Shown one piece after another: positions 1-64,000 of a stretch of 64,000 bases of DNA; position 1 is the first letter of the stretch, and each line of letters begins with the position of its first letter. The position numbers and the translations under genes are program-made. The stretch is taken from contig NZ_JAFN01000001.1 of assembly GCF_000526155.1 (NCBI RefSeq), positions 4,012,001 through 4,076,000 on the forward strand. Direction: 5' to 3'. Source of the stretch: Deferrisoma camini S3R1. GTDB taxonomy: Bacteria > Desulfobacterota > Deferrisomatia > Deferrisomatales > Deferrisomataceae. The notes under the pieces are model-generated. The model saw only the letters and a list, made by a program, of their open reading frames with translations. It was not told the DNA's origin and made no database searches.

Positions 1-1
1 C

Positions 2-682
2 AACGCCATCACGGCGAACCAGCCCGACGTGTTCCTGATCGTGCTGCTGATCGACGAGCGGCCGGAAGAGGTCACCGACATGAAGCGCTCGGTGCGGGGC
101 GAGGTGGTGTCCTCCACCTTCGACGAGCAGGCCCAGCGCCACGTGCAGGTGGCCGAGATGGTGATCGAGAAGGCCAAGCGTTTGGTGGAGCACGGGAAGG
201 ACGTGGTGATCCTGCTCGACTCGATCACCCGGCTGGCCCGGGCCTACAACACGGTGGTGCCCCACTCGGGCAAGATCCTCTCCGGCGGGGTGGACTCCAA
301 CGCGCTGCACAAGCCGAAGCGGTTCTTCGGGGCGGCCCGGAACATCGAGGAGGGGGGGAGCCTGACGATCATCGCCACGGCCCTGATCGACACCGGCAGC
401 CGCATGGACGAGGTGATCTTCGAGGAGTTCAAAGGCACCGGCAACATGGAGCTCCACCTGGACCGGCGCCTGGCGGACAAGAGGGTGTTCCCGGCCGTGG
501 ACATCCAGCGCTCGGGCACCCGCAAGGAGGATCTGCTGCTGCCCCCGTTCGAGCTGAACCGGGTGTGGGTGCTGCGCAAGGTGCTCTCGGCCCTGAGCCC
601 GGTGGACGCCATGGAGTTCCTGCTCGACAAGATGCGGGGAACCAAGTCCAACGCCGAGTTCCTGGAGAGCATGAGCGAGTAG
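2..682 (+). CDS. rho: Transcription termination factor Rho (5' truncated by window)
   Basis: This is the C-terminal part of the hexameric RNA-dependent ATPase that ends transcription at Rho sites. The reading frame is open from the window edge. The visible protein has the family hallmarks in order: [12 protein letters not shown], the Walker B-like [16 protein letters not shown], the Q/R-loop region around [20 protein letters not shown], and [17 protein letters not shown]. It ends normally at SAEFL..MSE-type residues (here [10 protein letters not shown]). The N-terminal RNA-binding domain and Walker A lie outside the window. The GTG at 29 is an internal codon, not the true start. The identification is essentially certain. 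Confidence 0.97.
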
Positions 683-978
683 GGCGGCTGGGCGGCTAGT
701 GTCATGGTTCGCACGTTCGTGAATTCCCCGAGGGGGTGGGGCTGGGGGCCCCTCCTTCGCTGAACGGCCTCGCAGGGGCCGCCTCGGCGCGGTCCGCTGC
801 GGCGCGTGAGGGCACGCGCCGCGGCCGCTCCCCTGGCGCCGGGCGGCCCGGGCTGCTCGGCCGTCGCGCTTCGTCGGAGCCCCCAGCCCCACCGCCGGAA
901 TGGAGATGCTTTTTTGCGGAACGGAACACTAGGCAGCAGCGATGCTCCCCGACCGGGGACCGACGACCGCTGACCGCC
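683..978. repeat. Large palindromic element plus GACCGNN heptamer array
   Basis: This non-coding gap separates rho from the convergent DUF294 gene. Positions about 700-932 form an imperfect palindrome. GTGGGGCTGGGGGCCCC near 737 is mirrored by GGAGCCCCCAGCCCCAC near 880, and outer arms around 702-715 and 915-930 also pair, so the whole block could fold into one long hairpin. It is followed at 951-978 by four heptamers (GACCGGG, GACCGAC, GACCGCT, GACCGCC) that run up to the stop codon of the minus-strand gene. I see no protein-coding signal here. Confidence 0.7.
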
Positions 979-2415
979 TTACCGGATGAAGTCCAGCCGG
1001 TAACGGCTGCGGATGTACTGCAGGAACCAGCCCACCTCTTCCAAGGCCCGCCGGAGGTCGGCTCGCTCCCTCGGGGTGAGGCGCAGGGGGTCCAGGTAGT
1101 TGTCGGGGGGGCGGCCTTCCGACAGGTTTCGCACCTGATGGCGCAGCCTCAGCCCCACCAGGGTGGTGAACGCGTCGTCCAGCCGGTCCGCCTCCTCGGC
1201 GGACAGCACGCCCCGGTCGCGGAGGGCGTCGAGTTTCTCCCAGGTGCTGCCGTCCAGCACCCCGCTTTCCAGGGCGAGCAGGCTCACCCCTTCCGTCAGG
1301 GCGAAGATGCCCGCCTTCTTCATGTCCACCCGGCCCTTGTGGCGGCCCCGGCGCTCCGTGCGGATCCGCCCGAACCACCCCAGGGGCGGGGGAAACCGCA
1401 CGATGTTCTTCGCCACCCGGGGAAAGAACAGGCTGTGGCGTCGTGTGAGCTCCAGGATGTGCTCCTTGATCCGGCGCTCCAGGCCGGGGTCGCCCCACAG
1501 GGTCCTGAGGTCCTGGAACATCCCGAAGTTGACCATGTTCTCGCCGGTGGGCACCGTGACCCACTGCTCCACCCTGCGCAGCCACTCCGACAGGCTGTGC
1601 CTCCACTGGGGGTTGGAGGCCATGGTCCCGCCGGGGCAGGGCGGCACCCCGATGGCGATCAGGGTCTCCACCAACCGCACCGAGAACCTCTCCACGTCCC
1701 ACCGGGCCCCTTCGTCCAGGGCGTCGTCATAGACCGCGGCGCTGTCCTGGTCGGTCCGCAGGGTCTGCTCGCCCCGCCCCTCGCTCCCCAGCACCAGGTA
1801 CGCGGCCCTCTCCGGCAGCACCACCCCCTCCCCTTCGAGAAGCTCAGCCGCCTTGCGGGTCACCTCGTCGTTGAAATGGGAGATCAGCCCCACCAGGTCC
1901 CGGGTGCGGGCCCCCGCCCGCAGGGCGAACCGGACCATCTCGAGCACCCGCCCGTTCACCCGCTTGAGCTCTGACACGGTGGTGGCCCGGGCGATCTCGT
2001 CCCGGAGGTAGAGGGGGCTGTTGGTCTGGATGCCGAGGATGTCGGTGCCCGTGACCATGCCCACCATCCGCCCCCCCGCGTCCACCACCAGCAGTCGGTG
2101 GATGTTGTGGCGGGCCATCCGGTACACCGCCTCGTAAGCGGGGGCCTGGTCGCCAACGGTCAGGATGGGCGAGCGCATGACCTGCCGGACCCGGGTGTCG
2201 CGGATCCTGCCGTCGGAGCGGGCCACGAGGCGCCGGAGGTCCCGGTCGGTCACGATCCCCACCGGAACGCCGTCCTCCTCCACCACCAGCCCCGAGATTC
2301 CCCGTTCGTCCATCCGCCGGGCGGCGGCCACCACGGTGTCGTCCGGCAGGCACGTGACCACCGGCCCCTTGCAGATCTCGCGCACCGGTGTGAACAGGAA
2401 CCCTTCCTCCCTCAC
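979..2415 (-). CDS. CBS-domain / DUF294 nucleotidyltransferase-like signalling protein
   Basis: Cytoplasmic regulatory protein of about 478 aa. Two CBS domains occupy roughly residues 5-125 (GFLFTPVREIC..., VRQVMRSPILTVGD, then HRLLVVD..GMVTGTDILG). They are followed by a DUF294/GlnE-type nucleotidyltransferase-like domain carrying GSEGRGEQTLRTDQD, and a C-terminal DUF294_C helical domain. The start is the GTG at 2413-2415 because an AAGGAGG ribosome-binding site sits 7 bases upstream; the frame is open further upstream, but that part is not protein-like. The gene is divergent from the DUF4212/symporter pair, a linkage seen for the VC_2705-type symporters, so it probably regulates transport or acetate/solute metabolism. 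The usual N-terminal cyclic-nucleotide domain of larger homologues is absent. Nucleotide transfer activity is unproven. Confidence 0.88.
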   Translation of the reverse strand: MREEGFLFTPVREICKGPVVTCLPDDTVVAAARRMDERGISGLVVEEDGVPVGIVTDRDLRRLVARSDGRIRDTRVRQVMRSPILTVGDQAPAYEAVYRMARHNIHRLLVVDAGGRMVGMVTGTDILGIQTNSPLYLRDEIARATTVSELKRVNGRVLEMVRFALRAGARTRDLVGLISHFNDEVTRKAAELLEGEGVVLPERAAYLVLGSEGRGEQTLRTDQDSAAVYDDALDEGARWDVERFSVRLVETLIAIGVPPCPGGTMASNPQWRHSLSEWLRRVEQWVTVPTGENMVNFGMFQDLRTLWGDPGLERRIKEHILELTRRHSLFFPRVAKNIVRFPPPLGWFGRIRTERRGRHKGRVDMKKAGIFALTEGVSLLALESGVLDGSTWEKLDALRDRGVLSAEEADRLDDAFTTLVGLRLRHQVRNLSEGRPPDNYLDPLRLTPRERADLRRALEEVGWFLQYIRSRYRLDFIR

Positions 2416-2568
2416 GGCCCAACCTCCTTGGGGACCGATCTTCCCCGAACCGGCGGATATTCTCAACGGTTTTCCCGGAGGCGGTCCGAACCCCGTATGG
2501 TTCGGGCCCAAAGGGTTTCGGATCGCCACACCTGGCCCCTCCGATATCAAACACGATTTATTTTTCGC

Positions 2569-2597
2569 TTGACGCAAAACGGGGCGCTTTGTACTCT
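2569..2597 (+). promoter_or_regulatory. Candidate sigma-70 promoter for the symporter operon
   Basis: TTGACG (5 of 6 to the -35 consensus) at 2569-2574 is separated by 17 bases from TACTCT at 2592-2597 (3 of 6 to the -10 consensus). It lies in an AT-rich dip of the 359-bp divergent intergenic region and points at the DUF4212 gene. The -10 is weak, so this is tentative. I recognise nothing else in 2416-2774 beyond the two ribosome-binding sites. Confidence 0.45.
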
Positions 2598-2774
2598 TGT
2601 GAGCCCGGGGCAATACGCTGTTTGGTGTGTGGCTGCCCCGGCATGGCGTTCAGCGAACCCCGGGGGGGCCGGGCGCCGCCCGGAACCGCGGCGGAAAGGA
2701 GGGAGGAGCATCGGGAGAGACGCAGCACCATTGTCGAGCAGTACCCACGCAACACCGGAAGGAGGAGCTTCGCC

Positions 2775-3035
2775 ATGGAGCGAAAAACACAACTCGTAGC
2801 CTACTGGAAGGAAAACCTGAAGTACATCACCATTTTGCTCGCCATCTGGTTCACCGTGTCGTACCTGTGCGGCATCCTGATCGTCGACGCCCTCGACACG
2901 ATCCGCATCGGCGGGTTCAAGCTGGGCTTCTGGTTCGCCAACCAGGGCTCGGAAATCATCTTCGTCATCTTGATCTTCGTCTACGTGAAGTTGATGAACA
3001 ATTTGGATCGCAAATACGGGGTTCACGAGGACTAG
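2775..3035 (+). CDS. DUF4212 solute:sodium symporter small subunit
   Basis: Small inner-membrane protein of 86 aa with two predicted transmembrane helices (ITILLAIWFTVSYLCGILIV and IIFVILIFVYVKLMNNLD), a charged N terminus (MERKTQLVAYWKENLKY) and a C-terminal LDRKYGVHED tail. This is the classic DUF4212 pattern. The ATG at 2775 is preceded by GGAGGAG. The longer in-frame ORF upstream crosses the promoter region and is not credible. It lies 32 bp ahead of the large sodium:solute symporter and is probably its obligate partner subunit. Confidence 0.92.
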   Translation: MERKTQLVAYWKENLKYITILLAIWFTVSYLCGILIVDALDTIRIGGFKLGFWFANQGSEIIFVILIFVYVKLMNNLDRKYGVHED

Positions 3036-3067
3036 GGTCGCCTAGTCAGGTCGATAAGGAGTGATCC

Positions 3068-4858
3068 ATGGGTATTCTTGGTTGGACCTGGATAATGGTG
3101 GGGATCACCTTCTCCATCTACATCGGTATCGCCATCTGGGCGAAGGCCGCGACCACGGGCGACTTCTACGTGGCGGAGAAGCAGGTGCACCCCATCCTGA
3201 ACGGCATGGCCACCGGCGCCGACTGGATGAGCGCGGCGTCCTTCATCTCCATGGCCGGTCTCATCGCGTTCCTGGGCCGCGACGGCGCCATGTACCTGAT
3301 GGGGTGGACCGGCGGATACGTCCTCCTCGCCATGCTTCTTGCGCCGTATCTCCGGAAGTACGGGAAATACACGGTTCCCCAGTTCATCGGTGACCGGTAC
3401 TACTCCAACACCGCCCGGGCCGTGGCGATCATCTGCGCCATTTTCGTCTCGTTCACCTATGTGTGCGGCCAGATGCGGGGTGTGGGGGTGGTGTTCTCCC
3501 GGTTCCTCGAGGTGCCGATCAACACGGGCGTGGTCATCGGCATGGCCATCGTGTTCATCTACGCCGTGTTGGGCGGCATGAAGGGCATCACCTACACCCA
3601 GGTGGCCCAGTACTGCGTGCTGATCGTGGCCTACCTGATCCCGGCGATCTTCATCGCCGCCATGCTCACCGGCAACCCCCTGCCGCAGATCGGGTTTGGG
3701 GCCAAGATCAGCGCCAACGGAGCCCAGGTGCTCCACGACGCCTCGGCACAGGGCAAGTACCTGCTGGATGTGTTGGACCAACTCCACAAGGATCTCGGGT
3801 TCGCGGCCTACACGGCCGGTAAGCGGCCCACCATCGACGTGTTCTTCATCACCTTCGCCCTCATGGTGGGTACCGCGGGCCTGCCCCACGTGATCATCCG
3901 GTTCTTCACGGTGCCGAAGATCCGCGACGCCCGCGCCTCGGCCGGCTGGGCCCTGGTGTGCATCGCCATCCTCTACACCACGGCCCCGGCCGTGGCCGCC
4001 TTCGCCAAGACCAACTTCATCAAGACCGTGCACGGCAAGGCCTACACCGAGGCTCCCTCCTGGTTCAAGAACTGGGAGAAGACCGGCCTGATCGCCTGGG
4101 TCGACAAGAACGGCGACGGCGTCATGCAGTACGCCCCGGGCAAGCCCTTCAAGGGCAAGCCCAAATTCAAGCAGGGCGAGAAGGGTAAGTTCGGCCAGCT
4201 CGTGGTGACCAACGCCCTGACCGACAACGCCAACGAGATCTACGTGGACCGGGACATCATGGTGCTGGCCAACCCGGAGATCGCCAAGCTGCCCAACTGG
4301 GTGGTGGCCCTGGTGGCCGCGGGCGGTCTGGCCGCCGCCCTGTCCACCGCGGCCGGCCTGCTGCTGGTGATCGCCTCCTCCCTGTCCCACGACCTCATGA
4401 AGGGCATCATCAACCCGGACCTGTCCGAGAAGGCCGAGCTGATGTGGGCCCGGATCGGCGCCGGTCTCGCGGTGGTGGTGGCCGGGTGGTTCGGCATCCA
4501 TCCGCCGGGGTTCGTGGCCCAGGTGGTGGCGTTCGCCTTCGGTCTGGCCGCCTCCTCGTTCTTCCCCGCGATCATCATGGGGGTGTTCAACAAGAAGACG
4601 AACAAGGAAGGCGCGATGTGCGGCATGGTGGTGGGCATCGTGTTCACCGCCGCCTACATCATCTACTTCAAGTTCGTGAACCCCGCCGCCAACAACCCGC
4701 AGCACTGGTGGCTGGGGATCAGCCCCGAGGGCATCGGCACGGTGGGCATGATCCTGAACTTCATCGTGATGTGGGTGGTGTCGAAGTTCACCCAGGAGCC
4801 GCCCCAAGAGGTGCAGGAGCTGGTGGAGAGCCTGCGCTATCCCCAGGAAGCCCGGTAA
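3068..4858 (+). CDS. Sodium:solute symporter, VC_2705 subfamily
   Basis: Integral membrane transporter of 596 aa in the SSS superfamily, with about 13 predicted hydrophobic segments. Diagnostic stretches include TTGDFYVAEKQVHPILNGMATGADWMSAAS near the N terminus, KYTVPQFIGDRYYSN, and GLAAALSTAAGLLLVIASSLSHD, the sodium-site region. A hydrophilic insert at about residues 310-400 (AYTEAPSWFKNWEKTG... to ...IYVDRDIMVLANPEIAKLPNWV) is typical of this subfamily. AAGGAG precedes the ATG. The operon consists of the DUF4212 gene and this gene, and ends at a strong intrinsic terminator. The substrate is likely a small carboxylate such as acetate, by analogy only. Confidence 0.93.
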   Translation: MGILGWTWIMVGITFSIYIGIAIWAKAATTGDFYVAEKQVHPILNGMATGADWMSAASFISMAGLIAFLGRDGAMYLMGWTGGYVLLAMLLAPYLRKYGKYTVPQFIGDRYYSNTARAVAIICAIFVSFTYVCGQMRGVGVVFSRFLEVPINTGVVIGMAIVFIYAVLGGMKGITYTQVAQYCVLIVAYLIPAIFIAAMLTGNPLPQIGFGAKISANGAQVLHDASAQGKYLLDVLDQLHKDLGFAAYTAGKRPTIDVFFITFALMVGTAGLPHVIIRFFTVPKIRDARASAGWALVCIAILYTTAPAVAAFAKTNFIKTVHGKAYTEAPSWFKNWEKTGLIAWVDKNGDGVMQYAPGKPFKGKPKFKQGEKGKFGQLVVTNALTDNANEIYVDRDIMVLANPEIAKLPNWVVALVAAGGLAAALSTAAGLLLVIASSLSHDLMKGIINPDLSEKAELMWARIGAGLAVVVAGWFGIHPPGFVAQVVAFAFGLAASSFFPAIIMGVFNKKTNKEGAMCGMVVGIVFTAAYIIYFKFVNPAANNPQHWWLGISPEGIGTVGMILNFIVMWVVSKFTQEPPQEVQELVESLRYPQEAR

Positions 4859-4876
4859 GCGGTTCCGCGGCGACCC

Positions 4877-4920
4877 AGGGCGTGCGGTCCGGCGTTTGCC
4901 GGGCTGCACGCCCTTTTTTT
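4877..4920 (+). terminator. Rho-independent terminator of the symporter operon
   Basis: A 9-bp perfect stem, AGGGCGTGC (4877-4885) with GCACGCCCT (4906-4914), encloses a loop that itself pairs (CCGGCG/TGCCGG) and is followed by an uninterrupted T tract (4914-4920). It lies 18 bp after the symporter stop codon. Confidence 0.9.
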
Positions 4921-5106
4921 GCGCCCGCGAAACGGGCAGAATGGAATGGCTGCAGGGGGTGGGCTTCGGGGAAGGGAATCTCTCGTTGGTCCGGGGCCAT
5001 TGCCGGGGGCGGGGCAGAAACTCGCTTTCTGGCTTTCCAGCCTTCAAGCTTTCCAGCGGGCCGAAGGCCCTCGACCGACGACCGACCTGACGGAGGTTTC
5101 TCACCG
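4921..5106. repeat. Partial palindromic element and two heptamers
   Basis: Positions about 4960-5020 match the left end of the window's palindromic element family (GTCCGGGGCCATTGCC followed by a GGGGCGGGGCA block). After that comes a T/C/A-rich stretch of TTTCTGG/CTTTCCAG-type units, the palindrome GGGCCGAAGGCCC at about 5058-5070, and two GACCGAC heptamers at 5073-5086. GGAGG at 5092-5096 is the ribosome-binding site of the next gene. Confidence 0.6.
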
Positions 5107-5493
5107 ATGACACCGATCAGTCGGCCCATCCGGGCCAGCTTTGGGCTCATTCTCGGCGCGGCCGCCGGGGTCAGCCTGCTCACGGGCATCATCCCCTGGG
5201 TGTTGGGGCTGGTCCTGTCCGTGGACTCCCTGTGGATCCGGCTTCAGGTTGCGGGGTATCTGAACCTGGTGGCCCTGATCTGGGCGGGGGTGGGGGCGAC
5301 GGTGGGGGCGTTCCCGGGAAGCCGAACGGGGTCGGGGCTGCTGGGGGCGGCCGGGTTGGCCACCGGGCTCACCCTGGCGCGGGCGGTTCCCCAGGCCCAT
5401 TGGACGGTGGTGGTTCTCGGGGCGGTGACCGGTTTGGCCTACGGCTCCGTGGGAGGGTTCCTGGTGGGGCGGGTGCTGGAACGGCAGGGGTGA
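5107..5493 (+). CDS. Small hypothetical membrane protein
   Basis: Protein of 128 aa with four hydrophobic, glycine-rich helices (around FGLILGAAAGVSLLTGIIPWV, LVALIWAGVGATVGAF, LLGAAGLATGLTLA, and VVVLGAVTGLAYGSVGGFLVG), so it is almost certainly an inner-membrane protein. The ATG at 5107 has GGAGG 10 bases upstream. The frame is open far upstream, but only as an out-of-frame shadow of the symporter gene. I recognise no family. The gene is convergent with the thioredoxin gene, leaving 9 bp between stop codons. Confidence 0.7.
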   Translation: MTPISRPIRASFGLILGAAAGVSLLTGIIPWVLGLVLSVDSLWIRLQVAGYLNLVALIWAGVGATVGAFPGSRTGSGLLGAAGLATGLTLARAVPQAHWTVVVLGAVTGLAYGSVGGFLVGRVLERQG

Positions 5494-5502
5494 TTGGCCC
5501 GG

Positions 5503-6114
5503 CTACGGCCCCCCTGCCGTGAGCCTTCGGATCTCCGCTTCCAGAACCTCGGGAGCCACCCGGCCCTGGTGGCTCCAACGCACCACGCCGGCCGCGTCGA
5601 TCAGGAACAGCCCCGGGGTGCCGGTGACGCCGTAGGCCGCGGCCGTTGCGAACTCTCCCTGGGCCTTCTCGTCCATGGCCACGGGGACCTCGATCCGGTT
5701 GTGGCGGGCGTAGTTGGCCACCGCCCGGGCCATCCGGGTCCCGTCCAGGTTCACGGTGATCACCTGGATCCCGGTCTTTTTCCCCAGGCCCGCCAGGTAG
5801 GGCATCTCGTCCTGGCACGGCGGGCAGAACATCGACCAGAACACGAGCAAGGTGGGCCGGGACCCCGGCTCCCCCGGGCTGAAGATGACCGGGTTGCCCC
5901 CGGGGTCGCTGAGCAGAAACGGCTCGGCCGGGGCGCCGGGTGCCAGGGGCCCCCTTTCTCCCTGTCCTTGGGGGCAGGGCGCCGGCGTCCCTTCGCCGCA
6001 CCCCCCGGACGGCAAGAGATCCGGCCCGGAAGAGGGGAGGGGAAAATCCTGAGCCAGGGAGATCCCACCCCATACGAGCAGTCCGAGTGCGACCCCGATC
6101 CGGATCCCTCTCAC
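5503..6114 (-). CDS. TlpA/ResA-type exported thioredoxin
   Basis: Periplasmic thiol-disulfide oxidoreductase of 203 aa. A signal sequence (MRGIRIGVALGLLVWGGISLAQ) is followed by a proline-rich linker, then an AhpC/Redoxin-type fold with the active site FWSMFCPPCQDEMP and the cis-proline GVTGTPGLFLID. The start is the GTG at 6112-6114, preceded by GGGAGGA; upstream in-frame sequence is arginine/proline-rich and not credible. The gene is divergent from a multiheme cytochrome gene, so a role in apocytochrome thiol reduction or heme ligation is a reasonable inference. Confidence 0.87.
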   Translation of the reverse strand: MRGIRIGVALGLLVWGGISLAQDFPLPSSGPDLLPSGGCGEGTPAPCPQGQGERGPLAPGAPAEPFLLSDPGGNPVIFSPGEPGSRPTLLVFWSMFCPPCQDEMPYLAGLGKKTGIQVITVNLDGTRMARAVANYARHNRIEVPVAMDEKAQGEFATAAAYGVTGTPGLFLIDAAGVVRWSHQGRVAPEVLEAEIRRLTAGGP

Positions 6115-6316
6115 GGCTCTTCCTCCCAAAAAGAGAAATTTGGTACAAGGTGTCTGCCTTGTACCGTGGTTCGAAGAATCGTGCAAGGGAGGGGGGAGTT
6201 GAGAAAACAGCGGTTCGGGTCGATTTGGGGGGTGTCTGGCCCGGGGCCGGCGAGTCCGGTATCCTGCGGCCGATCGAGACTCGTTTGGGGCGTCTATGAT
6301 CCACGAGGGAGGACGC

Positions 6317-7555
6317 ATGGTGCGGCGGCGGTGGCTGGTGGCCGGATGGCTGGGGTTGGCGATGGTGTGGACGGTCGGGGGGGCGGCGCGGGCCGAGTAC
6401 GGCGGGCTGCCCGGGTACGCCGGCAGCGAGACCTGCGCGGGGTGTCACCCGGAGGTGTACGCCCAGTGGCGGTTGACCCCCCACGCCCGCATGCTGGTGG
6501 ACACGGCCGAGGATCCGTTCGCGGTGCTGGCCACGGACTTCCACGAGGGGATCCCCTTCCAGCGGGAGGACATCGCCTACACGGTGGGGAGCCACTGGAT
6601 CCAGAAGTATCTCACCCGGATCGACGGGGTGCTGTACGTCCTGCCCAAGTACTGGAACATCGCGGAGCGCCGGTGGGAGCCGTACTCCATCTGGAACTGG
6701 CGCGAGCAGCCCTACAACGTGTACTGCGACGGATGCCACACCGTGGGGTTCGACCCGGAGACCGAGTCGTTCTTCGAGCCCGGGGTGGGGTGCGAGGCGT
6801 GCCACGGCCCGGGGAAGCGCCACGTGGAGACCGGCGGACGGCTCTCCGAGATCGTGAACCCGGCGAACCTGCCGCCCGACCGGGCCGTGATGGTGTGCAT
6901 GGCCTGCCACACCGACGGCATGGACAAGGCCACCGAGACGTACCCGTTCCCCGTGGGATACAAGCCGGGCGAGGATATCAACGACTACTACACCGAGTTC
7001 TTCATGCCGAAGCCCAAGAGCAAGGCCTGGTACTGGGGGAGCATGGACTTCCGGGAGCGCAAGCGCATGTGGTACTTCTTCCAGTCCAAGTTCTACTCCA
7101 CGAACCGGGCCTGCGAGGTGTGCGGGTTCGACCGGGGCATCACGGTCAAGAAGGAGCGCTACATGAGCCGCAGCGAGTACTGCGGCACCTGCCACAAGTT
7201 CCGGTTTGAGAAGTTCGAGGCCCACTCGGGCCACCGGCCCGAGAAGGTGGAGTGCACGGACTGCCACGTGCCCAAGATGGCCAAGGGGCCCACCTACTCG
7301 ATCCACGATCACAAGTTCGACTTCAGCCAGCCGGCCCCGGCCTGCACCGAGTGCCACGAGCCGGGGTCGGTGAGCGGGGACGAGTGCCGATACCCCACCC
7401 CGGACTTCCATCTGAAGCCGGTCAAGTACCCCCGCGAGATGACCACGGTGGAGACCTGCGTGTGGTGCCACAACGAGGTCCGAAAGGAGGGCCGCGACGA
7501 GGGCTGGGCCCGGCGGGAGATCCGGAAGATCGTGGACCGGTTCCTGGTGGAATGA
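6317..7555 (+). CDS. Octaheme c-type cytochrome
   Basis: Exported multiheme cytochrome of 412 aa, with signal peptide MVRRRWLVAGWLGLAMVWTV..ARA. Eight CxxCH heme-binding motifs are visible: CAGCH, CDGCH, CEACH, CMACH, CGTCH, CTDCH, CTECH and CVWCH. A ninth Cys pair, CEVCG (about residue 265), lacks the histidine. The layout, with PGVGCEACHGPGKRHV and TYPFPVGYKPGEDIN.YYT, resembles cytochrome c554-like proteins of metal- and sulfur-respiring bacteria. It probably carries electrons in the periplasm. The ATG at 6317 with GGGAGGA is preferred over the ATG at 6296. Confidence 0.9.
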   Translation: MVRRRWLVAGWLGLAMVWTVGGAARAEYGGLPGYAGSETCAGCHPEVYAQWRLTPHARMLVDTAEDPFAVLATDFHEGIPFQREDIAYTVGSHWIQKYLTRIDGVLYVLPKYWNIAERRWEPYSIWNWREQPYNVYCDGCHTVGFDPETESFFEPGVGCEACHGPGKRHVETGGRLSEIVNPANLPPDRAVMVCMACHTDGMDKATETYPFPVGYKPGEDINDYYTEFFMPKPKSKAWYWGSMDFRERKRMWYFFQSKFYSTNRACEVCGFDRGITVKKERYMSRSEYCGTCHKFRFEKFEAHSGHRPEKVECTDCHVPKMAKGPTYSIHDHKFDFSQPAPACTECHEPGSVSGDECRYPTPDFHLKPVKYPREMTTVETCVWCHNEVRKEGRDEGWARREIRKIVDRFLVE

Positions 7556-7584
7556 CCCGCCCCGCCCCGGCGATCCGTCCGAGT

Positions 7585-7654
7585 CACACCGAGTCGCGCG
7601 CAAACCGAGGGCCCTCGGGGGCGTGGGGCCAACAGCTTTGAATGCCACTTGGTA
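7585..7654. repeat. Short inverted-repeat element (ACCAAGT..GCATTCAAA type)
   Basis: A 70-bp element between the convergent cytochrome and polymerase genes. Its right arm, TTTGAATGCCACTTGGTA (7637-7654), is mirrored by a diverged left arm ACCGAGTCGCGCGCAAA near 7586-7602, flanking a GAGGGCCCTCGGGGG core. Better-preserved relatives occur at 19546-19614 and 55449-55710. Confidence 0.6.
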
Positions 7655-9889
7655 TCAGGTGGTCGGAGGGGTCTCCCAGAACGACCGGAACTTCCGGTAT
7701 AGGGACTCGAGCTTGGCCGCGTAGTAGGCGGTGTTCTCGTCCGGCGCCGAGGGGTCCCACTCCGAGGCCAGCCGGGCCGCCTCGAACACCCGGACCTTGG
7801 GGGAGCTGCCCGTGACGTAGTAGGTGATCTGGTCCCCCGGCCGGTAGGGGCGGCCCGAGGCCAGGGCGAGCTCGTAGGCTGCGGAGGCGTTTCGGGCATT
7901 TCGCGCCCGTTTCTTCCGGTACACCTCCAGGCTGTCGTGCAGGGTCTCGGTCTTGGCGAACCACTCGGGCGTCCACCGGTGGGCTCTCAGGTCCTCGAGG
8001 AACCGCTCCTTGATCGCCGGGATCTCCGCGGCCCGTCCCTCCAGCAGGGCCCGGAACATCTCCTCCATGAACACCCGCTGGAACTTCTCGAGGCCCCGGG
8101 ACCGCAGGCCCGACCCCCGGATCCGCAGCTGGCCGTCCTCGGTCAAGAGCACATAGTTCTTGGCCTTGTAGGAGAACATGGCCCGGTACCGGCCCGCGAG
8201 TTCCAGCTCGATCCCGTCCGGCAGGGTGGCGCTCACCTCCCGGACGAACTTCTCCTCCCGGCCCCGCACCTCGGGCGGCGGCACGAAGTACACGCCGTCG
8301 GTGTCCACCTCCACCGGAACCGCGCCGCGCTTGCGGAGTTCGTCCAGCACCTTCTGAACCAGCCGCCGTCCCTCCCGGGTCACCCGGGCCGCGGCGTCGA
8401 AGTCCGCGAAGTGGCCCTGGGCGAACCCCAGGTACCCGTAGAACGAGTTGATCAGCACCTTGTAGGTGGACTGGAGGGCCTCGTAGAACGTGCGCTCCTC
8501 TGCCGCATCCGCGGCGCGGGCCCGGTCCTTGGCCTCCAGACGCCGTCGGGTCAGGTCGTCCAGAAGACCCAGAAACACGTCCAGGTCGTCCTTGGCCGGT
8601 CGGATCCGGAAGGTCAGCAGGATCGACGGATACAGGCTTCGCACGTCGCACTGGGCCACGGGGCCCACGACGCCGGTGACGAACACCTCCGTGTATCCGC
8701 CGGCAAAGGTCCTCTTGGGGGGCGGCCGGGGCACGGCGTGCCGCCGGCGCAGGTACTCCCGCACCATGAGGGCGTCGATGCGGGTGGCGGTGCCCCGCAC
8801 CACGGTGTTCTGGTGGGTGAACGGGAACATCTGGGCCTGGTGGAAGTGGCTGCGGCCCAGCACCCGGGAGATCTCCCGCGTCTCCCGCACGTCGTCCAGG
8901 CCGTAGCGCACCAGGGTGTCCATGTCGGTGTCGGCGATCGAGCCGATGTCCCGGCGGGCGACGTAGGTCCGATCCTCGGAGGCCAGGCCCAGGTGCCGGG
9001 CTACGGCCTTCAGGCCGAAGTTGGGAAGCTCCCGCGTGGACACGTCGTAGAGCTGTACCAGGAAGAGGGTGTCGATCACCTGGCGGCCGTACACGTCGAA
9101 CCGGGTGTAGGCCACGATCCGCTCGGCCGCCGAGAACTGGCTGGGTCGGGAGCGCACCGCCGCCCCGTTTCGGCCCCAGCCGAGGGTCAGGCCGTGGCGC
9201 CGGGCCCGGGCCTCCAGGTAGGGCAGGTCGAAGTTGAACAGGTTATGCCCCTCGATCACGTCCGGGTCCCGCTCGCGGACGATGCGGGTGAGCTCCGCGA
9301 TCATCTCGGCCTCGGTCAGCCGGTCGGAGCGAAGGCTCGACTCCCATCCCGTGGAGTCGGAGAGGCTGATCAGGGTGATCCGGTCCCCCTCCCGCTCGGG
9401 GTTGGGGAACTCGAACCCCGGGGTGACGGCGGTCTCGATGTCGAGCTGGAGCCGGTGGACGTCCTCGTACCGCAGCCCCTTGTAGAGGGTGCGTCCGGTC
9501 CAGGTCAGGTACTGCTGGACCGGGTCGGCCATCCAGTAGAACGGGCCGTCCACCGACCGGGGTGACTTGCCGGTGGCCCGGTGGAGCCGTCTGACCGCCT
9601 TCTCCAAGACCTCCCACCCGGGAAACAGGGCCAATGTCCGGTACTCCCAAGGGCCCTCCAGGGGAAGGATCTCCACGTCGTCGGAGGGGGCCGGGAGGAG
9701 GTCGGCGGACTCCAGAAAAAGGAACGGGCGCCACCGGTCGGTCTCGGCGATCACTTCTTCCGGGGTCCGGCGGAACACCCGCACCCGGTCTCCGCCGTCG
9801 AACTCCACGGCCACGATGCCGGGGGTGGGGTCGGCGCCGTACAGGGCGGGGTTGGAGGGGAATGGGGCATCCATTCTTGTGGCCAACAT
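7655..9889 (-). CDS. B-family DNA polymerase with proofreading exonuclease
   Basis: Replicative/repair-type family B polymerase of about 744 aa, related to archaeal PolB and bacterial Pol II. Exonuclease motifs are intact: I is LDIET (about residue 150), II is EGHNLFNFDLPYLE, and III is YGLDDVRETR. Polymerase motifs are intact: A is CDVRSLYPSI, B is KVLINSFYGYLG, and C is VDTDGVYF. Start choice is uncertain: the first ATG in frame is at 9940, but 9890-9940 is repeat sequence, so I use ATG 9889 (MLATRMDAPF); ATG 9874 is also possible. No clear ribosome-binding site is visible for any of them. It is an accessory polymerase beside the PolA encoded at 20341; likely damage tolerance or repair. Confidence 0.9.
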   Translation of the reverse strand: MLATRMDAPFPSNPALYGADPTPGIVAVEFDGGDRVRVFRRTPEEVIAETDRWRPFLFLESADLLPAPSDDVEILPLEGPWEYRTLALFPGWEVLEKAVRRLHRATGKSPRSVDGPFYWMADPVQQYLTWTGRTLYKGLRYEDVHRLQLDIETAVTPGFEFPNPEREGDRITLISLSDSTGWESSLRSDRLTEAEMIAELTRIVRERDPDVIEGHNLFNFDLPYLEARARRHGLTLGWGRNGAAVRSRPSQFSAAERIVAYTRFDVYGRQVIDTLFLVQLYDVSTRELPNFGLKAVARHLGLASEDRTYVARRDIGSIADTDMDTLVRYGLDDVRETREISRVLGRSHFHQAQMFPFTHQNTVVRGTATRIDALMVREYLRRRHAVPRPPPKRTFAGGYTEVFVTGVVGPVAQCDVRSLYPSILLTFRIRPAKDDLDVFLGLLDDLTRRRLEAKDRARAADAAEERTFYEALQSTYKVLINSFYGYLGFAQGHFADFDAAARVTREGRRLVQKVLDELRKRGAVPVEVDTDGVYFVPPPEVRGREEKFVREVSATLPDGIELELAGRYRAMFSYKAKNYVLLTEDGQLRIRGSGLRSRGLEKFQRVFMEEMFRALLEGRAAEIPAIKERFLEDLRAHRWTPEWFAKTETLHDSLEVYRKKRARNARNASAAYELALASGRPYRPGDQITYYVTGSSPKVRVFEAARLASEWDPSAPDENTAYYAAKLESLYRKFRSFWETPPTT

Positions 9890-10092
9890 GGGTAAGCCCC
9901 CGGGCTGTGCCGTGGGGCCTGGGTTTTCGCCAGCCCCCATGCCCCCCGGACCAGGAGGAGGTGGCGCAGCGCTAGGAGGCAGAAGAGGTTTTGAGCTTTC
10001 TAGCCTCTAGCTTTCCAGCTTTCGTGCCGCCCAGCGGGTCAAAGGCCCCGACCGGCGACCGTAGACCGAAGACCGACGACCGTACACCGAAG
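9890..10092. repeat. Right-half palindromic element and six-unit GACCGNN array
   Basis: CAGCCCCCATGCCCCCCGG near 9932-9950 matches the right end of the palindromic family. It is followed by CTAGC-rich units (9990-10020), a degenerate GGGTCAAAGGCCCC, and at 10050-10091 the longest heptamer array of the window: GACCGGC, GACCGTA, GACCGAA, GACCGAC, GACCGTA, CACCGAA. The array abuts the stop codon of the minus-strand TPR gene, so it lies downstream of that gene. Confidence 0.75.
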
Positions 10093-11451
10093 TCACTGGT
10101 TTGCCCGCATCTTTTTCAGGATCTCCATCGCCTTGCCCTTCATGCGGGGCTTCTTGGGCAGGCCGATCAGGCCGTCCACCACCCGGCCCACCAGCTCCGC
10201 CGCCCCTTGGGAGTCCCCTTGCTCCAGGAGCAGCTGGGCCCGGTCCAGGTAGGCCACCGCAGGGAGAGCCGGCTGGCCCTTCCGGGCCGCGGGCTCCTCG
10301 GCTCCGGTGTCCGGGAGGGCGCCGGCCTCCTCCGTGGGCTCGGCCGGGGCGGCGGCCCGCTCCTCCTCTTCGGAGGGCTCCGCGGCGGCTGGGGCCTCCT
10401 GTCCCTCCCGACCGGCTTCCGTTGCCGCAGGGGCCCGCTCCCCCGCTTTAGGCGGCGTCTGCCGCTGCTCCTCCTCCGTCCCGGGTCCTTCCTCGGTCGG
10501 GGGCGGAAGGGGGGGTAGGGCGGGCAGGTCCTCGTCCTCGGTGAACGACACGGCCTTCCGGGCCAGATCCAGGGCCTTGGCCACGTCCCCGTCGGCGAGG
10601 GCGAACCGGGCCAGCCCGGCGAGCCCGAGCGGGACGGTCTCGTCGAGCTCCACGGCCTTGGCGAACTCCGCCCTGGCTTTTGCCTCGTCGCCCTTGCCCT
10701 GGCGGGCCAAGGCCAGGAGGATCGCCCCCTGCAGGGCGTGGGCGTCCGGGAACGCCGGGTCTTGCTTGAGCACCTTCCGGAGCTTGCGCTTGGCCTTGGA
10801 GAGCTGGCCCCGGTGGTACAGGGTCTTGGCCAGGCCGTACTGGAGCATCACGGGGCGGGCCGCCTGGTATCGCTTTCGCTTCGGGGCGGCGGCCGCCCGG
10901 GCCTCCTCCTCGAGGCCGAGGGCCTTGAGCACCTGGTCCCGCATGTCCTGGTAGGCGCTGGTGGGGTGGCCGGAGAACTCGTAGACCACCTTCAGATCCT
11001 TGGCCAGAAACGCGGTGGCGGGTGTGGCAATCACGCCCCAGGCGTTGTACTGTTCCAGGTCCCGGTCCAGGACCACCGGGAGGGTCAGGTGGTTTTCTTC
11101 CCACACGGCCCGGATCCGGGACTCGAGGTCGGCCGGGGCGTCCGGCCCCTCGGCGTTCACGGTGAGGGCCCGCAGCCCCTTGTCCCCGAACTCGTCCACG
11201 AGCCGTTGCACCTCCTGGAGCAGGGGCACGGAGCGGGGGCTCCACAGGGCCCAGAACACCAGGATGGTGAGGGGGCCGTCCCGGTACGCGTCCAGGCTGA
11301 CCGGTCGGTCGTCCAGATCGTTCAGGGTGAAGGTGGGGGCCTGCTGCCCGCCGTGGACCCGTTTGAACGCCGCGGCCGAGGTGGTGTCAAGGCCGAGGAA
11401 CAGGCTAATCGCCACGAAGAGGATACCCACCGTCGTCTTGGACCGAATCAT
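10093..11451 (-). CDS. Exported thioredoxin-fold/TPR protein lacking redox cysteines
   Basis: Protein of 452 aa. A signal peptide (MIRSKTTVGILFVAISLFLGL) is followed by a Redoxin/TlpA-like domain (about residues 30-180), a TPR region (about 200-300) with charged repeats, a low-complexity Glu/Pro/Ala linker (about 310-400), and a final TPR-like segment. The thioredoxin active site reads FWALWSPRSVP where WCxPC is expected, so both catalytic cysteines are missing; the cis-proline loop GVIATPATAFLAKD is kept. It is therefore probably a binding or scaffold protein rather than a reductase. ATG 11451 is preceded by AAGGAGG and chosen over the upstream ATG 11499. Confidence 0.8.
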   Translation of the reverse strand: MIRSKTTVGILFVAISLFLGLDTTSAAAFKRVHGGQQAPTFTLNDLDDRPVSLDAYRDGPLTILVFWALWSPRSVPLLQEVQRLVDEFGDKGLRALTVNAEGPDAPADLESRIRAVWEENHLTLPVVLDRDLEQYNAWGVIATPATAFLAKDLKVVYEFSGHPTSAYQDMRDQVLKALGLEEEARAAAAPKRKRYQAARPVMLQYGLAKTLYHRGQLSKAKRKLRKVLKQDPAFPDAHALQGAILLALARQGKGDEAKARAEFAKAVELDETVPLGLAGLARFALADGDVAKALDLARKAVSFTEDEDLPALPPLPPPTEEGPGTEEEQRQTPPKAGERAPAATEAGREGQEAPAAAEPSEEEERAAAPAEPTEEAGALPDTGAEEPAARKGQPALPAVAYLDRAQLLLEQGDSQGAAELVGRVVDGLIGLPKKPRMKGKAMEILKKMRANQ

Positions 11452-11499
11452 CTCGCCTCCTTCGCCGGATGGGGGGGCGGTCTGGCGGAAGACTAGCAC

Positions 11500-11736
11500 C
11501 GGGCTCCGGCAGGGTTCAACCGCGCCCCAGACGCGAACAAAAGGCTTTTCGGCGGCGGGTGAAGGAACCTTTACCGTTACGATTTCCCGGACGGCGGCGG
11601 GGGCATGGGGCCCGCGGTTCGAGAGCCGCCCGGCCGCCTAGCTGCCTAGCCGCTTAGCGGGCCGAAAGCCCCAGACCGGAGACCGTTGACCGTAGACCGA
11701 CGACCGAAGTTACGAAGTTACATGGAAGGACGAGGC
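11500..11736. repeat. Fragment of palindromic element, CCTAGC units and five-heptamer array
   Basis: GGGGGCATGGGGCCCGC at about 11599 is a fragment of the palindromic family. CCGCCTAGCTGCCTAGCCGC (11633-11652) is a tandem of 8-mers, and GGGCCGAAAGCCCC follows. The array at 11674-11708 has units GACCGGA, GACCGTT, GACCGTA, GACCGAC, GACCGAA, then GTTAC and a second GAAGTTAC. The region also contains the psuG ribosome-binding site (GGAAGGA). Confidence 0.75.
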
Positions 11737-12639
11737 GTGAGGTTCGACGTAGCCCGGAGCACTCGTGAGGCCCTGGAGGCCGGTGCGCCGGTGGTGGCCC
11801 TGGAGAGCGCGGTCCTGACCCACGGGCTGCCGCGGCCCCTGAATCGGGAGGTATACGCAGAGATGGTTCGGGCCGTGGAGGCCCAGGGGGCCGTGGCCGC
11901 CCCGGTGGGGGTGACGGCCGGCGTCGTGCGGGTGGGGCTGGCGCCGGGCGAGTGGGAGGCCCTGGGTACCCGGCCGGACGTGGTCAAGGCGGGGCTGTCC
12001 GACCTGGCGCCCGTGGCCGCCCGGGGCGGTTGGGCCGGGACCACGGTGGCCGCCACATGCTGGGCCGCCTTTCGCGCCGGCGTGCGGGTGTTTGCCACCG
12101 GCGGCATCGGCGGGGTGCACCGGGGCTGGGCCCGACGCCTCGACGTGTCGGGGGACCTGGCGGCCTTGGCCCGATATCCGGTGTGCGTGGTGTGCTCCGG
12201 GGCCAAGGTGGTGCTCGATCTGGATGCCACCCGGGAAGCCCTGGAGACGGTGGGGGTGACCGTGGTGGGGTACCGGACCGACCGGTTTCCGGCCTTCGTG
12301 TGTGAAGACGCCGGATTCCCGGTCCCCCATCGTGTGGAGGACCCCCGGGCCGCGGCCGAGGTGGTGGCGGCCCGGGACGCGCTGGGGCTGTCCGGTGCGG
12401 TGCTCCTGGTGCAGCCTCCCCCGGCCGACGCGGCCGTGGACCGGGAGGAGCTCGAGGCCGCCCTGGCCGAGCGCGTTCCCGGGGATACCCGGGGCGCGGA
12501 GGTGACACCGGCGCTTCTGGCCCGGCTGGCCGAGGCGACCCGGGGGAAAACCTTGCGGGCGAACCGGGCCCTCCTCGTGGCCAATGCGCGCCTGGCGGCC
12601 GGGGTGGCCCGATGTTTGGAGCGGGGCGCCGAGCCTTGA
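11737..12639 (+). CDS. psuG: Pseudouridine-5'-phosphate glycosidase
   Basis: Predicted to interconvert pseudouridine 5'-phosphate and uracil plus ribose 5-phosphate. The protein is 300 aa, normal for the family (about 300-310), with PVVALESAVLTHGLPRP at the N terminus, a central FATGGIGGVHRG and VVCSGAKVVLDLDATRE..ETVGV..VGYRTDRFPAF, all PsuG signatures. GTG 11737 is chosen because GGAAGGA lies 8 bases upstream; an in-frame ATG at 11722 sits in sequence shared with other repeat copies and would add five residues. No psuK kinase is adjacent. Confidence 0.9.
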   Translation: MRFDVARSTREALEAGAPVVALESAVLTHGLPRPLNREVYAEMVRAVEAQGAVAAPVGVTAGVVRVGLAPGEWEALGTRPDVVKAGLSDLAPVAARGGWAGTTVAATCWAAFRAGVRVFATGGIGGVHRGWARRLDVSGDLAALARYPVCVVCSGAKVVLDLDATREALETVGVTVVGYRTDRFPAFVCEDAGFPVPHRVEDPRAAAEVVAARDALGLSGAVLLVQPPPADAAVDREELEAALAERVPGDTRGAEVTPALLARLAEATRGKTLRANRALLVANARLAAGVARCLERGAEP

Positions 12640-12922
12640 CCGGCGGCGAGGCCCCGCCGTATCGTCAGTCTTCCGTTTTCGGGGTGCTGGGGGAGGCGAG
12701 CATCGGCTGAGCACCGAATGCAGCGACTGTAGGAGCCACGCCCGGCGCTCCAACAGGCCCCCGTCCTCCGGGCCCGTGGGTGGCGCCAAGGAGGCGTGGC
12801 CATGTTTGGGGCACAGGGAAAATAGTGAGGTTTTCAGCCTCCTAGCCTCCCAGCGTTCTAGCATCCTAGCGGGCCGAAGGCCCAGACCGACGACCGTAGA
12901 CCGTAGACCGACGACCGAAGTT
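12640..12922. repeat. Degenerate palindromic element with five-heptamer array
   Basis: A diverged copy of the element covers roughly 12690-12800 (GGAGCCACGCCCGGCGCTCCAACAG resembles the right arm of full copies). CTCCTAGC/CTCCCAGC/TTCTAGC units follow (12836-12870), then GGGCCGAAGGCCC, and the array GACCGAC, GACCGTA, GACCGTA, GACCGAC, GACCGAA at 12885-12919, ending in GTT. I find no gene here. Confidence 0.65.
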
Positions 12923-13317
12923 GCTGGGAAACCCCATCAGGCGTTGTGCGAGGCCCGGCAACGGGGAGGGGAACGTTTGGTGGTCCGGGCCCATTGCCAG
13001 CGGCGGGGCATGGGGCCTGCTTCCGGCCGCGCGCGAAGCCGGACATTGAGGTTCGCCGCGCAGGCACGGGGCACGGGCGGTGGTTTCGTGACCGTTCGGC
13101 GGGCACGAACGAACTCATGGTATGAACGTTGGAGGCGCTGCGCGGCGAGCTAAGGAGCCGCACGCGGCTCTCCAGCAGACCCCATGCCCCCCGAAGCCTT
13201 GGCGTCGGGGTTCCAGAGCCGCCCAGCGGGCCGAAGGCCCAGACCGACGACCGTAGACCGACGACCGAAGTTACATGGAAGCCACGGCTACGGCCGTGCC
13301 CGGACGAAAGGGTCGAG
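12923..13317. repeat. Full-length palindromic element (copy A) with four-heptamer array
   Basis: The element spans about 12923-13197. Its left arm (about 12997-13052, GGGGCATGGGGCCTGCTTCC...) pairs imperfectly with the right arm (about 13134-13197, ...CAGCAGACCCCATGCCCCCC), about 60 bases each around a central loop. It is nearly identical to the copies at 16363-17743 and 17841-18116. GGGCCGAAGGCCC and the array GACCGAC, GACCGTA, GACCGAC, GACCGAA (13242-13269) follow, leading to the hemY start. Confidence 0.8.
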
Positions 13318-14721
13318 ATGAAGCGAGTCGTGGTGGTGGGAGGGGGGCTTTCGGGGCTGTCCGCGGCCTGGTGGGTGGCCCAGAGCGCCCGGGAGGCCGG
13401 GGTCGGGGTGGCCCTCACCGTGCTGGAGCGGGAGCCCCAGGCCGGGGGCAAGATCCGATCCTCCCGCAAGGGCGGGTACCTGTGCGAGGCCGGCCCCAAC
13501 GGGTTTCTGGACAACAAGCCGAGCACCATCGTCCTGTCCCGGGCGCTGGGGCTGGGAGAGCGGCTGCTGCGGTCCCGGGACGAGGCCCGCAAGCGGTTCG
13601 TGTTCGCCGGCGGCCGGCTGCGTCAGCTGCCGGAGGATCCCGTGAGCTTTCTGGCCTCGGACATCCTCAGCATCCGGGGGAAGCTCCGTCTGGCCGCCGA
13701 GTTTCTCCTGCCCCAGGGCGACCCGGACGAGGACGAGAGCGTGGCCGCGTTCGTGCGGCGCAGGCTGGGGGAGGAGGCCCTGGACCGCCTGATCGATCCC
13801 ATGGCCGCCGGCATCTACGCGGGGGACCCCGAGACGATGAGCCTGCGCAGCTCTTTCCCCAAGGTGCATCAGCTGGAGCAGCGGTTCGGGGGGCTGCTCC
13901 GGGGCATGCTCGAGATGCGGAAGATGGCGGCCGCGGCCGGGGCCCAGGGTCCCCAGTCGGCGGGGCCGGGCGGGGTGCTGTGGAGCTACCCCGAGGGGCT
14001 GGAGGAGCTGGTGGCATCCCTGGCCGACGGGGTGGGGCGGGAACGGGTGCGCACGGGGGTGGCGGCCGAAGGGATGGAGCGCGTCGGCAGGGCGTGGGTC
14101 GTGCGCACCTCCGACGGAGAGGCCGTGGAGGCGGACGCCGTGGTGCTGGCCGTGCCGGCGTACGACGGGGCCCGGCTGCTGGGTCCCCTGGACGACCGGC
14201 TGGCCGACCTGCTCCACGCCGTTCCCTACGTGCCGGCCGCGGTGGTGTGCACCGGCTACCCCCGGGAGGGGGTGCCCCATCCGCTCGACGGGTTCGGGTT
14301 CCTGGTGCCCAAGTCCGAGGGCCGCCGGATCTTGGGGTCGCTGTGGAGCTCCTCGATCTTCGCCCGGCGTTCGCCGGACGGGCGGGTGCTGCTGACCCAG
14401 ATCGTCGGCGGCGCGCGAAACCCGGAGCTGGTGGGCTTGGACGATGCCGGGCTCGTCGCAGTGGTGCGGGAGGAGCTCCGCATCACCCTGGGAATCGAGG
14501 CCGAGCCCGAGTTCGTGTGGATCCGCCGGTGGGACAAGGCCATCCCCCAGTACGTGGTGGGGCACGGGGACCGGCTGCAGGAGATCGAGGAACGGGTCGC
14601 GAGCTTGGGCGGGGTGTTCCTGGCCGGCAACGCGTTCTACGGGATCGGGGTGAACGACTGCACGGCCCGGGCCCAGGAGCTGGGGCCCCAGGTGGTGGCC
14701 TGGCTGGCCGGCGCGCCCTGA
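13318..14721 (+). CDS. hemY: Protoporphyrinogen/coproporphyrinogen oxidase (HemY type)
   Basis: FAD-dependent oxidase of the late heme pathway, converting protoporphyrinogen IX (or coproporphyrinogen III) to the porphyrin. The protein is 467 aa with an N-terminal dinucleotide-binding motif VVVGGGLSGLSAAW, EREPQAGGKIRSSRKGGYLCEAGPNGF, DPMAAGIYAGDPETMSLRSSFP and a C-terminal FAD-contact segment VFLAGNAFYGIGVNDC. The ATG at 13318 has AAAGGG upstream. It heads the group fixC-fixX-hemB, so all may serve heme synthesis or the disposal of its electrons. HemY enzymes normally use oxygen; in an anaerobe another acceptor would be required. Confidence 0.9.
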   Translation: MKRVVVVGGGLSGLSAAWWVAQSAREAGVGVALTVLEREPQAGGKIRSSRKGGYLCEAGPNGFLDNKPSTIVLSRALGLGERLLRSRDEARKRFVFAGGRLRQLPEDPVSFLASDILSIRGKLRLAAEFLLPQGDPDEDESVAAFVRRRLGEEALDRLIDPMAAGIYAGDPETMSLRSSFPKVHQLEQRFGGLLRGMLEMRKMAAAAGAQGPQSAGPGGVLWSYPEGLEELVASLADGVGRERVRTGVAAEGMERVGRAWVVRTSDGEAVEADAVVLAVPAYDGARLLGPLDDRLADLLHAVPYVPAAVVCTGYPREGVPHPLDGFGFLVPKSEGRRILGSLWSSSIFARRSPDGRVLLTQIVGGARNPELVGLDDAGLVAVVREELRITLGIEAEPEFVWIRRWDKAIPQYVVGHGDRLQEIEERVASLGGVFLAGNAFYGIGVNDCTARAQELGPQVVAWLAGAP

Positions 14722-14899
14722 TGGGCCCAACGCTTCGGCAGGCCCGGCGGGGCCGCACCCGGCCCTCCGGCAGACCCCATGCCCCCGAGATTTGGCGCGA
14801 TTCGAGAGCCGCCCGGCCGCCTAGTCGCCCAGCGGGCCGAAGGCCCCCGACCGACGACCAACGACTGACGACCAACGACCGAAGTTGCCGGAAAATGAC
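14722..14899. repeat. Right-half palindromic element and five-heptamer array
   Basis: GCCGCACCCGGCCCTCCGGC and CAGACCCCATGCCCCCGA (about 14752-14786) match the right arm of full elements; the left arm is absent. CCGCCTAGTCGCCCAGC, GGGCCGAAGGCCCC and the array GACCGAC, GACCAAC, GACTGAC, GACCAAC, GACCGAA (14849-14883) follow. Confidence 0.7.
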
Positions 14900-16276
14900 A
14901 TGACCGATTTCGACGTGATCGTGGTGGGGGCCGGCCCCGCAGGGGTGAGCGCGGCCCTGGAGGCGGCCCGGGGGGGGTTGCGGGTGGCCCTGCTGGAGCG
15001 GGGCGCCTACCCCGGCGCCAAGAACCTGATGGGCGGGGTCCTCTACACCCACGTACTGGCCGAGCTGATTCCCGACTTCCGGGACCGGGGCGCCCCCCTG
15101 GAGCGGCACGTGGTCCGCCGGGGGATGTCGCTCCTCAGCGCCGAGGCCGAGATGAGCCTGGGGTTCCGGAACCACCGCTGGGACCGGCCGCCCCACAACC
15201 ACTCCTACACGGTGCTCCGGGCCCGGTTCGACCGGTGGTTCGCAGGGGTGGCCGAGGCCGAGGGCGTGGAGCTGCTGGCCGGGGTGGTGGTGGACCGGGT
15301 GCTCAAGGACGGGGAGGGCCGCGCCCAGGGGGTGGCCGTCCGGATGCCGGAGGGCGAGGACCCCTCGGGCGGAGAGCTTCGGGCCCCCCTGGTGATCCTG
15401 GCCGAGGGGGCCAACGGTATGCTGGCCGAGGCCGAGGGCCTTCGGCCCCGGCCGTCGCCCCGTCACATGGCCCTTGGGGTCAAGGAGACCCTGGCCCTGC
15501 CGCGGGAGACGATCGAGGAGCGGTTCGGACTGGAGGGGGAGCAAGGGGTGGCCTGGGAGTACGTGGGTGAGGCCACGGCCGGGCTGCGGGGCGCGGGGTT
15601 CGTGTACACGAACCGCGACACCCTGTCGGTGGGGGTGGTGGTGTACGCCTCGGACCTGGCGGCCTCGGGCCTCATGCCCTTGGATCTGCTGGACCGGTTC
15701 AAGGCCCATCCGGCGGTGGCGCCCCTGTTGAAGGGGGGCGAGGTTCTGGAGTACGGGGCCCACCTGATCCCGGAGACCGGGTACGACCGGCTGCCGCTCC
15801 TCTTCCGGGACGGGGTGCTCCTGGCGGGGGACGCGGCCGGGCTGGTGAGCACCGGGCCGAGCCACGAGGGGGCCAACTATGCCATGGCCTCCGGCCGGAT
15901 GGCCGGCCAGACCGCGGTGGCCGCCCACCGGGCCGGGGACTTCTCGTCGGCCCTTCTGGCCCAGTACCGTCGCCGGCTCGAGGACAGCTTCGTGCTGAAG
16001 GACATGGTCCACCACCGGGCCTGGCCCGGGTTCCTGGAGCAGAACCCCCACGTGCTCTCCCGGTGGCCGGCCGCGGCGGCCGAGATGGCCGAGGCATGGT
16101 TCCGGGTGGGGGGGACCCCGCGCAGCGAGCGGGGGGCCGAGGTGTGGGACCTGTTCCAGCGGCGCGTCGGGATCTGGCCCTTCGCCGCCACGGCGTTCCA
16201 GATGCGAAACGCCCTGCGGATCCTGGGCTATGGCAAGACCGACAAGCTCCTGGAGTACCTGGCCCGGAACTGGTAG
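14900..16276 (+). CDS. fixC: FixC-like electron-transfer flavoprotein:quinone oxidoreductase
   Basis: FAD flavoprotein of 458 aa expected to pass electrons from an ETF-type donor to membrane quinone. Rossmann motif VIVVGAGPAGVSAALEAARGG is at the N terminus; GAYPGAKNLMGGVLY, LLAGDAAGLVSTGPSHEGANYAM and a C-terminal VHHRAWPGFLEQNPHV region are typical of FixC. ATG 14900 is used; the TTG at 14885 would add residues from the repeat. Its usual partner, the FixX ferredoxin-like protein, is 2 kb downstream, separated only by repeats and an insertion sequence. No fixA/fixB lies in the window. Confidence 0.92.
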   Translation: MTDFDVIVVGAGPAGVSAALEAARGGLRVALLERGAYPGAKNLMGGVLYTHVLAELIPDFRDRGAPLERHVVRRGMSLLSAEAEMSLGFRNHRWDRPPHNHSYTVLRARFDRWFAGVAEAEGVELLAGVVVDRVLKDGEGRAQGVAVRMPEGEDPSGGELRAPLVILAEGANGMLAEAEGLRPRPSPRHMALGVKETLALPRETIEERFGLEGEQGVAWEYVGEATAGLRGAGFVYTNRDTLSVGVVVYASDLAASGLMPLDLLDRFKAHPAVAPLLKGGEVLEYGAHLIPETGYDRLPLLFRDGVLLAGDAAGLVSTGPSHEGANYAMASGRMAGQTAVAAHRAGDFSSALLAQYRRRLEDSFVLKDMVHHRAWPGFLEQNPHVLSRWPAAAAEMAEAWFRVGGTPRSERGAEVWDLFQRRVGIWPFAATAFQMRNALRILGYGKTDKLLEYLARNW

Positions 16277-16588
16277 GGGGCTCCCGCGCCCGAAGCTCCA
16301 GCCGCCTAGCGGGCCGAAGGCCCAGACCGACGACCGTTGACCGTAGACCGACGACCGAAGTTACTGGGAAACCCCATCAGGCCTTGTGCGAGGTCCGGCA
16401 ACGGGGAGGGGAACGTTTGGTGGTCCGGGCCCATTGCCAGCGGCGGGGCATGGGGCCTGCTTCCGGCCGCGCGCGAAGCCGGACATTGAGGTTCGCCGCG
16501 CAGGCGCGGGGCACGGGCGGTGGTTTCGTGACCGTTCGGCGGGCACGAACTCATGGTATGAACGGTGGAGGCGCTGCGCGGCGAGCTA
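16277..16588. repeat. Five-heptamer array and left part of interrupted palindromic element (copy B)
   Basis: The array at 16325-16359 has units GACCGAC, GACCGTT, GACCGTA, GACCGAC, GACCGAA. The element from about 16363 is nearly identical to copy A but is cut at the TA of 16587-16588 by the IS630-family element. It resumes at 17698. A 4-base difference (one GAAC missing near 16549) separates it from copies A and C. Confidence 0.85.
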
Positions 16589-17695
16589 TTAACCCGGCGA
16601 TTAAATAGGCGCGCTAGGCGGCTGCGTATCGAATCTTCGGGTGACGGAAGTACGAGCGCACGCGGTCGGGCAACTTCTGGAGCTTGCGCAAGTGGGAGAT
16701 CGCCTTCGCCCGGAGTTGCTCTCCCGTGCGTGCCGGCGGTCCCGAGTGCACACCGGCCTTGAGGTCGCAGTTCAGATACTCGTCCGGATTCAGCTCTGGC
16801 GAGTACGAAGGCAGGTAGAACACCTCGATCTCCTCCCGGTGCTTCTCCAGCCAGGCCTTCACCGGCTTACTGTGGTGCACTCGGAGATTGTCCAAGATGA
16901 GAAACACCTTCCGGTCCGCGTCCTTGATCAGTCTCCGGAGGAACCGGATCAACGTCCGACTGTTCATCGCGCCCCGGTAGGTCATGAACCGAACCTTGCC
17001 CTGGTTGGTGATGCTGGAGATCAGGCTGATGGATTCACGTTTGGCGTTGAGCCGAACCACCGGCGTTTTTCCCCGAGGCGCGTAGGAGCGTCCATGTTGG
17101 CTGTCCGAACGAAGTCCCGTTTCGTCGCCCCAATGAATCTCTGCGTTTTCTCGCTTCGCACGGGCGACAATGGCGGGGTAGTCCTCATCCAGCCACTTCT
17201 GGACCGCCTGAGGGTTTTGCTCATAGGCCCGCCGCAACGGCTTTTGCGGCGTGAATCCCCAGCGCTTCAGGTAGTCCCCGATCGTGCGCACCGGCATCTC
17301 GATACCCCATCGGCGCCGGATCAGCTCCTGGATGTTTCGACGCGTCCACAGGGCAAAGGGCATCTTGAGCTGCTCGGGGGTTTTGTCGGTGATGAGCCGC
17401 CGGAGTTCCTGTTCCAGTTCGCGGCTCAACGTTCGTTTTTGCCCGGGCTTCCGCCCCCGTTTCTTGAGGCGGATTCCTTGGGTACCGTCGCGTTCATAGA
17501 TCTTCCACCACTTGCGCACCGTGGAAGGATGAACGCCGACGATCTCGGCAATCTCTGCGAAGGTCCGACCGGCCTTTCGCAAGCGGATCGCCTGGCGGCG
17601 TAAGGTCTGCTGGGCCTCTCGGCTGATGCTGCGAGCATCGACTTTGTCCATGACGACAGTGTACCATAATCGCGCCTATTTAGCCACCGGGTTAA
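16589..17695 (-). mobile_element. Intact IS630-family insertion sequence
   Basis: The element is 1107 bp and bounded by terminal inverted repeats of about 25 bp: left end TTAACCCGGCGATTAAATAG..., right end (complement) TTAACCCGGTGGCTAAATAG..., both continuing GCGCG. The target dinucleotide TA is present on both sides (16587-16588 and 17696-17697), as expected for IS630/Tc1-mariner insertion. Removing the element and one TA restores an uninterrupted palindromic repeat identical to its neighbours, so the insertion boundaries are exact. One full-length transposase gene is inside. Confidence 0.95.
16614..17651 (-). CDS. IS630-family DDE transposase
   Basis: Transposase of 345 aa, intact. It has an N-terminal helix-turn-helix region (about 15-60: TFAEIAEIVGVHPSTVRKWW), a basic linker, and a C-terminal DDE catalytic domain with WGDETG (D176), LILDNLRVHH (D254) and SYSPELNPDEYLN (E291). 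All three catalytic acids are present, so the element may be active. It is the likely source of transposase for the TA-flanked elements at 26369, 35853 and 47304, whose ends resemble its inverted repeats. Confidence 0.95.
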   Translation of the reverse strand: MDKVDARSISREAQQTLRRQAIRLRKAGRTFAEIAEIVGVHPSTVRKWWKIYERDGTQGIRLKKRGRKPGQKRTLSRELEQELRRLITDKTPEQLKMPFALWTRRNIQELIRRRWGIEMPVRTIGDYLKRWGFTPQKPLRRAYEQNPQAVQKWLDEDYPAIVARAKRENAEIHWGDETGLRSDSQHGRSYAPRGKTPVVRLNAKRESISLISSITNQGKVRFMTYRGAMNSRTLIRFLRRLIKDADRKVFLILDNLRVHHSKPVKAWLEKHREEIEVFYLPSYSPELNPDEYLNCDLKAGVHSGPPARTGEQLRAKAISHLRKLQKLPDRVRSYFRHPKIRYAAA

Positions 17696-17697
17696 TA

Positions 17698-17837
17698 AGG
17701 AGCCGCACGCGGCTCTCCAGCAGACCCCATGCCCCCCGAAGCCTTGGTGTCGGGGTTCCAGAGCCGCCCGGCCGCCTAGCAGGCCAGCGGGCCGAAGGCC
17801 CAGACCGACGACCGTTGACCGTAGACCAACGACCGAA
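17698..17837. repeat. Right part of interrupted element (copy B) and five-heptamer array
   Basis: Positions 17698-17743 complete the right arm of the element split by the insertion sequence. Then come CCGCCTAGCAGGCCAGC, GGGCCGAAGGCCC and the array GACCGAC, GACCGTT, GACCGTA, GACCAAC, GACCGAA at 17803-17837. Confidence 0.85.
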
Positions 17838-18237
17838 GTTACTGGGAAACCCCATCAGGCCTTGTGCGAGGCCCGGCAACGGGGAGGGGAACGTTTGGTG
17901 GTCCGGGCCCATTGCCAGCGGCGGGGCATGGGGCCTGCTTCCGGCCGCGCGCGAAGCCGGACATTGAGATTCGCCGCGCAGGCACGGGGCACGGGCGGTG
18001 GTTTCGTGACCGTTCGGCGGGCACGAACGAACTCATGGTATGAACGTTGGAGGCGCTGCGCGGCGAGCTAAGGAGCCGCACGCGGCTCTCCAGCAGACCC
18101 CATGCCCCCCGAAGCCTTGGCGTCGGGGTTCCAGAGCCGCCCGGCCGCCCAGCAGCCTAGCCGCCCAACGGGCCGAAGGCCCAGACCGACGACCGTTGAC
18201 CGTAGACCAACGACCGAAGTTGCATGGAGAGAACCCC
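17838..18237. repeat. Full palindromic element (copy C) with five-heptamer array
   Basis: Element 17841-18116 is almost base-for-base identical to copies A and B. Arms of about 60 bases lie near 17916-17972 and 18053-18116. 8-mer CCGCCCAGCAGCCTAGCCGC units follow, then GGGCCGAAGGCCC, and the array GACCGAC, GACCGTT, GACCGTA, GACCAAC, GACCGAA at 18184-18218, 20 bp before fixX. Confidence 0.85.
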
Positions 18238-18540
18238 GTGTCGACCCAGCCCAAGCGCACGTTGACCGTGGAGGAGCGGTTGGCCGCCAACGAGGTGCGG
18301 CCCGACCGGTGCTCGCATCTGGATCTGGTGGAGTCCCAGACGTGCGGGACGTGCGAAGGCCGCGAGTGCACCCGGGTGTGCCCGGCCGGTACCTACCGGT
18401 GGAGCGACGAGGCCGGCCGGGTGATCATCGGCTTCGAGAACTGCCTCGAGTGCGGCGCGTGCCGGCTCGTGTGCCCCCACGCGAACATTTCCTGGCGCTA
18501 CCCCATGGGGGGCATGGGGATCTGTTACCGCTACGGATGA
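18238..18540 (+). CDS. fixX: FixX ferredoxin-like protein
   Basis: Small iron-sulfur protein of 100 aa, partner of FixC. Cysteines are arranged as CSHLD...[17 protein letters not shown] in the N-terminal half and [21 protein letters not shown] in the C-terminal half; the second set is the ferredoxin-type cluster site of FixX. The start is GTG 18238-18240, with GGAGAG upstream. Twenty-five bases separate it from hemB, so the two are likely co-transcribed. Confidence 0.93.
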
Positions 18541-18565
18541 CCCTGGGACCGGAAGGAGGCGAGAC

Positions 18566-19540
18566 ATGGAGTTCCCCCGGCTTCGGCTTCGGAGACTGCG
18601 GCGCAACGAAACCCTCCGGAGGATGGTGCGGGAGACGGCGCTCACACCCGACGACTTCATCTACCCCCTGTTCGTGCGCGAAGGCTCGGGGGTGCGCAAC
18701 CCCATCGCCTCCATGCCGGGCCAGTTCCAGCTCTCCGTGGACGAGGCGGTCAAGGAGGCCCGCACCGCATGGGACCTGGGAGTGCCCGCCGTGATCCTGT
18801 TCGGCATCCCCGACCACAAGGACCCCGTGGGCTCCGGGGCCTACGACGACAACGGCATCGTGCAGCGGGCCGTGCGGGCCGTCAAGGACGCCGTCCCCGA
18901 CCTGTGCGTGATCACCGACGTGTGCCTGTGCGAGTACACCGACCACGGCCACTGCGGCGTGATCCGGGACGGCGACGTGGCCAACGACGAGACCCTGGAG
19001 CTGCTGGTGCGGGAGGCCCTGAGCCACGTGCGCGCCGGCGCCGACATGGTGGCGCCGTCCGACATGATGGACGGCCGGGTGGGGGCGATCCGCTCGGCCC
19101 TGGACGCCGAGGGGTTCGGACAGATCCCGGTCATGGCCTACGCGGCCAAGTTCGCGAGCACGTTCTACGGCCCGTTTCGCGACGCGGCCGAGTCTCCCCC
19201 CAAGTTCGGCGACCGCAGGTCCTACCAGATGGACCCGGCCAACGCCGAGGAGGCGCTTCGTGAGGTGGATCTGGACATCCGCGAGGGCGCGGACATCGTC
19301 ATGGTGAAGCCCGCGTTGCCCTACCTGGACGTGATCCGCAGGGTCAAGGACACCTTCGGCTACCCCACCGCGGCCTACAACGTGAGCGGGGAGTACGCCA
19401 TGGTGAAGGCCATGGAGCGGCTGGGGTGGGGGGACGGGGCCGGGCTGATGATGGAGAGCCTGCTGAGCATCAAGCGGGCCGGGGCCGACCTGATCCTGAC
19501 CTACTTCGCCCTCGACGCGGCCCGCCTGCTCCAGGACTGA
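18566..19540 (+). CDS. hemB: Delta-aminolevulinic acid dehydratase (porphobilinogen synthase)
   Basis: Condenses two 5-aminolevulinate molecules to porphobilinogen, an early common step of tetrapyrrole synthesis. The protein is 324 aa, the usual length. The metal site [14 protein letters not shown] retains three cysteines, indicating a zinc-type enzyme. Schiff-base lysines are in MAYAAKFAS and [19 protein letters not shown]-type site precedes the ATG. It lies directly after fixX and completes the hemY-fixC-fixX-hemB group. Confidence 0.97.
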
Positions 19541-19545
19541 GCCGA

Positions 19546-19614
19546 TACCGAGTTGCGTTCAAACCGGGAGCCCTCGGGGGGCAGGGGTCCAACAGCTTTG
19601 AATGCAACTTGGTA
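19546..19614. repeat. Inverted-repeat element with 18-bp arms
   Basis: TACCGAGTTGCGTTCAAA (19546-19563) is mirrored by TTTGAATGCAACTTGGTA (19597-19614), 16 of 18 positions pairing, around a GGGAGCCCTCGGGGGGC core. It begins six bases after the hemB stop and could act as a transcript-end hairpin; there is no T run. Confidence 0.75.
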
Positions 19615-19616
19615 CT

Positions 19617-19882
19617 AATACCTGCAAACGTATTGCCAGGGTTCGGGGTGGGGGCCTGGTTCCGGCCGGGCGCGAGTGCGGCATCCGATCGCCGCGCCTT
19701 CTCATGCCGCCGCTTGCGCGTCGATCCATGCCACGATAGCGGAAACCTTGGGATCCGGCGGCGATCCGGACGTTCGGAGGGCGCGGCGAGCTAAGGGGCC
19801 GCGCCCGGCGCTCCACCAGACCCCCACCCCGCACTAGGGGGCACGGGTCTGGCAGTACTTTCGTTGGGATTGGTATGACACG
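19617..19882. repeat. Palindromic element, GGGGTGGGGGCCTGG variant
   Basis: GGGGTGGGGGCCTGGTTCCGGCC (about 19645-19667) is mirrored by GGCGCTCCACCAGACCCCCACCCC near 19808-19831, and outer ends around ATACC..AACG / CGTTGGGATTGGTAT also pair. The interior (GCGAGCTAAGGGGCCGCGCCCGG) is shared with the main family. I see no coding potential in 19541-19909 other than the start region of the next gene. Confidence 0.65.
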
Positions 19883-19909
19883 TTGCCCCACAAGCCGGAG
19901 GTAGCCCTC

Positions 19910-20338
19910 ATGACCCGACTCGTACCGTTGCGCGGCGGCCGGTGGTTCCCGAGCCTCGGCCTGCCCCTGGCAGGGGCGGCGGCGGTGCTGCTGGCCCTCT
20001 CGTCGCCGGCCTGGGCCGGCCTGTCCGTGGGACGGAGCGCGTTCTGCCGGTCCGTGGAGGCCCGGGAGCCGGTGGGCGTGGCCGACACGTTTCCCGCCGA
20101 CGTGGGGGAGGTCACCTTCTTCACCCAGATCCTGGGGGCCGAGGGGAGCCAGCAGATCCTCCACGTTTGGATCTACGACGGCCGCGAGATGGCCATCGTG
20201 CCGTTGGACGTGGAAGGCCCATCGTGGCGCACCTGGAGCACGAAGCGGATCCTGCCCGAGTGGAAGGGAGACTGGATCGTGGAGGTGCGCACCGTGGACG
20301 GCGCGGTGCTCCACGAGGCCCGGATGCGGATCGAGTGA
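19910..20338 (+). CDS. DUF2914 exported protein
   Basis: Protein of 142 aa with a signal peptide (LPLAGAAAVLLALSSPAWA) and a single DUF2914 domain: SAFCRSVEAREPVGVADTFP, EVTFFTQILGAEGSQQILHVW, PSWRTWSTKRILPEWKGDW, VEVRTVDGAVL. DUF2914 proteins are periplasmic or membrane-attached and of unknown function. GGAGG lies 7 bases before ATG 19910. The stop codon is 2 bp from the polA start, so the two genes are co-transcribed. Confidence 0.9.
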   Translation: MTRLVPLRGGRWFPSLGLPLAGAAAVLLALSSPAWAGLSVGRSAFCRSVEAREPVGVADTFPADVGEVTFFTQILGAEGSQQILHVWIYDGREMAIVPLDVEGPSWRTWSTKRILPEWKGDWIVEVRTVDGAVLHEARMRIE

Positions 20339-20340
20339 CC

Positions 20341-22830
20341 ATGGCCCGATTCCACCTGGTGGACGGCACCAACCTCCTCTATCGGGCCTACCACGCCATC
20401 CAGGGCCTGCGCACGTCCCGGGGCATGCCCACCCAGGCCGTGTACGGGCTGCTGACCATGGTGCTCAAGGTGCTGCGCGAGCACCGGCCCGACGGCCTGG
20501 CCGTGGTGTTCGACGCGCCTGGGCCCACCCAGCGGCACGAAGCGTTCGCCGCCTACAAGGCCAACCGCGAGGAGACCCCCGAGGACCTGAAGCCCCAGAT
20601 CCCCTACGCCCTGGAGACGCTGCGGGCCATGGGGATCCCGGTGCTGCAGGTGGAGGGGGTGGAGGCGGACGACGTGCTGGGGACCCTGGCCCGTCGCCTG
20701 GCCGAGAACGGGCACGAGGTCTGGATCGTCACGGGCGACAAAGACTTCTGCCAGCTGGTGTCCGACCGGATCCGTCTGCTCGACACGATGCACGACCGGG
20801 TCACCGACCCCGACGCGGTGCGGAAGCGCTTCGGGGTGGGGCCCGAGCGGATCGTGGACCTCCTGAGCCTCACGGGGGACGCGGTGGACAACCTGCCCGG
20901 GGTGCCGGGCATCGGGGTGAAGACCGCGGCCAAGCTGCTGGAGCGGTTCGGGTCTCTGGACGAGCTGATGCGGCGGGCGGACGAGGTGCCGGGCAAACGG
21001 GGTGAGGCCCTGCGGGCCCACCGGGACGTGGTGCTGGCGAACCGCCCCCTGGTCACCATCGACACCGGCCTGGACCTGCCGGTGGATCCGGAGGCCCTCC
21101 GGCCCGGCGAGCCCGACCGGGCCGAGCTGGCCCGGTTGCTGCGGGAGCTGGAGTTCCACCGGCTGCTCGAGGAGCTGGGGGTGGCCGACGTCCCCCCCGA
21201 GGGGGGAACGTCGGCGGCCTCGGTCGACACCCCGGCCGAGTGGGTCGGCCTGGTGGCGGCGGAGGACGGCGCGTGGGAGGTGGCCGACGGCCGCGAGGGG
21301 GTGCGTGCCTGCGTGGACGATCTGGCCCCCGGCTGGCTCGCCCGGCTCGCCGACCCCTCGGTGCCCGTTGTGGGCCACGGCCTCAAGGACGCCCGCCGGG
21401 AGTTCGCGCTCCGGGGCGCCGCCGTCGAGGGGATCGCGGTGGACACGCAGGTGGCCGCCTACCTGCTCCTGCCCGGCCGACGGTCGTACGGGTTCGAGGA
21501 CCTGGTGCGGAGCCGGGGGCTCGGGGTGGAGGCGGGTCCCGGCGGGCGGGCCCGCACGGCCCGGGCCCTGGCCGCGGCGCTCCTGGACGAGCTGGAGAGG
21601 GAGGGGCTGCGTCGGCTGTACGAGGAGATCGAGAACCCCCTGATCCCCATCCTGGCCGACATGGAGGTCCGGGGGATCCGGGTCGACGTGGGGGTGTTGG
21701 AGGGCCTCAGCCGGGAGTACGCCCGGCGGCTGGAGGAGCTGTCCGAGCGGATCTTCCAGGCGGCCGGCGAGCGGTTCAACCCGAACAGCCCCAAACAGCT
21801 GTCCCGGATCCTGTTCGAGAAGCTCAAGCTCCCGGTGGTCAAACGAACGGCGACCGGGTTCTCCACGGACGCCTCGGTCCTCGAGGAGCTGGCCGGGCTC
21901 CATCCCCTGCCGGCGCTGCTCCTGGAGCATCGGAGCCTGGCCAAGCTGAAGACCGGCTTCCTGGACGCCCTGCCCAAACTGGTGGATCCTCGGACCGGCC
22001 GCATCCACACCACCTTCCACCAGACCGTGACCGCCACGGGCCGCCTGAGCTCGTCCAACCCCAACCTGCAGAACGTGCCGGTGCGGGGGGAGGAGGGCCG
22101 TCGGATCCGGGAGGCGTTCGTGGCCGACGCGGGGTGCGTGCTGGTGAGCGCCGACTACTCCCAGGTGGAGCTGCGCATCCTGGCCCACATGTCCCGGGAC
22201 CCGGAGTTGATCGAGGTGTTCCGCGCGGGCCGCGACGTGCACACCGAGACCGCCAGCCGCATTTTCGGGGTGCCGGCCGACCGGGTCGACTCCCGGATGC
22301 GGCGGGAGGCCAAGACCGTGAACTTCGGCATCCTCTACGGCATGAGCCCCTTCGGCCTGGCAAGGCAGCTCGGGGTGACCCACGAGACGGCCCGGAACCT
22401 GATCGACGCTTATTTCCGTCAGTTCGCCGGTGTGCGCACGTTCCTGTCCGAGTTGGTGGAACGGGCCCGGCGTACCGGGTACGCCGAGACCCTGTTCGGC
22501 CGGCGTCGCCCGATCCCGGAGCTGCGGTCCCGCAACCGGGCCCAGCGGGAGTTCGGCGAGCGGCTCGCCGTGAACACCCCGATCCAGGGGACCGCCGCCG
22601 ACCTGATCAAGACGGCGATGATCCGGGTGCGCCGGGAGCTCGACGAGCCGGACACCCGCGGGGCGCTGGTGCTCCAGGTGCACGACGAGCTGGTGCTCGA
22701 GGTGCCCGAAGCCGAGGCCCGGCGGTGTGCGGATCGGGTCCGGCAGGCCATGGAGGGGGCGGCCCGGTTCGACGTGCCCCTGGTGGTGGACGTGGGGGCG
22801 GGACCCAACTGGTACGAGGCCCACAGCTGA
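20341..22830 (+). CDS. polA: DNA polymerase I
   Basis: Repair and Okazaki-fragment polymerase of 829 aa. The 5' nuclease domain (about 1-290) is complete (LVDGTNLLYRAYHA, EADDVLGTLARR, VTGDKDFCQLV, LTGDAVDNLPGVPGIGVKTAAKLL). The middle 3'-5' exonuclease-like domain is short and lacks a recognisable DxE motif, so proofreading is probably lost. The polymerase domain has VSADYSQVELRILAHMS (motif A), RREAKTVNFGILYGMSPFGL (O-helix) and LQVHDELVLEV (motif C). ATG 20341 follows the DUF2914 stop directly. Confidence 0.95.
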   Translation: MARFHLVDGTNLLYRAYHAIQGLRTSRGMPTQAVYGLLTMVLKVLREHRPDGLAVVFDAPGPTQRHEAFAAYKANREETPEDLKPQIPYALETLRAMGIPVLQVEGVEADDVLGTLARRLAENGHEVWIVTGDKDFCQLVSDRIRLLDTMHDRVTDPDAVRKRFGVGPERIVDLLSLTGDAVDNLPGVPGIGVKTAAKLLERFGSLDELMRRADEVPGKRGEALRAHRDVVLANRPLVTIDTGLDLPVDPEALRPGEPDRAELARLLRELEFHRLLEELGVADVPPEGGTSAASVDTPAEWVGLVAAEDGAWEVADGREGVRACVDDLAPGWLARLADPSVPVVGHGLKDARREFALRGAAVEGIAVDTQVAAYLLLPGRRSYGFEDLVRSRGLGVEAGPGGRARTARALAAALLDELEREGLRRLYEEIENPLIPILADMEVRGIRVDVGVLEGLSREYARRLEELSERIFQAAGERFNPNSPKQLSRILFEKLKLPVVKRTATGFSTDASVLEELAGLHPLPALLLEHRSLAKLKTGFLDALPKLVDPRTGRIHTTFHQTVTATGRLSSSNPNLQNVPVRGEEGRRIREAFVADAGCVLVSADYSQVELRILAHMSRDPELIEVFRAGRDVHTETASRIFGVPADRVDSRMRREAKTVNFGILYGMSPFGLARQLGVTHETARNLIDAYFRQFAGVRTFLSELVERARRTGYAETLFGRRRPIPELRSRNRAQREFGERLAVNTPIQGTAADLIKTAMIRVRRELDEPDTRGALVLQVHDELVLEVPEAEARRCADRVRQAMEGAARFDVPLVVDVGAGPNWYEAHS

Positions 22831-22904
22831 CCCCCCCCCTCTTTACCCTCAACCGTCATCTGGCCTCTGGCGCGGGCCGCAACCGAAGCGAGGCGCGTTT
22901 CATC

Positions 22905-23492
22905 ATGGGGGCAACGGGACACTGCGCAGCGTGTGGTGAACGGGTGGAGGCATACACGGTGGACCTGGGTGGGGTCACTGAGGTCCGGTGCGTCCGATGC
23001 GGCCTGCCGCTGGAGCCGCGGCGCCGGTCGTCGGGGGCGTCGGCGGGGTTCCGGCGGGTCCTGGTGGCGGACGACGCCCGGTTCTTCCGCGAGGCCATGA
23101 AGGACTTCCTGTGCTCCGAGAGCCTGGCCCGTCGGGTCACGGTGGCGGTGGACGGGGCAGAGGCCGTGGAGCGCACGGTGACGGCCTACCGGGAGCGGCG
23201 GCCGCCCGACCTGTTCATCCTGGACCTGCTGATGCCCCGGCTCAACGGGCTCCTGGCGGCCGTGGCGATCCGGGCCGTGGAGCGGGCGTTCGGCGCCGAG
23301 CCCGCGCCGGTGGTGTTCTTCTCGTCCCGCCGGCTCGACGCCGGCCTTAAACCGCTGCTGGAGAGCCTGGCTCCGGCCTTCTACGTGAACAAGGGGCCGG
23401 GCACCCAGCAGATCCTGGGGGAGCGGCTCTCACAGGTTCTCGCGGCGGTGCGCCGGGGTTTCCCGCTTGACTTGCCCGGGGGCCGTGGGTAG
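22905..23492 (+). CDS. Response regulator receiver with N-terminal zinc ribbon
   Basis: Cytoplasmic signalling protein of 195 aa. An N-terminal zinc-ribbon-like segment (CAACG ... CVRCG, about 1-40) precedes a receiver domain with the acidic pair in LVADDARFF, the phospho-acceptor aspartate in LFILDLLMPRLNG, and a conserved lysine in YVNKGPGT. There is no output domain; action is probably through protein contact. It sits just upstream of zapB/zapA; no cognate kinase is nearby. Confidence 0.82.
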   Translation: MGATGHCAACGERVEAYTVDLGGVTEVRCVRCGLPLEPRRRSSGASAGFRRVLVADDARFFREAMKDFLCSESLARRVTVAVDGAEAVERTVTAYRERRPPDLFILDLLMPRLNGLLAAVAIRAVERAFGAEPAPVVFFSSRRLDAGLKPLLESLAPAFYVNKGPGTQQILGERLSQVLAAVRRGFPLDLPGGRG

Positions 23493-23519
23493 CATGGCCC
23501 CCAAGGCTCGGAGGATGCC

Positions 23520-23774
23520 ATGCAACTGGAACAACTGGGCCTTTTGGAGCAGCGACTGGAGCGGCTCGCGGAGCTGTTCGTTCGGCTGAAGGAGGAGAAG
23601 TCCGTCCTGGAGCGCAGCCTGGCGGAGAAGGACGAGCGGTTGCGCACCCTGGAACGCGAGGTGGACGGTTTACGGCAGGAGCGGGATCTCATCCGATCAC
23701 GGTTGGCCCGCATGATTGAGACGATCGAGCGCCTCGAGGCCATGGAGGCGCCCGAGCCCGGAGTGACCGTGTGA
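23520..23774 (+). CDS. zapB: ZapB-like coiled-coil cell-division protein
   Basis: Protein of 84 aa that is almost entirely coiled coil (LEQRLERLAELFVRLKEEKS, LEREVDGLRQERDLIRSRLA), matching the ZapB/DUF904 pattern in length and composition. Its stop codon overlaps the GTG of zapA, the gene order found in many deltaproteobacteria. Likely bridges ZapA/FtsZ structures at the division site. Coiled coils carry little family information, so context supports much of this call. Confidence 0.75.
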   Translation: MQLEQLGLLEQRLERLAELFVRLKEEKSVLERSLAEKDERLRTLEREVDGLRQERDLIRSRLARMIETIERLEAMEAPEPGVTV

Positions 23775-24097
23775 ACGCCTACCGGGTCGAGATCTTCGGC
23801 CAGACCTATGGGCTTCGGAGCCAGGCGGCCGAGGAGCACGTCCAGCGGGTGGCTCGGTTGGTGGACGCGCGGATGCGCGAGGTTGCGGCCCAGACCCGTT
23901 CGGTGGCCACGGTGCAGATCGCCGTGCTGGCCGCCCTGGAGTTGGCCAGCGACCTTTTGGACGAACAGGAGAACCAGCGCAGACTCCTGGAGTGCGTCGA
24001 GAGTCGGTGTGCCGAACTGGTGAGGCGCATCGACAGCCGGGTGCCCGAAGCGCGCCCGGATGCCGAAGAAGAGGTGGTTCCCCTGCTGTGTTCGTGA
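23771..24097 (+). CDS. zapA: Cell division protein ZapA
   Basis: FtsZ-ring bundling protein of 108 aa. The N terminus YRVEIFGQTYGLRSQAAEEHVQRVARLVD fits the ZapA fold, followed by helices TVQIAVLAALELASDLLDEQ and a coiled C terminus. GTG 23771 overlaps the zapB stop (GTGTGA). The last 18 bases (24080-24097) also form the 5' strand of the 6S RNA closing stem, so transcript ends and codons are shared here. Confidence 0.88.
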   Translation: MNAYRVEIFGQTYGLRSQAAEEHVQRVARLVDARMREVAAQTRSVATVQIAVLAALELASDLLDEQENQRRLLECVESRCAELVRRIDSRVPEARPDAEEEVVPLLCS

Positions 24098-24258
24098 TTC
24101 CGAATGGAAGCTGTTGAGCCAACGCAACGGTAGACGGGAGCCTTCCCTGGCCGTGGACCGTGCTCCCCTTCGCGGGGAACCGACGAAGCGGCCACAGGGC
24201 GCCCACCTTTCCATCCGAGGTTCAACCGAACCTTAAGGAACACGGCACGAGCGGGGGA
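24080..24258 (+). ncRNA. ssrS: 6S RNA candidate
   Basis: Predicted regulator of the housekeeping RNA polymerase. Directly downstream of zapA, a usual ssrS location, about 179 nt fold as expected. The closing stem pairs CCCCTGCTGTGTTCGTG (24080-24096) with CACGGCACGAGCGGGG (24241-24256) with small bulges, and TTCC/GGAA continues it. Inside, a central region contains a small 3'-side hairpin AGGTTC/GAACCT (about 24218-24233). The apical arm has CCCTGGCCG pairing with CGGCCACAGGG and a CCCCTTCGCGGGG tip. Length and three-part layout match E. coli 6S RNA. The 5' end overlaps zapA. Confidence 0.75.
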
Positions 24259-24389
24259 CTTGTTCTCCTCGCCTTCCCGCAAGCGTTCCTCTCCGTCCCC
24301 GCTCCTGGGGAACTTCCCGCCGAACCGCCTTCCACACCCCCCCCGCCGGTCCGGCTTGGGACCGTGCGTCGATCAGGAGAGGAGCGTCC

Positions 24390-25955
24390 GTGGACATGAT
24401 GGTGACCGTTGTGGTCTGGATCGCGGTGGCCGCGGTGGCGGCCTTGGTGTTGGGGTACGCCCTGGGCCGCAGGGTCTGGAGACGCGAAAAGGCCTCCCAC
24501 GAGGCCCAGGCCCAGGCCGTGCTGGAGGAGGCCCGGAAAGAGGCGGAGATCCTGAAGAAGGAGGTCGTCCTCCGGGCGAAGGAGGAGGTGCTCGCGGAGA
24601 AGGCCCGGCTGGAGCAGGAGATCGAGGGCCGCAAGGGCGAGGTGGTGGCCCTGGAGCGCCGGCTTCAGCAGAAGGAGGCCAACCTCGAGAAGAAGGAAGA
24701 GTCCCTCGAGCGCCGGGAGGCCCGGCTGGAGGAACGGGAGGGCGAGGTCGAGGCCCGCAGCCGGGAGCTGGAGAAGGCGGCCGTGGACCTGGAGCAGCGG
24801 CAGGCCGAGGTGCTCCGGAACCTGGAGAAGGTGGCCGGCATGAGCGCCGAGGAGGCCAAGGAGGAACTCAAGGCGTCGCTGCTGAGCGAGGCGCGGCACG
24901 AGGCGGCCAAGCAGATCCGGGAGATCGAGGAGGAGGCCCGGAAGACCGCCGACAACAAGGCCAAGGAGATCATCAGCCTGGCGATCCAGCGTTACGCCGG
25001 CGAGTACGTGGCCGAGCGCACGGTGACCGCCGTGCAGTTGCCCAGCGACGAGATGAAGGGCCGGATCATCGGCCGCGAGGGCCGCAACATCCGGGCGATC
25101 GAGGCGGCCACCGGCGTGGACCTGATCGTGGACGACACGCCGGAGACGGTGCTCCTGTCGGGGTACAACCCGGTCCGCCGGGAGGTGGCCCGGATCGCCC
25201 TGGAGCGGTTGATCGCGGACGGCCGGATCCACCCGGCCCGGATCGAGGAGATGGTCAAGAAGGTCTCCAAGGAGGTGGAGCGCGAGATCCGGGAGGCCGG
25301 CGAGCAGGCCACCTTCGACGTGGGGGTCCACGGCATCCACGGGGAGGTGGTCAACCTGCTGGGCCGGCTGAAGTTCCGGTCGTCGTTCGCCCAGAACGTG
25401 CTGACCCACTCCCTGGAGGTGGCGTTCCTGTGCGGCATCATGGCCGCCGAGCTGGGCATCAACGTCAAGAAGGCCAAGCGGGCCGGCCTGCTCCACGACA
25501 TCGGCAAGGCCGTGGACCACGAGGTGGAAGGGTCCCACGCCGCCATCGGCGCCGACCTTGCGCGCAAGTACGGCGAGGCGTCCGACATCGTCCACGCGAT
25601 CGCCGCCCACCACGACGAGGTGAAGCCCGAGACCGTGCTCGCGGTGCTGGTGCAGGCCGCCGACGCCCTGTCCGCGGCCCGGCCCGGGGCCCGGAGGGAG
25701 ATGCTCGAGTCCTACGTCAAGCGCCTTGAGGATCTGGAACGGATCGCCAACGGGTTCGAGGGCGTGGCCAAGTCCTACGCCATCCAGGCCGGCCGGGAGA
25801 TCCGGATCATCGTGAACTCCGACCGGGTGGACGACGATCGGGCCACGCTCCTCGCCCGGGACGTGGCCCGTAAGGTGGAGTCCCAGCTCTCGTACCCCGG
25901 CCAGATCAAGGTGACCGTGATCCGGGAGACCCGGGCGGTGGACTACGCCAAGTAA
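24390..25955 (+). CDS. rny: Ribonuclease Y
   Basis: Membrane-anchored endoribonuclease that initiates mRNA decay. The protein is 521 aa: an N-terminal transmembrane helix ([21 protein letters not shown]), a long Glu/Lys/Arg coiled coil (about 30-200), a KH domain with [23 protein letters not shown], and an HD domain with [21 protein letters not shown] and [12 protein letters not shown]. The start is GTG 24390 with GGAG five bases upstream. Between the 6S RNA and this gene (24259-24389) I see only leader sequence. Confidence 0.96.
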
Positions 25956-26368
25956 AAGGGGGCCCCCTCAGGCCCCTGCGGGGGGGCCCACAACGGGAAG
26001 GGTAACTTTTATGGGTCCGGGGCCATTGCCGGCGGCGGGGCATGGGTTTCAGGAGCCAGAAGTCAGGGGACAGATGCCAGAAAAAGGGCAAAGGCACTGT
26101 GGCCAAAACGACGTCGTGGGACCACGACCCGTCCACTGACATCTGTCCTCTGACCCCTGATCCCCCTGCCCCCGAGCTTCGGCGCGATTCGAGAGCCGCC
26201 CGGCCGCCTAGCTGCCTAGCTGCCTAGCCGCCCAGCGGGCCGAAGGCCCTCGACCAACGACTGACGACTGAAGTTCCTGGGAAGGGGCCGGGGGTGTTTG
26301 CACGGGGGGGAAACGTGTTATGTATCCCGATCACCCCGCCGGACGGACCCCCGGGGCTGTCTTCATTA
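25956..26368. repeat. Palindromic element with inverted CTGNNNN heptamers, plus three GACCGNN units
   Basis: An 8-bp hairpin GGGCCCCC/GGGGGCCC (25960-25989) follows rny but has no T run. The element left end GTCCGGGGCCATTGCC (26015-26032) leads into inverted arrays of another heptamer: CTGACAT, CTGTCCT, CTGACCC, CTGATCC at 26137-26164, mirrored at about 26049-26075. The right end CCTGCCCCCGAGC, 8-mer GCCGCCTAGCTGCCTAGC units, GGGCCGAAGGCCC and GACCAAC, GACTGAC, GACTGAA (26252-26272) follow. No gene is visible. Confidence 0.7.
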
Positions 26369-26462
26369 TCGATCCGGCGACAAAATAGGCCCGTTTCTCC
26401 GGAGGGCAGGTTCCTTGCCCCCGATCGGGGAGGGTGGCGTGCCTGCCTGACCGCCGGTTTGG
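26369..26462. mobile_element. Short TA-flanked MITE-like element with IS630-type ends
   Basis: The left end TCGATCCGGCGACAAAATAG... matches the IS630 terminal repeat at 19 of 25 positions; the right end is a weaker match (about 16 of 25). TA lies immediately outside both ends (26367-26368, 26463-26464). At 94 bp and with no coding capacity, it fits a non-autonomous derivative. It sits 38 bp upstream of lysS. Confidence 0.6.
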
Positions 26463-26499
26463 TAGTCTCGACCGTTGCTCATCGGAAAGGAACCGTCGG

Positions 26500-27984
26500 A
26501 TGGACCACCGACAGACGAACCCCCTGATCGCCCAGCGGATCCAAAAGCTCGAGGAGTTCCGGCGCCTCGGGATCCCCCCCTATCCCAACGACTTCCGGCC
26601 TTCCCACACCGCCGCCGAAATCCACGGGGCCCACGGCGACAAGACGGCCGAGGCCCTGCAGGAGATGGACGGATCCTTTCGGGTGGCCGGCCGGATCATG
26701 GCGTTGCGCTCGTTCGGGAAGGCCGCATTCGTCAAGCTTCAGGACCGGTCGGGCCAGATCCAGGTCCTGGTCCAAAAGAACGCGGTGGGGCCCGATGCCT
26801 ACGCCTGGTTCCGGAAGCTGGACGTGGGCGACTTCCTGGGGGCCACGGGGCCCCTCATCCGCACCCGCACCGGCGAGCTCACCGTGGAGGCCCGGGAGGT
26901 GCGGCTGCTGGCCAAGAGCCTGCGTCCCCTGCCCGAGAAGTGGCACGGGCTCACGGACAAGGAGACCCGGTACCGGCAGCGGTACGTGGACCTGATCATG
27001 AACCCCGACGTGCGCGAGACGTTCCTGCGCCGCAGCCGGATCATCCGGTTGGTGCGGGAGTTCCTGACCTCCCGGGGGTTCGTGGAGATGGAGACCCCCA
27101 TGATGCAGCCGATCCCCGGGGGCGCCACGGCCCGGCCCTTCGTCACCCACCACAACGCCTTGGACATGACCCTGTACCTGCGGGTCGCCCCCGAGCTCTA
27201 CCTCAAGCGGCTCGTGGTGGGCGGGTTCGAGCGGGTGTTCGAGATCAACCGCAACTTCCGCAACGAGGGGCTCTCGAACCAGCACAACCCCGAGTTCACC
27301 ATGGTGGAGTTCTACCAGGCCTACGCCACCTACGAGGACCTCATGGGCCTGACCGAGGAGCTGTTCGTCCATGTGGCCGAGGTGCTCAACGGATCGACCC
27401 GCCTCGTGTACCAGGGCGAGGAGATCGACCTCACGCCGCCCTGGCCGCGGCTGACGGTGCGGGAGGCCGTGATGCGCCACGCCGGCCTGACCGAGGCCGA
27501 GGTGGACGATCCCGAGGCCCTGGCCGCCTACGCCCGGAAGGTGGGGCTGGACGTGGACGGCGTGCCCCACGGCAAGGTGCTGGCCGAGGTGTTCGAGGAG
27601 GTGGCCGAGCCCCACCTGGTGCAGCCCACGTTCATCACCCAGTACCCGGTGGAGGTCTCCCCCCTGTCCCGCCGGAACGAGCAGGACCCCCGGTACGTGG
27701 ACCGGTTCGAGCTCTACATCGCCCGCCGGGAGATCGCCAACGCCTTCAGCGAGTTGAACGACCCCATCGATCAGCTGGAGCGGTTCCGACAGCAGGCGGC
27801 CCAGAGGGCCCAGGGGGACGAAGAGGCCCACCGGATCGACGAGGACTTCGTCCGGGCCCTGGAGTACGGCATGCCCCCCACCGCGGGCGAGGGGATCGGC
27901 ATCGACCGGATGGTGATGCTGTTCACCGACAGCCCATCGATCCGCGACGTGATCCTGTTCCCCCACATGCGGCCGGAGTCCTGA
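26500..27984 (+). CDS. lysS: Lysyl-tRNA synthetase, class II
   Basis: Charges tRNA-Lys. The protein is 494 aa with an N-terminal OB-fold anticodon-binding domain (FRVAGRIMALRSFGKAAFVKLQDRSGQIQV) and a class II catalytic core with motif 1 around FVEMETPMMQPIPGGATARPF, motif 2 RVFEINRNFRNEG..QHNPEFTM, and motif 3 GEGIGIDRMVMLFTDSPSIRDVILFP. ATG 26500 is preceded by GGAAAGGAA. It starts the run lysS-lolC/E, as in other deltaproteobacteria. Confidence 0.97.
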   Translation: MDHRQTNPLIAQRIQKLEEFRRLGIPPYPNDFRPSHTAAEIHGAHGDKTAEALQEMDGSFRVAGRIMALRSFGKAAFVKLQDRSGQIQVLVQKNAVGPDAYAWFRKLDVGDFLGATGPLIRTRTGELTVEAREVRLLAKSLRPLPEKWHGLTDKETRYRQRYVDLIMNPDVRETFLRRSRIIRLVREFLTSRGFVEMETPMMQPIPGGATARPFVTHHNALDMTLYLRVAPELYLKRLVVGGFERVFEINRNFRNEGLSNQHNPEFTMVEFYQAYATYEDLMGLTEELFVHVAEVLNGSTRLVYQGEEIDLTPPWPRLTVREAVMRHAGLTEAEVDDPEALAAYARKVGLDVDGVPHGKVLAEVFEEVAEPHLVQPTFITQYPVEVSPLSRRNEQDPRYVDRFELYIARREIANAFSELNDPIDQLERFRQQAAQRAQGDEEAHRIDEDFVRALEYGMPPTAGEGIGIDRMVMLFTDSPSIRDVILFPHMRPES

Positions 27985-27990
27985 GCAGCG

Positions 27991-29214
27991 ATGGAACTCC
28001 CCCTGGAACTGTGGGTGGCCCTGCGCTACCTGCGGGGCCGCCGCCGGGAGCGGTTCATCTCGCTGATCACCTGGATCAGCGTGGGGGGGGTGGCGGTGGG
28101 GGTCACGGCCCTGATCGTGGTCCTGTCGGTTATGACCGGGTTCGAGCGGGATCTGCGCGACAAGATCCTGGGCACGAACGCCCACGTGGTGGTGTACCCC
28201 ATGGGGGGCACGCTCACGGACTACCGCCGGGTGACCCGGAAGGTCCGGGCGGTGGAAGGGGTGGTGGCGGCCACCCCGTTCGTGTCGGGCCAGGTGATGC
28301 TGGTCTACGGGGGCAACGTGACCGCGGCCCTGCTTCGGGGCGTGGACCCCGAGACCGCCGGCGACGCCACGGACCTGAGCCGGTTCCTGGTGGAGGGGAG
28401 CCTCTCGGACCTGACCCGGGACGGGCCCGGCGTGATCCTGGGCCGGGAGCTCGCCCGCAACCTGGGGATCCTGGTGGGGGACACGGTGCAGCTGGTCAGC
28501 CCGGCCGGAGGGCTCACCCCCTTGGGGCTGGTGCCCCGCATCCGGGCGTTCCGGGTGAAGGGGCTGTTTGCGTCGGGCATGTACGAGTACGACACGGGCA
28601 TCGTGGTGACCTCGCTCGCGGAGGCCCAAGACTTCTTGCGTCTGGGGGACGGGGTCAGCGGGATCGAGGTGCGCGTGGCCGACCTGTACGACGCCCGCCG
28701 GGCGGCCCGGCGCATCGAGTCGGTCCTGGGCGCCGGGTACTGGGCCCGGGACTGGATGGAGATGAACCGAAACCTGTTCAGCGCCCTGAAGCTGGAAAAG
28801 ACGGCCATGTTCATCATCTTGGCGCTGATCGTGGTGGTGGCCGCGTTCAACATCGCGGCCACCCTGATCATGGTGGTGCTCGAGAAGTCCCGGGAGATCG
28901 GGGTGCTCAAGTCCATGGGCGCCACGGCCCGGACGATTCGGCGGATCTTCGTGGCCGAGGGCATGGTGATCGGGGGGCTGGGAACCGCCATGGGGTTGAT
29001 CGGCGGCTGGGGACTGTGTTCCCTTTTGGAGCGGTACCGGTTCATCCGTTTGCCCAGTGACGTCTACTACATCGACACCCTGCCGGTGGTGATGGAGCCC
29101 GAGGTGTTCCTCATCGTGGCGGGGTGCGCCTTGGCCCTGTGCTTCCTGGCCACCCTGTACCCGTCGTGGCAGGCGGCGCGGATGGATCCGGTGGAGATCC
29201 TGCGCTACGAGTGA
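27991..29214 (+). CDS. lolC: Lipoprotein-releasing ABC permease (LolC/LolE family)
   Basis: Inner-membrane subunit of the system that releases outer-membrane lipoproteins to LolA. The protein is 407 aa: an N-terminal helix (RFISLITWISVGGVAVGVTALIVVLSVMTGFERDLRDKILG), a large periplasmic domain (about 60-265), then three C-terminal helices with the FtsX-type signature KSMGATARTIRRIFVAEGMVIGGLG and final ARMDPVEILRYE. Only one such permease is present, so the transporter is probably a homodimer with LolD. Six bases separate it from lysS. Confidence 0.92.
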   Translation: MELPLELWVALRYLRGRRRERFISLITWISVGGVAVGVTALIVVLSVMTGFERDLRDKILGTNAHVVVYPMGGTLTDYRRVTRKVRAVEGVVAATPFVSGQVMLVYGGNVTAALLRGVDPETAGDATDLSRFLVEGSLSDLTRDGPGVILGRELARNLGILVGDTVQLVSPAGGLTPLGLVPRIRAFRVKGLFASGMYEYDTGIVVTSLAEAQDFLRLGDGVSGIEVRVADLYDARRAARRIESVLGAGYWARDWMEMNRNLFSALKLEKTAMFIILALIVVVAAFNIAATLIMVVLEKSREIGVLKSMGATARTIRRIFVAEGMVIGGLGTAMGLIGGWGLCSLLERYRFIRLPSDVYYIDTLPVVMEPEVFLIVAGCALALCFLATLYPSWQAARMDPVEILRYE

Positions 29215-29223
29215 CGAGCCCCC

Positions 29224-30390
29224 ATGGCCCTCTTTTTCCGGCGCAGCAAGAAGGATGACAAGAGCCACGCCGACGCCCTGTACACCAAGGGGCAATGGGC
29301 CGCGGCCCTGGCCGCGTACGAGCGCGTGCTGGCCAAGGATCCGGACAACCTGGCCGTGCTGCGGCGGGTGGGGGATCTGCGGGCCAAGCTGGGGCGCACG
29401 AAGGAGGCGGCCGAGGCGTACCGGGAGCTGGCCAACCGGTACGCGCGGGGGGGGTTCCTCATGCAGGCCATCGCGGTGTACAAGATCCTGGAGCGCTGCG
29501 ACCCCGAGGCGGACGACGTGGGCCGGCGGCTGGCCGAACTCTACGCCCAGCGGGGGCTGGCCCGGCGGGGGCGGGAGAAGGAGCGGCCCCTGCCCAAGAT
29601 CCCCCTGTTCTCGGACCTGGAGCCCGAAGCGTTCCGGCGGGTCCTCCAGAAGACGATCCCCCGGTCGCTGTCCATGGGGGAGACGCTGTTCCGCCAGGGG
29701 GATCCGGGGGAGTCGGTGTTCGTCGTGACCTCGGGGGTGGTCCGCGTGGAGCGCCAGGGCACGGTGCTGGCCGAGTTGGGCGAGGGGTCGTTCTTCGGGG
29801 AGGCGGCGTTCTTCAGCCACGAGCCCCGGAACGCCGACGTGGTGGCGGTGACCCCGGCCGAGCTCCTGGAGATCCGCCGCGAGGACGTGGAGGCCCTGAT
29901 CGAGCGGTACCCCGGGGTGGCCGACGCCCTGCACGCGTTCTACCGGGATCGGGTGCTCGACGGTGTGCTGGCGGCGTCCCACGCATTCCGCTCGTTGCCC
30001 CCGGAGGAACGAAAGGAGCTGGCCCGCCGCTTCGAGATCGTGCGGGTGGATGCGGGGGACGACGTGGTGCGGGAGGGGGAGGACGACCGTTCGGTGTACA
30101 TCGTCAAGCGCGGGCGGTTTCGGGTGTGGACGGTGCCGCCCGGCCGGGAGGAGCCGGTCGTCCTGGCCACCCTGGGTCCCGGCGACCTGTTCGGGGAGGT
30201 GGCTCTGGTGAGCCGCACCCCGCGCACGGCCACGGTGACGGCCGAGGAGGCGGGCGAGGTGCTCCGGGCCCGGGCCGAGGCCCTGGAGCCGGTGATGGGG
30301 CGTCATCCCCAGGTCCGGCAGGCCCTGGAGGCCTTGCGGGACGGCCGGGCACGGGACACCGTGGCCCGCATCCTGGGGAAGAGACCGTGA
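29224..30390 (+). CDS. TPR and double cyclic-nucleotide-binding-domain protein
   Basis: Cytoplasmic protein of 388 aa. The N-terminal part (about 10-95) is TPR-like (ADALYTKGQWAAALAAYERVL, AAEAYRELANRYARGGFLMQAIAVY). Two cNMP-binding domains follow: about 125-240 (GETLFRQGDPGESVFVVTSG, LGEGSFFGEAAFF) and about 250-370 (DVVREGEDDRSVYIVKRGRF, LGPGDLFGEVALVSRTPRTATV). No HTH output domain is seen. It lies between the LolC/E permease (9 bp) and lolD (GTGA overlap), so it is made together with the lipoprotein transporter; a regulatory role is inferred only from position. Confidence 0.85.
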   Translation: MALFFRRSKKDDKSHADALYTKGQWAAALAAYERVLAKDPDNLAVLRRVGDLRAKLGRTKEAAEAYRELANRYARGGFLMQAIAVYKILERCDPEADDVGRRLAELYAQRGLARRGREKERPLPKIPLFSDLEPEAFRRVLQKTIPRSLSMGETLFRQGDPGESVFVVTSGVVRVERQGTVLAELGEGSFFGEAAFFSHEPRNADVVAVTPAELLEIRREDVEALIERYPGVADALHAFYRDRVLDGVLAASHAFRSLPPEERKELARRFEIVRVDAGDDVVREGEDDRSVYIVKRGRFRVWTVPPGREEPVVLATLGPGDLFGEVALVSRTPRTATVTAEEAGEVLRARAEALEPVMGRHPQVRQALEALRDGRARDTVARILGKRP

Positions 30391-31079
30391 CGGCGGTCCT
30401 GCGGGCGGAGGCCCTGGAGAAGTCCTACCCCCAGCCCGGGGGGGAGCTGCGGGTTCTGAAGGGCATCGATCTCACCGTGGAGGCCGGGGCGCGCACAGCG
30501 GTGGTGGGGCCGTCGGGTGCGGGCAAGTCCACCCTGCTCCACATCCTGGGAGGACTCGATCGGCCCACCGGCGGGCGGGTGTGGTTCCGGGACGAGGACC
30601 TGTTCGCCCGGCGCGACCCGGAGCTGGCGAGGTTTCGGAACCGAAACGTGGGGTTCGTGTTTCAGTTCCATCACCTCCTGCCGGAGTTCACGGCCCTGGA
30701 GAACGTGGCGTTTCCGGCCCGGATCGGAGGGGTGCCCCGCAAGGAGGCCGAGGCCCGGGCCGACTGGCTGTTGGAGCAGATGGGACTGGCCGATCGCATC
30801 CACCATCGGCCGGGGGAGTTGTCGGGCGGGGAGCAGCAGCGGGTGGCCATCGCGCGGGCCCTGGTGACGGAGCCCCAGGTGCTGTTGGCCGACGAACCGA
30901 CGGGAAATCTCGATTACAGGACGGGAGAGGCCGTGCACGAACTGTTGCTGGAGTGGAACCGCCGCACGGGCGTGGCCCTGGTGGTGGTGACCCACAACCC
31001 CGAGTTGGCCCGGCGGATGGACCGGGTGGTGACCCTGGTGGACGGCCGCATCGCCGCCGACGAAAGGAACGGGACGTGA
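30387..31079 (+). CDS. lolD: Lipoprotein-releasing ABC ATPase LolD
   Basis: ATPase energising lipoprotein release, 230 aa. Walker [14 protein letters not shown]-loop [17 protein letters not shown] (a Lol/MacB-family feature), signature [15 protein letters not shown], Walker [13 protein letters not shown] and H-loop VVTHNPELA are all present. The start is GTG 30387, overlapping the preceding stop codon; the end overlaps the bamA GTG in the same way. Confidence 0.94.
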
Positions 31080-33331
31080 GCCGCGCCGGTCGGATGGTGG
31101 TAGGCGCGGTGGCGACCGTGCTGGTGTGGGTGGCCTGCGCCTGGGCCGCGAACGTGGTGACGGAGGTGCGGGTGCGCGGCAACCTCAGGATCGAGGAGGG
31201 CCTGATCCTGCAGAAGGTGGGAACCCGTGCCGGGCAGCCGCTGGACCCCCGCCAGGTGCGCGAGGACATCCGGACCATCTACGGGCTGGGCTACTTCGAG
31301 GACGTGGTGGCCGACCTGGGGGACGACGGGGTCCTGACCTTCCTGGTCCAGGAGCGGCCGGCGCTCCGGGAGTGGAGGGCCGAGGGAGCCGAGCATCTGG
31401 ACCCGGAGGACCTCAAGGATAAGGTGTCCCTTCGGCCCCGAGAGATCCTGCTGGAGGCCCAGATCCAGCAGGCCGAGGAGGCCATCCGGGCCCTGTACCG
31501 GGAGAAGGGCTACTACCTGGCCGAGGTCACCCACGAGATCGTGCCGTTGGACGACGGCAAGAACCAGGTGGACCTGGTGTTTCGGGTGAAGGAGGGGGAG
31601 AAGGTCCGGCTGAAAACCCTGAACCTGGCCGGTGTGGACCAGGCGAACGAGGAGCAGCTCGAGAAGTACCTGGCCCTGCGTCCCGTGGGGCCGTGGTCGT
31701 GGCTGAGCGGCGCGGGCACGTTCCAGGAGACCGACCTGGAGCGGGACCGGGAGATGATCCGGGCGTACTACCTGAACCACGGGTATGCCGAGGCCGAGGT
31801 CTTGGACCCCCTCGTGAGCCTCACGGCGGACCGAAGGTGGATCAAGGTGGACATCCCCGTGCGCGAGGGCCAGGTGTACGCGTTCGGGACCGTCTCGTTC
31901 TCGGGCGACCTGGAGTTCTCCCAGCAGGAGCTGGCCGAGGCCGTCGGCATCCGCGAGGGGGATCTGTTCCGCAGCGAGGACCTGCGGCGGGCCTACGACA
32001 AGGTGACGGACCTGTACGCCGACCTGGGGTACGCGTTCGCCGACGTGAACCCCCGCACCCAGGTGGACCGGAAGCGGCGCACCGTGGACGTGACGTTCGA
32101 GATCCACAAGGGGGACCGGATCCGCATCGGTCGGATCGAGGTGCGGGGGAACACCAAGACCCGCGACCGGGTGCTGCGCCGGGAGATGCGCCTGGCCGAG
32201 GGAGACCTGTACAACGCCACGGCGCTTCGAAAGAGCGAGCGCGACGTCCGGCGGCTCGGGTTCTTCGAGAAGGTGAACGTGTCGACCCAGCGCCGGCCGG
32301 GGACCGACCTGGTGGACATCACGATCGAGGTGGAGGAGAAGCCCACCGGCGCGTTCAGCTTCGGCGCGGGGTACTCGTCGGTGGACAAGATCATCGGCAT
32401 GGCCAACGTGAGCCAGCGCAACTTCATGGGGTTGGGGTACCAGCTGGCGCTCCAGGCCAACTTCGGCTCCACCCGTGAGACCTACAGCTTCACCTTCAAC
32501 AACCCCCGGGTGTTCGACACCTACTGGTACTTCGGGTTCGACGTGTACAAGTCGATCCGCAGCTACACCGACTACGACAAGTTCTCGCTGGGGGGGGACC
32601 TGAAGCTGGGCACGTCCCTCAACGAGGACTGGAAGCTCCGGGGCATCTACCGGCTGGAGGAGGCCGAGGTCAAGAACGTGAGCGAGTTCGCCTCGACCCT
32701 GATCCGAGAGCAGCTGGGCACCACGGTGACCTCGTCGTTCACGGGCCTGCTGATCTACGACACCGTGGACAACCTGTGGGAGCCCCACGCGGGAACCCGG
32801 GCCCAATGGAGCGTGGAGTGGGCGGGGGGGCTCCTGGGGGGTGACGCGGCCTACCTCAAGTACGAGGTCGACGCCTCCCACTATGCCCCTTTGTGGTGGG
32901 AGCACGTGTTCCACGTCCGGGCCCGGGCCGGGTTCGTCCACTCCCTGCTGGGCCGGGACATCCCGGTGTACGAGCGGTACTACCTGGGCGGCATCAACAG
33001 CCTCCGGGGCTTCGACACCCGCAGCATCGGGCCGGTCGATTCCGCCACCGGCGACGTGATCGGGGGGGACAAGCAGATCCTGGTGAACCTGGAGTACCTG
33101 TTCCCCCTGATCAAGGAGGCCAAGCTGCGGGGCGTGGTCTTCTACGACGCCGGCAACGCCTGGGACGAGGGGCAGGCGTTCTTCGAGACCGGCCTGCGCC
33201 AGAGCGTCGGCGCCGGGGTGCGGTGGTTCAGCCCCATGGGGCCGTTGCGCCTCGAGTGGGGGTACGTGCTCGACCGCAAGCCGGACGAGGATCAGGCCCA
33301 GTGGGAGTTCACCATCGGCGGGTTCTTCTGA
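31076..33331 (+). CDS. bamA: Outer-membrane assembly protein BamA
   Basis: Central component of the BAM complex that folds beta-barrel proteins into the outer membrane. The protein is 751 aa: signal peptide (MVVGAVATVLVWVACAWA), five POTRA-like repeats over about 28-400 (e.g. VVTEVRVRGNLRIEEGLIL, RIGRIEVRGNTKTRDRVLRR), and a C-terminal Omp85 barrel with FGAGYSSVDKIIG, YYLGGINSLRGFDTRSIGPV and a final aromatic-rich strand WEFTIGGFF. GTG 31076 overlaps the lolD stop; ATG 31094 is an alternative start. Confidence 0.95.
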   Translation: MSRAGRMVVGAVATVLVWVACAWAANVVTEVRVRGNLRIEEGLILQKVGTRAGQPLDPRQVREDIRTIYGLGYFEDVVADLGDDGVLTFLVQERPALREWRAEGAEHLDPEDLKDKVSLRPREILLEAQIQQAEEAIRALYREKGYYLAEVTHEIVPLDDGKNQVDLVFRVKEGEKVRLKTLNLAGVDQANEEQLEKYLALRPVGPWSWLSGAGTFQETDLERDREMIRAYYLNHGYAEAEVLDPLVSLTADRRWIKVDIPVREGQVYAFGTVSFSGDLEFSQQELAEAVGIREGDLFRSEDLRRAYDKVTDLYADLGYAFADVNPRTQVDRKRRTVDVTFEIHKGDRIRIGRIEVRGNTKTRDRVLRREMRLAEGDLYNATALRKSERDVRRLGFFEKVNVSTQRRPGTDLVDITIEVEEKPTGAFSFGAGYSSVDKIIGMANVSQRNFMGLGYQLALQANFGSTRETYSFTFNNPRVFDTYWYFGFDVYKSIRSYTDYDKFSLGGDLKLGTSLNEDWKLRGIYRLEEAEVKNVSEFASTLIREQLGTTVTSSFTGLLIYDTVDNLWEPHAGTRAQWSVEWAGGLLGGDAAYLKYEVDASHYAPLWWEHVFHVRARAGFVHSLLGRDIPVYERYYLGGINSLRGFDTRSIGPVDSATGDVIGGDKQILVNLEYLFPLIKEAKLRGVVFYDAGNAWDEGQAFFETGLRQSVGAGVRWFSPMGPLRLEWGYVLDRKPDEDQAQWEFTIGGFF

Positions 33332-33825
33332 GGGGGCTGGCAGGCGTTTCTGCGGGTCGGGGCCATTGCCGGCGGCGGGGCATGGGCTTCAGGAGCCAGA
33401 ATTCAGCTCCAGTAGACCGCGAGGCGGCCTGTTTGCGAAGAAATAACTTCGAACCGATCCCCGCACAGTTTCGGCGGTGGGGCATGGGGTCCGCTTCCGG
33501 CCGCGCGCGAAGCCGGGCATTGAAATTCGCCGCGCAGGCACGGGGCATCAGCGGTGGTTTCATGACAGACCGGTCGACACGAACGATTTCACGGGGCAAG
33601 CGGTGGAGGCGCTGCGCGGCGAGCCAAGGAGCCGCACGCGGCTCTCCAGCAGACCCCATGCCCCTCAGAGACTGTTGTGATGGCAACCATTAGAGATAAA
33701 AGATGTTTTTAGCCTTCCGACTTCCTAGCCCTTTTGGGGGGCCGAAGGCCCAGACCGACGACCGTTGACCGACGACCGAAGTTGATCAAAGGAGCCGTCG
33801 CTTCCATGGATTTGAGGAGGACGAG
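33332..33825. repeat. Compound palindromic element and four-heptamer array
   Basis: Two left ends in tandem (GGGGCATGGGCTTC at about 33377 and GGGGCATGGGGTCCGCTTCC at about 33480) precede one right arm (CAGCAGACCCCATGCCCCTC, about 33646-33665), suggesting one element inserted into or recombined with another. TTCCTAGCCC units, GGGCCGAAGGCCC and the array GACCGAC, GACCGTT, GACCGAC, GACCGAA (33753-33780) follow. No gene is visible. Confidence 0.7.
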
Positions 33826-34356
33826 ATGAGACGGGTTGCGATCGTGGTGGGGGTGATCCTCTTGGCGGGGTTCCTGGCGCCCGCGGTGCGGGCGGCCGAG
33901 ACGGTGAAGATCGGGGTCGTGGATCTCCAGCGTTGCCTGAACGAGTCGCGCATGGGCAAGAAGTACAAGGCCGAGTTCACGGCCGAGGCGGACCGCCGGA
34001 AGGCCGAGCTGGAGAAGGAGGAGGCCGATCTCAAGGCCCTGCGCGAGGAGATCGAGAAGCAGGGCCTGGTTCTGTCGGAGACGGCCCGGGCCGAGAAGGA
34101 GCGGGAGTACAAGGAACGGCTCGCAGCGTTCAAGGCGAAGTTCCAGGAGAGCCAGCAGGCCCTGCAGCGCAAGGACCAGGAGCTGACCCGTCGGATCCTG
34201 CGGGACCTCCAGAAGGTGGTCCAGAAGCTGGGGGAGACCGAGGGGTACACCCTGATCCTGGAGCGCCAGGAGGGCGGCGTGTTGTTCATGCCCAAGGCGA
34301 TCGACATCACCGACGAGGTGATCCGCCGGTACGACGAGGGCCTGCCGGCCGAGTGA
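33826..34356 (+). CDS. skp: Periplasmic chaperone Skp/OmpH
   Basis: Holdase for unfolded outer-membrane proteins en route to BamA. The protein is 176 aa with signal peptide MRRVAIVVGVILLAGFLAPAVRA, the start strand KIGVVDLQRCLNES, a long charged coiled coil (about 45-125) and a C-terminal strand region EGYTLILERQEGGVLFM. ATG 33826 has GAGGAGGA upstream. Position between bamA and lpxD is the usual one. Confidence 0.92.
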   Translation: MRRVAIVVGVILLAGFLAPAVRAAETVKIGVVDLQRCLNESRMGKKYKAEFTAEADRRKAELEKEEADLKALREEIEKQGLVLSETARAEKEREYKERLAAFKAKFQESQQALQRKDQELTRRILRDLQKVVQKLGETEGYTLILERQEGGVLFMPKAIDITDEVIRRYDEGLPAE

Positions 34357-34807
34357 GCCTGCCGCCCGCGGCACTCCAGCAGCCCCCATGCCCCCGGGCT
34401 TTGGCGCGGTCCGAGAGCCCCCTGGCCGCCTAACCGCCTACCGGGCCGAAGGCCCCAGACCGACGACCGTAGTCCGAGGGCGGCGGGTTCTCGATCGGTT
34501 TCGGCGGAGGCATGGGGCCTGCTTCCGGCCGCGCGCGAAGCCAGGCATGAGATTCGCCGCGCAGACACGGCGCTGCAATAACGGTTTCATGACGGTCCGG
34601 CCGGGGACGAACGGTTTCACGGTGCAAACGTTGGAGGTCCTGCGCGGCGAGCATGGGAGCCGCGCGCGGGTCTCCAGCAGACCCCATGCCCCCCGGGCTT
34701 TGGCGCGGTCCGAGAGCCGCCTGGCCGCCTAGCCGCCTACCGGGCCGAAGGCCCCAGACCGACGACCGTAGACCGATGACCGACGACCGAAGTTACCAGG
34801 AGTCGCC
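34357..34807. repeat. Two palindromic element copies, each with a GACCGNN array
   Basis: A right-half fragment (about 34362-34400) plus GGGCCGAAGGCCCC and the array GACCGAC, GACCGTA, GTCCGAG (34458-34478) is followed by a full element (about 34482-34700; arms GGCATGGGGCCTGCTTCCGG and CAGCAGACCCCATGCCCCCC). A second array, GACCGAC, GACCGTA, GACCGAT, GACCGAC, GACCGAA, lies at 34757-34791 just ahead of the lpxD ribosome-binding site. The stretch GGGCTTTGGCGCGGTCCGAG is directly repeated near 34395 and 34695. Confidence 0.75.
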
Positions 34808-35872
34808 ATGACACTGGGTGAGTTGGCGGAGAAGCTGGGAGCCGAGCTGCGGGGCGACCCGGCGGTGGAGGTGACGGGGGTGGCCACGCTCGACCGGGCC
34901 GGGCCGGGCGAGGTGTCGTTCCTGTCGAATCCCAAGTACCGGCCGCTCCTGGCCACCACCCGGGCCGCGGCCGTGATCGTGGCGCCGGCCGAGGCCGTGG
35001 AGGGGCGGGCCGCCCTGGTGACCGAGAACCCGTACCTGGCGTTCGCCCGGGCGGTGGAGCTGCTGCATCCGCGTCCCCGGCCCGAGCCGGGGGTGCACGA
35101 AGGGGCCTGGATCCATCCGGATGCCCGCCTGGAGGAGGGGGTGACGGCCCTGCCCGGCAGCCGGGTGGACGCCGGCGCCCGGGTGGGGGCCGGCACCGTC
35201 CTGTACCCGGGGGTGTACGTGGGTCGCGGCGCCCGCGTGGGTCGGGGCTGCGTGCTCCACGCCAACGCCGTGGTCCGGGAGGAGTGCGTTCTGGGGGACC
35301 GGGTGGTGCTCCAGCCGGGCGCGGTGGTGGGTTCGGACGGATATGGGTACGCCCGGGACGGCCACCGCCACGTGCCCATCCCCCAGGTGGGGCGGGTGGT
35401 CCTGGAGGACGACGTGGAGGTGGGTGCGAACACCACGATCGACCGCGCCGCCCTGGGGGAGACCCGGATCGGCCGGGGCACCAAGATCGACAACCTGGTG
35501 CAGATCGGGCACAACGTGACCGTGGGGGAGGACTGCCTGATCGTGGCCCAGGTGGGGGTGAGCGGCTCCACCCGGATCGGCCACCGGGTGGTCCTGGCCG
35601 GGCAGGTGGGCGTGGCCGGCCATCTGAGGGTCGGGGACGGGGCCATGGTGGGGGCTCAGTCGGGCATCGGGTCCGACGTGCCGGCAGGGGCCGTGGTGTC
35701 GGGGAGCCCGGCCATCCCCCACGGGGAGTGGCTGCGGGCCCAGGCGGTGGTCAAGCGCCTGCCGGACCTGCGGCGGGAGATGAAGGCCATGGAGCGGCGG
35801 TTGGCCGAGCTGGAGGCCCGGGTCCGGGGCCGGGCGGCCACCTCGCCTTCTGTTGATCCGGCGAAAGAATAG
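34808..35872 (+). CDS. lpxD: UDP-3-O-acylglucosamine N-acyltransferase
   Basis: Third acylation step of lipid A synthesis. The protein is 354 aa with an N-terminal LpxD domain ([23 protein letters not shown]), a left-handed hexapeptide-repeat beta helix (about 100-290) and a C-terminal helix ([19 protein letters not shown]). The catalytic histidine lies in [18 protein letters not shown] precedes ATG 34808. Its last residues (VDPAKE) and the TAG stop are encoded by the left end of a MITE-like element, so the original C terminus has been replaced. Confidence 0.95.
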
Positions 35873-36077
35873 ACGCGTCACTGCGGAGGGAGGGGCGAGG
35901 GACCTGCAGTTCAGGAACCAGGAATCAGCGGACAGGGGACAGGAGGAAACCGCATAGCCAGGCCCCTGTCGACTGGACTCTGAAATCTGTCCACTGACAC
36001 GGCTGCGCCCGTCTCTCCGGCAGATCCCTTGCCCCTTTGATCAGGGATCAAGAGCGCCTGGTGATCCGCCGGGTTGA
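35853..36077. mobile_element. MITE-like element with IS630-type ends, overlapping lpxD
   Basis: The left end TTGATCCGGCGAAAGAATAG... (from 35853) matches the IS630 terminal repeat at 19 of 25 positions; the right end, read on the complement from 36077 (TCAACCCGGCGGATCACCAG...), at about 18 of 25. TA lies outside the right end (36078-36079); the left flank is TG. The interior carries inverted CTGNNNN heptamers (about 35911-35941 and 35979-36000) and GGGGCGAGGG/CCCTTGCCCC arms. It fuses to the end of lpxD, and the fabZ ribosome-binding site begins immediately after it. Confidence 0.7.
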
Positions 36078-36089
36078 TAAGGAGGACCG

Positions 36090-36524
36090 ATGATCGACAT
36101 CCAGCAGATTCTTGCCTGTCTGCCCCACCGCTACCCCTTCCTGCTGGTGGACCGGGTGGTGGAACTGGTCCCGGGCGACCGGATCGAGGCCCTCAAGAAC
36201 GTGACGGTGAACGAGCCGTTCTTCACCGGCCACTTCCCGGGGCGGCCGATCATGCCGGGGGTGCTCATCGTGGAGGCCCTGGCGCAGGCGGGGGGCATCC
36301 TGGCGCTGCAGACGACGCAGGAGTGCGTGGAGGGGAAGCTCATGCTGTTCCGGGGCATCGACCGGGTGCGGTTCCGCCGGCCCGTGGTGCCCGGCGACCA
36401 GCTGCGGCTCCACGTGCGGGTGGAGAAGCGTCGCCAGGGGTTCTGGAGTTTCGAGGCCGCGGCCCGGGTGGACGGGGAGGTGGCGACCGAGGCCCACCTG
36501 TCGGCCGTGATCACCGAGGGATAA
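36090..36524 (+). CDS. fabZ: 3-hydroxyacyl-ACP dehydratase FabZ
   Basis: Dehydratase of fatty-acid elongation, competing with LpxA for 3-hydroxyacyl-ACP. The protein is 144 aa with [13 protein letters not shown], the catalytic histidine in [19 protein letters not shown] and glutamate in [17 protein letters not shown] precedes ATG 36090 and begins directly at the right edge of the mobile element, so element insertion has reset the leader of this gene. Confidence 0.95.
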
Positions 36525-36636
36525 TCTACAAGAGCCAACGGCCGAGCCCCCGGTGGTGGAGCCCACCCCCGGGCGCCGAGGAGGCGGGTCCGCCCGTCCA
36601 CCCCGCTTCGGTCGGAGTGGCGAGGAGAAAGACATC

Positions 36637-37416
36637 GTGACCAAGATCGACCCGCGGGCCGTCGTGGCCGAAGGGGCCGAGATCGCCGAAGGCGTGGAGA
36701 TCGGGCCCTTTGCCGTGATCGGGCCCCACGTGAGGATCGGCCAGGGCACCACCGTCGGGGCCCACGCCGTGGTGGAGGGCTGGACCACCCTGGGGGAGGG
36801 GTGCCGGGTGTTCCCGTTCGCCTCCGTGGGAACGATCCCCCAGGATCTCAAGTACGGCGGTGAGGAGGCCCGCCTGGAGATCGGCGCCCGCACGGTGATC
36901 CGGGAGTTCACCACCGTGAACATCGGCACGGCCGGGGGGGGCGGGGTGACCCGGGTGGGGGACGACTGCCTCCTGATGGCCTACAGCCACGTGGCCCACG
37001 ACTGCCAGCTGGGGGACCACGTGATCCTGGCCAACGCCGTGAACCTGGCGGGCCACGTGGTGGTGGAGGACTGGGCCATCGTGGGGGGGCTGTCGGCCGT
37101 GCACCAGTTCGTGCGGATCGGGGCCCATGCGTTCATCGGCGGCTGCTCGGCCGTGACCCTGGACGTGCCGCCGTTCGTGTCGGCCGCTGGCAACCGGGCC
37201 AAGCTGTTCGGCCTGAACCTGACCGGGCTCAAGCGCCGGGGCTTCGGGGACGAGGCCCTCAAGGCCCTGAGGCGGGCCTACCGGACCGTGTTCCGGTCCA
37301 AGATGACCCTGGAGAAGGCGCTGGCAGAGGTGCGGGCCGGGCCGGACTTCGAGGTGGCCGAGGTCCGCCGGTTCGTGGAGTTCCTGGAACGATCGGAACG
37401 GGGAGTGACGCGCTGA
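36637..37416 (+). CDS. lpxA: UDP-N-acetylglucosamine acyltransferase
   Basis: First step of lipid A synthesis. The protein is 259 aa of hexapeptide repeats (e.g. AVVAEGAEIAEGVEIGPFAV) with FASVGTIPQDLKYGGEEA, the catalytic His in LLMAYSHVAHDCQLGDH, and the C-terminal helical domain GLNLTGLKRRGF. The start is GTG 36637 with GAGGAGA upstream; the longer frame from 36553 encodes no LpxA-like sequence. Confidence 0.95.
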   Translation: MTKIDPRAVVAEGAEIAEGVEIGPFAVIGPHVRIGQGTTVGAHAVVEGWTTLGEGCRVFPFASVGTIPQDLKYGGEEARLEIGARTVIREFTTVNIGTAGGGGVTRVGDDCLLMAYSHVAHDCQLGDHVILANAVNLAGHVVVEDWAIVGGLSAVHQFVRIGAHAFIGGCSAVTLDVPPFVSAAGNRAKLFGLNLTGLKRRGFGDEALKALRRAYRTVFRSKMTLEKALAEVRAGPDFEVAEVRRFVEFLERSERGVTR

Positions 37417-37418
37417 CC

Positions 37419-38219
37419 ATGGATCGCATCGCGGTGATCGCGGGGGCGGGGGAGTTCCCCCGGCTGTTCGTGCGGGAGGCCCGCAAGCGGGGCGTGGAGC
37501 CGGTGGTGGTGGCCCTGCAGGAGGAGGCCGACCCGGCCATCGAGGAGGAGGCCGAGCAGGTCCACTGGATGCCCCTGGGCAAGGTGGGCAGGCTCCTGAA
37601 GCTCCTGTCCCGGGAGAAGGTGACCCGGGCGGTGGTGGCCGGAAAGGTCCACAAGGTCCGGATCTTCCGGGACTTCCGGCCCGACGTGAAGACCCTGACC
37701 CTGCTGTGGGGGCTGCGGGACCGCAAGGACGACACCATCATGCTCAAGGTGGCCGAGATCCTGGCCCAGGAGGGGATCGAGCTGCTGCCCCAGACCACCT
37801 ACATGGACGAGTACCTGCCCGGGGCAGGCGTGTTCACGAAGCGCCAGCCCACCGACGAGGAGCGGTCCGACGTGTCGTTCGGCGCCGAGATCGCCCGGTC
37901 CATGGGGGAGCTGGACATCGGGCAGACCGTGGTGGTCAAGCGGGGGGCGGTACTGGCGGTGGAGGCGATCGAAGGCACCGACCAGGCGATCCGCCGGGGA
38001 GGGAGCCTGGGCAACGGCGACGTGGTGGTGGTGAAGGTGGCCAAGCCCCGCCAGGACCTGCGGTTCGACGTGCCCGCGGTGGGGCTCGACACGATCGTGG
38101 CCTGCCTCGACGCCCGGGCCCGGGTGCTGGCGATCGAGGGGGGGAAGACCTTCTTCTTCCAGCAGGACGAGGCGGTGGCCCTGGCCGACCGCCACAATCT
38201 GACGATCCTTGCGTTCTGA
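37419..38219 (+). CDS. lpxI: UDP-2,3-diacylglucosamine pyrophosphatase LpxI
   Basis: Hydrolyses UDP-2,3-diacylglucosamine to lipid X; the functional replacement for LpxH found in alpha- and deltaproteobacteria. The protein is 266 aa: N-terminal domain MDRIAVIAGAGEFPRLFVREA, then a C-terminal domain with VSFGAEIARSMGELDIGQTVVVK, LAVEAIEGTDQAIRRGG, KVAKPRQDLRFDVPAVGLDT (former DUF1009). It lies 2 bp after lpxA. Confidence 0.94.
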   Translation: MDRIAVIAGAGEFPRLFVREARKRGVEPVVVALQEEADPAIEEEAEQVHWMPLGKVGRLLKLLSREKVTRAVVAGKVHKVRIFRDFRPDVKTLTLLWGLRDRKDDTIMLKVAEILAQEGIELLPQTTYMDEYLPGAGVFTKRQPTDEERSDVSFGAEIARSMGELDIGQTVVVKRGAVLAVEAIEGTDQAIRRGGSLGNGDVVVVKVAKPRQDLRFDVPAVGLDTIVACLDARARVLAIEGGKTFFFQQDEAVALADRHNLTILAF

Positions 38220-39300
38220 ACCGGTGCTGGCGGTCTCCGCCGGCGAGGCCTCGGGGGATCTGCACGCGGCGAACCTGCTGGGGGCCCTCGCGGAGCGGGG
38301 CGTGCGGTTCCGGGCATGGGCGGTGGGGGGGTCGCGGCTCGCCCGGGCCGGGGCCGAGATCCTGATCCCTTCGGAGACCCTGTCGGCCATGGGCCTGCTG
38401 GAGGCGGCCGGCCGCCTTCCGGCGCTGCTGCGGGCCCGGAGGGCCGTCGTGCGCCGTTTCCTCACCGACCGTCCCGACCTCTTTCTCCCCGTGGACTTCG
38501 GCGGGTTCAACCTGGCCCTGGCGGCCCGGGCGCGGCGGCTCGGCGTGCCCGTGGTGTACTACATCCCCCCCAAGGTGTGGGCCTGGGGGCCCTGGCGGGT
38601 CCGCAAGGTCCGGGATCGGGTGGACGAGGCCCTGGTGGTCCTGCCGTTCGAGGAGCCGTATTGGAGGGACCGGGGGGTCCGGGTCTGGTACGTGGGCTCG
38701 CCCGTGGCCGACCACGTGGCGGGTCGGCGGTGGAGCCCGGAGCCGGCACGGGTGGGGCTGCTGCCCGGAAGCCGCAAGGGGGAGATCCTGCGGATCTGGC
38801 CCCTGCTGCGGCAGGTCGCGGACGAGCTGGCCCGACACCGCCCGTTGCGGTTCACGGTGCCCCTGGCGCCTGGGGTGGATCGGGAGTGGTTCGGAGACGC
38901 GCGCGGGATGGAGTTCACCGACGACGCCCTGGGGGTGATGGAGCGCAGCGAGCTGGTGATCGCCGCCTCGGGCACGGCCGCCCTGGAGTGCGCCCTGGTG
39001 GGGGTGCCCACCGTGGTGGTGTACCGGGTGAACCCCCTCACGTACTGGCTGGGCCGGCTGCTCGTCCGTGTCCCGTTCGTGGCCCTGCCCAACCTGATCG
39101 CAGGTCGGGAGGTGGTGCCCGAGTTCGTGCAGCGGCCGGTGGCCGAGGTGGTCCGGGCCGCGGTGCGCCTGCTGGGGGACGACGGGGCCCGGGCACGGAT
39201 GGTCGAAGGGTTGGCCGAGGTGCGCCGGAAGGTGGGAGAGCCGGGGGCGGCCCGCCGGGCCGCCGAACGGGTCGCCCGGTTCCTGGAGGAGCGGGGATGA
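38209..39300 (+). CDS. lpxB: Lipid A disaccharide synthase
   Basis: Glycosyltransferase joining lipid X and UDP-diacylglucosamine. The protein is about 363 aa with VLAVSAGEASGDLHAANLL at the N terminus, VYYIPPKVWAWGPWRVRKV, LLPGSRKGEILRIWPLL and SGTAALECALVGVPTVVVYR. The start is either TTG 38209 (overlapping lpxI by 11 bp) or GTG 38224; no clear ribosome-binding site separates them. Confidence 0.95.
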   Translation: MRSEPVLAVSAGEASGDLHAANLLGALAERGVRFRAWAVGGSRLARAGAEILIPSETLSAMGLLEAAGRLPALLRARRAVVRRFLTDRPDLFLPVDFGGFNLALAARARRLGVPVVYYIPPKVWAWGPWRVRKVRDRVDEALVVLPFEEPYWRDRGVRVWYVGSPVADHVAGRRWSPEPARVGLLPGSRKGEILRIWPLLRQVADELARHRPLRFTVPLAPGVDREWFGDARGMEFTDDALGVMERSELVIAASGTAALECALVGVPTVVVYRVNPLTYWLGRLLVRVPFVALPNLIAGREVVPEFVQRPVAEVVRAAVRLLGDDGARARMVEGLAEVRRKVGEPGAARRAAERVARFLEERG

Positions 39301-41087
39301 GCCGCCGACCCCTGACCCCCCCGCCCGGCCTCAAGGGGCCCGGCGACCTCGGCTCGTGGGCCCTCCTGCGGGCGCTGGGCCGGTACTTCCGGCCCCACTG
39401 GCACCGGATCGTGTTCTCGTTCCTGTGCATGGGCGTGGTGGGGGCCTCGGCCGGCGCCACTGCCTGGCTGGTCAAACCGGTGCTGGACGACATCTTCATC
39501 CGGCACGACGAGTGGAAGCTCAAGGTCTTGCCCCTGGCCCTGCTGGGCCTGTACGCCGTCAAGGGCATCTGCCGGTACCTCCAGTCGTACGTCATGCGTT
39601 GGGTGGGCGAGGCCGTGATCCTCGCCATGCGCGACGACCTGCTCACCCACCTGCAGTACCGGGAGTTCGGATTCCACGAGAAGAACCCCACCGGCACCCT
39701 GATCGCCCGGGTCACGAGCGACGTAGGGCTGATGCAGGGCGCAATCCCCAACATGATCCAGATGCTCCGCCAGGGGGTCACGGCGGCCGGCCTGCTGGCG
39801 GTGTTGTTCGTTCGGGACCCCGGCCTGGCGGCCATCTCCCTGCTGGTGGCCCCCTTGGCCGCCTACCCGGTGAAGCGCATCAGCAAGCTGGTGCGGCGTT
39901 ACACCCGCAAGGGCCAGGAGCGGGTGGGGGACCTGTCCAACGTGCTCCAGGAGTCGTTCTCCGGGATCGAGGTGGTCAAGTCGTTCGGGTGCGAGGATCG
40001 GCAGATCGAACGGTTCCACCACGAGGGCGAGCGGTTGCGGCGCATCAGCCTCAAGCGGGCCCGCCTGAACGAGGCCACGGCCCCCCTGCTGGAGTTCCTG
40101 GGGGCGGTGGCAGCCGCGGCCATCATCTGGTACGGGGGGAGCCGGGTGCTGGCCGGCGAGACCACGCCCGGGGAGTTCTTCAGCTTCCTCACGGCCCTGT
40201 TCATGCTGTACGACCCGCTGAAGCGCGCCGGAAACCTGAACAACTCGATCCAGCAGGCCCTGGCCGCGGCCGAACGGGTGTTCGGGGTGATGGCCCAACC
40301 CCTGCCCCCCTGGGAGCGCGGGGGAGACCGCGATCTGGACGGGCCGGTGGAGGAGGTGGCCTACGAGAACGTGCGGTTCGCCTACGACCCGGCCCAGGGC
40401 GAGGTGATCCGGGGGGTGAGCTTCCGGGCCCGGCGGGGGCAGGTGGTGGCGCTCGTGGGGGCGAGCGGGTCGGGCAAGTCCACGCTCCTGAAGCTCCTGC
40501 CGCGGTTCTACGACCCGACGGACGGGGTCATCCGGATCAACGGGGTGGACATCCGGGAGTTTCGCATCGAGGGCCTGCGCCGGGCCGTGGCGGTGGTGAC
40601 CCAGAACACCTTCCTGTTCAACGACACGGTCCGCCAGAACATCCTGGTGGGCCGGCCGGACGCGGGCGACGACGAGGTGGAGGCGGCCGCGCGGGCCGCC
40701 CATGCCCACGAGTTCATCCTGACCCTGCCCCAGGGGTACGACACCGTGGTGGGGGAGCGGGGGGACCTGCTGAGCGGGGGGCAGAAGCAGCGGATCGCGA
40801 TCGCCCGGGCCATCCTCAAGGACGCGCCGATCCTGATCCTGGACGAGGCCACGAGCGCCCTGGACTCGGAGTCCGAGTCCGAGGTTCAGGCGGCCATGGA
40901 GGCGCTCATGGCCAACCGGACGACCTTCGTGATCGCCCACCGCCTGGCCACCGTGCGTCACGCCGACCTGATCCTGGTGCTCCGGGACGGCCGGGTGGTG
41001 GAGAGGGGAAACCACGAGGAGCTCGTCGCCCGCGGCGGGGAGTATGCGAGGCTGTGCCGGCTCCAGTTCGGGGAGGCGCTGGGGTGA
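39297..41087 (+). CDS. msbA: Lipid A flippase MsbA (ABC transporter)
   Basis: Fused ABC exporter of 596 aa that flips core-lipid A across the inner membrane. Six transmembrane helices lie in about 30-330, then the nucleotide-binding domain with Walker A VGASGSGKSTLLKLL, signature LSGGQKQRIAIARAI, Walker B PILILDEATSALD and H-loop FVIAHRLATV. ATG 39297 overlaps the lpxB stop (ATGA). Substrate assignment rests on the operon. Confidence 0.93.
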   Translation: MSRRPLTPPPGLKGPGDLGSWALLRALGRYFRPHWHRIVFSFLCMGVVGASAGATAWLVKPVLDDIFIRHDEWKLKVLPLALLGLYAVKGICRYLQSYVMRWVGEAVILAMRDDLLTHLQYREFGFHEKNPTGTLIARVTSDVGLMQGAIPNMIQMLRQGVTAAGLLAVLFVRDPGLAAISLLVAPLAAYPVKRISKLVRRYTRKGQERVGDLSNVLQESFSGIEVVKSFGCEDRQIERFHHEGERLRRISLKRARLNEATAPLLEFLGAVAAAAIIWYGGSRVLAGETTPGEFFSFLTALFMLYDPLKRAGNLNNSIQQALAAAERVFGVMAQPLPPWERGGDRDLDGPVEEVAYENVRFAYDPAQGEVIRGVSFRARRGQVVALVGASGSGKSTLLKLLPRFYDPTDGVIRINGVDIREFRIEGLRRAVAVVTQNTFLFNDTVRQNILVGRPDAGDDEVEAAARAAHAHEFILTLPQGYDTVVGERGDLLSGGQKQRIAIARAILKDAPILILDEATSALDSESESEVQAAMEALMANRTTFVIAHRLATVRHADLILVLRDGRVVERGNHEELVARGGEYARLCRLQFGEALG

Positions 41088-41728
41088 ATCCCGCCGCGTT
41101 GGGCTGGGCGTGCCGGGCGGGGGCCGGGTATCTGGGGGTGGTGGGCCGGACCAGCCGGTACCGGATCTCCGGCAGGGCAGCGGTCGAGGCCGCCCGGGCC
41201 GAGGGCCCGATGTTGTGGGCGTTCTGGCACAACCGGCTGCTGGGCCCGTTGGTGCCCTACCGGGACCGGGGCATCGGGGTGGTCATCAGCCGTAGCGACG
41301 ACGGCGAGCTGATCTCGCGGATCGTCGAGCGGTTCGGGTACGTGCCGATCCGGGGGTCGTCGTCCCGGGGCGGGGCCATGGCCCTGCGGGGGGTGCTGCG
41401 CCACCTCGCCTCGGGCCGGGACGTGGCCCTGACCCCGGACGGGCCGCGGGGACCCCGGTACCGCGTCCAGCCGGGGGTGGCGATGGCCGCCGTCCGCAGC
41501 GGCGTGCCCGTGGTGCCGGTGGGGGTGGCGTACTCCCGGCGGTGGGTGGCCCCCTCGTGGGACCGGTTCCAGGTCCCCCTGCCGTTCGGCAGGGTGGAGC
41601 TGGTGCTGGGGCCGCCGCTGCGGTTCGGCCGCGGGGAGCCGATCGAGCGGGTCCGGGCGGTGATCCAGGGGGCGATCCTTCGGGCCACAGAGCGGGCCGA
41701 TGCCCGCGTGGGCCGGGTGCCGCCGTGA
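41084..41728 (+). CDS. DUF374 lysophospholipid-type acyltransferase
   Basis: Membrane-associated acyltransferase-like protein of 214 aa: LWAFWHNRLLGPL with the HxxxxD-related histidine region, VISRSDDGELISRIVERFGY, RGSSSRGGAMALRGVL and TPDGPRGPRYRVQPGV. The family sits in lipid A operons of deltaproteobacteria and is thought to acylate lipid A or an intermediate, but direct proof is limited. GTG 41084 overlaps the msbA stop, and its end overlaps kdtA. Confidence 0.88.
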   Translation: MNPAALGWACRAGAGYLGVVGRTSRYRISGRAAVEAARAEGPMLWAFWHNRLLGPLVPYRDRGIGVVISRSDDGELISRIVERFGYVPIRGSSSRGGAMALRGVLRHLASGRDVALTPDGPRGPRYRVQPGVAMAAVRSGVPVVPVGVAYSRRWVAPSWDRFQVPLPFGRVELVLGPPLRFGRGEPIERVRAVIQGAILRATERADARVGRVPP

Positions 41729-43032
41729 GCGCGTTCCTGGCCCTCTACCGGGCCGTGGGAACCGCGGGCGTGCTGGCGGCCGCCCCCGTGTTGGCCGCCA
41801 GGGCCCTCACCGATCCCCGGTATCGCGTGGGGTGGGGCGAGCGGTTGGGCCTGTGGGCCGATCCGCCCCGCCGGTGCGTGTGGGTCCACGGCGCCAGCGT
41901 GGGAGAGCTCAGGGCGGCCGCCCCCCTCGTGCGGCAGCTCCGGACCCGGGGCCGCCGGGTGCTCGTGACCGCCACGAGCCCGGCCGGGGCCCAGGTGGCG
42001 GGCGAGCTGGCCGGGGACCCCGCGTGGGGCAGGCTGCTGCCCCTGGATCCCCTGCCGTGGCTCGGTCGCCTGGTCGCCCGGCTTCGGCCCCGGGCCGTGA
42101 TCCTGGTGGAGACCGAGCTCTGGCCTGGCTTCCTGGGGGCGTTGCGCGGCCAGCGCGTGCCGGTGCTGTTGGTGAACGCTCGGATCTCGGACCGATCCTT
42201 TCTCCGGTACCGACGGGTGAGGCGGCTCCTCGCCCCGGTGCTCGGGGGGTTCCGATGCATCCAGGCCCAGTCCGAGGACCACGCCCGGCGGTTTCTGGCC
42301 CTGGGAGCGCCACCGGATCGGGTCGAGGTGGGCGGAAACCTGAAGTTCGACCTCCCGGACCCGGATCCGTCCCACCCGGCCACCCGGCTGGTGCGGCGGG
42401 CCGCGGAAGGGGCGCGGGTGGTGGTGGCCGGATCGACCCACCCGGGTGAGGAACGGGCCGTGGCCCGGGCCGTCCGGCGGCTGTCCCGAAGGGGGGTGCA
42501 GGCCGGGCTGGTGGTGGCCCCGCGCCATCTCGAACGGCTGGCCCAGGCCGAGGAGGAGCTCCGGTCCGAGGGGGTGGAGCCGGTCCGGTGGACCGATGCG
42601 GCCGAGCAAGGCGAGGGGGCCGTGCGCCGGGCCCTGGGGGAGGGCCGGGCCCTGGTGGTGGACCGGTTCGGGGTGCTGCCACACCTGTACGGGGCGGCGG
42701 CGGTCGCATTCGTGGGGGGGACCCTCGCGCCTGTGGGCGGCCACAACCCCCTGGAGGCCCTCGTCTGGGGGGTGCCGGTGGTCCTGGGCCCACACGCGGC
42801 GAACATCCGCGACCTGGTGGCGGAGATCCGGGAGCACGGGCTGGGCACCGAGGTCCGGGACCCCGAGGGACTCGCGGCCGCCCTGGAGCCGTACCTCACC
42901 GGCGACCCGGAGGGGGTGAGGGCGGCGTCCCTGGCGCTGTTCGACCGCAACCGGGGCGCGACCCAGAGGGCCCTGGCGGCGTTGGAGGATGCCTTGCGCG
43001 ACGGGTTGCCATGTCCCTGTACTTCTGGGTGA
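41725..43032 (+). CDS. waaA: 3-deoxy-D-manno-octulosonic acid (Kdo) transferase
   Basis: Adds Kdo from CMP-Kdo to lipid IVA. The protein is 435 aa: an N-terminal membrane-anchoring segment, VWVHGASVGELRAAAPLV, ETELWPGFLGALRGQRVPVLLVNARISDRS, and a C-terminal CMP-Kdo-binding half with VVAGSTHPGEE and VGGTLAPVGGHNPLEAL. The start is GTG 41725, overlapping the upstream stop. The last 22 bp overlap lpxK. Confidence 0.95.
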   Translation: MSAFLALYRAVGTAGVLAAAPVLAARALTDPRYRVGWGERLGLWADPPRRCVWVHGASVGELRAAAPLVRQLRTRGRRVLVTATSPAGAQVAGELAGDPAWGRLLPLDPLPWLGRLVARLRPRAVILVETELWPGFLGALRGQRVPVLLVNARISDRSFLRYRRVRRLLAPVLGGFRCIQAQSEDHARRFLALGAPPDRVEVGGNLKFDLPDPDPSHPATRLVRRAAEGARVVVAGSTHPGEERAVARAVRRLSRRGVQAGLVVAPRHLERLAQAEEELRSEGVEPVRWTDAAEQGEGAVRRALGEGRALVVDRFGVLPHLYGAAAVAFVGGTLAPVGGHNPLEALVWGVPVVLGPHAANIRDLVAEIREHGLGTEVRDPEGLAAALEPYLTGDPEGVRAASLALFDRNRGATQRALAALEDALRDGLPCPCTSG

Positions 43033-44123
43033 AGGATCTCCTGTCCCGGCCCGCCCTCGGTGCGGGGTCGCGGGTCCTGCTCGCGCCGTTGGCCGCGGCG
43101 GGATGGGGCTACGCCCAGATCCAGGCGGCCCGGCGCTGGGCCTACCGCCGGGGGGTGCTGCGGTCCGAGGACCCGGGAGTGCCCGTGATCTCGGTGGGCA
43201 ACGTGGCCGTGGGCGGCACGGGCAAGACCCCCTGCGTGGAGCGGATCTGCCGGCTCCTGTTGGCCCGGGGGGTGCGGCCGGCGGTGCTGAGCCGGGGGTA
43301 CGGCGGCCGGGCCGAGGGGCCGGTCACGGTGGTCTCGGACGGCCGGGGCGAGGTGGCCGACTGGCGGCAGGCCGGGGACGAGCCCGTGCTCCTGGCGAGG
43401 CGGCTGCCCGAGGTGGCCGTGGTGGTGGGGCCCGACCGGAGGCGCACGGCCCGGGTGGCGGTGGAGTTGGGGGCCCAGGCCCTGGTGCTGGACGACGGAT
43501 TCCAGCACCTGCGGCTCCGCCGGCACCTGGACGTGGTCACGGTGGACGTGCAGAACCCCTTCGGCAACGGGTGGTGCCTGCCCCGGGGGCTGCTGCGGGA
43601 GTCCCCCCGGGCCCTGGCCGACGCGGACCTGGTGCTGCTGACCCGCACCCGGGGGGTGCCGGCCGGCCGGATCGAGCGAACCCGGGAGCTGGTGGGCCGG
43701 TACGCGCCCGAGGCCCCGATCCTGACCACCTCCCACGATCCAGCCGGCTGGACCGACCTGGCCGGCGGCGGGTCCCTGGCGCTGGAGGCCCTGCGGGGCC
43801 GGAAGATCCTGGCCTTTGCCGGCATCGGAGACCCGGCGGCGTTCTTCCGCGACCTGGACGCCCTGGGGCTGCGGGTGGTGGAGGCGGTCCCGTTCCCGGA
43901 TCACCACCCCTACTCCGATGAGGACCGGGAGCAGCTCGCCCGCTGGGCCCGCCTGGTCAACGCCGAGGCCCTGGTGACCACCGAGAAGGACGCGGTCCGG
44001 CTCGCCGGACCCGTTCCGGCCGGGGCCCCCACCTACGCCCTGGCCATCCGGCTCCGGGTGGACGACGAGGCCGTGCTGGAGACGGCCCTGGACCGCGCCA
44101 TGAAGGCGGCCGGGAAGGGGTGA
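43011..44123 (+). CDS. lpxK: Tetraacyldisaccharide 4'-kinase
   Basis: Phosphorylates the 4' position of the lipid A disaccharide. The protein is 370 aa with an N-terminal membrane helix region, P-loop SVGNVAVGGTGKTPCV, SRGYGGRAEGP, the substrate motif LVLDDGFQHLRLRR, FADHHPYS-type motif (here FPDHHPYSDEDREQL) and TTEKDAVRL. ATG 43011 lies within the end of waaA. It closes the lipid A operon; 91 bp to the next gene. Confidence 0.95.
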   Translation: MSLYFWVKDLLSRPALGAGSRVLLAPLAAAGWGYAQIQAARRWAYRRGVLRSEDPGVPVISVGNVAVGGTGKTPCVERICRLLLARGVRPAVLSRGYGGRAEGPVTVVSDGRGEVADWRQAGDEPVLLARRLPEVAVVVGPDRRRTARVAVELGAQALVLDDGFQHLRLRRHLDVVTVDVQNPFGNGWCLPRGLLRESPRALADADLVLLTRTRGVPAGRIERTRELVGRYAPEAPILTTSHDPAGWTDLAGGGSLALEALRGRKILAFAGIGDPAAFFRDLDALGLRVVEAVPFPDHHPYSDEDREQLARWARLVNAEALVTTEKDAVRLAGPVPAGAPTYALAIRLRVDDEAVLETALDRAMKAAGKG

Positions 44124-44214
44124 GGCCGGCCGACGGGCTCGGGCTTGCGGCCCGGCCGGGCCCGCGGCATCATGGGCCGGCGGTTCCCACTGTTTTGCCG
44201 AAAGGAGGAAGGGC

Positions 44215-44664
44215 ATGCCGTCTCGACTCGAACTGCCCGAACCGGTGCTCGAAGCGATCGCTGCGGAGGACCTGGAGGGCTTGCGCACGGCCCTGGAAGG
44301 ATCGCCCCTGGCCGGGGAGCTGGGCATCGCCTACGAGGCCCTGGAGCCGGGCCGGGCCCGGGCGCGGTTGCCGGCCGGCGAGCTCCTGCCCAACTTCCTC
44401 GGGTTCGTGCACACGGGCGCGCTGTTCGCCCTGGCCGAGCAGGTGATGGCCGCGGCCGCCAACACCCTGGGGTTCGTGGGCCTGCCCCTGAACTGTGAGG
44501 TCCACTTCGTGAAGGGCGCGGATCCCTCCGAGGACACGGTGGCCTCGGCCCACGTGGTGGACACCCAGGGCCGGATCGCCCGGATCGTGGTGGAGGTGAC
44601 CCAGGGGAACGACGACGTCCTGCGGGTCACCGAGATGGTGTTCCTGCGGTCGCCCCACCCGTGA
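44215..44664 (+). CDS. PaaI/YiiD-type hotdog thioesterase
   Basis: Protein of 149 aa with a hotdog-fold pattern: ALEPGRARARLPAGELLPNFLGFVHTGALFALAEQVMAAA and CEVHFVKGADPSEDTVASAHV. Probably hydrolyses an acyl-CoA or acyl-ACP, substrate unknown. AAAGGAGGAAG precedes ATG 44215. Its stop overlaps the start of the M20 peptidase-like gene, so the pair is co-translated. Confidence 0.82.
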   Translation: MPSRLELPEPVLEAIAAEDLEGLRTALEGSPLAGELGIAYEALEPGRARARLPAGELLPNFLGFVHTGALFALAEQVMAAAANTLGFVGLPLNCEVHFVKGADPSEDTVASAHVVDTQGRIARIVVEVTQGNDDVLRVTEMVFLRSPHP

Positions 44665-45848
44665 GCCCTCAGACCGTGAATCTGGCCGGCCCGGCCGGCG
44701 AGGCGGCCCGGGCCCGGGCCGAGCTGGTGGTGGCGTTGCGGCGGGCCCTGCACCGGATCCCGGAGCCCGGGTTCCAGGAGGAGAAGACCACCGCCCTCGT
44801 GGAGGCGTTCCTGCGGGAGCGGGAGGTTGGGTTCGAGCGGTTCGCCGGCGGCACGGGGGGGGCGGCTGTGTTCGGCCCGGACGGGCCGGCGGTGATGCTG
44901 CGGGCCGACCTGGACGGCCTGCCGGTGACCGAGGCCACGGGGCTCGCGTTCGCGTCGGAGCACCCCGGCCGGATGCACGCCTGCGGCCACGACGCCCACG
45001 CGGCGATCCTGCTCGCCGTGGCCGACTGCCTGGCCGCCGGCGAGATCCGGCCGAAGGGGCGGGTGGTGCTGGTGTTCCAGCCGGCCGAGGAGGGAGGCGG
45101 CGGCGCCGATCGGCTCCTGGAGGAGGGGCTGCTGGACCGCTACCCGGTGGACGCGGCGGTGGCCCTGCACGTGTGGCCGGGGTTCCCGGTGGGGGCCGTG
45201 GGTGTGTCGCCGGGGCCGGTCATGGCCAGCATGGACCGGCTGCGGCTGGTGTTCGAGGGGCAGGGCGGCCACGGCGCCCTGCCCCACCTGTGCGTGGACC
45301 CGGTGGTGATGGCGGCCGAGGGGATCCTGGCGTTCCAGAGCCTGGTGAGCCGGGAGACCGATCCCATGGATCCGGCGGTGTTCACGGTGGGGGCCGTGCG
45401 AGGGGGCACCGCCGAGAACGTGATCCCCGACGAGGTGGAGCTCCTAGCCACCCTGCGGGCCTTCGACCCGGGCGTGCGCGACCATCTGCTCGAGGGGATC
45501 GAGCGGGTCGGCCGCGGGGTCGCCTCGGCCCACCGGGGCGGGTTCCGCATGGAGCGGGGCCAGGGCTACCCGGTGACCCGCAACGACCCCGAGGTGACCC
45601 GGCGGGTGGGCCGGGCCGCGGCCTCGGTGCTGGGCGAGGGTGCCGTGCGGCCGGCCCACCGGACCATGGGGGCCGAGGACATGGGGTTCATCCTGGACCG
45701 GGTGCCGGGCTGCTACCTCCAGCTGGGCGCGAGCGCCGACCCCACCCGGGCCGAGCCGCTGCACAGCCCCCGGTTCGACCTGGACGAGCGGTGCCTACCC
45801 GTGGGCGTGGCGGTGCTGCTGGCCGCGGCCCAGGAGCTGCTGGATTGA
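44661..45848 (+). CDS. M20 family amidohydrolase (IAA-amino acid hydrolase type)
   Basis: Metal-dependent hydrolase of 395 aa of the HipO/AmhX-like M20D group. ALHRIPEPGFQEEKT, LRADLDGLPVTE, MHACGHDAHAAILLAVA (metal-binding CGHD), VFQPAEEGGGGADRLLEEG, VALHVWP and TMGAEDMGFILDRVPG are all present in order. It removes acyl or acetyl groups from amino acids or related amides; exact substrate unknown. GTG 44661 overlaps the thioesterase stop. Confidence 0.92.
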   Translation: MSPQTVNLAGPAGEAARARAELVVALRRALHRIPEPGFQEEKTTALVEAFLREREVGFERFAGGTGGAAVFGPDGPAVMLRADLDGLPVTEATGLAFASEHPGRMHACGHDAHAAILLAVADCLAAGEIRPKGRVVLVFQPAEEGGGGADRLLEEGLLDRYPVDAAVALHVWPGFPVGAVGVSPGPVMASMDRLRLVFEGQGGHGALPHLCVDPVVMAAEGILAFQSLVSRETDPMDPAVFTVGAVRGGTAENVIPDEVELLATLRAFDPGVRDHLLEGIERVGRGVASAHRGGFRMERGQGYPVTRNDPEVTRRVGRAAASVLGEGAVRPAHRTMGAEDMGFILDRVPGCYLQLGASADPTRAEPLHSPRFDLDERCLPVGVAVLLAAAQELLD

Positions 45849-46272
45849 CTTCGGTCGTCGGTCACCGGCCTTCGGTCTCCTGGCCCCCTCAAACGGCACC
45901 CGCGGGGCCCGGCAAAGGGGGGGTAACTTTCGCTGGTCCGGGGCCGTTGCCGGCGGCGGGGCATGGGGCCTGCTTCCGGCCGCGCGCGAAGCCGGGCGTT
46001 AGGATTCGCCGCGCAGGCACAGGGCACCGGCGGTGGCTTCATGACCGTTCGGCGGGGCACGAACGAATCCACGGTACGAGCGTTGGAGGCGCTGCGCGGC
46101 GAGCATAGGGGCCGCGCGCGGCTCTCCAGCAGCCCCCATGCCCCCCGAGCTTTGGCGCGGTTCGAGAACCGCCCGGCCGCCTAGCTGCCTAGCTGCCTGG
46201 CGGGCCGAAGGCCCCAGACCGACGACCGTTGACCGTAGACCGACGACCGAAGTTACCGGGAAGGAGCTCTTC
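45849..46272. repeat. Palindromic element flanked by inverted and direct heptamer arrays
   Basis: This is the only place where a GACCGNN array appears reversed: TTCGGTC, GTCGGTC, ACCGGCC, TTCGGTC at 45850-45877 directly after the M20 stop codon. A full element follows (about 45905-46149; arms GGGGCATGGGGCCTGCTTCC and CAGCAGCCCCCATGCCCCCC), then GCCGCCTAGCTGCCTAGC, GGGCCGAAGGCCCC and a forward array GACCGAC, GACCGTT, GACCGTA, GACCGAC, GACCGAA (46216-46250). The two arrays therefore bracket the element in inverted orientation. Confidence 0.8.
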
Positions 46273-47304
46273 ATGGTCGATGTGGGCATCATCGGTGCGA
46301 GCGGGTACACCGGGGCGGAGCTGATCCGGCTGCTGTGCCGGCACCCCCAGGTGCGGATCACCGCGATCACCTCGCGCAGGTACGCGGGGCAGCCCCTGGG
46401 CGCGTGCTTCCCCAGCCTGGGGCACCTGGACCTGGCCTTCGTCTCCCACGAGGACCCGGGGGTGTTTGACCGGGCCGAGGTGTTCTTCACGGCCCTTCCC
46501 CACAAGGCCAGCATGCCGGTGGTGGCGGCCGCCCTCGGAGCGGGGCGCAAGGTGATCGACCTCTCGGCCGACTTCCGGTTCGCCGATCCCACCCTGTACG
46601 AGGCGCACTACGGGCCCCACGCCTGCCCGGAGCTCCTGGCCGAGGCCGTGTACGGGCTGACCGAGGTCCACGGCGCGGCCGTGGAGCGGACCCGGCTGGT
46701 GGGCAACCCGGGGTGCTACCCCACCAGCATCCTGCTGCCCCTGGTTCCGCTGCTGCTGGAGCGGGTGATCCGGCCGGAGGGGATCGTGGCCGACTCCAAG
46801 TCCGGGGTGAGCGGGGCCGGCCGGGAGCCGAGCCAGGCCACGCTGTACTGCGAGGTGAACGAGGGGTTCAAGGCCTACAAGGTGGCCTCGCACCGCCACG
46901 AGCCCGAGATCCGAAAGGAGCTGGAGCTGGCCGCGGGGTGCGAGGTGCCGGTGGTGTTCACCCCCCACCTGGTGCCCATGGCCCGGGGCATCCTGTCCAC
47001 CGTGTACGCCCTGCCGGCCGACGGCGCCGACGCGGCCCGGGTGCGGGAGGTGTGGCGGGAGTTCTACCGGGAGGCCCCGTTCGTCCGGGTGCTGGACGAA
47101 GGACGGTGGCCCAGCACGGCCGACGTGCGGGGCACGAACGCCTGCGCCATGGCCGTGGCCGACCACGGCGCGGGCCGGCTGGTGATCGTGAGCGTGATCG
47201 ACAACCTGGTGAAAGGGGCGAGCGGCCAGGCGGTGCAGAACCTCAACCGCATGATGGGTTGGGACGAGACCCTGGGCCTGCCCCAGGAGGCCCTGTACCC
47301 CTAG
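46273..47304 (+). CDS. argC: N-acetyl-gamma-glutamyl-phosphate reductase
   Basis: NADPH-dependent third step of arginine synthesis. The protein is 343 aa with the nucleotide-binding start VDVGIIGASGYTGAELIRLL, catalytic cysteine in LVGNPGCYPTSILLPL, SKSGVSGAGREPSQATLYCEV, SHRHEPEI and FTPHLVPMARGILSTVY. ATG 46273 has AAGGAG upstream; the longer frame to 46138 runs through repeat sequence. Its TAG stop overlaps the TA that flanks the next mobile element. Confidence 0.95.
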   Translation: MVDVGIIGASGYTGAELIRLLCRHPQVRITAITSRRYAGQPLGACFPSLGHLDLAFVSHEDPGVFDRAEVFFTALPHKASMPVVAAALGAGRKVIDLSADFRFADPTLYEAHYGPHACPELLAEAVYGLTEVHGAAVERTRLVGNPGCYPTSILLPLVPLLLERVIRPEGIVADSKSGVSGAGREPSQATLYCEVNEGFKAYKVASHRHEPEIRKELELAAGCEVPVVFTPHLVPMARGILSTVYALPADGADAARVREVWREFYREAPFVRVLDEGRWPSTADVRGTNACAMAVADHGAGRLVIVSVIDNLVKGASGQAVQNLNRMMGWDETLGLPQEALYP

Positions 47305-47657
47305 GAATCCAATGTCGAAATAGGCGCACTTCTTCAGCGGGGAGAGGCAAGGGGCCTGGTTCCGGCCGTGCGTGAGTGCAGCATCCGACTCATACGGAGT
47401 GGCGTTCTAACCGAGATCCCTCGGAGGGCGGGGCAAGGAACCTGCCTCCGGCCGTGCGCGAAGCCGGGCATTAAGATTCGCCGCGCAGGCACGGGACAGG
47501 GGAGTTGGTTTCATTCCAACTCCGGCGAATGCGAGCCATTTCATGGCTCGGACGCCGGAGGCGCTGCGCGGCGAGCTAAGGGGCCGCGCCCGGCTCTCCG
47601 GCAGGCCCCTTGCCCCTCCGAGAAGGGGGCGATAGCGCCTGTTTATCCGCCGGTGAA
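47304..47657. mobile_element. MITE-like composite element with IS630-type ends
   Basis: A 354-bp element flanked by TA on both sides (47302-47303, part of the argC stop codon, and 47658-47659). The left end (GGAATCCAATGTCGAAATAG...) matches the IS630 terminal repeat best in its inner half (AAATAGGCGC); the right end on the complement is TTCACCGGCGGATAAACAGG.... The interior contains a GGGGCAAGGGGCC-type palindrome (arms about 47345 and 47600-47617) plus the shared core ATTCGCCGCGCAGGCACGGG / CTGCGCGGCGAGCTAAGG. Confidence 0.7.
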
Positions 47658-47676
47658 TAGGAGGATGCGCCGGACC

Positions 47677-48108
47677 TCAGTCGCTGCTGAGCAGCCGGAT
47701 CTCGGCCAGCCCCCGGGCCTCCACCCGGTAGTTACCGTACTCGGTGACGCCGGTGAACAGCAGGGTGCGGGCCAGCCGGCCCTCCAGGGCCTTGGCAGCG
47801 CCCTCCACCTCCACGCGGGCGGCCAGGCGCGAGCCGCTCTCTTCGCCCAGGGTGACCCGTTTGACCTTGGCGAACGGAACCATCAGGGTGCCCTCGCCCC
47901 GCTCCAGGGGGAGGAAGGTGCGGCCGTTGCAGGCCAGCAGCTCCACCCGCGTCACCACGCCCTGGCGGTCCACCAGTTCCGCCCGGTAGTTCTCCTTGGG
48001 CCGGGGAATGGTGTCGGAGACCGGGCCGGACCCGCCTCCGCCCATGGCGGTGAGCAGAAGGAAGACGGCAGCGGACGAAGCCACGAGAACGGAACGCCGA
48101 ACGGACAT
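47677..48108 (-). CDS. Hypothetical exported protein
   Basis: Protein of 143 aa with an N-terminal hydrophobic signal (RRSVLVASSAAVFLLLTAMGG) followed by a glycine/serine stretch and a beta-rich domain (RAELVDRQGVVTRVELLACNG, LMVPFAKVKRVTLGEESGSR, TEYGNYRVEARGLAEIRL). No lipobox cysteine is visible. The second half looks like a small structural-rule domain of unknown function. It is divergent from the DUF2007 gene; 83 bp lie between them. Confidence 0.65.
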   Translation of the reverse strand: MSVRRSVLVASSAAVFLLLTAMGGGGSGPVSDTIPRPKENYRAELVDRQGVVTRVELLACNGRTFLPLERGEGTLMVPFAKVKRVTLGEESGSRLAARVEVEGAAKALEGRLARTLLFTGVTEYGNYRVEARGLAEIRLLSSD

Positions 48109-48191
48109 GGGTGCTCTCCCTGGGATCTCTGTGGGTACGGTCCCCGAACCGGCGCGCCCTTCCTAACACAGGCTCGGAGGGACCTCAAGCC

Positions 48192-48464
48192 GTGAGCGCA
48201 ACCGATTGGGCCGAAGTGTACGTCGCCTTGGATGCGGTGGAGGTGGCCGCGGTCACAGGGGTGCTGGCCTCGGCCGGCGTCGAGACCCGGGTCCGGGACA
48301 TGACCGTCACCCCGTACCCGGTGTCCATCGGGCCCCTGGGTGAGAAGCGGATCGACGTGCCCGCCGAGCAGGCGGCCGAGGCCAGGCGGCTCCTTCGCCA
48401 GGCGGCCGACGACGGGTATCTGCGGGCCGGCGCGCTGGTCATGGGGGAGGAGGAGCCGGAGTGA
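48192..48464 (+). CDS. DUF2007-type small protein
   Basis: Protein of 90 aa resembling the putative signal-transducing DUF2007 fold: WAEVYVALDAVEVAAVTGVLASAGVETRVRD, then IDVPAEQAAEARRLLRQA. Cytoplasmic, function unknown. GTG 48192 is preferred to the TTG at 48111, which would start inside the divergent gene's leader. Its stop overlaps the recC GTG, so it may be translationally coupled to recC. Confidence 0.75.
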   Translation: MSATDWAEVYVALDAVEVAAVTGVLASAGVETRVRDMTVTPYPVSIGPLGEKRIDVPAEQAAEARRLLRQAADDGYLRAGALVMGEEEPE

Positions 48465-51400
48465 GCCCGGGGCTGCGGGTGGTGCGCTCCAACCGCATGG
48501 AGCGGCTCGTGGATGCCCTGGCCGAGGCGGTGGCCGAGCCCCTGCCGGACCCGCTGGCCCCCGAGGTGGTGGTGGTCCAGAACCGGGGCATGGCCCGGTG
48601 GCTGTCCCAACGGCTGGCCGCCCGGTTCGGGGTGTGGATGAACGCCCGGTTCCCGTTCCCTGCGGCAGCGGTGGCCGAGTGGTTCGACGCCGTGCTGGGA
48701 ACGTCCGATCCGGTGCGGCCCTGGGAGCCGGACGTGTTGGTGTGGCGGATCCTGGACGTCCTGCCCGGGCTTCTGGAGCGCCCCGGGTTCGATGGGGTGC
48801 GGCGGTTTCTCGAGGCCGACGATCGGCCCGCCCGGCGCTACCGGTTCGCGAGCCGGATCGCGGACCTGTTCGACCGGTACACCGTGTACCGGCCGGACTG
48901 GGTCCTGGCGTGGGAGGCCGGGGGGAGCGGGCCCTCGGGGCTCGAGTGGCAGGCCGAGCTGTGGCGGGCCGTGGCCGAGCGGATCGGGGGAGACCACCGG
49001 GCCCGGAGGTGCGTCCGGTTCCTGGATGCCCTCTCCTCCGGCCGCGTCGAAGGGCTTCCCCACCGGGTCCAGGTGTTCGGGCTCTCCGCGCTTCCGCCGT
49101 TCCACCTCGATGTGCTCTCGGCCCTGGCCCGGCAGGTTCCGGTCACGGTGTTCCTGCTGGATCCCTGTCGGGAGTGGTGGGCCGACGTGGTCTCCCCCGG
49201 GGAGGCGGCCCGGCGGGCCCGGGCCGCACCGGAGACCCGGGAGTACTATGCCGTGGGCAACCGGCTCCTGGCCTCGCTGGGCCGGTCGGGCCGGGAGTTC
49301 CTGAACCTCCTGTGGGAGCGGGAGCCCCACGAGGACGACCGGTTCGAGGCGCCCGACCCGACGACGGCGCTGGGCCGGATCCAGTGCGACCTGCTCGGCC
49401 TGGTCGACCGGGGCCCGGACGAGCGCCTGCCCTGGCCCGACGACGGCTCGATCCGGGTGGCCTCGTGCCACGGACCCTTGCGGGAGGCCGAGGCCCTGCG
49501 AGACCACCTCCTGGCCCTGTTCGAGCGCTGGCCGGACCTGACCCCCGAGGACGTGGTCGTGATGACCCCGGACCTCGACACCTACGGCCCGCTGATCTCG
49601 GCCGTGTTCCGGGGGGGCGAGGGGGAGCCGTCGATCCCGCACAGCCTGGCCGATCGGGCCGGGCCGGCCCAGGAGGGGGCGGCCGCCGGGTTCCTGCGGC
49701 TCCTCGAGGTGGCCCGGGGCCGACTCCGGGCGCCCGAGGTGCTCGATCTGCTGGAGTGGCCCGCCCTCCGCCGGCGGTTCGGGTGGGACGACCCGGCCGT
49801 GGAGCGGGTGCGGACCTGGGTGGCCGAGGCCGGTATCCGGTGGGGCCGCGATGCGGCCCACCGCCACGCCCTGGGGCTCGGGGCGTACGGCGAGCACTCC
49901 TGGCGGTTCGGCCTCGACCGCCTGCTTCTGGGTCGGGCGATGGCGCCGGGCGAGGCGCTGTGGCAGGGCGTCCACCCGTTCCCCGACGTGGAGGGGGGCG
50001 GCGACGCCGGGGCCCTGGAGGGTCTCGCACGGTTCGTGCGCGACCTGTTTCGGCTGGCCGAGGACCTGGCCCGGCCCCGCTCCCCCGCGGCATGGGGCGA
50101 GGACCTGTCGGGCTGGTTCGAGCGGTTCTTCCGGGTGGAGGGGGCCGAGGAACGGGAGGTGGGGGAGCTTCGCCGGGCCCTGGTCCGGCTCGGCGACGCG
50201 GGCGACGGGGCCGAGGTGGCGTTCGAGGCGGTGGCCGAGCACCTGGCCTCGACCGTGGGCCGCGTGCGGTTCGAGGGCGGGTTCCTCGCGGGCGGGGTCA
50301 CGGTGTGCGCCCTGCTTCCCATGCGCAGCGTGCCGTTCCGGGTCGTGTGCCTGGTGGGGCTCAACGACGGCTCCCTGCCCCGCACGGACCGGCCGAGCGG
50401 GTTCGACGGCATCGCCCGCCAGCCCCGCCGGGGCGACCGGTCGCTGCGGGACGAGGACCGGTACCTGTTCCTGGAGGCCCTCCTCTCCGCGCGGGACCAC
50501 CTGTACCTGAGCTACGTGGGCCAGAGCTCCCGGGACAACGCGGAGGTGCCGCCGTCGGTGCTGGTGAGCGAGCTCCTGGACGCCCTGGACCGGACCTTCG
50601 ACTCGGACCCGCCGCCGTCCGACCGGGTCCGGGTGCGCCACCGGCTCCACCCGTTCAGCCCGGCCTATTTCCGGGCCGGAGGGGAGCTCCAGAGCTACTC
50701 GGCGGCCGACGCCGCGACCGCCCGTCGTCTGGCGTCGTCCGAGGGCCGAGGGCCCCGGGGGCGGTGGGTCGTGCGGCCCCTGCCGGAGCCCCCAGACGAG
50801 CTTCGCACCCTGTCCCTGGACGACCTGGAGCGGTTCTTCCGCAACCCTTGCGCCTACTTCCTTCGGGTCCGGCTCGGGGTTCGGTTCGACGGCCCCGCGG
50901 CCGGGCCCGACGAGGCCGAGCCCCTCGAGCCCCAGGCGCTCTCCCGCTACGGGGTGGCGCAGGAGATCCTGGACCGCCTCTGCGGGGGGGAAGAGCCCGG
51001 CGACCTCCTGGCCCTGGCCCGGGCCCAGGGGAGGCTCCCGCCGGGCGCGGCCGGGCCCGTGGCGTTCCGGGACGCCGAGGCGCTGGCCCGCGGCGTGTGG
51101 GAGGCGGCGGGTCCCCGGGCCGCCGAGCCGCCGGTGCCGTTGGATCCCCGGCACGTGGACCTGGGCCCGTACCGCCTCCACCTGCGGCTCCCGGGGGTCC
51201 GGCCCGGCGGCCTGGTGCTCTTCCGGCCGGCCGCGCCCAAGGGCAAGGACCGGGTGAGGGCCTGGATCCGGCACCTGGCCTTGTGCGCACTGCGGCCACC
51301 CGGGGTCGAGTCCGTGACGGTGGTGGTGGGCCGCGGCGGCAAGGGCTGGACCTTCGGCCCCGTGGACCAGCCGGAGGCGCTCCTGATGGAGCTCCTGGAG

Positions 51401-51670
51401 CTCTACGGCCGGGGCCTGCGGGAGCCCCTGCCGTTCGCGCCCGAGACCTCCTGGGCCTATGCCCACGGCCGGTGGGGCGGGGGCCGAAGCCGGAAGCCCC
51501 CTCTGGACCGGGCCCGGGAGGCCTGGGCCGGCTCGGACTATGCGGCCGGGGAAGGGGAGGACCCCGCCCTGGCCCACTGCTTCGGCGAGGCCGGGCCGTT
51601 CGGCCCCGGGTTCGAGGAAACGGCCGAGGCGGTGTTCGGGCCGAGCTTCCGGTACGAGGGGGTCCCGTGA
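48461..51670 (+). CDS. recC: Exodeoxyribonuclease V gamma subunit RecC
   Basis: Chi-recognition subunit of the RecBCD helicase-nuclease, 1069 aa (E. coli 1122). N-terminal hallmarks: LRVVRSNRMERLVDALAEAV, EVVVVQNRGMARWLSQRLA, RYRFASRIADLFDRYTVYRPDWV. Further on: LSALPPFHLDVLSALA, IQCDLLG, VASCHGPLREAEALRDHLLALF, TVCALLPMRSVPFRVVCLVGLNDGSLPR. It has no active helicase motifs, as expected. GTG 48461; the end overlaps recB by four bases. Confidence 0.94.
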   Translation: MSPGLRVVRSNRMERLVDALAEAVAEPLPDPLAPEVVVVQNRGMARWLSQRLAARFGVWMNARFPFPAAAVAEWFDAVLGTSDPVRPWEPDVLVWRILDVLPGLLERPGFDGVRRFLEADDRPARRYRFASRIADLFDRYTVYRPDWVLAWEAGGSGPSGLEWQAELWRAVAERIGGDHRARRCVRFLDALSSGRVEGLPHRVQVFGLSALPPFHLDVLSALARQVPVTVFLLDPCREWWADVVSPGEAARRARAAPETREYYAVGNRLLASLGRSGREFLNLLWEREPHEDDRFEAPDPTTALGRIQCDLLGLVDRGPDERLPWPDDGSIRVASCHGPLREAEALRDHLLALFERWPDLTPEDVVVMTPDLDTYGPLISAVFRGGEGEPSIPHSLADRAGPAQEGAAAGFLRLLEVARGRLRAPEVLDLLEWPALRRRFGWDDPAVERVRTWVAEAGIRWGRDAAHRHALGLGAYGEHSWRFGLDRLLLGRAMAPGEALWQGVHPFPDVEGGGDAGALEGLARFVRDLFRLAEDLARPRSPAAWGEDLSGWFERFFRVEGAEEREVGELRRALVRLGDAGDGAEVAFEAVAEHLASTVGRVRFEGGFLAGGVTVCALLPMRSVPFRVVCLVGLNDGSLPRTDRPSGFDGIARQPRRGDRSLRDEDRYLFLEALLSARDHLYLSYVGQSSRDNAEVPPSVLVSELLDALDRTFDSDPPPSDRVRVRHRLHPFSPAYFRAGGELQSYSAADAATARRLASSEGRGPRGRWVVRPLPEPPDELRTLSLDDLERFFRNPCAYFLRVRLGVRFDGPAAGPDEAEPLEPQALSRYGVAQEILDRLCGGEEPGDLLALARAQGRLPPGAAGPVAFRDAEALARGVWEAAGPRAAEPPVPLDPRHVDLGPYRLHLRLPGVRPGGLVLFRPAAPKGKDRVRAWIRHLALCALRPPGVESVTVVVGRGGKGWTFGPVDQPEALLMELLELYGRGLREPLPFAPETSWAYAHGRWGGGRSRKPPLDRAREAWAGSDYAAGEGEDPALAHCFGEAGPFGPGFEETAEAVFGPSFRYEGVP

Positions 51671-54600
51671 CCTCGGCCCGGCCCTTTGACCTCGCCACCG
51701 CGCCGCTGGCCGGCACCCACCTCATCGAGGCGAGCGCCGGCACCGGCAAGACCTACGCCCTGGCGGGACTGGTGCTCCGCCTCGTGATCGAGCGGCGGCT
51801 CCCCGTGGACCGGATCCTGGTCGTGACCTTCACCGTGGCGGCCGCCGAGGAGCTCCGGGGCCGCATCCGCCGCCGGCTGGTCGAGGGGCTCGCGGCCTTC
51901 GAGGCGGAAGACGCCGGGGACGACCCCCTCCTCGGCCGGCTCCTGGGGCGCTGCCCCGACCGCGACCGGGTCCGGGACGATCTCGCCCTGGCCCTGGCCG
52001 AGTTCGACCGGGCCCCGGTCCACACGATCCACGGGTTCTGCCAGCGGGTGCTCCAAGACCACGGTTTCGAGGGCGCGGCCCCCCTCGATCCCCGGGTGGT
52101 CCCCGACCCCGAGGACGTGGTGATGGAGGCGGTGCGGGACGTGTGGCGCCGGTGGGCCCTGGCCGCCCCCCCGATCGTGGCCGCCGACCTGGCCGCGGCG
52201 GGGATCGGTCCCTCGGCCCTGCGCCGCACCCTCAGGCCGCTCCTGGCCCATCCGGCGCTGGAGCTCCGGCCCCCGATCTCCCAGGCCGACCTCGAGGCCC
52301 TGGCCCAGAGGGCGGAGGACGCGCGCGAGGCCCTGGCCCGGGCCTGGGCCCGGGGAGGGGGCGAGCTGCGGCGGCTCCTCGAGGCCTCGCCCGGCCTGAA
52401 CCGCCGGAAGAAGGAGTTCAGGGCCGAAACCCTTGGGGCGGCCTGCGACACCCTCGACCGGGGGCTCCGGAGCGGAGCGTTAGGCGAGGAGTTCTTCGGG
52501 GCCCTGGCGGCGCTCTCGCCCGGAAGGCTGGCCGAGGGGACCCGGCCGGGGGAGGATCCGCCGGACCATCCCGTGCTGGGGGCCGTCGACGACCTCCTGG
52601 GGGCTTTGCGCCGGTTTCGCCGGGCGTTCGTGCCCGGTGCGCTGGCCTCGGCGCTCCAGACCCTGGACCGGGAGAAGGTTCGGAACGATCTTCTCTTCTT
52701 CTCGGACCTCCTCACGCGGGTCCACGCGGCCCTCGCAGGCCCCGCCGGCGACCGGCTGGTCGCCGCCCTGCGGGACCGGTACGCCGCCGCCCTGATCGAC
52801 GAGTTCCAGGACACCGATCCCCTCCAGTACGAGATCTTCTCCCGGGTGTTCGGGGGCGGCACCCTGTACCTGATCGGCGACCCCAAACAGGCCATCTACG
52901 GGTTCCGGGGCGCCGACGTGTTCGCCTACCTGCGGGCCGCCCGGGAGGCGGAGAACGTCCACACCCTGCCCTACAACTGGCGATCCGAGCCGGACCTGGT
53001 GCGCGCCGTGGGCCGGGTGTTCGGGGTGGACCGGCCCTTCGTGCTCCCGGACATCGGGTTCCCGGCGGTGGAGCCGTCCCCCAGCGAGAAGGACCGGCTC
53101 CTCGTGGACGGGTGGGCCGAGCCGCCGCTGCGGGTGTGGTTCGTCCGCCGGGAGGGCCGCAGCGGCCGGGGCGGCCAGATCAACAAGGGGTGGGCCGAGG
53201 AACACCTGCCCCGGGCCGTGGCCGCCGAGGTGGCCCGGCTGCTGCGGCTGGGCGCGGCTGGCCGGGCCACGATCGGGGGCCGGCCCCTCGGCGCCGGCGA
53301 CCTGGCGGTGCTGGTGCGCACCAATGCCCAGGCCGAGCGGGTCCAGGAGGCTCTCCGCCGGATCGGCGTGCCCGGCGTCCTCTACACCGCCAAGGGGCTG
53401 TTCGAGACCCGGGAGGCCCGGGAGGCCCTGACCGTGGTATCGGCCTTGGCCGAGCCCGGGAACGAGGGGCTCGTTCGGGCCGCCCTGGCCCTGGACTGGT
53501 TCGGGTTCGACGCGGCAGGGCTCCACGCGGTCCTGGAGGACCCGGCGGCCTGGACCGGCTGGCTCGAGCGGTTCCGGGAATGGCACGGAACCTGGCGGGA
53601 CCAGGGCTTCCTGTCCGCCTACCGCGACCTTCTGAGCCGGACCCGGGTGCGGGAGCACCTCCTGCGCTTTGCGGACGGCGAGCGCCGGGTCGCCAACGTG
53701 GTCCACCTGGGGGAGGTCCTGGACGCGGCGGCCCGGGCCGGCCGGTCGGGGCCGGCGGGCCTCGTGCGGTGGCTCGAGGCCCGGGTGGCCGGCCGAAGCG
53801 AGGGGGACGAGGCGTACGAGCTCCGGCTCGAGAGCGACGAGCGGGCCGTGAGGATCCTCACCGTCCACCGGTCGAAAGGGCTCGAGTTCCCGGTGGTGCT
53901 CGTGCCGTTCGCCCCCCTGCCCGGGAGGGATCCCGCCGGCAAGGCGGCCGCCGACGGGCTCGCCTACCATGCGGACGACGGGACCATGGTGCTCACCTTC
54001 GACCCCGACGAGATCGCGGCCCACCAGGCTCGGGCCCGGGCCGAAGGGCTGTCCGAGGACCTCCGGCTCTTCTACGTGGCCCTGACCCGGGCCCGGAACC
54101 GGTGCGTCTTCACCTGGGGCGGGTTCCGGGACGCCGGCCGAAGCCCGCCGGGGTACCTGTTCCTGGGCCCGGTCCAAGGCGGCGATCCGGCGGGAACCCT
54201 TGTGGCCCTGGGGAAGAGCGCCGAGGACCGGGAGCTGCGGGCCGCCCTGAGCCGCATCGAGGGGCCCGGCGTCGAGGTGGCGGAGCCGTCCTTCGAGGAC
54301 CCCGGCCGGCTCGAGCCGACCGAGGCGGAGCCCGAGGCCCTTCAGGCCCGCACCTTCCGGGGACGCATGCGCACCGACTGGCGGGTCACCAGCTTCACCG
54401 CCCTCGCCGCAGGGGTCGACGCCGAAGGCGCCGACCACGACCTGGGGGAGCCGGCCGAGGAGCCCGAGGGGCCGGCCGACGAGTTCCTGGGGTTCCCCCG
54501 GGGCGCCCGCACGGGGCTGTGCCTCCACGAGATCCTGGAGTGGTGGGACGAGGCCGGCACGACCCCCTCCGAGCGCCGGGCCTTCGCGGCCCGGGTGCTC

Positions 54601-55233
54601 CGGGCCCACGGCTTCGGCCCGGAATGGGCGCCGACCGTGGCCCGGGTGCTCGAGCGGGTGGCCGCCTGGGACATCGACGGGGTGGTCCTGGGTGAGGTGC
54701 CGCGCCGGGCGCGGCTCCACGAGGTGGAGTTCACCTTCCCCCTCCGGGCCGGCCGACCGACCGCCCTGACGGCCCGGGAGTTGGCCGCCGCCCTCGAGGC
54801 CCCCGAGCTGGCCGGACGGATGGGCCCGGCGTTGGGCACGGCCTTGGGCCGCTTGTCGTTCTCGCCGGTCCGGGGATACCTAAGGGGGGTCATGGACCTG
54901 GTGGTCCGGGTGGGGGACCGGTACCACCTGGTGGACTGGAAGACCAACTACCTGGGGCCCCGGCCCGAGGACTACGGCCCCGAGGCGCTGGCCGCGGCCA
55001 TGGCCCGGGACCTCTACGTGCTCCAGTACCACCTCTACGCCGTGGCCCTGCACCTGCACCTGCGGGCCCGTCTCCCGGCCTACGACTTCGACCGCCACTT
55101 CGGCGGCGTCCACTACGTGTTCCTCCGGGGCCTCGACCCCTCCCGCCCCGGCCAGGGCGTGTTCACCGACCGCCCGTCCCGGGAACGCCTGGAACGCCTG
55201 ATGAACTGCCTGGGGCCGAACGAAGGGAGGTAG
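51667..55233 (+). CDS. recB: Exodeoxyribonuclease V beta subunit RecB
   Basis: UvrD-type 3'-5' helicase and nuclease subunit, 1188 aa. Walker A EASAGTGKTYALAGL (about residue 21), FTVAAAEELRGRIRRRL, VHTIHGFCQRVLQDH, Walker B ALIDEFQDTDPLQYEIF, GDPKQAIYGFRGAD, TVHRSKGLEFPVVLVP and VALTRARNRCVF are the helicase motifs; the C-terminal nuclease has GVMDLVVRVGDRYHLVDWKTNYLG. The usual third gene, recD, does not follow; the operon ends in repeats. Confidence 0.95.
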   Translation: MTSARPFDLATAPLAGTHLIEASAGTGKTYALAGLVLRLVIERRLPVDRILVVTFTVAAAEELRGRIRRRLVEGLAAFEAEDAGDDPLLGRLLGRCPDRDRVRDDLALALAEFDRAPVHTIHGFCQRVLQDHGFEGAAPLDPRVVPDPEDVVMEAVRDVWRRWALAAPPIVAADLAAAGIGPSALRRTLRPLLAHPALELRPPISQADLEALAQRAEDAREALARAWARGGGELRRLLEASPGLNRRKKEFRAETLGAACDTLDRGLRSGALGEEFFGALAALSPGRLAEGTRPGEDPPDHPVLGAVDDLLGALRRFRRAFVPGALASALQTLDREKVRNDLLFFSDLLTRVHAALAGPAGDRLVAALRDRYAAALIDEFQDTDPLQYEIFSRVFGGGTLYLIGDPKQAIYGFRGADVFAYLRAAREAENVHTLPYNWRSEPDLVRAVGRVFGVDRPFVLPDIGFPAVEPSPSEKDRLLVDGWAEPPLRVWFVRREGRSGRGGQINKGWAEEHLPRAVAAEVARLLRLGAAGRATIGGRPLGAGDLAVLVRTNAQAERVQEALRRIGVPGVLYTAKGLFETREAREALTVVSALAEPGNEGLVRAALALDWFGFDAAGLHAVLEDPAAWTGWLERFREWHGTWRDQGFLSAYRDLLSRTRVREHLLRFADGERRVANVVHLGEVLDAAARAGRSGPAGLVRWLEARVAGRSEGDEAYELRLESDERAVRILTVHRSKGLEFPVVLVPFAPLPGRDPAGKAAADGLAYHADDGTMVLTFDPDEIAAHQARARAEGLSEDLRLFYVALTRARNRCVFTWGGFRDAGRSPPGYLFLGPVQGGDPAGTLVALGKSAEDRELRAALSRIEGPGVEVAEPSFEDPGRLEPTEAEPEALQARTFRGRMRTDWRVTSFTALAAGVDAEGADHDLGEPAEEPEGPADEFLGFPRGARTGLCLHEILEWWDEAGTTPSERRAFAARVLRAHGFGPEWAPTVARVLERVAAWDIDGVVLGEVPRRARLHEVEFTFPLRAGRPTALTARELAAALEAPELAGRMGPALGTALGRLSFSPVRGYLRGVMDLVVRVGDRYHLVDWKTNYLGPRPEDYGPEALAAAMARDLYVLQYHLYAVALHLHLRARLPAYDFDRHFGGVHYVFLRGLDPSRPGQGVFTDRPSRERLERLMNCLGPNEGR

Positions 55234-55263
55234 CCGCGCGGGGAAGTCACTCCAACCCAGCCG

Positions 55264-55318
55264 AAAATTGCCCGAGCGGCCGTAGCGCGCCCACGGTAGT
55301 GGCGCCTGCGGCAGTTTT
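55264..55318. terminator. Hairpin bounded by A and T tracts after recB
   Basis: AAAATTGCC (55264-55272) pairs with GGCAGTTTT (55310-55318), nine pairs including one G-T, closing a larger imperfect hairpin whose inner arms are GCGC-rich. The A and T borders would allow termination in both directions, although the T run is only four bases. Confidence 0.4.
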
Positions 55319-55883
55319 GCGTGCAGTCAACGACGTGGGGACGGCCGAGTAGGCGGAGGGACGAGGACGATAGCCGAGTAACCGAGCGGCGTCCCATCCT
55401 TCCGGGCTCAGGATCGAACGCCCCGGGGCCCCATTCCTCCGGGACTCATTCCAAGTTGCCATCCATCGCATACGGATCCGGGGCGGGGCAAGGGCCCTGC
55501 CTCCGGCCGGGCGCGAAGCCAGGCATTGAGATTCGCCGCGCAGGCACGGGGTGGGGGAGCTGGCTTCATGGCAACCCGTTGGAATCCGAACCCTTTCGCA
55601 GTCCAGACGCCGGAGGCACTGCGCGGCGAGCCAAGGGGCCGCGCCCGGCTCTCCGACAGGCCCCTCGCCCCTCCGGGCAGGGGGCCAATAGATTTGAATG
55701 CAACTTGGTATTACGGGGCGGCAAGGATTTCTCCGGGCTCCTGGAGGCCATCCTCCGAGATCTGCCCAAAGCGTCTGCCCCCGGATAGAGCACCGGCTGG
55801 GTCTCGCGCCTACGGCGGGATCCCAGGGCCCCTCAGGCCCGAACACCACCTCTGCTAGTTCCCCAATCTCTCCGGATGGAGAA
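55319..55883. repeat. Palindromic element nested between ACCAAGTTGCATTCAAA-type ends
   Basis: The stretch 55449-55710 is bounded by ATTCCAAGTTGCCATCC (55449-55465) and TTTGAATGCAACTTGGTA (55693-55710), relatives of the short element at 19546. Inside is a GGGGCAAGGGCCCTGCC...GGGCGAGGGGCCTG palindrome with the common core ATTCGCCGCGCAGGCACGGG and CTGCGCGGCGAGCCAAGG. 55319-55448 and 55711-55883 show no gene; I recognise nothing there apart from the promoter listed next. Confidence 0.65.
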
Positions 55884-55913
55884 TTGACATGATCCACAAT
55901 TACACTGTATAGT
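55884..55913 (+). promoter_or_regulatory. Strong sigma-70 promoter for the first ArsR operon
   Basis: TTGACA (55884-55889, consensus) and TATAGT (55908-55913, 5 of 6) are separated by 18 bases, 25 bp before the arsR start codon. The -10 is embedded in the putative operator, as expected for derepression by metal. Confidence 0.8.
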
Positions 55914-55915
55914 GT
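55902..55915. promoter_or_regulatory. Putative ArsR-family operator
   Basis: ACACTGTATAGTGT has perfect 5-bp inverted arms (ACACT/AGTGT) around a 4-base centre and covers the -10 box. Autoregulation by the following ArsR-family protein is inferred. Confidence 0.65.
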
Positions 55916-55937
55916 TTCGGTGTAGAAAGGAGACACC

Positions 55938-56318
55938 ATGTCCCGCCCCGGCTCCGACCTGTTTCCCATGCTCGACCCCTGCACGGCCAAGACTCCGGTG
56001 GAGGAGCGCCCGCTGCTCGACCCCGGGGAGGCCCGACAGGTGGCGACGATGTTCAAGATTCTGGCCAACGACACCCGGGTCCGGCTGCTCCACGCCCTGG
56101 TGCGCACCCCCGGGCTGTGCGTGGGGGAACTCGCCGACGATCTCGGCATGAAGCCCCAGGCCGTGTCGAACCAGCTCCAGCGGCTCGCGGACCGGGGAAT
56201 CGTGGAGCCCGAGCGCCGGGGCACCCAGGTGTGCTACCGCATCGTGGACCCGTGCGTGGTCCAGCTCCTGTCGTACGGGCTGTGCCTGGCCGAGGACGCC
56301 GAGGCCCGCCGGGGCTGA
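55938..56318 (+). CDS. ArsR/SmtB-family metal-responsive repressor
   Basis: Winged-helix repressor of 126 aa. The HTH is MFKILANDTRVRLLHALVRTPG then LADDLGMKPQAVSNQLQRLADRGIVEPERRG. Candidate metal ligands are Cys15, Cys61 (LCVGEL, the position of the ArsR/CadC alpha-3 site but with one cysteine rather than CxC), Cys99, Cys106 and Cys116. The metal is unknown. AAAGGAG precedes ATG 55938. It leads an operon with an exported protein and an FtsX-type ABC transporter. Confidence 0.9.
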   Translation: MSRPGSDLFPMLDPCTAKTPVEERPLLDPGEARQVATMFKILANDTRVRLLHALVRTPGLCVGELADDLGMKPQAVSNQLQRLADRGIVEPERRGTQVCYRIVDPCVVQLLSYGLCLAEDAEARRG

Positions 56319-56399
56319 TGGGGGCCCACAGCCAGCCGCACCCAGCGCGGCCCTGCCGGCGGCGCCGGCGGGACGCCAACCCATCCGGAGGGTTTCACC

Positions 56400-56783
56400 A
56401 TGCACCACCGAATCCGTCTCTCTTTTTTCGCCCTTGGACTCGCCTTCCTCGCCGGCTCCGCGTTCGCCGGGTTCGGGTTCCCGTCCGCAAAGGGACTCGA
56501 CGTGTTCGACGTGCTCGCGGACCCGTTCGCGTACCAGGGCGTGATCACCGTGCGGGGCGGGGTCATGGCGGCCGATGTCGGCAAAGGCCGGTTCGAGCTC
56601 GTGGACTACCGGGAGTACCGGGGCTGCCGCAGCGTGAGCTGCGCGCCCAAGTGGCTCACGGTGCTCTACGACGGGGAGCTCCCCAAGAAGCGGGACGTGG
56701 TCGAGGTGGAGGGCGTCATCGAGAAGAATGCGGCCGGCGCCGGGGGGTTCGTGCTCCGGGCCCGGGAGGTCCGGGTCAAATGA
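56400..56783 (+). CDS. Hypothetical exported protein of ABC operon
   Basis: Protein of 127 aa with a signal peptide (RIRLSFFALGLAFLAGSAFAG) and a small domain resembling an OB-type beta barrel: DPFAYQGVITVRGGVMAADVGKGRFELVDYREYRGC, then VVEVEGVIEKN..GFVLRAREV. Two cysteines (GCRSVSC) could bind metal. Its stop overlaps the ATG of the permease, so it is likely a periplasmic partner of the transporter. Confidence 0.75.
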   Translation: MHHRIRLSFFALGLAFLAGSAFAGFGFPSAKGLDVFDVLADPFAYQGVITVRGGVMAADVGKGRFELVDYREYRGCRSVSCAPKWLTVLYDGELPKKRDVVEVEGVIEKNAAGAGGFVLRAREVRVK

Positions 56784-57937
56784 GCTACTGGAAGCTCGTG
56801 TGGAAGAACCTGACCCGCCGCAGGAGCCGGTTTGTCTTCACCCTGTCGGCGATCGCCGTGGGGATCGCGTCGGTGGTGACCCTGCTGTCCCTGGGCACCG
56901 GTCTGGAGGCGGAGATCCGGAAGCAGGCCGACGTGCTCGGCGCCAACCTGGTGGTCACGCCCCGGGGCTGGTGCGCGTACGAGCAGATCTCGGTGCTCAC
57001 CGGCGAGTCCCTGCCCGAGGCGATCCCCAACGACACCGTACAGGCGATCGAGCGGATCGGTGGGCTCGAAGCGGTGCCGTACCTCACCCAGCGGGCGGTC
57101 CTCCACAACCAGCCGGTCCCCCTGGTGGGGATCCTGCCGGAGCGGATGCGGGCGTTCAAGAACTGGCGCGTGGCCCGGGGAGACTACCGGCTCGACGGCT
57201 CCCACGTGGTGGTGGGCTCGGGGATCTCGGACAAGTTTCGACTGGCGGTCGGGGACACGGTGCGGATCCGGGGCCAGGAGTTCGCCGTGAGCGGGATCCT
57301 GGAGCCGGTGGGCAACCGGGACGACCTGGCCGTGTACATGGACCTCGCCGTGGCCCAGAGGCTCTACGGCGCCGGGGACAAGGTGTCGTTCGTGGCGGTC
57401 AGGGTGGACGACATCGGCCGCACCGACGACTACATCGCCGCGATCCAGTCCGCGGCCGACGTGGACGTGGTGTCGGACAAGCAGCTCCTGCGCTCGGTGC
57501 TGGCCATCGTTGGCAGCGTGGGCAACGCCCTCCAGCTGATCGCAGCCGTGGCCGTGCTCGCCGCGTGCTTCGGCATCACCAACACCATGATGACCGCGAT
57601 CTACGAGCGCAGGCGGGAGATCGGCATCCTCGGCGCCCTGGGCGCCGGGAGGGGCACGGTGTTCTCGGTGTTCGTGGGCGAGTCGGCCGTGTACGGGCTC
57701 CTGGGAGGGATCGTGGGCGTGGTGGTGGGGTTCGCGTTCTCGTACTTCGCGGCGCCCTACATCGGCCAGAACGAGTTCACCGCGTTCGTCGGAAGCGAGC
57801 AGAGCGTGAGCGTGTTCGACCTGGGCATCACCATCCAGGCCCTGGTGTTCGCGGTGCTGGTCGCGTCTTTGTCAGGCGTGTACCCCGCCCTGCGGGCCGC
57901 CCGCCTGAGCCCCGTGGAGGCGATCCGCTATGAGTGA
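56780..57937 (+). CDS. FtsX/MacB-type ABC transporter permease
   Basis: Inner-membrane permease of 385 aa with the four-helix FtsX layout: an N-terminal helix (RRRSRFVFTLSAIAVGIASVVTLLSLG), an extracytoplasmic domain (about 45-260), and three C-terminal helices with NTMMTAIYERRREIGILGALGAGRGTVF and final AARLSPVEAIRYE. Works with the ATPase encoded next (8-bp overlap). Under ArsR control, so it may move a metal-related or membrane-stress substrate; this is inference. Confidence 0.88.
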   Translation: MSYWKLVWKNLTRRRSRFVFTLSAIAVGIASVVTLLSLGTGLEAEIRKQADVLGANLVVTPRGWCAYEQISVLTGESLPEAIPNDTVQAIERIGGLEAVPYLTQRAVLHNQPVPLVGILPERMRAFKNWRVARGDYRLDGSHVVVGSGISDKFRLAVGDTVRIRGQEFAVSGILEPVGNRDDLAVYMDLAVAQRLYGAGDKVSFVAVRVDDIGRTDDYIAAIQSAADVDVVSDKQLLRSVLAIVGSVGNALQLIAAVAVLAACFGITNTMMTAIYERRREIGILGALGAGRGTVFSVFVGESAVYGLLGGIVGVVVGFAFSYFAAPYIGQNEFTAFVGSEQSVSVFDLGITIQALVFAVLVASLSGVYPALRAARLSPVEAIRYE

Positions 57938-58604
57938 TCCCATCCTTCGCGCAGAGGGTCTCACCAAGGTCTACGACGGCGGCTACCGGACGGTGGCCCT
58001 GGAGGACGTCACCCTGGAGATCCCCCGGGGCAGCCTCACCTGCATCATGGGCCCCTCCGGCCACGGCAAGAGCACGCTGCTGCACCTGCTGGGGGGGCTC
58101 GACCGTCCCACCAGCGGAAGGGTGTACCTGGACGGAGAGGACCTCACCGCGGCGTCTCCAAGGCGCCTGGCCGGGATCCGAAGCCGCCGCCTGGGGTTCG
58201 TGTTCCAGTTCTTCAACCTGCTGCCGATGCTCACGGCCCTGGAGAACGTACAGACCGCCATGCTCCTGGCCGGCGTTCCCCGCCGGGAGCAGGAGGCCCG
58301 GGCCCGGGAGCTCCTTCGCCTGGTGGGGCTCGAGGACAAGCTCCACGCCAAGCCGAACCAGCTCTCGGGCGGCCAGCGCCAGCGGGTGGCCATCGCCCGG
58401 GCCCTGGCCAACGACCCGGACCTGCTGCTCATGGACGAGCCCACCGGCAACCTGGACAGCCGGTCCGAGGAGGAGCTGCTGGAGCAGGTCCGGGCCGTGC
58501 ACGCCCGGGGCAAGACCGTGGTCATCGTCACCCACTCCGACACCGTGGCCGCCCTGGCCGAGCGGATCGTCACCATCCGGGACGGCCGGGTGGTGACGGG
58601 GTGA
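57930..58604 (+). CDS. LolD/MacB-type ABC transporter ATPase
   Basis: ATPase of 224 aa with Walker A MGPSGHGKSTLLHLLGG, Q-loop VFQFFNLLPMLTALEN, signature [15 protein letters not shown], Walker [15 protein letters not shown] and H-loop IVTHSDTVA. Walker A has a histidine (GHGKS) in place of the commoner Cys/Ala. It overlaps the permease gene by eight bases and ends the operon. Confidence 0.92.
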   Translation: MSDPILRAEGLTKVYDGGYRTVALEDVTLEIPRGSLTCIMGPSGHGKSTLLHLLGGLDRPTSGRVYLDGEDLTAASPRRLAGIRSRRLGFVFQFFNLLPMLTALENVQTAMLLAGVPRREQEARARELLRLVGLEDKLHAKPNQLSGGQRQRVAIARALANDPDLLLMDEPTGNLDSRSEEELLEQVRAVHARGKTVVIVTHSDTVAALAERIVTIRDGRVVTG

Positions 58605-58674
58605 GGCGGGTTCTCGGCGGTCTCCGGTTCTTCGACCGCTGACCGGAGACTGACGACCGAAGTTGCCGGGCCGT
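58605..58674. repeat. Four-unit GACCGNN array between two ArsR operons
   Basis: GACCGCT, GACCGGA, GACTGAC, GACCGAA at 58634-58661, followed by GTTGCCGGG. This is the only array in the window without an adjacent palindromic element. Confidence 0.7.
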
Positions 58675-58720
58675 TTGACAGGTGTCTTGGGTGCAGGGCA
58701 GTATGCAAATATTCGAATAT
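58675..58720 (+). promoter_or_regulatory. Promoter and ArsR-type operator of the second operon
   Basis: TTGACA (58675-58680) is a consensus -35; CAGTAT (58699-58704, 18-bp spacing) is a weak -10. The perfect 12-bp palindrome ATATTCGAATAT at 58709-58720 lies just downstream and has the AT-rich TTCGAA centre common to ArsR operators. Repression by the protein encoded from 58755 is inferred. Confidence 0.6.
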
Positions 58721-58754
58721 GATGCTAGATGCACACGGCAGGGAGAGAACCGAG

Positions 58755-59120
58755 ATGAAAGACCTGGACATCCGGGAAAAGGCCGACCTGCTGCGGCTCC
58801 TGGGCCACCCCACCCGGCTCCTGATCCTGGAGGAGCTCGCCCGGGGCGTGAAGTGCGTGACCGACATCCGGGACCTTCTGGACATCCCCCAGCCCAACGT
58901 GTCCCAGCACCTGGCCGTGCTGCGCCAGGCCCGCCTGGTGGACTTCTACGAGGACGGCCAGCTCCGGTGCTACTACCTGCTGCGGCCGGCCCTGGTGGCC
59001 GCGCTCTTGGAGTTCCTGGGGGGCGAGTACCCGGTGGTCAAGCGCGACCGGGAGGACGTGCGCCGCGAAGGCCGGCTGCGGGAGCAAGAGCGGGGCGTGG
59101 CCCCGGCGTGCGAGGGGTGA
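58755..59120 (+). CDS. ArsR-family transcriptional repressor
   Basis: Winged-helix regulator of 121 aa: LLRLLGHPTRLLILEELARGVKCVTDIRDLLDIPQPNVSQHLAVLRQARLVDFYEDG. Cys34 sits where ArsR has ELCVCDL but only one cysteine remains; Cys72 and Cys119 could complete a thiolate site. ATG 58755 is chosen for its GGGAGAG site over ATG 58719, which lies inside the operator. It controls the selenoprotein operon that follows. Confidence 0.9.
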   Translation: MKDLDIREKADLLRLLGHPTRLLILEELARGVKCVTDIRDLLDIPQPNVSQHLAVLRQARLVDFYEDGQLRCYYLLRPALVAALLEFLGGEYPVVKRDREDVRREGRLREQERGVAPACEG

Positions 59121-59140
59121 AGAGGCACGAGGATTCTGCC

Positions 59141-60148
59141 ATGGAGAAACGTCCGTCCAAGGACCAGCGGCGCCACTGGACCGAGGTGTACGCCCGGACG
59201 CCGGCGTTCTTCGGCGAGGAGCCGAGCGAGTTCGCCCGTATGGCGCTGGAGCAGTTCCGGGCCGAGGGCGCCGGCACGGTGCTGGAGCTGGGGTTCGGCC
59301 AGGGCCGCGACACCCTGTTCTTCGCGGAAAACGGCCTGCGGGTCGCGGCCCTGGACTACTCGGAGCAGGCCGTGCGGGAGGTGGAGGCGGCGGCCCGGGC
59401 CCGGGGGCTCGCGGACCGGGTCGAGGCGGGGGTCCACGACGTGCGGGACCCCCTGCCGTTCGGGGAGGGCGCGTTCGACGCGTGCTACGCCCACATGCTC
59501 CTGTGCATGGAACTCACCGAGACCCAGATCGCGTTCGTGCTGGCCGAGCTCCACCGGGTGGTCAAGCCCGGCGGGCTCGTGCTGTACACGGTGCGCAGCG
59601 ACCACGACAAGCACTTTCGGGCCGGCACCCACCTGGGCGAGGACCTCTACGAGGTGGGCGGATTCGTGGTGCACTTCTTCACCGAGGAGAAGGTCCGCCG
59701 CCTCGCCCGGGGGTACGAGGTGCTGGACGTGGGCCGCATGCAGGAAGGCAGCCTGCCCCGGGACCTGTACGTGGTGACCCTTCGAAGGCGTCCGGGACCG
59801 ATGCCGGACCGGGTGGAGGAGACGAACATGGAGAACCCGATGACGCGGTTCGAGGCGTTCTTCGAGACCGCGAAGTCCAACCCGGCGCTGGAGCCCAAGA
59901 CCCGGGGGCTCCTGTTCCTGGCCGCGTCGCTCGCGGCCGGCTGCGAACTCTGAACCGACTGGAGCCTCGCGGTCGCGAGGGAGAGCGGAGCCACCGACGA
60001 AGAGCTGGAAGCCGCCACCGCCATCGCCATGAGCGTGACGGCCCACCAGACCCGCCTGCTGTTCGACAAGATGAAAGGCCGGCATCCCCAGGCCCCGGCG
60101 GCCGGGGAAGGAGAGGCCGCCGGTTGCCACGAGCCGGGGGCCACGTGA
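59141..60148 (+). CDS. Methyltransferase-AhpD-like selenoprotein (in-frame TGA read as Sec)
   Basis: One frame runs through a TGA at 59951-59953 to a TGA at 60146-60148, giving 335 aa. Residues 1-215 are a class I SAM methyltransferase, TehB-like (VLELGFGQGRDTLFFAENGL, HRVVKPGGLVLYTVRSD). From about 230 comes a carboxymuconolactone decarboxylase/AhpD domain: MTRFEAFFETAKSNPALEPK, GLLFLAASLAAGCEL-U-TDWSLAVARESGATDEELEAA. The TGA occupies the second cysteine of the family's CxxC (Cys268, Sec271). Directly downstream, CCTCGC-GGTC-GCGAGG forms a bacterial SECIS-type hairpin 11 bases after TGA. GGAGGAG before ATG 59828 suggests the AhpD part may also be made alone. Without Sec insertion the product is 270 aa. 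Confidence 0.82.
59951..59987 (+). promoter_or_regulatory. SECIS-like selenocysteine insertion hairpin
   Basis: TGA at 59951-59953, then 11 bases, then a perfect 6-bp stem CCTCGC/GCGAGG (59965-59970 and 59975-59980) closing the tetraloop GGTC. The loop begins 18 bases after the TGA, within the range for bacterial SECIS elements, and GGTC resembles the SelB-recognised GGTCT loop of E. coli fdhF. Confidence 0.8.
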
Positions 60149-60211
60149 GGCCGCTGAGCGGTGCTTCGGCGAAGCACGCAAACGAGCCCTCGCGCTGACG
60201 GATCGGCAACG

Positions 60212-60829
60212 ATGCCCGGACGGACGCAAAAGGCACTCCTGTTCCTTGCCCGGGGGTTCGAAGACCTGGAGGCCGCCGCCGTGACCGCGGTCTGCGGCTG
60301 GACCGGGTACCGGGAGCATCTTCCTTCGATCCACCTCACAACCACGGGCCTGCATGCCGAGGTGCAAGGCCGCTTCGGCACCCGGGTCCGGCCCCACCGG
60401 CACCTCGGAGACGTGGACCCGGACGAATACGCCGCCCTGGCCGTGCCCGGGGGCTTTTTCAGCCATGGGTTCGATGAGGCGTTCGATCCCCGCTTGTACC
60501 GGGTCGCCCAGGCGATCCACGCGCGGGGGGGCATGATCGCCACCTGGTGCGTCGGGGTTCTGCCCATCGCCGAGGCGGGCTTGCTGCGGGGCGGGCGGGC
60601 CACCACCTACCGGTTCAGCCGCCATCACGACAACCCGGGACGCCTGCGGGCCCTGGGGTGCGAACCGGTTCCCGCCCCGCTCGTGGTCTGGAACCGGATC
60701 GCTTCGTGCGCCGGTCCCGCCCAGTCCCTCGAGGTGGCCTTCCTCTTGCTGGAATTCCTGGTCGGAGAGGCCGGGGCCGCAGAGGTGCGTCGGTATCTCG
60801 CCGGAACCGATAGAGAGGGCATGGGATGA
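60212..60829 (+). CDS. DJ-1/PfpI-family protein
   Basis: Class I glutamine-amidotransferase-like fold, 205 aa: KALLFLARGFEDLEAAAVTAV, YAALAVPGGFFSHGFDEAFD, and the nucleophile-elbow cysteine in MIATWCVGVLPIAEAGLL. Probable stress-related hydrolase or deglycase-like role; substrate unknown. ATG 60212 has no strong ribosome-binding site, so a start slightly upstream (from 60161) is possible. It overlaps the next gene by four bases. Confidence 0.85.
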   Translation: MPGRTQKALLFLARGFEDLEAAAVTAVCGWTGYREHLPSIHLTTTGLHAEVQGRFGTRVRPHRHLGDVDPDEYAALAVPGGFFSHGFDEAFDPRLYRVAQAIHARGGMIATWCVGVLPIAEAGLLRGGRATTYRFSRHHDNPGRLRALGCEPVPAPLVVWNRIASCAGPAQSLEVAFLLLEFLVGEAGAAEVRRYLAGTDREGMG

Positions 60830-61290
60830 CGACGACCACCTGGAAACGGGCCGTGGCCGTGGGCGCGGCCGTCGGGATCCTGAACCTCGGGCACTACGCG
60901 CTCACCGCGAAGGTCCCCGGTCTCGAGCTGCCGTTCGGCATCTTCCCCGGCGGGTTCCCGGTGGCGGCGGTGTCCGCGGCCGCCGGAAGGCTGACCCCCC
61001 AACTGAAGGTGATGCTGGTGTTCGGGCTGGGGGTGGTGATCGGCGCCGCCGCGAGCGCGTATCGAACGGGCGGATTCGTCTGGCAGGGCCGGGTGCCGGT
61101 GAGGGAGCTGCTCCAGGGGCTGGCCGGCGGGACGGTCATGGCCGTGGGGGTGTGGATGGCCCAGGGGTGTCTCAACAAGCACGGCCTCAGCGGGGCCCCG
61201 GGGCTCATGCTGAGCAGCTGGGTCACGATGGCCGGCATCGCCGCCACGGCGTGGCTCCTGGCCCGACCCGGCCGGCGGGGTGCCCGATGA
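60826..61290 (+). CDS. YeeE/YedE-family half-transporter (first subunit)
   Basis: Inner-membrane protein of 154 aa with about four helices and the half-module pattern of thiosulfate/sulfur-compound importers: FGIFPGGFPVAAVSA, QLKVMLVFGLGVVIGAAASAYRTGGF, GGTVMAVGVWMAQGCLNKHGLSG. The cysteine in AQGC matches the substrate-relay position of the family. Overlaps the second half-transporter by four bases. Confidence 0.85.
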   Translation: MTTTTWKRAVAVGAAVGILNLGHYALTAKVPGLELPFGIFPGGFPVAAVSAAAGRLTPQLKVMLVFGLGVVIGAAASAYRTGGFVWQGRVPVRELLQGLAGGTVMAVGVWMAQGCLNKHGLSGAPGLMLSSWVTMAGIAATAWLLARPGRRGAR

Positions 61291-61718
61291 TCCTGGCGGC
61301 GGTGTTCGTGGTGGGCCTGGCCCTGGGCGTGCTCGTGCAGCGCTCCAGGTTCTGCGTGTTTGGGGCGATGACCGACTGGTTCGGGCAGGGCCGGCCCGAG
61401 CGGGCCCTCATGGTGCTCGCGGCGGTGGCCGTGTTCGGGCTGGTGAACCTCGTGGGCTACCGCCACGGGGCCGAGTACCCGGGGGCCTTGTTTCTCGTCG
61501 GCGGTGCCGTGCAGGCCGTGGGCTACGCTCTCGGCCGGGGCTGTCCCCTCACCCTGCTCGTACGGCTCGGGGAGGGGAGCCGGTTCCACCTGGCGGTGTT
61601 CGCGGGATTCCTGGTGGGCGTGGGGCTGTACACGGGGCTGCTCGCCCGCCCCGTGGAAGCCCTGTTGGGCCCTCTCACGTGGACCGGCGCCCAGACGCTC
61701 GGGGCGTTGTTGCACTGA
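61287..61718 (+). CDS. YeeE/YedE-family half-transporter (second subunit)
   Basis: Inner-membrane protein of 143 aa: VVGLALGVLVQRSRFCVFGAMTDWF, GGAVQAVGYALGRGCPLTLLVRLGEG. The paired cysteine motifs RSRFC and GRGC are those of YeeE/YedE proteins, which move sulfur- or possibly selenium-containing species. Together with the preceding gene it equals one full-length transporter. Location in the selenoprotein operon makes a selenium link attractive but unproven. Confidence 0.87.
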   Translation: MILAAVFVVGLALGVLVQRSRFCVFGAMTDWFGQGRPERALMVLAAVAVFGLVNLVGYRHGAEYPGALFLVGGAVQAVGYALGRGCPLTLLVRLGEGSRFHLAVFAGFLVGVGLYTGLLARPVEALLGPLTWTGAQTLGALLH

Positions 61719-61738
61719 GTGACAACGCCGATCGCCCC

Positions 61739-62299
61739 TCACCGCACCGGGCGGGTGAACGGGAGCGCCAGGAGGGGGACGAGTCGCAGGCGGGCCGGGT
61801 CGCGGTAGGCGCCCATGCCGATCCGGATGCGGGCCTGGTCCACGTCGGTCCGCAGCGTTCCCAGGATCCGGTCCCACAGGGAGAAGATCGTGCCGTAGTT
61901 GGTGTTGCGCTCCCGGATGACCACCGAGTGGTGGACGCGGTGCATGGACGGCGGCACGAACAGGAGCCACCACGCCCGCTCGAAAGCGGCCGGCACCCGT
62001 ACCGAGCTGTGCTGGAGCTGGGCCGAGGCCACCAGCAGGGTCTCGAACACCAGCAGCTCCACGAACCGCACCCCCAGGAGGTACACGAGCCCCAGCTTGA
62101 TCCCGGCCGAGATCGCAATCTCCCCCGGGTGGAACCGGGTGGCCGTGGGCACGTCCATGTCGATGTCGGAGTGGTGCACCCGGTGGAACCGCCACAGGAG
62201 TCTGCTTCTCGTTCCCACGAAGATCGGATACGGGTCACTGTGCCCCGCGGGAAAGCCGATGACCGTGCCTGTTCCCTGCGGCGTGGGGTGGGGTAAGAT
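61739..62299 (-). pseudogene. 5'-truncated fatty-acid hydroxylase/sterol desaturase remnant
   Basis: The C-terminal two thirds of a membrane di-iron hydroxylase are intact: LLWRFHRVHHSDIDMDVPTA, RFHPGEIAISAGIKLGLVYLLG, and MHRVHHSVVIRERNTNYGTIFSLWDRILGTL. The N-terminal transmembrane helices and first histidine box that should precede LLWRFH are missing; upstream sequence is replaced by unrelated codons (PAGHSDPYPIFVGTRSR). No sensible start exists, and the region abuts a divergent regulator. It is probably non-functional; an unusual short protein cannot be excluded. Confidence 0.65.
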
Positions 62300-62307
62300 T
62301 CGCACCC

Positions 62308-62634
62308 ATGCCCACCATCGAATTTGAACCCATCGGTTCCGGCCCGTTGTACGAACGCCTGGCCAGACGTCTGGCCGGCTTGGTGGATCGCGGAACATTC
62401 CGCACCGGGGAACGGTTGCCGTCGATCCGGGGGCCGGCCCGGGATCTGCGGGTGGGGGTGAACACGGTGCGCGAGGCTTACGCCCTGCTGGAGGACCGGG
62501 GGATCGTGGAGGCGAGGCCGCCGTCCGGTTTCTACGTGCGCCCCCGGCTCCCCGACCTTCTGGCGGACTCCGGGATCTCAGAGGGAAGCCTGCGGCCCCG
62601 GCCCGTGAACGTCCGGGAGGCGATGGGCCGATGA
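62308..62634 (+). CDS. Short GntR-family (MocR-like) HTH regulator
   Basis: Winged-helix protein of 108 aa: PLYERLARRLAGLVDRGTFRTGERLPSIRGPARDLRVGVNTVREAYALLEDRGIVEARPPSGFYVRPR. This is the N-terminal DNA-binding module typical of MocR/PdxR proteins, whose aminotransferase-like domain of about 350 aa is absent here. The C-terminal RPRPVNVREAMGR resembles the start of the interdomain linker. Its stop overlaps the azlC start. It probably regulates azlCD, or is a remnant of a longer gene. Confidence 0.8.
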   Translation: MPTIEFEPIGSGPLYERLARRLAGLVDRGTFRTGERLPSIRGPARDLRVGVNTVREAYALLEDRGIVEARPPSGFYVRPRLPDLLADSGISEGSLRPRPVNVREAMGR

Positions 62635-63329
62635 GCGCACTCGGGTGGCGGATGGGGTTCCGGGCCAACCTTCCGGTGGCCGCGAGCGTAGCGGCCTACG
62701 GGAGCGTGCTCGGCGTGCTGGCGGCCCAGAAGGGCCTCGGCTGGGCCGACGTGCTCCTCATGGACCTGATGGTGTTCGCGGGCTCGTCCCAGTTCGTCAT
62801 GGTGGACATGTGGACCTCGCCCCTGCCCACCGCGGCCATGGCCGCGGCCGTGGGCGTGATCAACGCCCGGTACGTCCTGATCACAGCCACCCTCCGGCCC
62901 CTGTTCGAGGGGCGGCGCATCCTCGAGAAGCTCTTCTTCGTGCACTTCGTGGCCGACGAGAACTGGGCCGTGACCATGGCCGCACGGCGCCAGGGCGGGG
63001 CCGACCTGGGGCACCTGTGGGGCGGGGGGGTGTGTCTGCTGGGGGCGTGGTGCCTGGGCACGGTGGCCGGGGTGGGGTTCGGCGCGGCCGTGCCCGACCC
63101 CGAGGCCTGGGGGCTGGACTTCGCGTTCACCGCCGTGTTCACCGCGCTGGCGGTGAGTCTGTGGCGGGGTTCCCGGCGCGACGGCTTGCCCTGGCTGGCG
63201 GCCGTGGCCGCGGCCTGCCTGGGCGAGCGGCTTTTGCCGGGAACCTGGTACGTGCTCGCGGGCGGGTTGGCCGGTGCCGTGACCGCGGCCTGTCTGCCCG
63301 ACGAGGGGGAAGGGGGGCGGCGAGGATGA
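62631..63329 (+). CDS. azlC: AzlC-family branched-chain amino-acid exporter subunit
   Basis: Inner-membrane protein of 232 aa with the AzlC signature LPVAASVAAYGSVLGVLAAQKGL, LLMDLMVFAGSSQFVMVDMW and INARYVLITATLRPLF. Forms the large subunit of a branched-chain amino-acid export pair with AzlD. The ATG overlaps the regulator's stop codon, and its own end overlaps azlD. Confidence 0.92.
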   Translation: MSALGWRMGFRANLPVAASVAAYGSVLGVLAAQKGLGWADVLLMDLMVFAGSSQFVMVDMWTSPLPTAAMAAAVGVINARYVLITATLRPLFEGRRILEKLFFVHFVADENWAVTMAARRQGGADLGHLWGGGVCLLGAWCLGTVAGVGFGAAVPDPEAWGLDFAFTAVFTALAVSLWRGSRRDGLPWLAAVAAACLGERLLPGTWYVLAGGLAGAVTAACLPDEGEGGRRG

Positions 63330-63628
63330 TCGGCCGGGCCACGCTGGGGACGATCGCGGCGGCCGCCGCCGTGACCTACGCCCTGCGGGCCGGGGGGCTG
63401 CTGCTCGCGGGTCGGCTGCCCCGGGGGGGACCGGTGCGCCGGGCCATGGAGGCCCTTCCCGGCGCGATCCTCGTCTCCCTGGTGGCCCCCTCTGCCCTGA
63501 AGAGCGGCCCGGCAGGTTTGGCGGCCGTGGCGCTCACGGCCTGGCTCACCCTGCGTACCCGAAACGTGTTCGTCGCGATGGCGGCCGGCATGGCCGTGGT
63601 GGTCGTGGCCCGGCGCTTCGGCGGGTGA
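63326..63628 (+). CDS. azlD: AzlD-family branched-chain amino-acid exporter subunit
   Basis: Small membrane protein of 100 aa with about three helices: AVTYALRAGGLLLAGRLP, ALPGAILVSLVAPSAL, TRNVFVAMAAGMAVVVVARR. The AzlD pattern and overlap with azlC make the pairing secure. The GAGG before ATG 63326 lies inside azlC. Confidence 0.9.
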   Translation: MIGRATLGTIAAAAAVTYALRAGGLLLAGRLPRGGPVRRAMEALPGAILVSLVAPSALKSGPAGLAAVALTAWLTLRTRNVFVAMAAGMAVVVVARRFGG

Positions 63629-63632
63629 GGCC

Positions 63633-64000
63633 TCACCCCTCGCCCAGGTAGGCCTCGCGCACCTTGGGGTTCTCGAGCAGGGCGCGGGCCTCGTCCTGGA
63701 GCACGATGCGCCCGGTCTCCAGCACCCAGCCGTAGTGGGCCAGCTGGAGGGCGGCGTTGGCGTTTTGCTCCACCAGGAGGACGGTGATCTTCTCCTTGGC
63801 GATCTCGGCGATGATCTCGAAGATCGTCTCCACCACCAGGGGGGCCAGCCCCAGGCTCGGCTCGTCGAGCAGCAGCAGCTTGGGCCGGCTCATGAGCGCC
63901 CGGCCGATGGCGAGCATCTGCTGCTCGCCGCCCGACAGGGTGCCCCCGTCCTGGTTCAGCCGCTCGGCCAGCCGCGGAAAGTAGCCGAGCACCCGGTCCA
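63633..64000 (-). CDS. livF: Branched-chain amino-acid ABC ATPase LivF (5' truncated by window)
   Basis: The C-terminal half of an LIV-type importer ATPase: FPRLAERLNQDGGTLSGGEQQMLAIGRALM (signature), PKLLLLDEPSLGLAPLVVETIFEII (Walker B), VLLVEQNANAALQLAHYGWVLETGRIVL and ALLENPKVREAYLGEG. Walker A lies beyond the window. It is convergent with azlD, four bases apart: an importer and an exporter for the same amino-acid class, side by side. Confidence 0.94.
   Translation of the reverse strand, partial: DRVLGYFPRLAERLNQDGGTLSGGEQQMLAIGRALMSRPKLLLLDEPSLGLAPLVVETIFEIIAEIAKEKITVLLVEQNANAALQLAHYGWVLETGRIVLQDEARALLENPKVREAYLGEG

Follow-up and report, generated by a model that had tools for sequence, protein, structure and literature searches.

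The question raised by the locus studied here is what protein is encoded by a reading frame of Deferrisoma camini S3R1 that contains an in-frame TGA triplet, and how far that protein extends. An initial annotation of the window (the whole stretch of 64,000 nucleotides that was analysed) had delimited an AhpD-like selenoprotein at positions 59828–60148, with selenocysteine (Sec) replacing the second cysteine of a CxxC motif. These bounds did not hold, as upstream of 59828 the frame continues stop-free as far as an ATG at 59141 and codes for a methyltransferase, and the likely stop lies at 60155–60157. We consider it very probable, judging from the sequence, that the locus is mduS, encoding a fusion of a SAM methyltransferase with a redox (CMD) domain that bears two Sec sites (table 1). 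The predicted protein matches the NCBIfam family NF045649 (2X_seleno_MduS) with 491.8 bits, against a cut-off of 380, over residues 4–335 (profile positions 2–335), and in a whole-genome search profile positions 2–337 were matched across two TGA triplets. What stands of the AhpD-like selenoprotein is the Sec in place of the second Cys of CxxC; rather than simply a stand-alone protein, the domain containing it is the C-terminal portion of an MduS fusion that carries another Sec.

Table 1. Features of the mduS locus and its surroundings; positions are those of the window.
Feature	Position	Strand	Characteristics
Second ArsR-type regulator	55938..56318	+	NF033788, 80.6 bits
Small, probably exported protein	56400..56783	+	two Cys (CRSVSC); matches no Pfam family
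MacB/FtsX-type permease	56780..57937 (start approximate, within ORF 56117-57937)	+	PF12704, PF02687
LolD/MacB-type ABC ATPase	57930..58604	+	PF00005, 128 bits
ArsR/SmtB-type regulator	58719..59120	+	directly upstream of mduS; NF033788, 77.4 bits (cut-off 55)
mduS	59141..60157	+	338 residues and stop: SAM methyltransferase, linker, CMD/AhpD-like domain, Sec tail; NF045649
Class I SAM methyltransferase domain and predicted disordered linker	59141..59827	+	PF13649, 63.9 bits
Internal Shine-Dalgarno and in-frame ATG	59815..59830	+	GGAGGAG 59815-59821, 6 nt, ATG 59828-59830
CMD/AhpD-like domain and part of tail	59828..60145	+	CELU, residues 268-271; Pfam PF02627, 44.1 bits (cut-off 23)
Sec codon 1 (Sec271)	TGA 59951..59953	+	conserved TGA; Cys in homologues
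Bacterial SECIS-type hairpin 1	59965..59980	+	CCTCGC-GGTC-GCGAGG, 6 bp, loop 17 nt from UGA
Probable Sec codon 2 (Sec336)	TGA 60146..60148	+	T-U-(G/S)-(R/V/K/T)-stop in 17/17 tailed relatives
Likely true stop	60155..60157	+	stop at same codon in all 17 tailed genes
SECIS-type hairpin 2 in 3' UTR	60161..60177	+	GTGCTTC-GGC-GAAGCAC, 7 bp, loop 19 nt from UGA
DJ-1/PfpI family protein	60212..60829	+	PF01965, 54.1 bits
Two half-length YeeE/YedE (Sulf_transp) transporter genes	60826..61718	+	PF04143, profile 180-310, then 1-113

The predicted fold of the methyltransferase domain resembles those of solved SAM methyltransferases (Z about 20–23.6 in a fold search), the tellurite methyltransferase TehB being among the nearest; this similarity says little on the substrate, as class I methyltransferases share one fold and act on many substrates. 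Since the fold search tested only residues 3–219 well, fold relatives of the CMD part are neither supported nor excluded by it. Both the linker and the C-terminal tail are predicted to be disordered, with pLDDT values under 50 at residues 225–232 and 317–338, respectively. AhpD peroxidases carry the catalytic motif Glu-x11-Cys-x2-Cys-x3-His. The CMD domain of MduS has Gly at the position of the Glu and Ser at that of the His and, with these two residues of the motif missing, MduS is strictly speaking no AhpD peroxidase.

A family of this architecture has already been described. NF045649 is attributed to Haft and Tolstoy (2025, mSystems 10:e0141724) in a review (PMC13188914) that lists MduS with two Sec and the motif CxxU. 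The D. camini gene has the same domain order, length, CxxU motif and two predicted Sec, no difference excludes its membership, and on these shared sequence features it is a further member of MduS. Likewise, the second Sec belongs to the known family, as the NF045649 profile extends beyond the second TGA and the number of Sec given in the review is two. Three other families resemble MduS in part. Arsenite methyltransferase/AhpD domain selenoproteins (NF041537, ArsM_AhpD_UU) likewise combine a methyltransferase with an AhpD-type CxxU domain, but their methyltransferase is of the ArsM type with UxxG (PMC13188914), and MduS scores 93.5 bits against a cut-off of 510, through its C-terminal CMD part only. 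Judging from the family name, the methyltransferase/UXPK-star double selenoproteins (NF047649) and UXX-star proteins have Sec near the C-terminus of a methyltransferase; MduS reaches 27.1 bits where NF047649 requires 460, and its tail differs (U-G-R). The GSU3128 family (seleno)proteins, distant AhpD homologues (NF041047), have a small CMD domain with CxxU as in MduS, but lack the methyltransferase and the Sec tail (35.7 bits, cut-off 110). Stand-alone genes of this general kind do occur in related genomes, where small CMD proteins with an in-frame TGA at CxxU were found at L051, L060, L119, L122 and L123.

The linker of the D. camini gene harbours a putative internal translation start. Equivalent combinations of a Shine-Dalgarno sequence and a start codon are present in 11 of the 12 CMD-bearing genes examined, with computed pairing energies of −7.6 to −12.1 kcal/mol, whereas, among the remaining in-frame ATGs in this gene set (81 in all), only one reaches −8 kcal/mol or stronger. 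The site stays while the residues encoded at it differ (EE, KE, VEG, EV), and in L022 GGAGGTG is coupled with a GTG start. All this argues against the possibility of an inert site, at which no translation begins and whose Shine-Dalgarno and ATG are either a relic of the fusion event or a side effect of encoding Glu-Glu in a GC-rich linker. That possibility nevertheless has its own merits: shuffling of synonymous codons seldom excludes chance once the encoded residues are fixed (the result was mostly not significant, L072 alone giving P = 0.015, and the test is mostly uninformative in GC-rich genes), the site is weak in L095, and L025 keeps it despite having no CMD domain. To us, the chances that the site is such an inert remnant appear evenly balanced, and those that translation starts at 59828 in the cell, as far as can be judged from comparison of the genes, fall slightly below that. 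If it does, the product could be a short CMD-Sec-Sec protein corresponding to the interval noticed initially.

Another interpretation is that the locus encodes just a stand-alone AhpD-like selenoprotein that starts at 59828 and contains one Sec. It would account for the strong Shine-Dalgarno at this ATG, and relatives do have stand-alone CxxU CMD selenoproteins (e.g. L060, L122 and L123), but it leaves aside the stop-free upstream frame encoding a methyltransferase, as well as the same fusion order shared by Deferrisomatales, Desulfuromonadia-type genomes and a Myxococcota genome, and we find it highly improbable. The ATG at 59828 is thus not the only start and probably not the main one, with a short protein being possible as an extra product beside the fusion.

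The stop of the initial annotation, TGA 60146–60148, probably encodes a second Sec. It is followed by GGC CGC TGA, giving a predicted protein end of Sec-Gly-Arg. The usual pairing of Cys and Sec among homologues supports Sec271 only: no Cys counterpart of Sec336 was found among all fetched relatives, in which the methyltransferases carry the tail TGA or have no tail. This, together with the fact that only two codons follow and that the next stop is also TGA, is what could be said for an alternative in which Sec271 alone is real and the second TGA is an ordinary stop. That alternative is, however, very unlikely in view of what the 17 tailed genes have in common. In all of them a stop follows exactly three codons on, being TAA in seven (L023, L025, L071, L072, L084, L090 and L093), and the codon directly after the TGA is nearly always one for Gly (GGN), or else Ser. 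All 17 also have a hairpin outside the coding region, with the loop starting 16–20 nt from the UGA, and four genes (L025, L073, L084 and L093) have retained both the tail and this hairpin without a CMD domain.

The downstream hairpin itself shows covariation. When the arms were paired by a script (MAFFT misplaced the 3' arm, the loops being 3 or 4 nt), compensatory changes became apparent at pairs 3, 6 and 7 among the 17 genes: pair 3 is T-A or C-G, pair 6 is mostly T-A and also C-G or G-C, and pair 7 is G-C, C-G, A-T or T-A in most, with pairs 6 and 7 unpaired in a few. As the hairpin lies 3' of the stop and its pairing is kept while the letters change, coding constraint cannot explain its conservation. 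The bacterial SECIS model has a stem of 4–16 bp and a loop of 3–9 nt that has G in its first two positions and lies 16–37 nt from the UGA (PMC13188914), and hairpin 2 of D. camini fits it with its 7 bp, GGC loop and distance of 19 nt.

Two peculiarities were encountered among the relatives. One genome (G005) has two mduS copies, L040 and L070, the second with Ser replacing the Gly after the tail Sec, and in another (G441) mduS (L095/L099) is seemingly frameshifted within the methyltransferase domain, with the CMD part, both TGA triplets and the tail hairpin intact. In its layout, the MduS tail is reminiscent of mammalian thioredoxin reductase, in which Sec close to the C-terminus sits on a flexible tail and is followed by Gly; this is an analogy only and no homology is implied.

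At the first TGA (59951–59953), the initial annotation was borne out. The triplet is in frame and is followed by 64 sense codons, the residues on its two sides join into one domain of the CMD/AhpD type (PF02627), and it occupies the place of the second Cys of CxxC. All 13 CMD-bearing family members compared have TGA at this column, and related CMD proteins, as the annotation had proposed to check, use TGC or TGT there (L112, L113, L114, L115, L117 and L120), one such protein with Cys being a paralogue in the genome of D. camini itself (CPYC). The hairpin starting 11 nt past the TGA, with the 6-bp stem and GGTC loop originally described, is at the distance expected of a bacterial SECIS and agrees with the model cited above in stem, loop and spacing (17 nt). 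By itself such a hairpin is unexceptional. Its folding energy does not stand out from that of GC-rich DNA (MFE z = 0.44), and of the 1043 TGA triplets in the window, 19 (about 2%) precede a hairpin of at least 6 bp whose loop and spacing are suitable, and five precede one of at least 7 bp. A lone hairpin is therefore weak evidence, and it is conservation that carries the case: in the CMD-bearing genes compared the hairpin is conserved and its loop always begins 17 nt after the UGA, and in L023 one C-G pair has become T-A through changes in both arms, with Leu replaced by Phe and Arg by Lys in the protein. Beyond the TGA, the D. camini gene aligns with L022 without an indel, and of the 64 codons 12 differ synonymously and 13 by a replacement, figures that alone are weak evidence of selection.

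The genome also has the machinery needed. All four sel genes, for which the annotation had suggested a search, are present above curated cut-offs: selA (591.7 bits), selB (340.3 bits), selD (353.5 bits) and selC, a tRNA-Sec with the anticodon TCA (72.6 bits). The selD gene (L010) is itself a Sec gene, in which CGU is followed by a hairpin whose loop starts with GGTC, exactly as that of hairpin 1. These comparisons lend good support to a Sec replacing the second Cys of CxxC in MduS, and the gene almost certainly reads UGA as selenocysteine. The idea that TGA 59951–59953 is a true stop in a truncated gene or pseudogene, which is where standard annotation would end the protein, is already contradicted by the comparative data (conserved codons, Cys/Sec pairing, conserved hairpin and all four sel genes) and can practically be discarded.

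When 40 methyltransferase domains were placed in a tree, the 16 tailed proteins grouped as a single clade (98/91), inside which the CMD domain has been gained or lost at least twice with the tail Sec always retained. The tail Sec is thus the constant feature of the group, while the presence of the CMD domain changes. Untailed relatives of the methyltransferase come from Methanomassiliicoccales-type archaea, Chloroflexota, Actinomycetota and other genomes of the phylum to which D. camini belongs. Our literature search, which did not cover the original MduS description, came across no experimental demonstration that Sec is inserted into an MduS protein and no tested function of the family; within the same limits, the covarying hairpin in the 3' UTR, the repeated changes of the CMD domain beside a constant tail, the conserved internal start and the tailed members without CMD are apparently undescribed.

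Some insight into the role of MduS may come from its neighbours. In the window, the gene for the small two-Cys protein sits between an ArsR gene and the FtsX-type permease gene, and a similar gene set surrounds mduS in L101, which comes from another class: its permease is 72% identical, the small protein (at 10740–11138) 38% identical, and there are two ArsR counterparts (38%). Relatives of the ABC ATPase are found near family members in L101 (70%) and L108 (65%), the tailed methyltransferase of L108 having the ATPase before it and ArsR after it. The ArsR proteins of L101 carry ELCVCDL, with the Cys-Val-Cys motif of the arsenic type, whereas those of the window lack this motif; the ABC/ArsR context is missing from several relatives. 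On the other side, DJ-1/PfpI also adjoins mduS in L022, L101, L104 and L105. The split YeeE/YedE pair, in which the C-terminal half comes first, recurs in L022. L022, L101 and L111 have genes for a methionine gamma-lyase-type enzyme and another methyltransferase nearby; TauE is encoded near mduS in L022 and L023, and OsmC in L111. Farther away in the window (62631–63628), a gene for an AzlC-like transporter is followed by an overlapping AzlD-looking frame.

We envisage that SelB and tRNA-Sec insert Sec at both UGA codons, at each by means of the hairpin just downstream, the second of which lies past the stop codon. The methyltransferase may act on a soft, redox-active acceptor, such as a thiol, sulfide/selenide or a metalloid, which the mobile tail Sec would bind or reduce in its service, with the CxxSec domain, where present, recycling the tail. 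A role in chalcogen or metalloid methylation, suggested by the domain types, the mobility of the tail and the neighbouring genes, is one we can offer only with reservation, the balance leaning somewhat against it; a search of the literature for hints on the MduS substrate yielded nothing specific. The internal start might provide additional free CMD subunits to complete a CMD oligomer. The mduS locus would then be a gene within a gene, whose internal ribosome-binding site gives a short double-Sec CMD protein besides the fusion, both co-assembling, with the C-terminal Sec tail as the invariant working centre serving the methyltransferase and the CxxSec domain as an optional partner, repeatedly acquired or discarded; taken as a whole, this picture is speculative and we find it rather doubtful. 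In the explanation at large we are fairly confident, on account of the MduS identity and UGA decoding and weighed down by the uncertain function.

Plain gene callers would end MduS at residue 270 and again at residue 335, and both Sec residues would be lost. If the internal start is used, the locus would represent an unusual case of two Sec proteins made from one gene. The sulfur-related and ArsR neighbours offer concrete substrates to test, and as it is the tail Sec, not the CxxU domain, that the family has never given up, the biochemistry of MduS should be pointed at the tail.

Follow-up and report, generated by a model that had tools for sequence, protein, structure and literature searches.

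What is encoded at position 59141 of the window (the whole 64,000-nucleotide stretch of Deferrisoma camini S3R1 DNA analyzed here), where does the gene end, and what might its product do? A sequence-only reading had proposed a TehB-like methyltransferase fused to a redox selenodomain, in an operon for which it knew no described counterpart. We found a single frame that runs from the ATG at 59141 through a methyltransferase into a CMD/AhpD domain with no stop at the junction (open reading frame and Pfam; Methyltransf_25 64.8 bits, TehB 31.1 bits and CMD 44.1 bits). In addition, methyltransferase and AhpD are one gene in all 13 distinct AhpD-containing loci, so the notion that homologs are always two separate genes fails. 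Hence, the fusion is real; however, it is already catalogued as NCBIfam NF045649 (2X_seleno_MduS, methyltransferase domain-containing double selenoprotein MduS), and we rejected the idea that it is new.

The 338-aa product matches NF045649 with 500.0 bits over model positions 2-338 of 338 (cut-off 380 bits) and shares the family's domains and number of selenocysteines (Sec), with no essential difference between the window copy and the family. A 2026 review (PMC13188914) credits MduS to Haft & Tolstoy 2025 (mSystems 10:e0141724) and gives it two Sec and a CxxU motif; its passage on the family names no substrate. The sequence comparisons give good support to the gene structure, the family and both Sec codons, and the gene at 59141 is very probably an mduS, with an N-terminal SAM methyltransferase, an AhpD CxxU domain and a disordered arm ending in G-A-T-Sec-Gly-Arg. 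Its features are:

59141..60157, + strand: mduS, predicted methyltransferase-AhpD double selenoprotein of 338 aa (Sec271, Sec336); stop at 60155-60157; NF045649 match
59141..59827, + strand: class I SAM-dependent methyltransferase domain and linker (Pfam, alignment, AlphaFold2, Foldseek)
59815..59830, + strand: possible internal start, GGAGGAG (59815-59821) and ATG 59828, from which a 109-aa AhpD product bearing both Sec would start
59828..60145, + strand: CMD/AhpD domain with CxxU motif (Pfam CMD; 3bey alignment)
59951..59953, + strand: TGA, predicted Sec271; TGA in 11/11 AhpD-containing loci and in G494 and G437
59965..59980, + strand: bSECIS-type hairpin 1, CCUCGC-GGUC-GCGAGG, loop 17 nt past the UGA
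60146..60148, + strand: TGA, predicted Sec336 in the tail T-U-G-R; TGA here in 16/16 loci
60161..60177, + strand: bSECIS-type hairpin 2, GUGCUUC-GGC-GAAGCAC, 3' of the stop, loop 19 nt past the UGA

The redox selenodomain was borne out: the in-frame TGA at 59951-59953 gives CxxU (AAGCEL-U-TDW), Sec271 takes the place of the second CxxC cysteine of 3bey in the alignment, and the order of methyltransferase domain followed by AhpD with CxxU is that of MduS. One relative, G437, has a frameshift within the methyltransferase part of mduS. The AlphaFold2 model has a mean pLDDT of 83.0 with values below 50 at residues 225-232 and 317-338, and these segments, between and after two confident domains, are predicted to be disordered. 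Cys115 and Cys122 lie at, and just past, a strand of the methyltransferase domain.

The end of the gene had been placed at 60148, with products of 335 and 106 aa. We rejected this end because the TGA at 60146-60148 is the second Sec codon; the window tail reads GAT-TGA-GGC-CGC-TGA, so that Sec336 is followed by GGC CGC and the true stop at 60155-60157, which corrects the predicted products to 338 and 109 aa. With 335 aa the protein scores 491.8 bits to NF045649; with 338 aa it reaches 500.0 bits and covers the model to its end, and a second Sec close to the C-terminus is a mark of MduS. The tail pattern T-U-G/S-x-stop is present in all 16 Sec-tailed loci (13 in a first reading and three more, with G200 = L002, G151 = L003 and G516 = L005 counted once as the same contigs), including three without AhpD. 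Ser follows the tail Sec in G285b alone, the other Sec-tailed loci among the 16 having Gly, and the terminal stop two codons past the tail TGA is TAA in G342, G267, L004, L006 and G494. A further candidate, L030, was rejected as a Sec-tailed member since its T-stop-G-R-stop uses TAA and TAG and no TGA.

NF045649 exceeds its cut-off in 8 of 395 genomes of the phylum, with nine matches in total, and is found in 6 of the 12 genomes of the window's own taxonomic order and 4 of the 136 in the order of G342. Two TGA codons fall inside eight of the nine phylum matches; the ninth, G285b, has both on reading, its match stopping short of the tail.

Both UGA codons would be read as Sec through SelA, SelB and tRNA-Sec, the machinery that a bacterial selenoprotein needs, and the window's genome has all three over cut-off (selA 591.7, selB 340.3 and tRNA-Sec 72.6 bits). 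A second match to the tRNA-Sec model (G000:C1:473576-473659, 49.7 bits vs. a gathering score of 47) is perhaps another long-arm tRNA. In the bSECIS model as outlined in PMC13188914, a hairpin with G in its loop lies 16-37 nt past the UGA, and both window hairpins agree, at 17 nt (GGUC) and 19 nt (GGC). Hairpin 1 keeps a 6-bp stem in 11/11 loci, with loops GGTC, AGTT or AGGT; its energy, for the window sequence alone, is no better than that of shuffles (z 0.44). By a script rule, hairpin 2 has its full 7-bp stem at the same place in 9 of 13 loci, the exceptions being G362 (7 bp in a shifted register), G342 (5 bp), L006 (6 bp) and L005 (6 bp in another register; its common stem is 5 bp by eye). 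Shuffles matched the 7-bp cases in 7-84 of 1000 trials, and hairpin 2 is unremarkable by this measure in G342 (296/1000), L005 (270/1000) and L006 (148/1000). Its stem shows paired changes among relatives (GTGCTTC/GAAGCAC, CTGCCTC/GAGGCAG, TCGCTTC/GAAGCGA and ATGCTTC/GAAGCAT). MAFFT misaligned its 3- and 4-nt loops, so pairs were counted by script instead; the resulting tallies mix registers for L005 and G362, where script and eye differ, and the four stems quoted are unaffected. Hence, the case for the hairpins is one of position and paired changes among relatives, not of energy, and the second SECIS gains support from sequence past the stop.

The same evidence bears on whether mduS is a pseudogene, in which nonsense codons would disrupt a plain methyltransferase-AhpD reading frame and no Sec would be inserted. 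The region does decay: the DJ-1 gene is frameshifted in G151 and G267, G223 keeps no more than a 44-aa piece of it, and G200 has none. However, both positions are TGA and never TAA or TAG in every distinct AhpD-containing locus read, the hairpins are conserved, and the host genome has Sec genes, so we consider a pseudogene highly improbable. The missing and damaged DJ-1 copies (G200, L065 and L059 some 1.1-1.7 kb past the mduS start, and L061) may reflect repeated decay or assembly errors.

The AhpD-less loci tell what the tail may serve. L006 and two copies in G362 are Sec-tailed and lack AhpD, with tails GKT-U-GV, GKT-U-GT and GFT-U-GT; without AhpD, L006 still passes the NF045649 cut-off (436.3 bits) and the tested G362 copy fails it (330.5 bits). 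That G362 carries two such mduS-like genes (L099 and L066) is an observation in its own right. Since the tail is kept in these three loci, it belongs to the methyltransferase and cannot serve AhpD alone. In the 13-row alignment A3, the invariant residues include Cys115, Cys122, Gly333, Thr335 and Sec336. Methyltransferases of this family often lack the tail, however, and 4 of the 13 tail-less rows that the genome-contig profile scan supplied (L017 was dropped for its broken frame) have both Cys, as do nine tail-less phylum rows (L038 was displayed by neither tail script). Hence, Cys115 and Cys122 are not exclusive to Sec-tailed members, which counts against the explanation that we prefer below.

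A related layout exists on another methyltransferase. In ArsM_AhpD_UU (NF041537), too, a methyltransferase is fused to a homologous AhpD CxxU domain and another TGA follows toward the C-terminus, but that methyltransferase is of the ArsM type with its own Sec, and MduS reaches 93.4 bits against its model, over the AhpD part only, vs. a cut-off of 510. Three of the best five ArsM-AhpD loci listed were read (L073 and L075 were not properly read); each has an additional TGA close to its C-terminus, in the exact U-x-x-stop form in L074 only. We think it unlikely, but worth stating, that the tail is a transplantable selenol arm (G-x-T-Sec-G/S-x-stop) of the methyltransferase, and that AhpD, equipped with a ribosome-binding site of its own, was placed between enzyme and arm as a dispensable reductase cassette. 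Two methyltransferase families, MduS and ArsM, would then have come by this layout, yielding self-reducing enzymes that do without external thioredoxin and also a separate double-Sec AhpD.

The label TehB-like proved loose. The methyltransferase shares the class I fold with the TehB tellurite methyltransferase, the top PDB matches of the MduS model in Foldseek being class I methyltransferases that include TehB (2xva, 2xvm and 4dq0), and Pfam TehB does match. The TehB equivalog models, however, are far under their cut-offs (TIGR00477 34.1 of 219.5, NF008405 35.4 of 218 and NF008992 40.6 of 303 bits), and TehB is not known to carry Sec or AhpD. Thioredoxin reductase ends in a GCUG tail with Sec, likewise near the C-terminus; the likeness is one of position. 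The UXX-star selenoproteins, named in PMC13188914, also have Sec a few residues from the C-terminus, the MduS arm differing in that it follows a methyltransferase or AhpD.

Whether the gene makes a second product depends on the junction, where a ribosome-binding site and start codon had been noted. Both are present, GGAGGAG and the in-frame ATG 59828 lying six bases apart, and the Shine-Dalgarno sequence is stronger there (-9.3 kcal/mol) than at the mduS start (-5.9 kcal/mol). We found a junction Shine-Dalgarno sequence of -8 kcal/mol or better with AUG or GUG in 12 of the 13 loci tested, which include the AhpD-less L006: it is -8.1 or better in 11 loci (L006 among them; G200, a near copy of the window with an identical junction, was excluded from this set), -8.5 in G494 and -5.3 in G437. 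Of the remaining 195 in-frame start codons in 11 genes, only 8 match this strength, and the linker around the site is otherwise variable. This pattern favors the 338-aa fusion plus an excess of free 109-aa double-Sec AhpD that would act as a general reductase. Yet selection on the internal site at the nucleotide level was unsupported by synonymous-codon shuffles (combined p 0.40); these reproduce the observed strength as often as the amino acids predict, so a conserved Glu-Glu may be the cause and not the effect. Moreover, L006 retains the site and ATG without any AhpD, the G437 site is weak, and reading three ArsM-AhpD junctions by eye showed a clear Shine-Dalgarno sequence at one. Hence, two products are plausible from the conserved site but gain nothing significant from the codon control, and we regard them as a possible, rather doubtful reading.

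The genes around mduS are:

55938..56318, + strand: second ArsR-family regulator (ArsR1), promoter-like site at 55884-55913
56400..56783, + strand: small protein of secreted appearance, two-Cys motif, unmatched in Pfam and NCBIfam
56780..57937, + strand: MacB/LolC-type ABC permease (PF12704 88.3 bits, PF02687 74.6 bits)
57930..58604, + strand: LolD/MacB-type ABC ATPase (profile match)
58709..58720, no strand: 12-bp palindrome ATATTCGAATAT, possible ArsR operator, single exact copy in the genome
58755..59120, + strand: ArsR/SmtB-family regulator (ArsR2), 121 aa (HTH_metalloreg 77.7 bits, cut-off 55; HTH_5)
60212..60829, + strand: DJ-1/PfpI-family protein (PF01965 54.5 bits; TIGR01383 45.1 of 131 needed)
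60826..61290, + strand: YeeE/YedE-type transporter, C-terminal half (PF04143, Sulf_transp, positions 180-310 of 310)
61287..61718, + strand: YeeE/YedE-type transporter, N-terminal half (PF04143, Sulf_transp, positions 1-114 of 310)

The order first read, ArsR, methyltransferase-AhpD, DJ-1/PfpI and two Sulf_transp halves, is present in the window, with the C-terminal transporter half encoded ahead of the N-terminal half; the list was incomplete in that it omitted the upstream set of ArsR, secreted protein, ABC permease and ATPase (55938-58604), some members of which are again found close to MduS in relatives. ArsR2 most likely starts at 58755 and not at the first ATG, 58719, judging by Shine-Dalgarno strength (-8.2 vs. 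+0.9 kcal/mol). Ahead of it, ATATTCGAATAT is the sole exact copy in the 4.24-Mb genome, and 0.03 copies are expected in the window with up to two mismatches. ArsR2 carries KCVTDI and ArsR1 LCVGEL, neither being the arsenite-type ELCVCDL; this motif, with its CVC, is the classical arsenite-binding motif of ArsR, and the ArsR neighbor of mduS in G267 does carry it. The ArsR2 frame from 58719 scores 50.8 bits vs. the 155 of BigR (NF040642), and the N-terminal transporter half 30.2 bits vs. the 200 of the YedE selenium transporter (TIGR04112).

We looked for the five-gene order in relatives using tblastn of the window proteins (E <= 1e-5, one run 1e-4) at the 16 loci, some of which are cut by contig ends (the L005 contig ends just downstream of mduS), and found it in 1/16, the window only, so that a conserved five-gene operon is unsupported. 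DJ-1 directly follows mduS in 5/16: intact in the window and G285a, and damaged in G151, G267 and G223. The split YeeE/YedE is in 3/16 (window, G151 and G200, the last with its halves collapsed to one frame), and ABC exporter genes are in 4/16 (window, G200, G267 and, for the ATPase only, G362). The small secreted protein, which relatives also encode together with a MacB/LolC-type exporter near mduS, has a homolog close to the gene in G267 and a look-alike, judged by eye, in G265. G267, G200 and G151 each carry, close to mduS, a Cys/Met PLP enzyme (PF01053, 429 bits) along with a second methyltransferase; TauE-like neighbors in G151 and L004, and mercury-type genes further down in G151, were named by eye. 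Weak matches to the second methyltransferase inside G342 and G265 are mduS itself. In G200 (L063), two extra small genes lie between ArsR2 and mduS, about 760-30 bases before the latter: a short membrane protein and a CpxP-like-looking protein without family match.

The recurring neighbors point to metalloid, selenium or sulfur chemistry; the first reading had suggested a metalloid (As, Se or Te) methylation and thiol/selenol redox system. Such a link would fit the neighbors, and the substrate is our inference. Most likely, MduS methylates a soft nucleophile (metalloid, chalcogen or thiol) and holds its selenol reductase and a Sec arm within the same protein. The methyltransferase would act on a trivalent metalloid, reduced Se or Te, or a thiol or sulfide; the Sec336 arm may bind the substrate, or its oxidized form, and carry it to a site near Cys115 and Cys122; and the AhpD CxxU pair would re-reduce arm or substrate between turns, all in one chain. 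ArsM relies on external thiol systems, and AhpD in MduS may do what these do for ArsM. ArsR2 and the single ATATTCGAATAT site could make the operon self-regulated and inducer-released, and the YeeE/YedE halves, DJ-1 and the ABC exporter might move or scavenge substrate or product. We take the sulfur/selenium-type transporters, the Cys/Met PLP enzyme and ArsR as support, and hold the mechanism as a whole tentatively, as somewhat short of probable. Besides the shared Cys pair, the preferred explanation has against it the ordinary energy of hairpin 1, the weakness of hairpin 2 by itself in G342, L005 and L006, the lack of the classical CVC motif in ArsR1 and ArsR2, and the loci G342, G494 and G437, where mduS stands without the window neighbor genes in tblastn. 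Should MduS prove to methylate As, Se or Te using a reductase of its own, this would be important to the bacterial cycling of these elements.

Part of the same neighborhood can be read as a sulfur operon instead, with MduS as a thiol or sulfide S-methyltransferase (for sulfide, persulfide or methanethiol) and Sec protecting it from oxidation. The YeeE/YedE halves in the window, the TauE-like genes, and the Cys/Met PLP enzyme with the second methyltransferase all suit it. A related Sec architecture, though, is fused to an arsenite methyltransferase in NF041537, and the G267 regulator with ELCVCDL and the mercury-type genes of G151 point away from sulfur, so we treat the sulfur operon as conceivable but rather improbable. 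Elsewhere in the window, a 6S RNA lies at 24077-24261 (80.8 bits).
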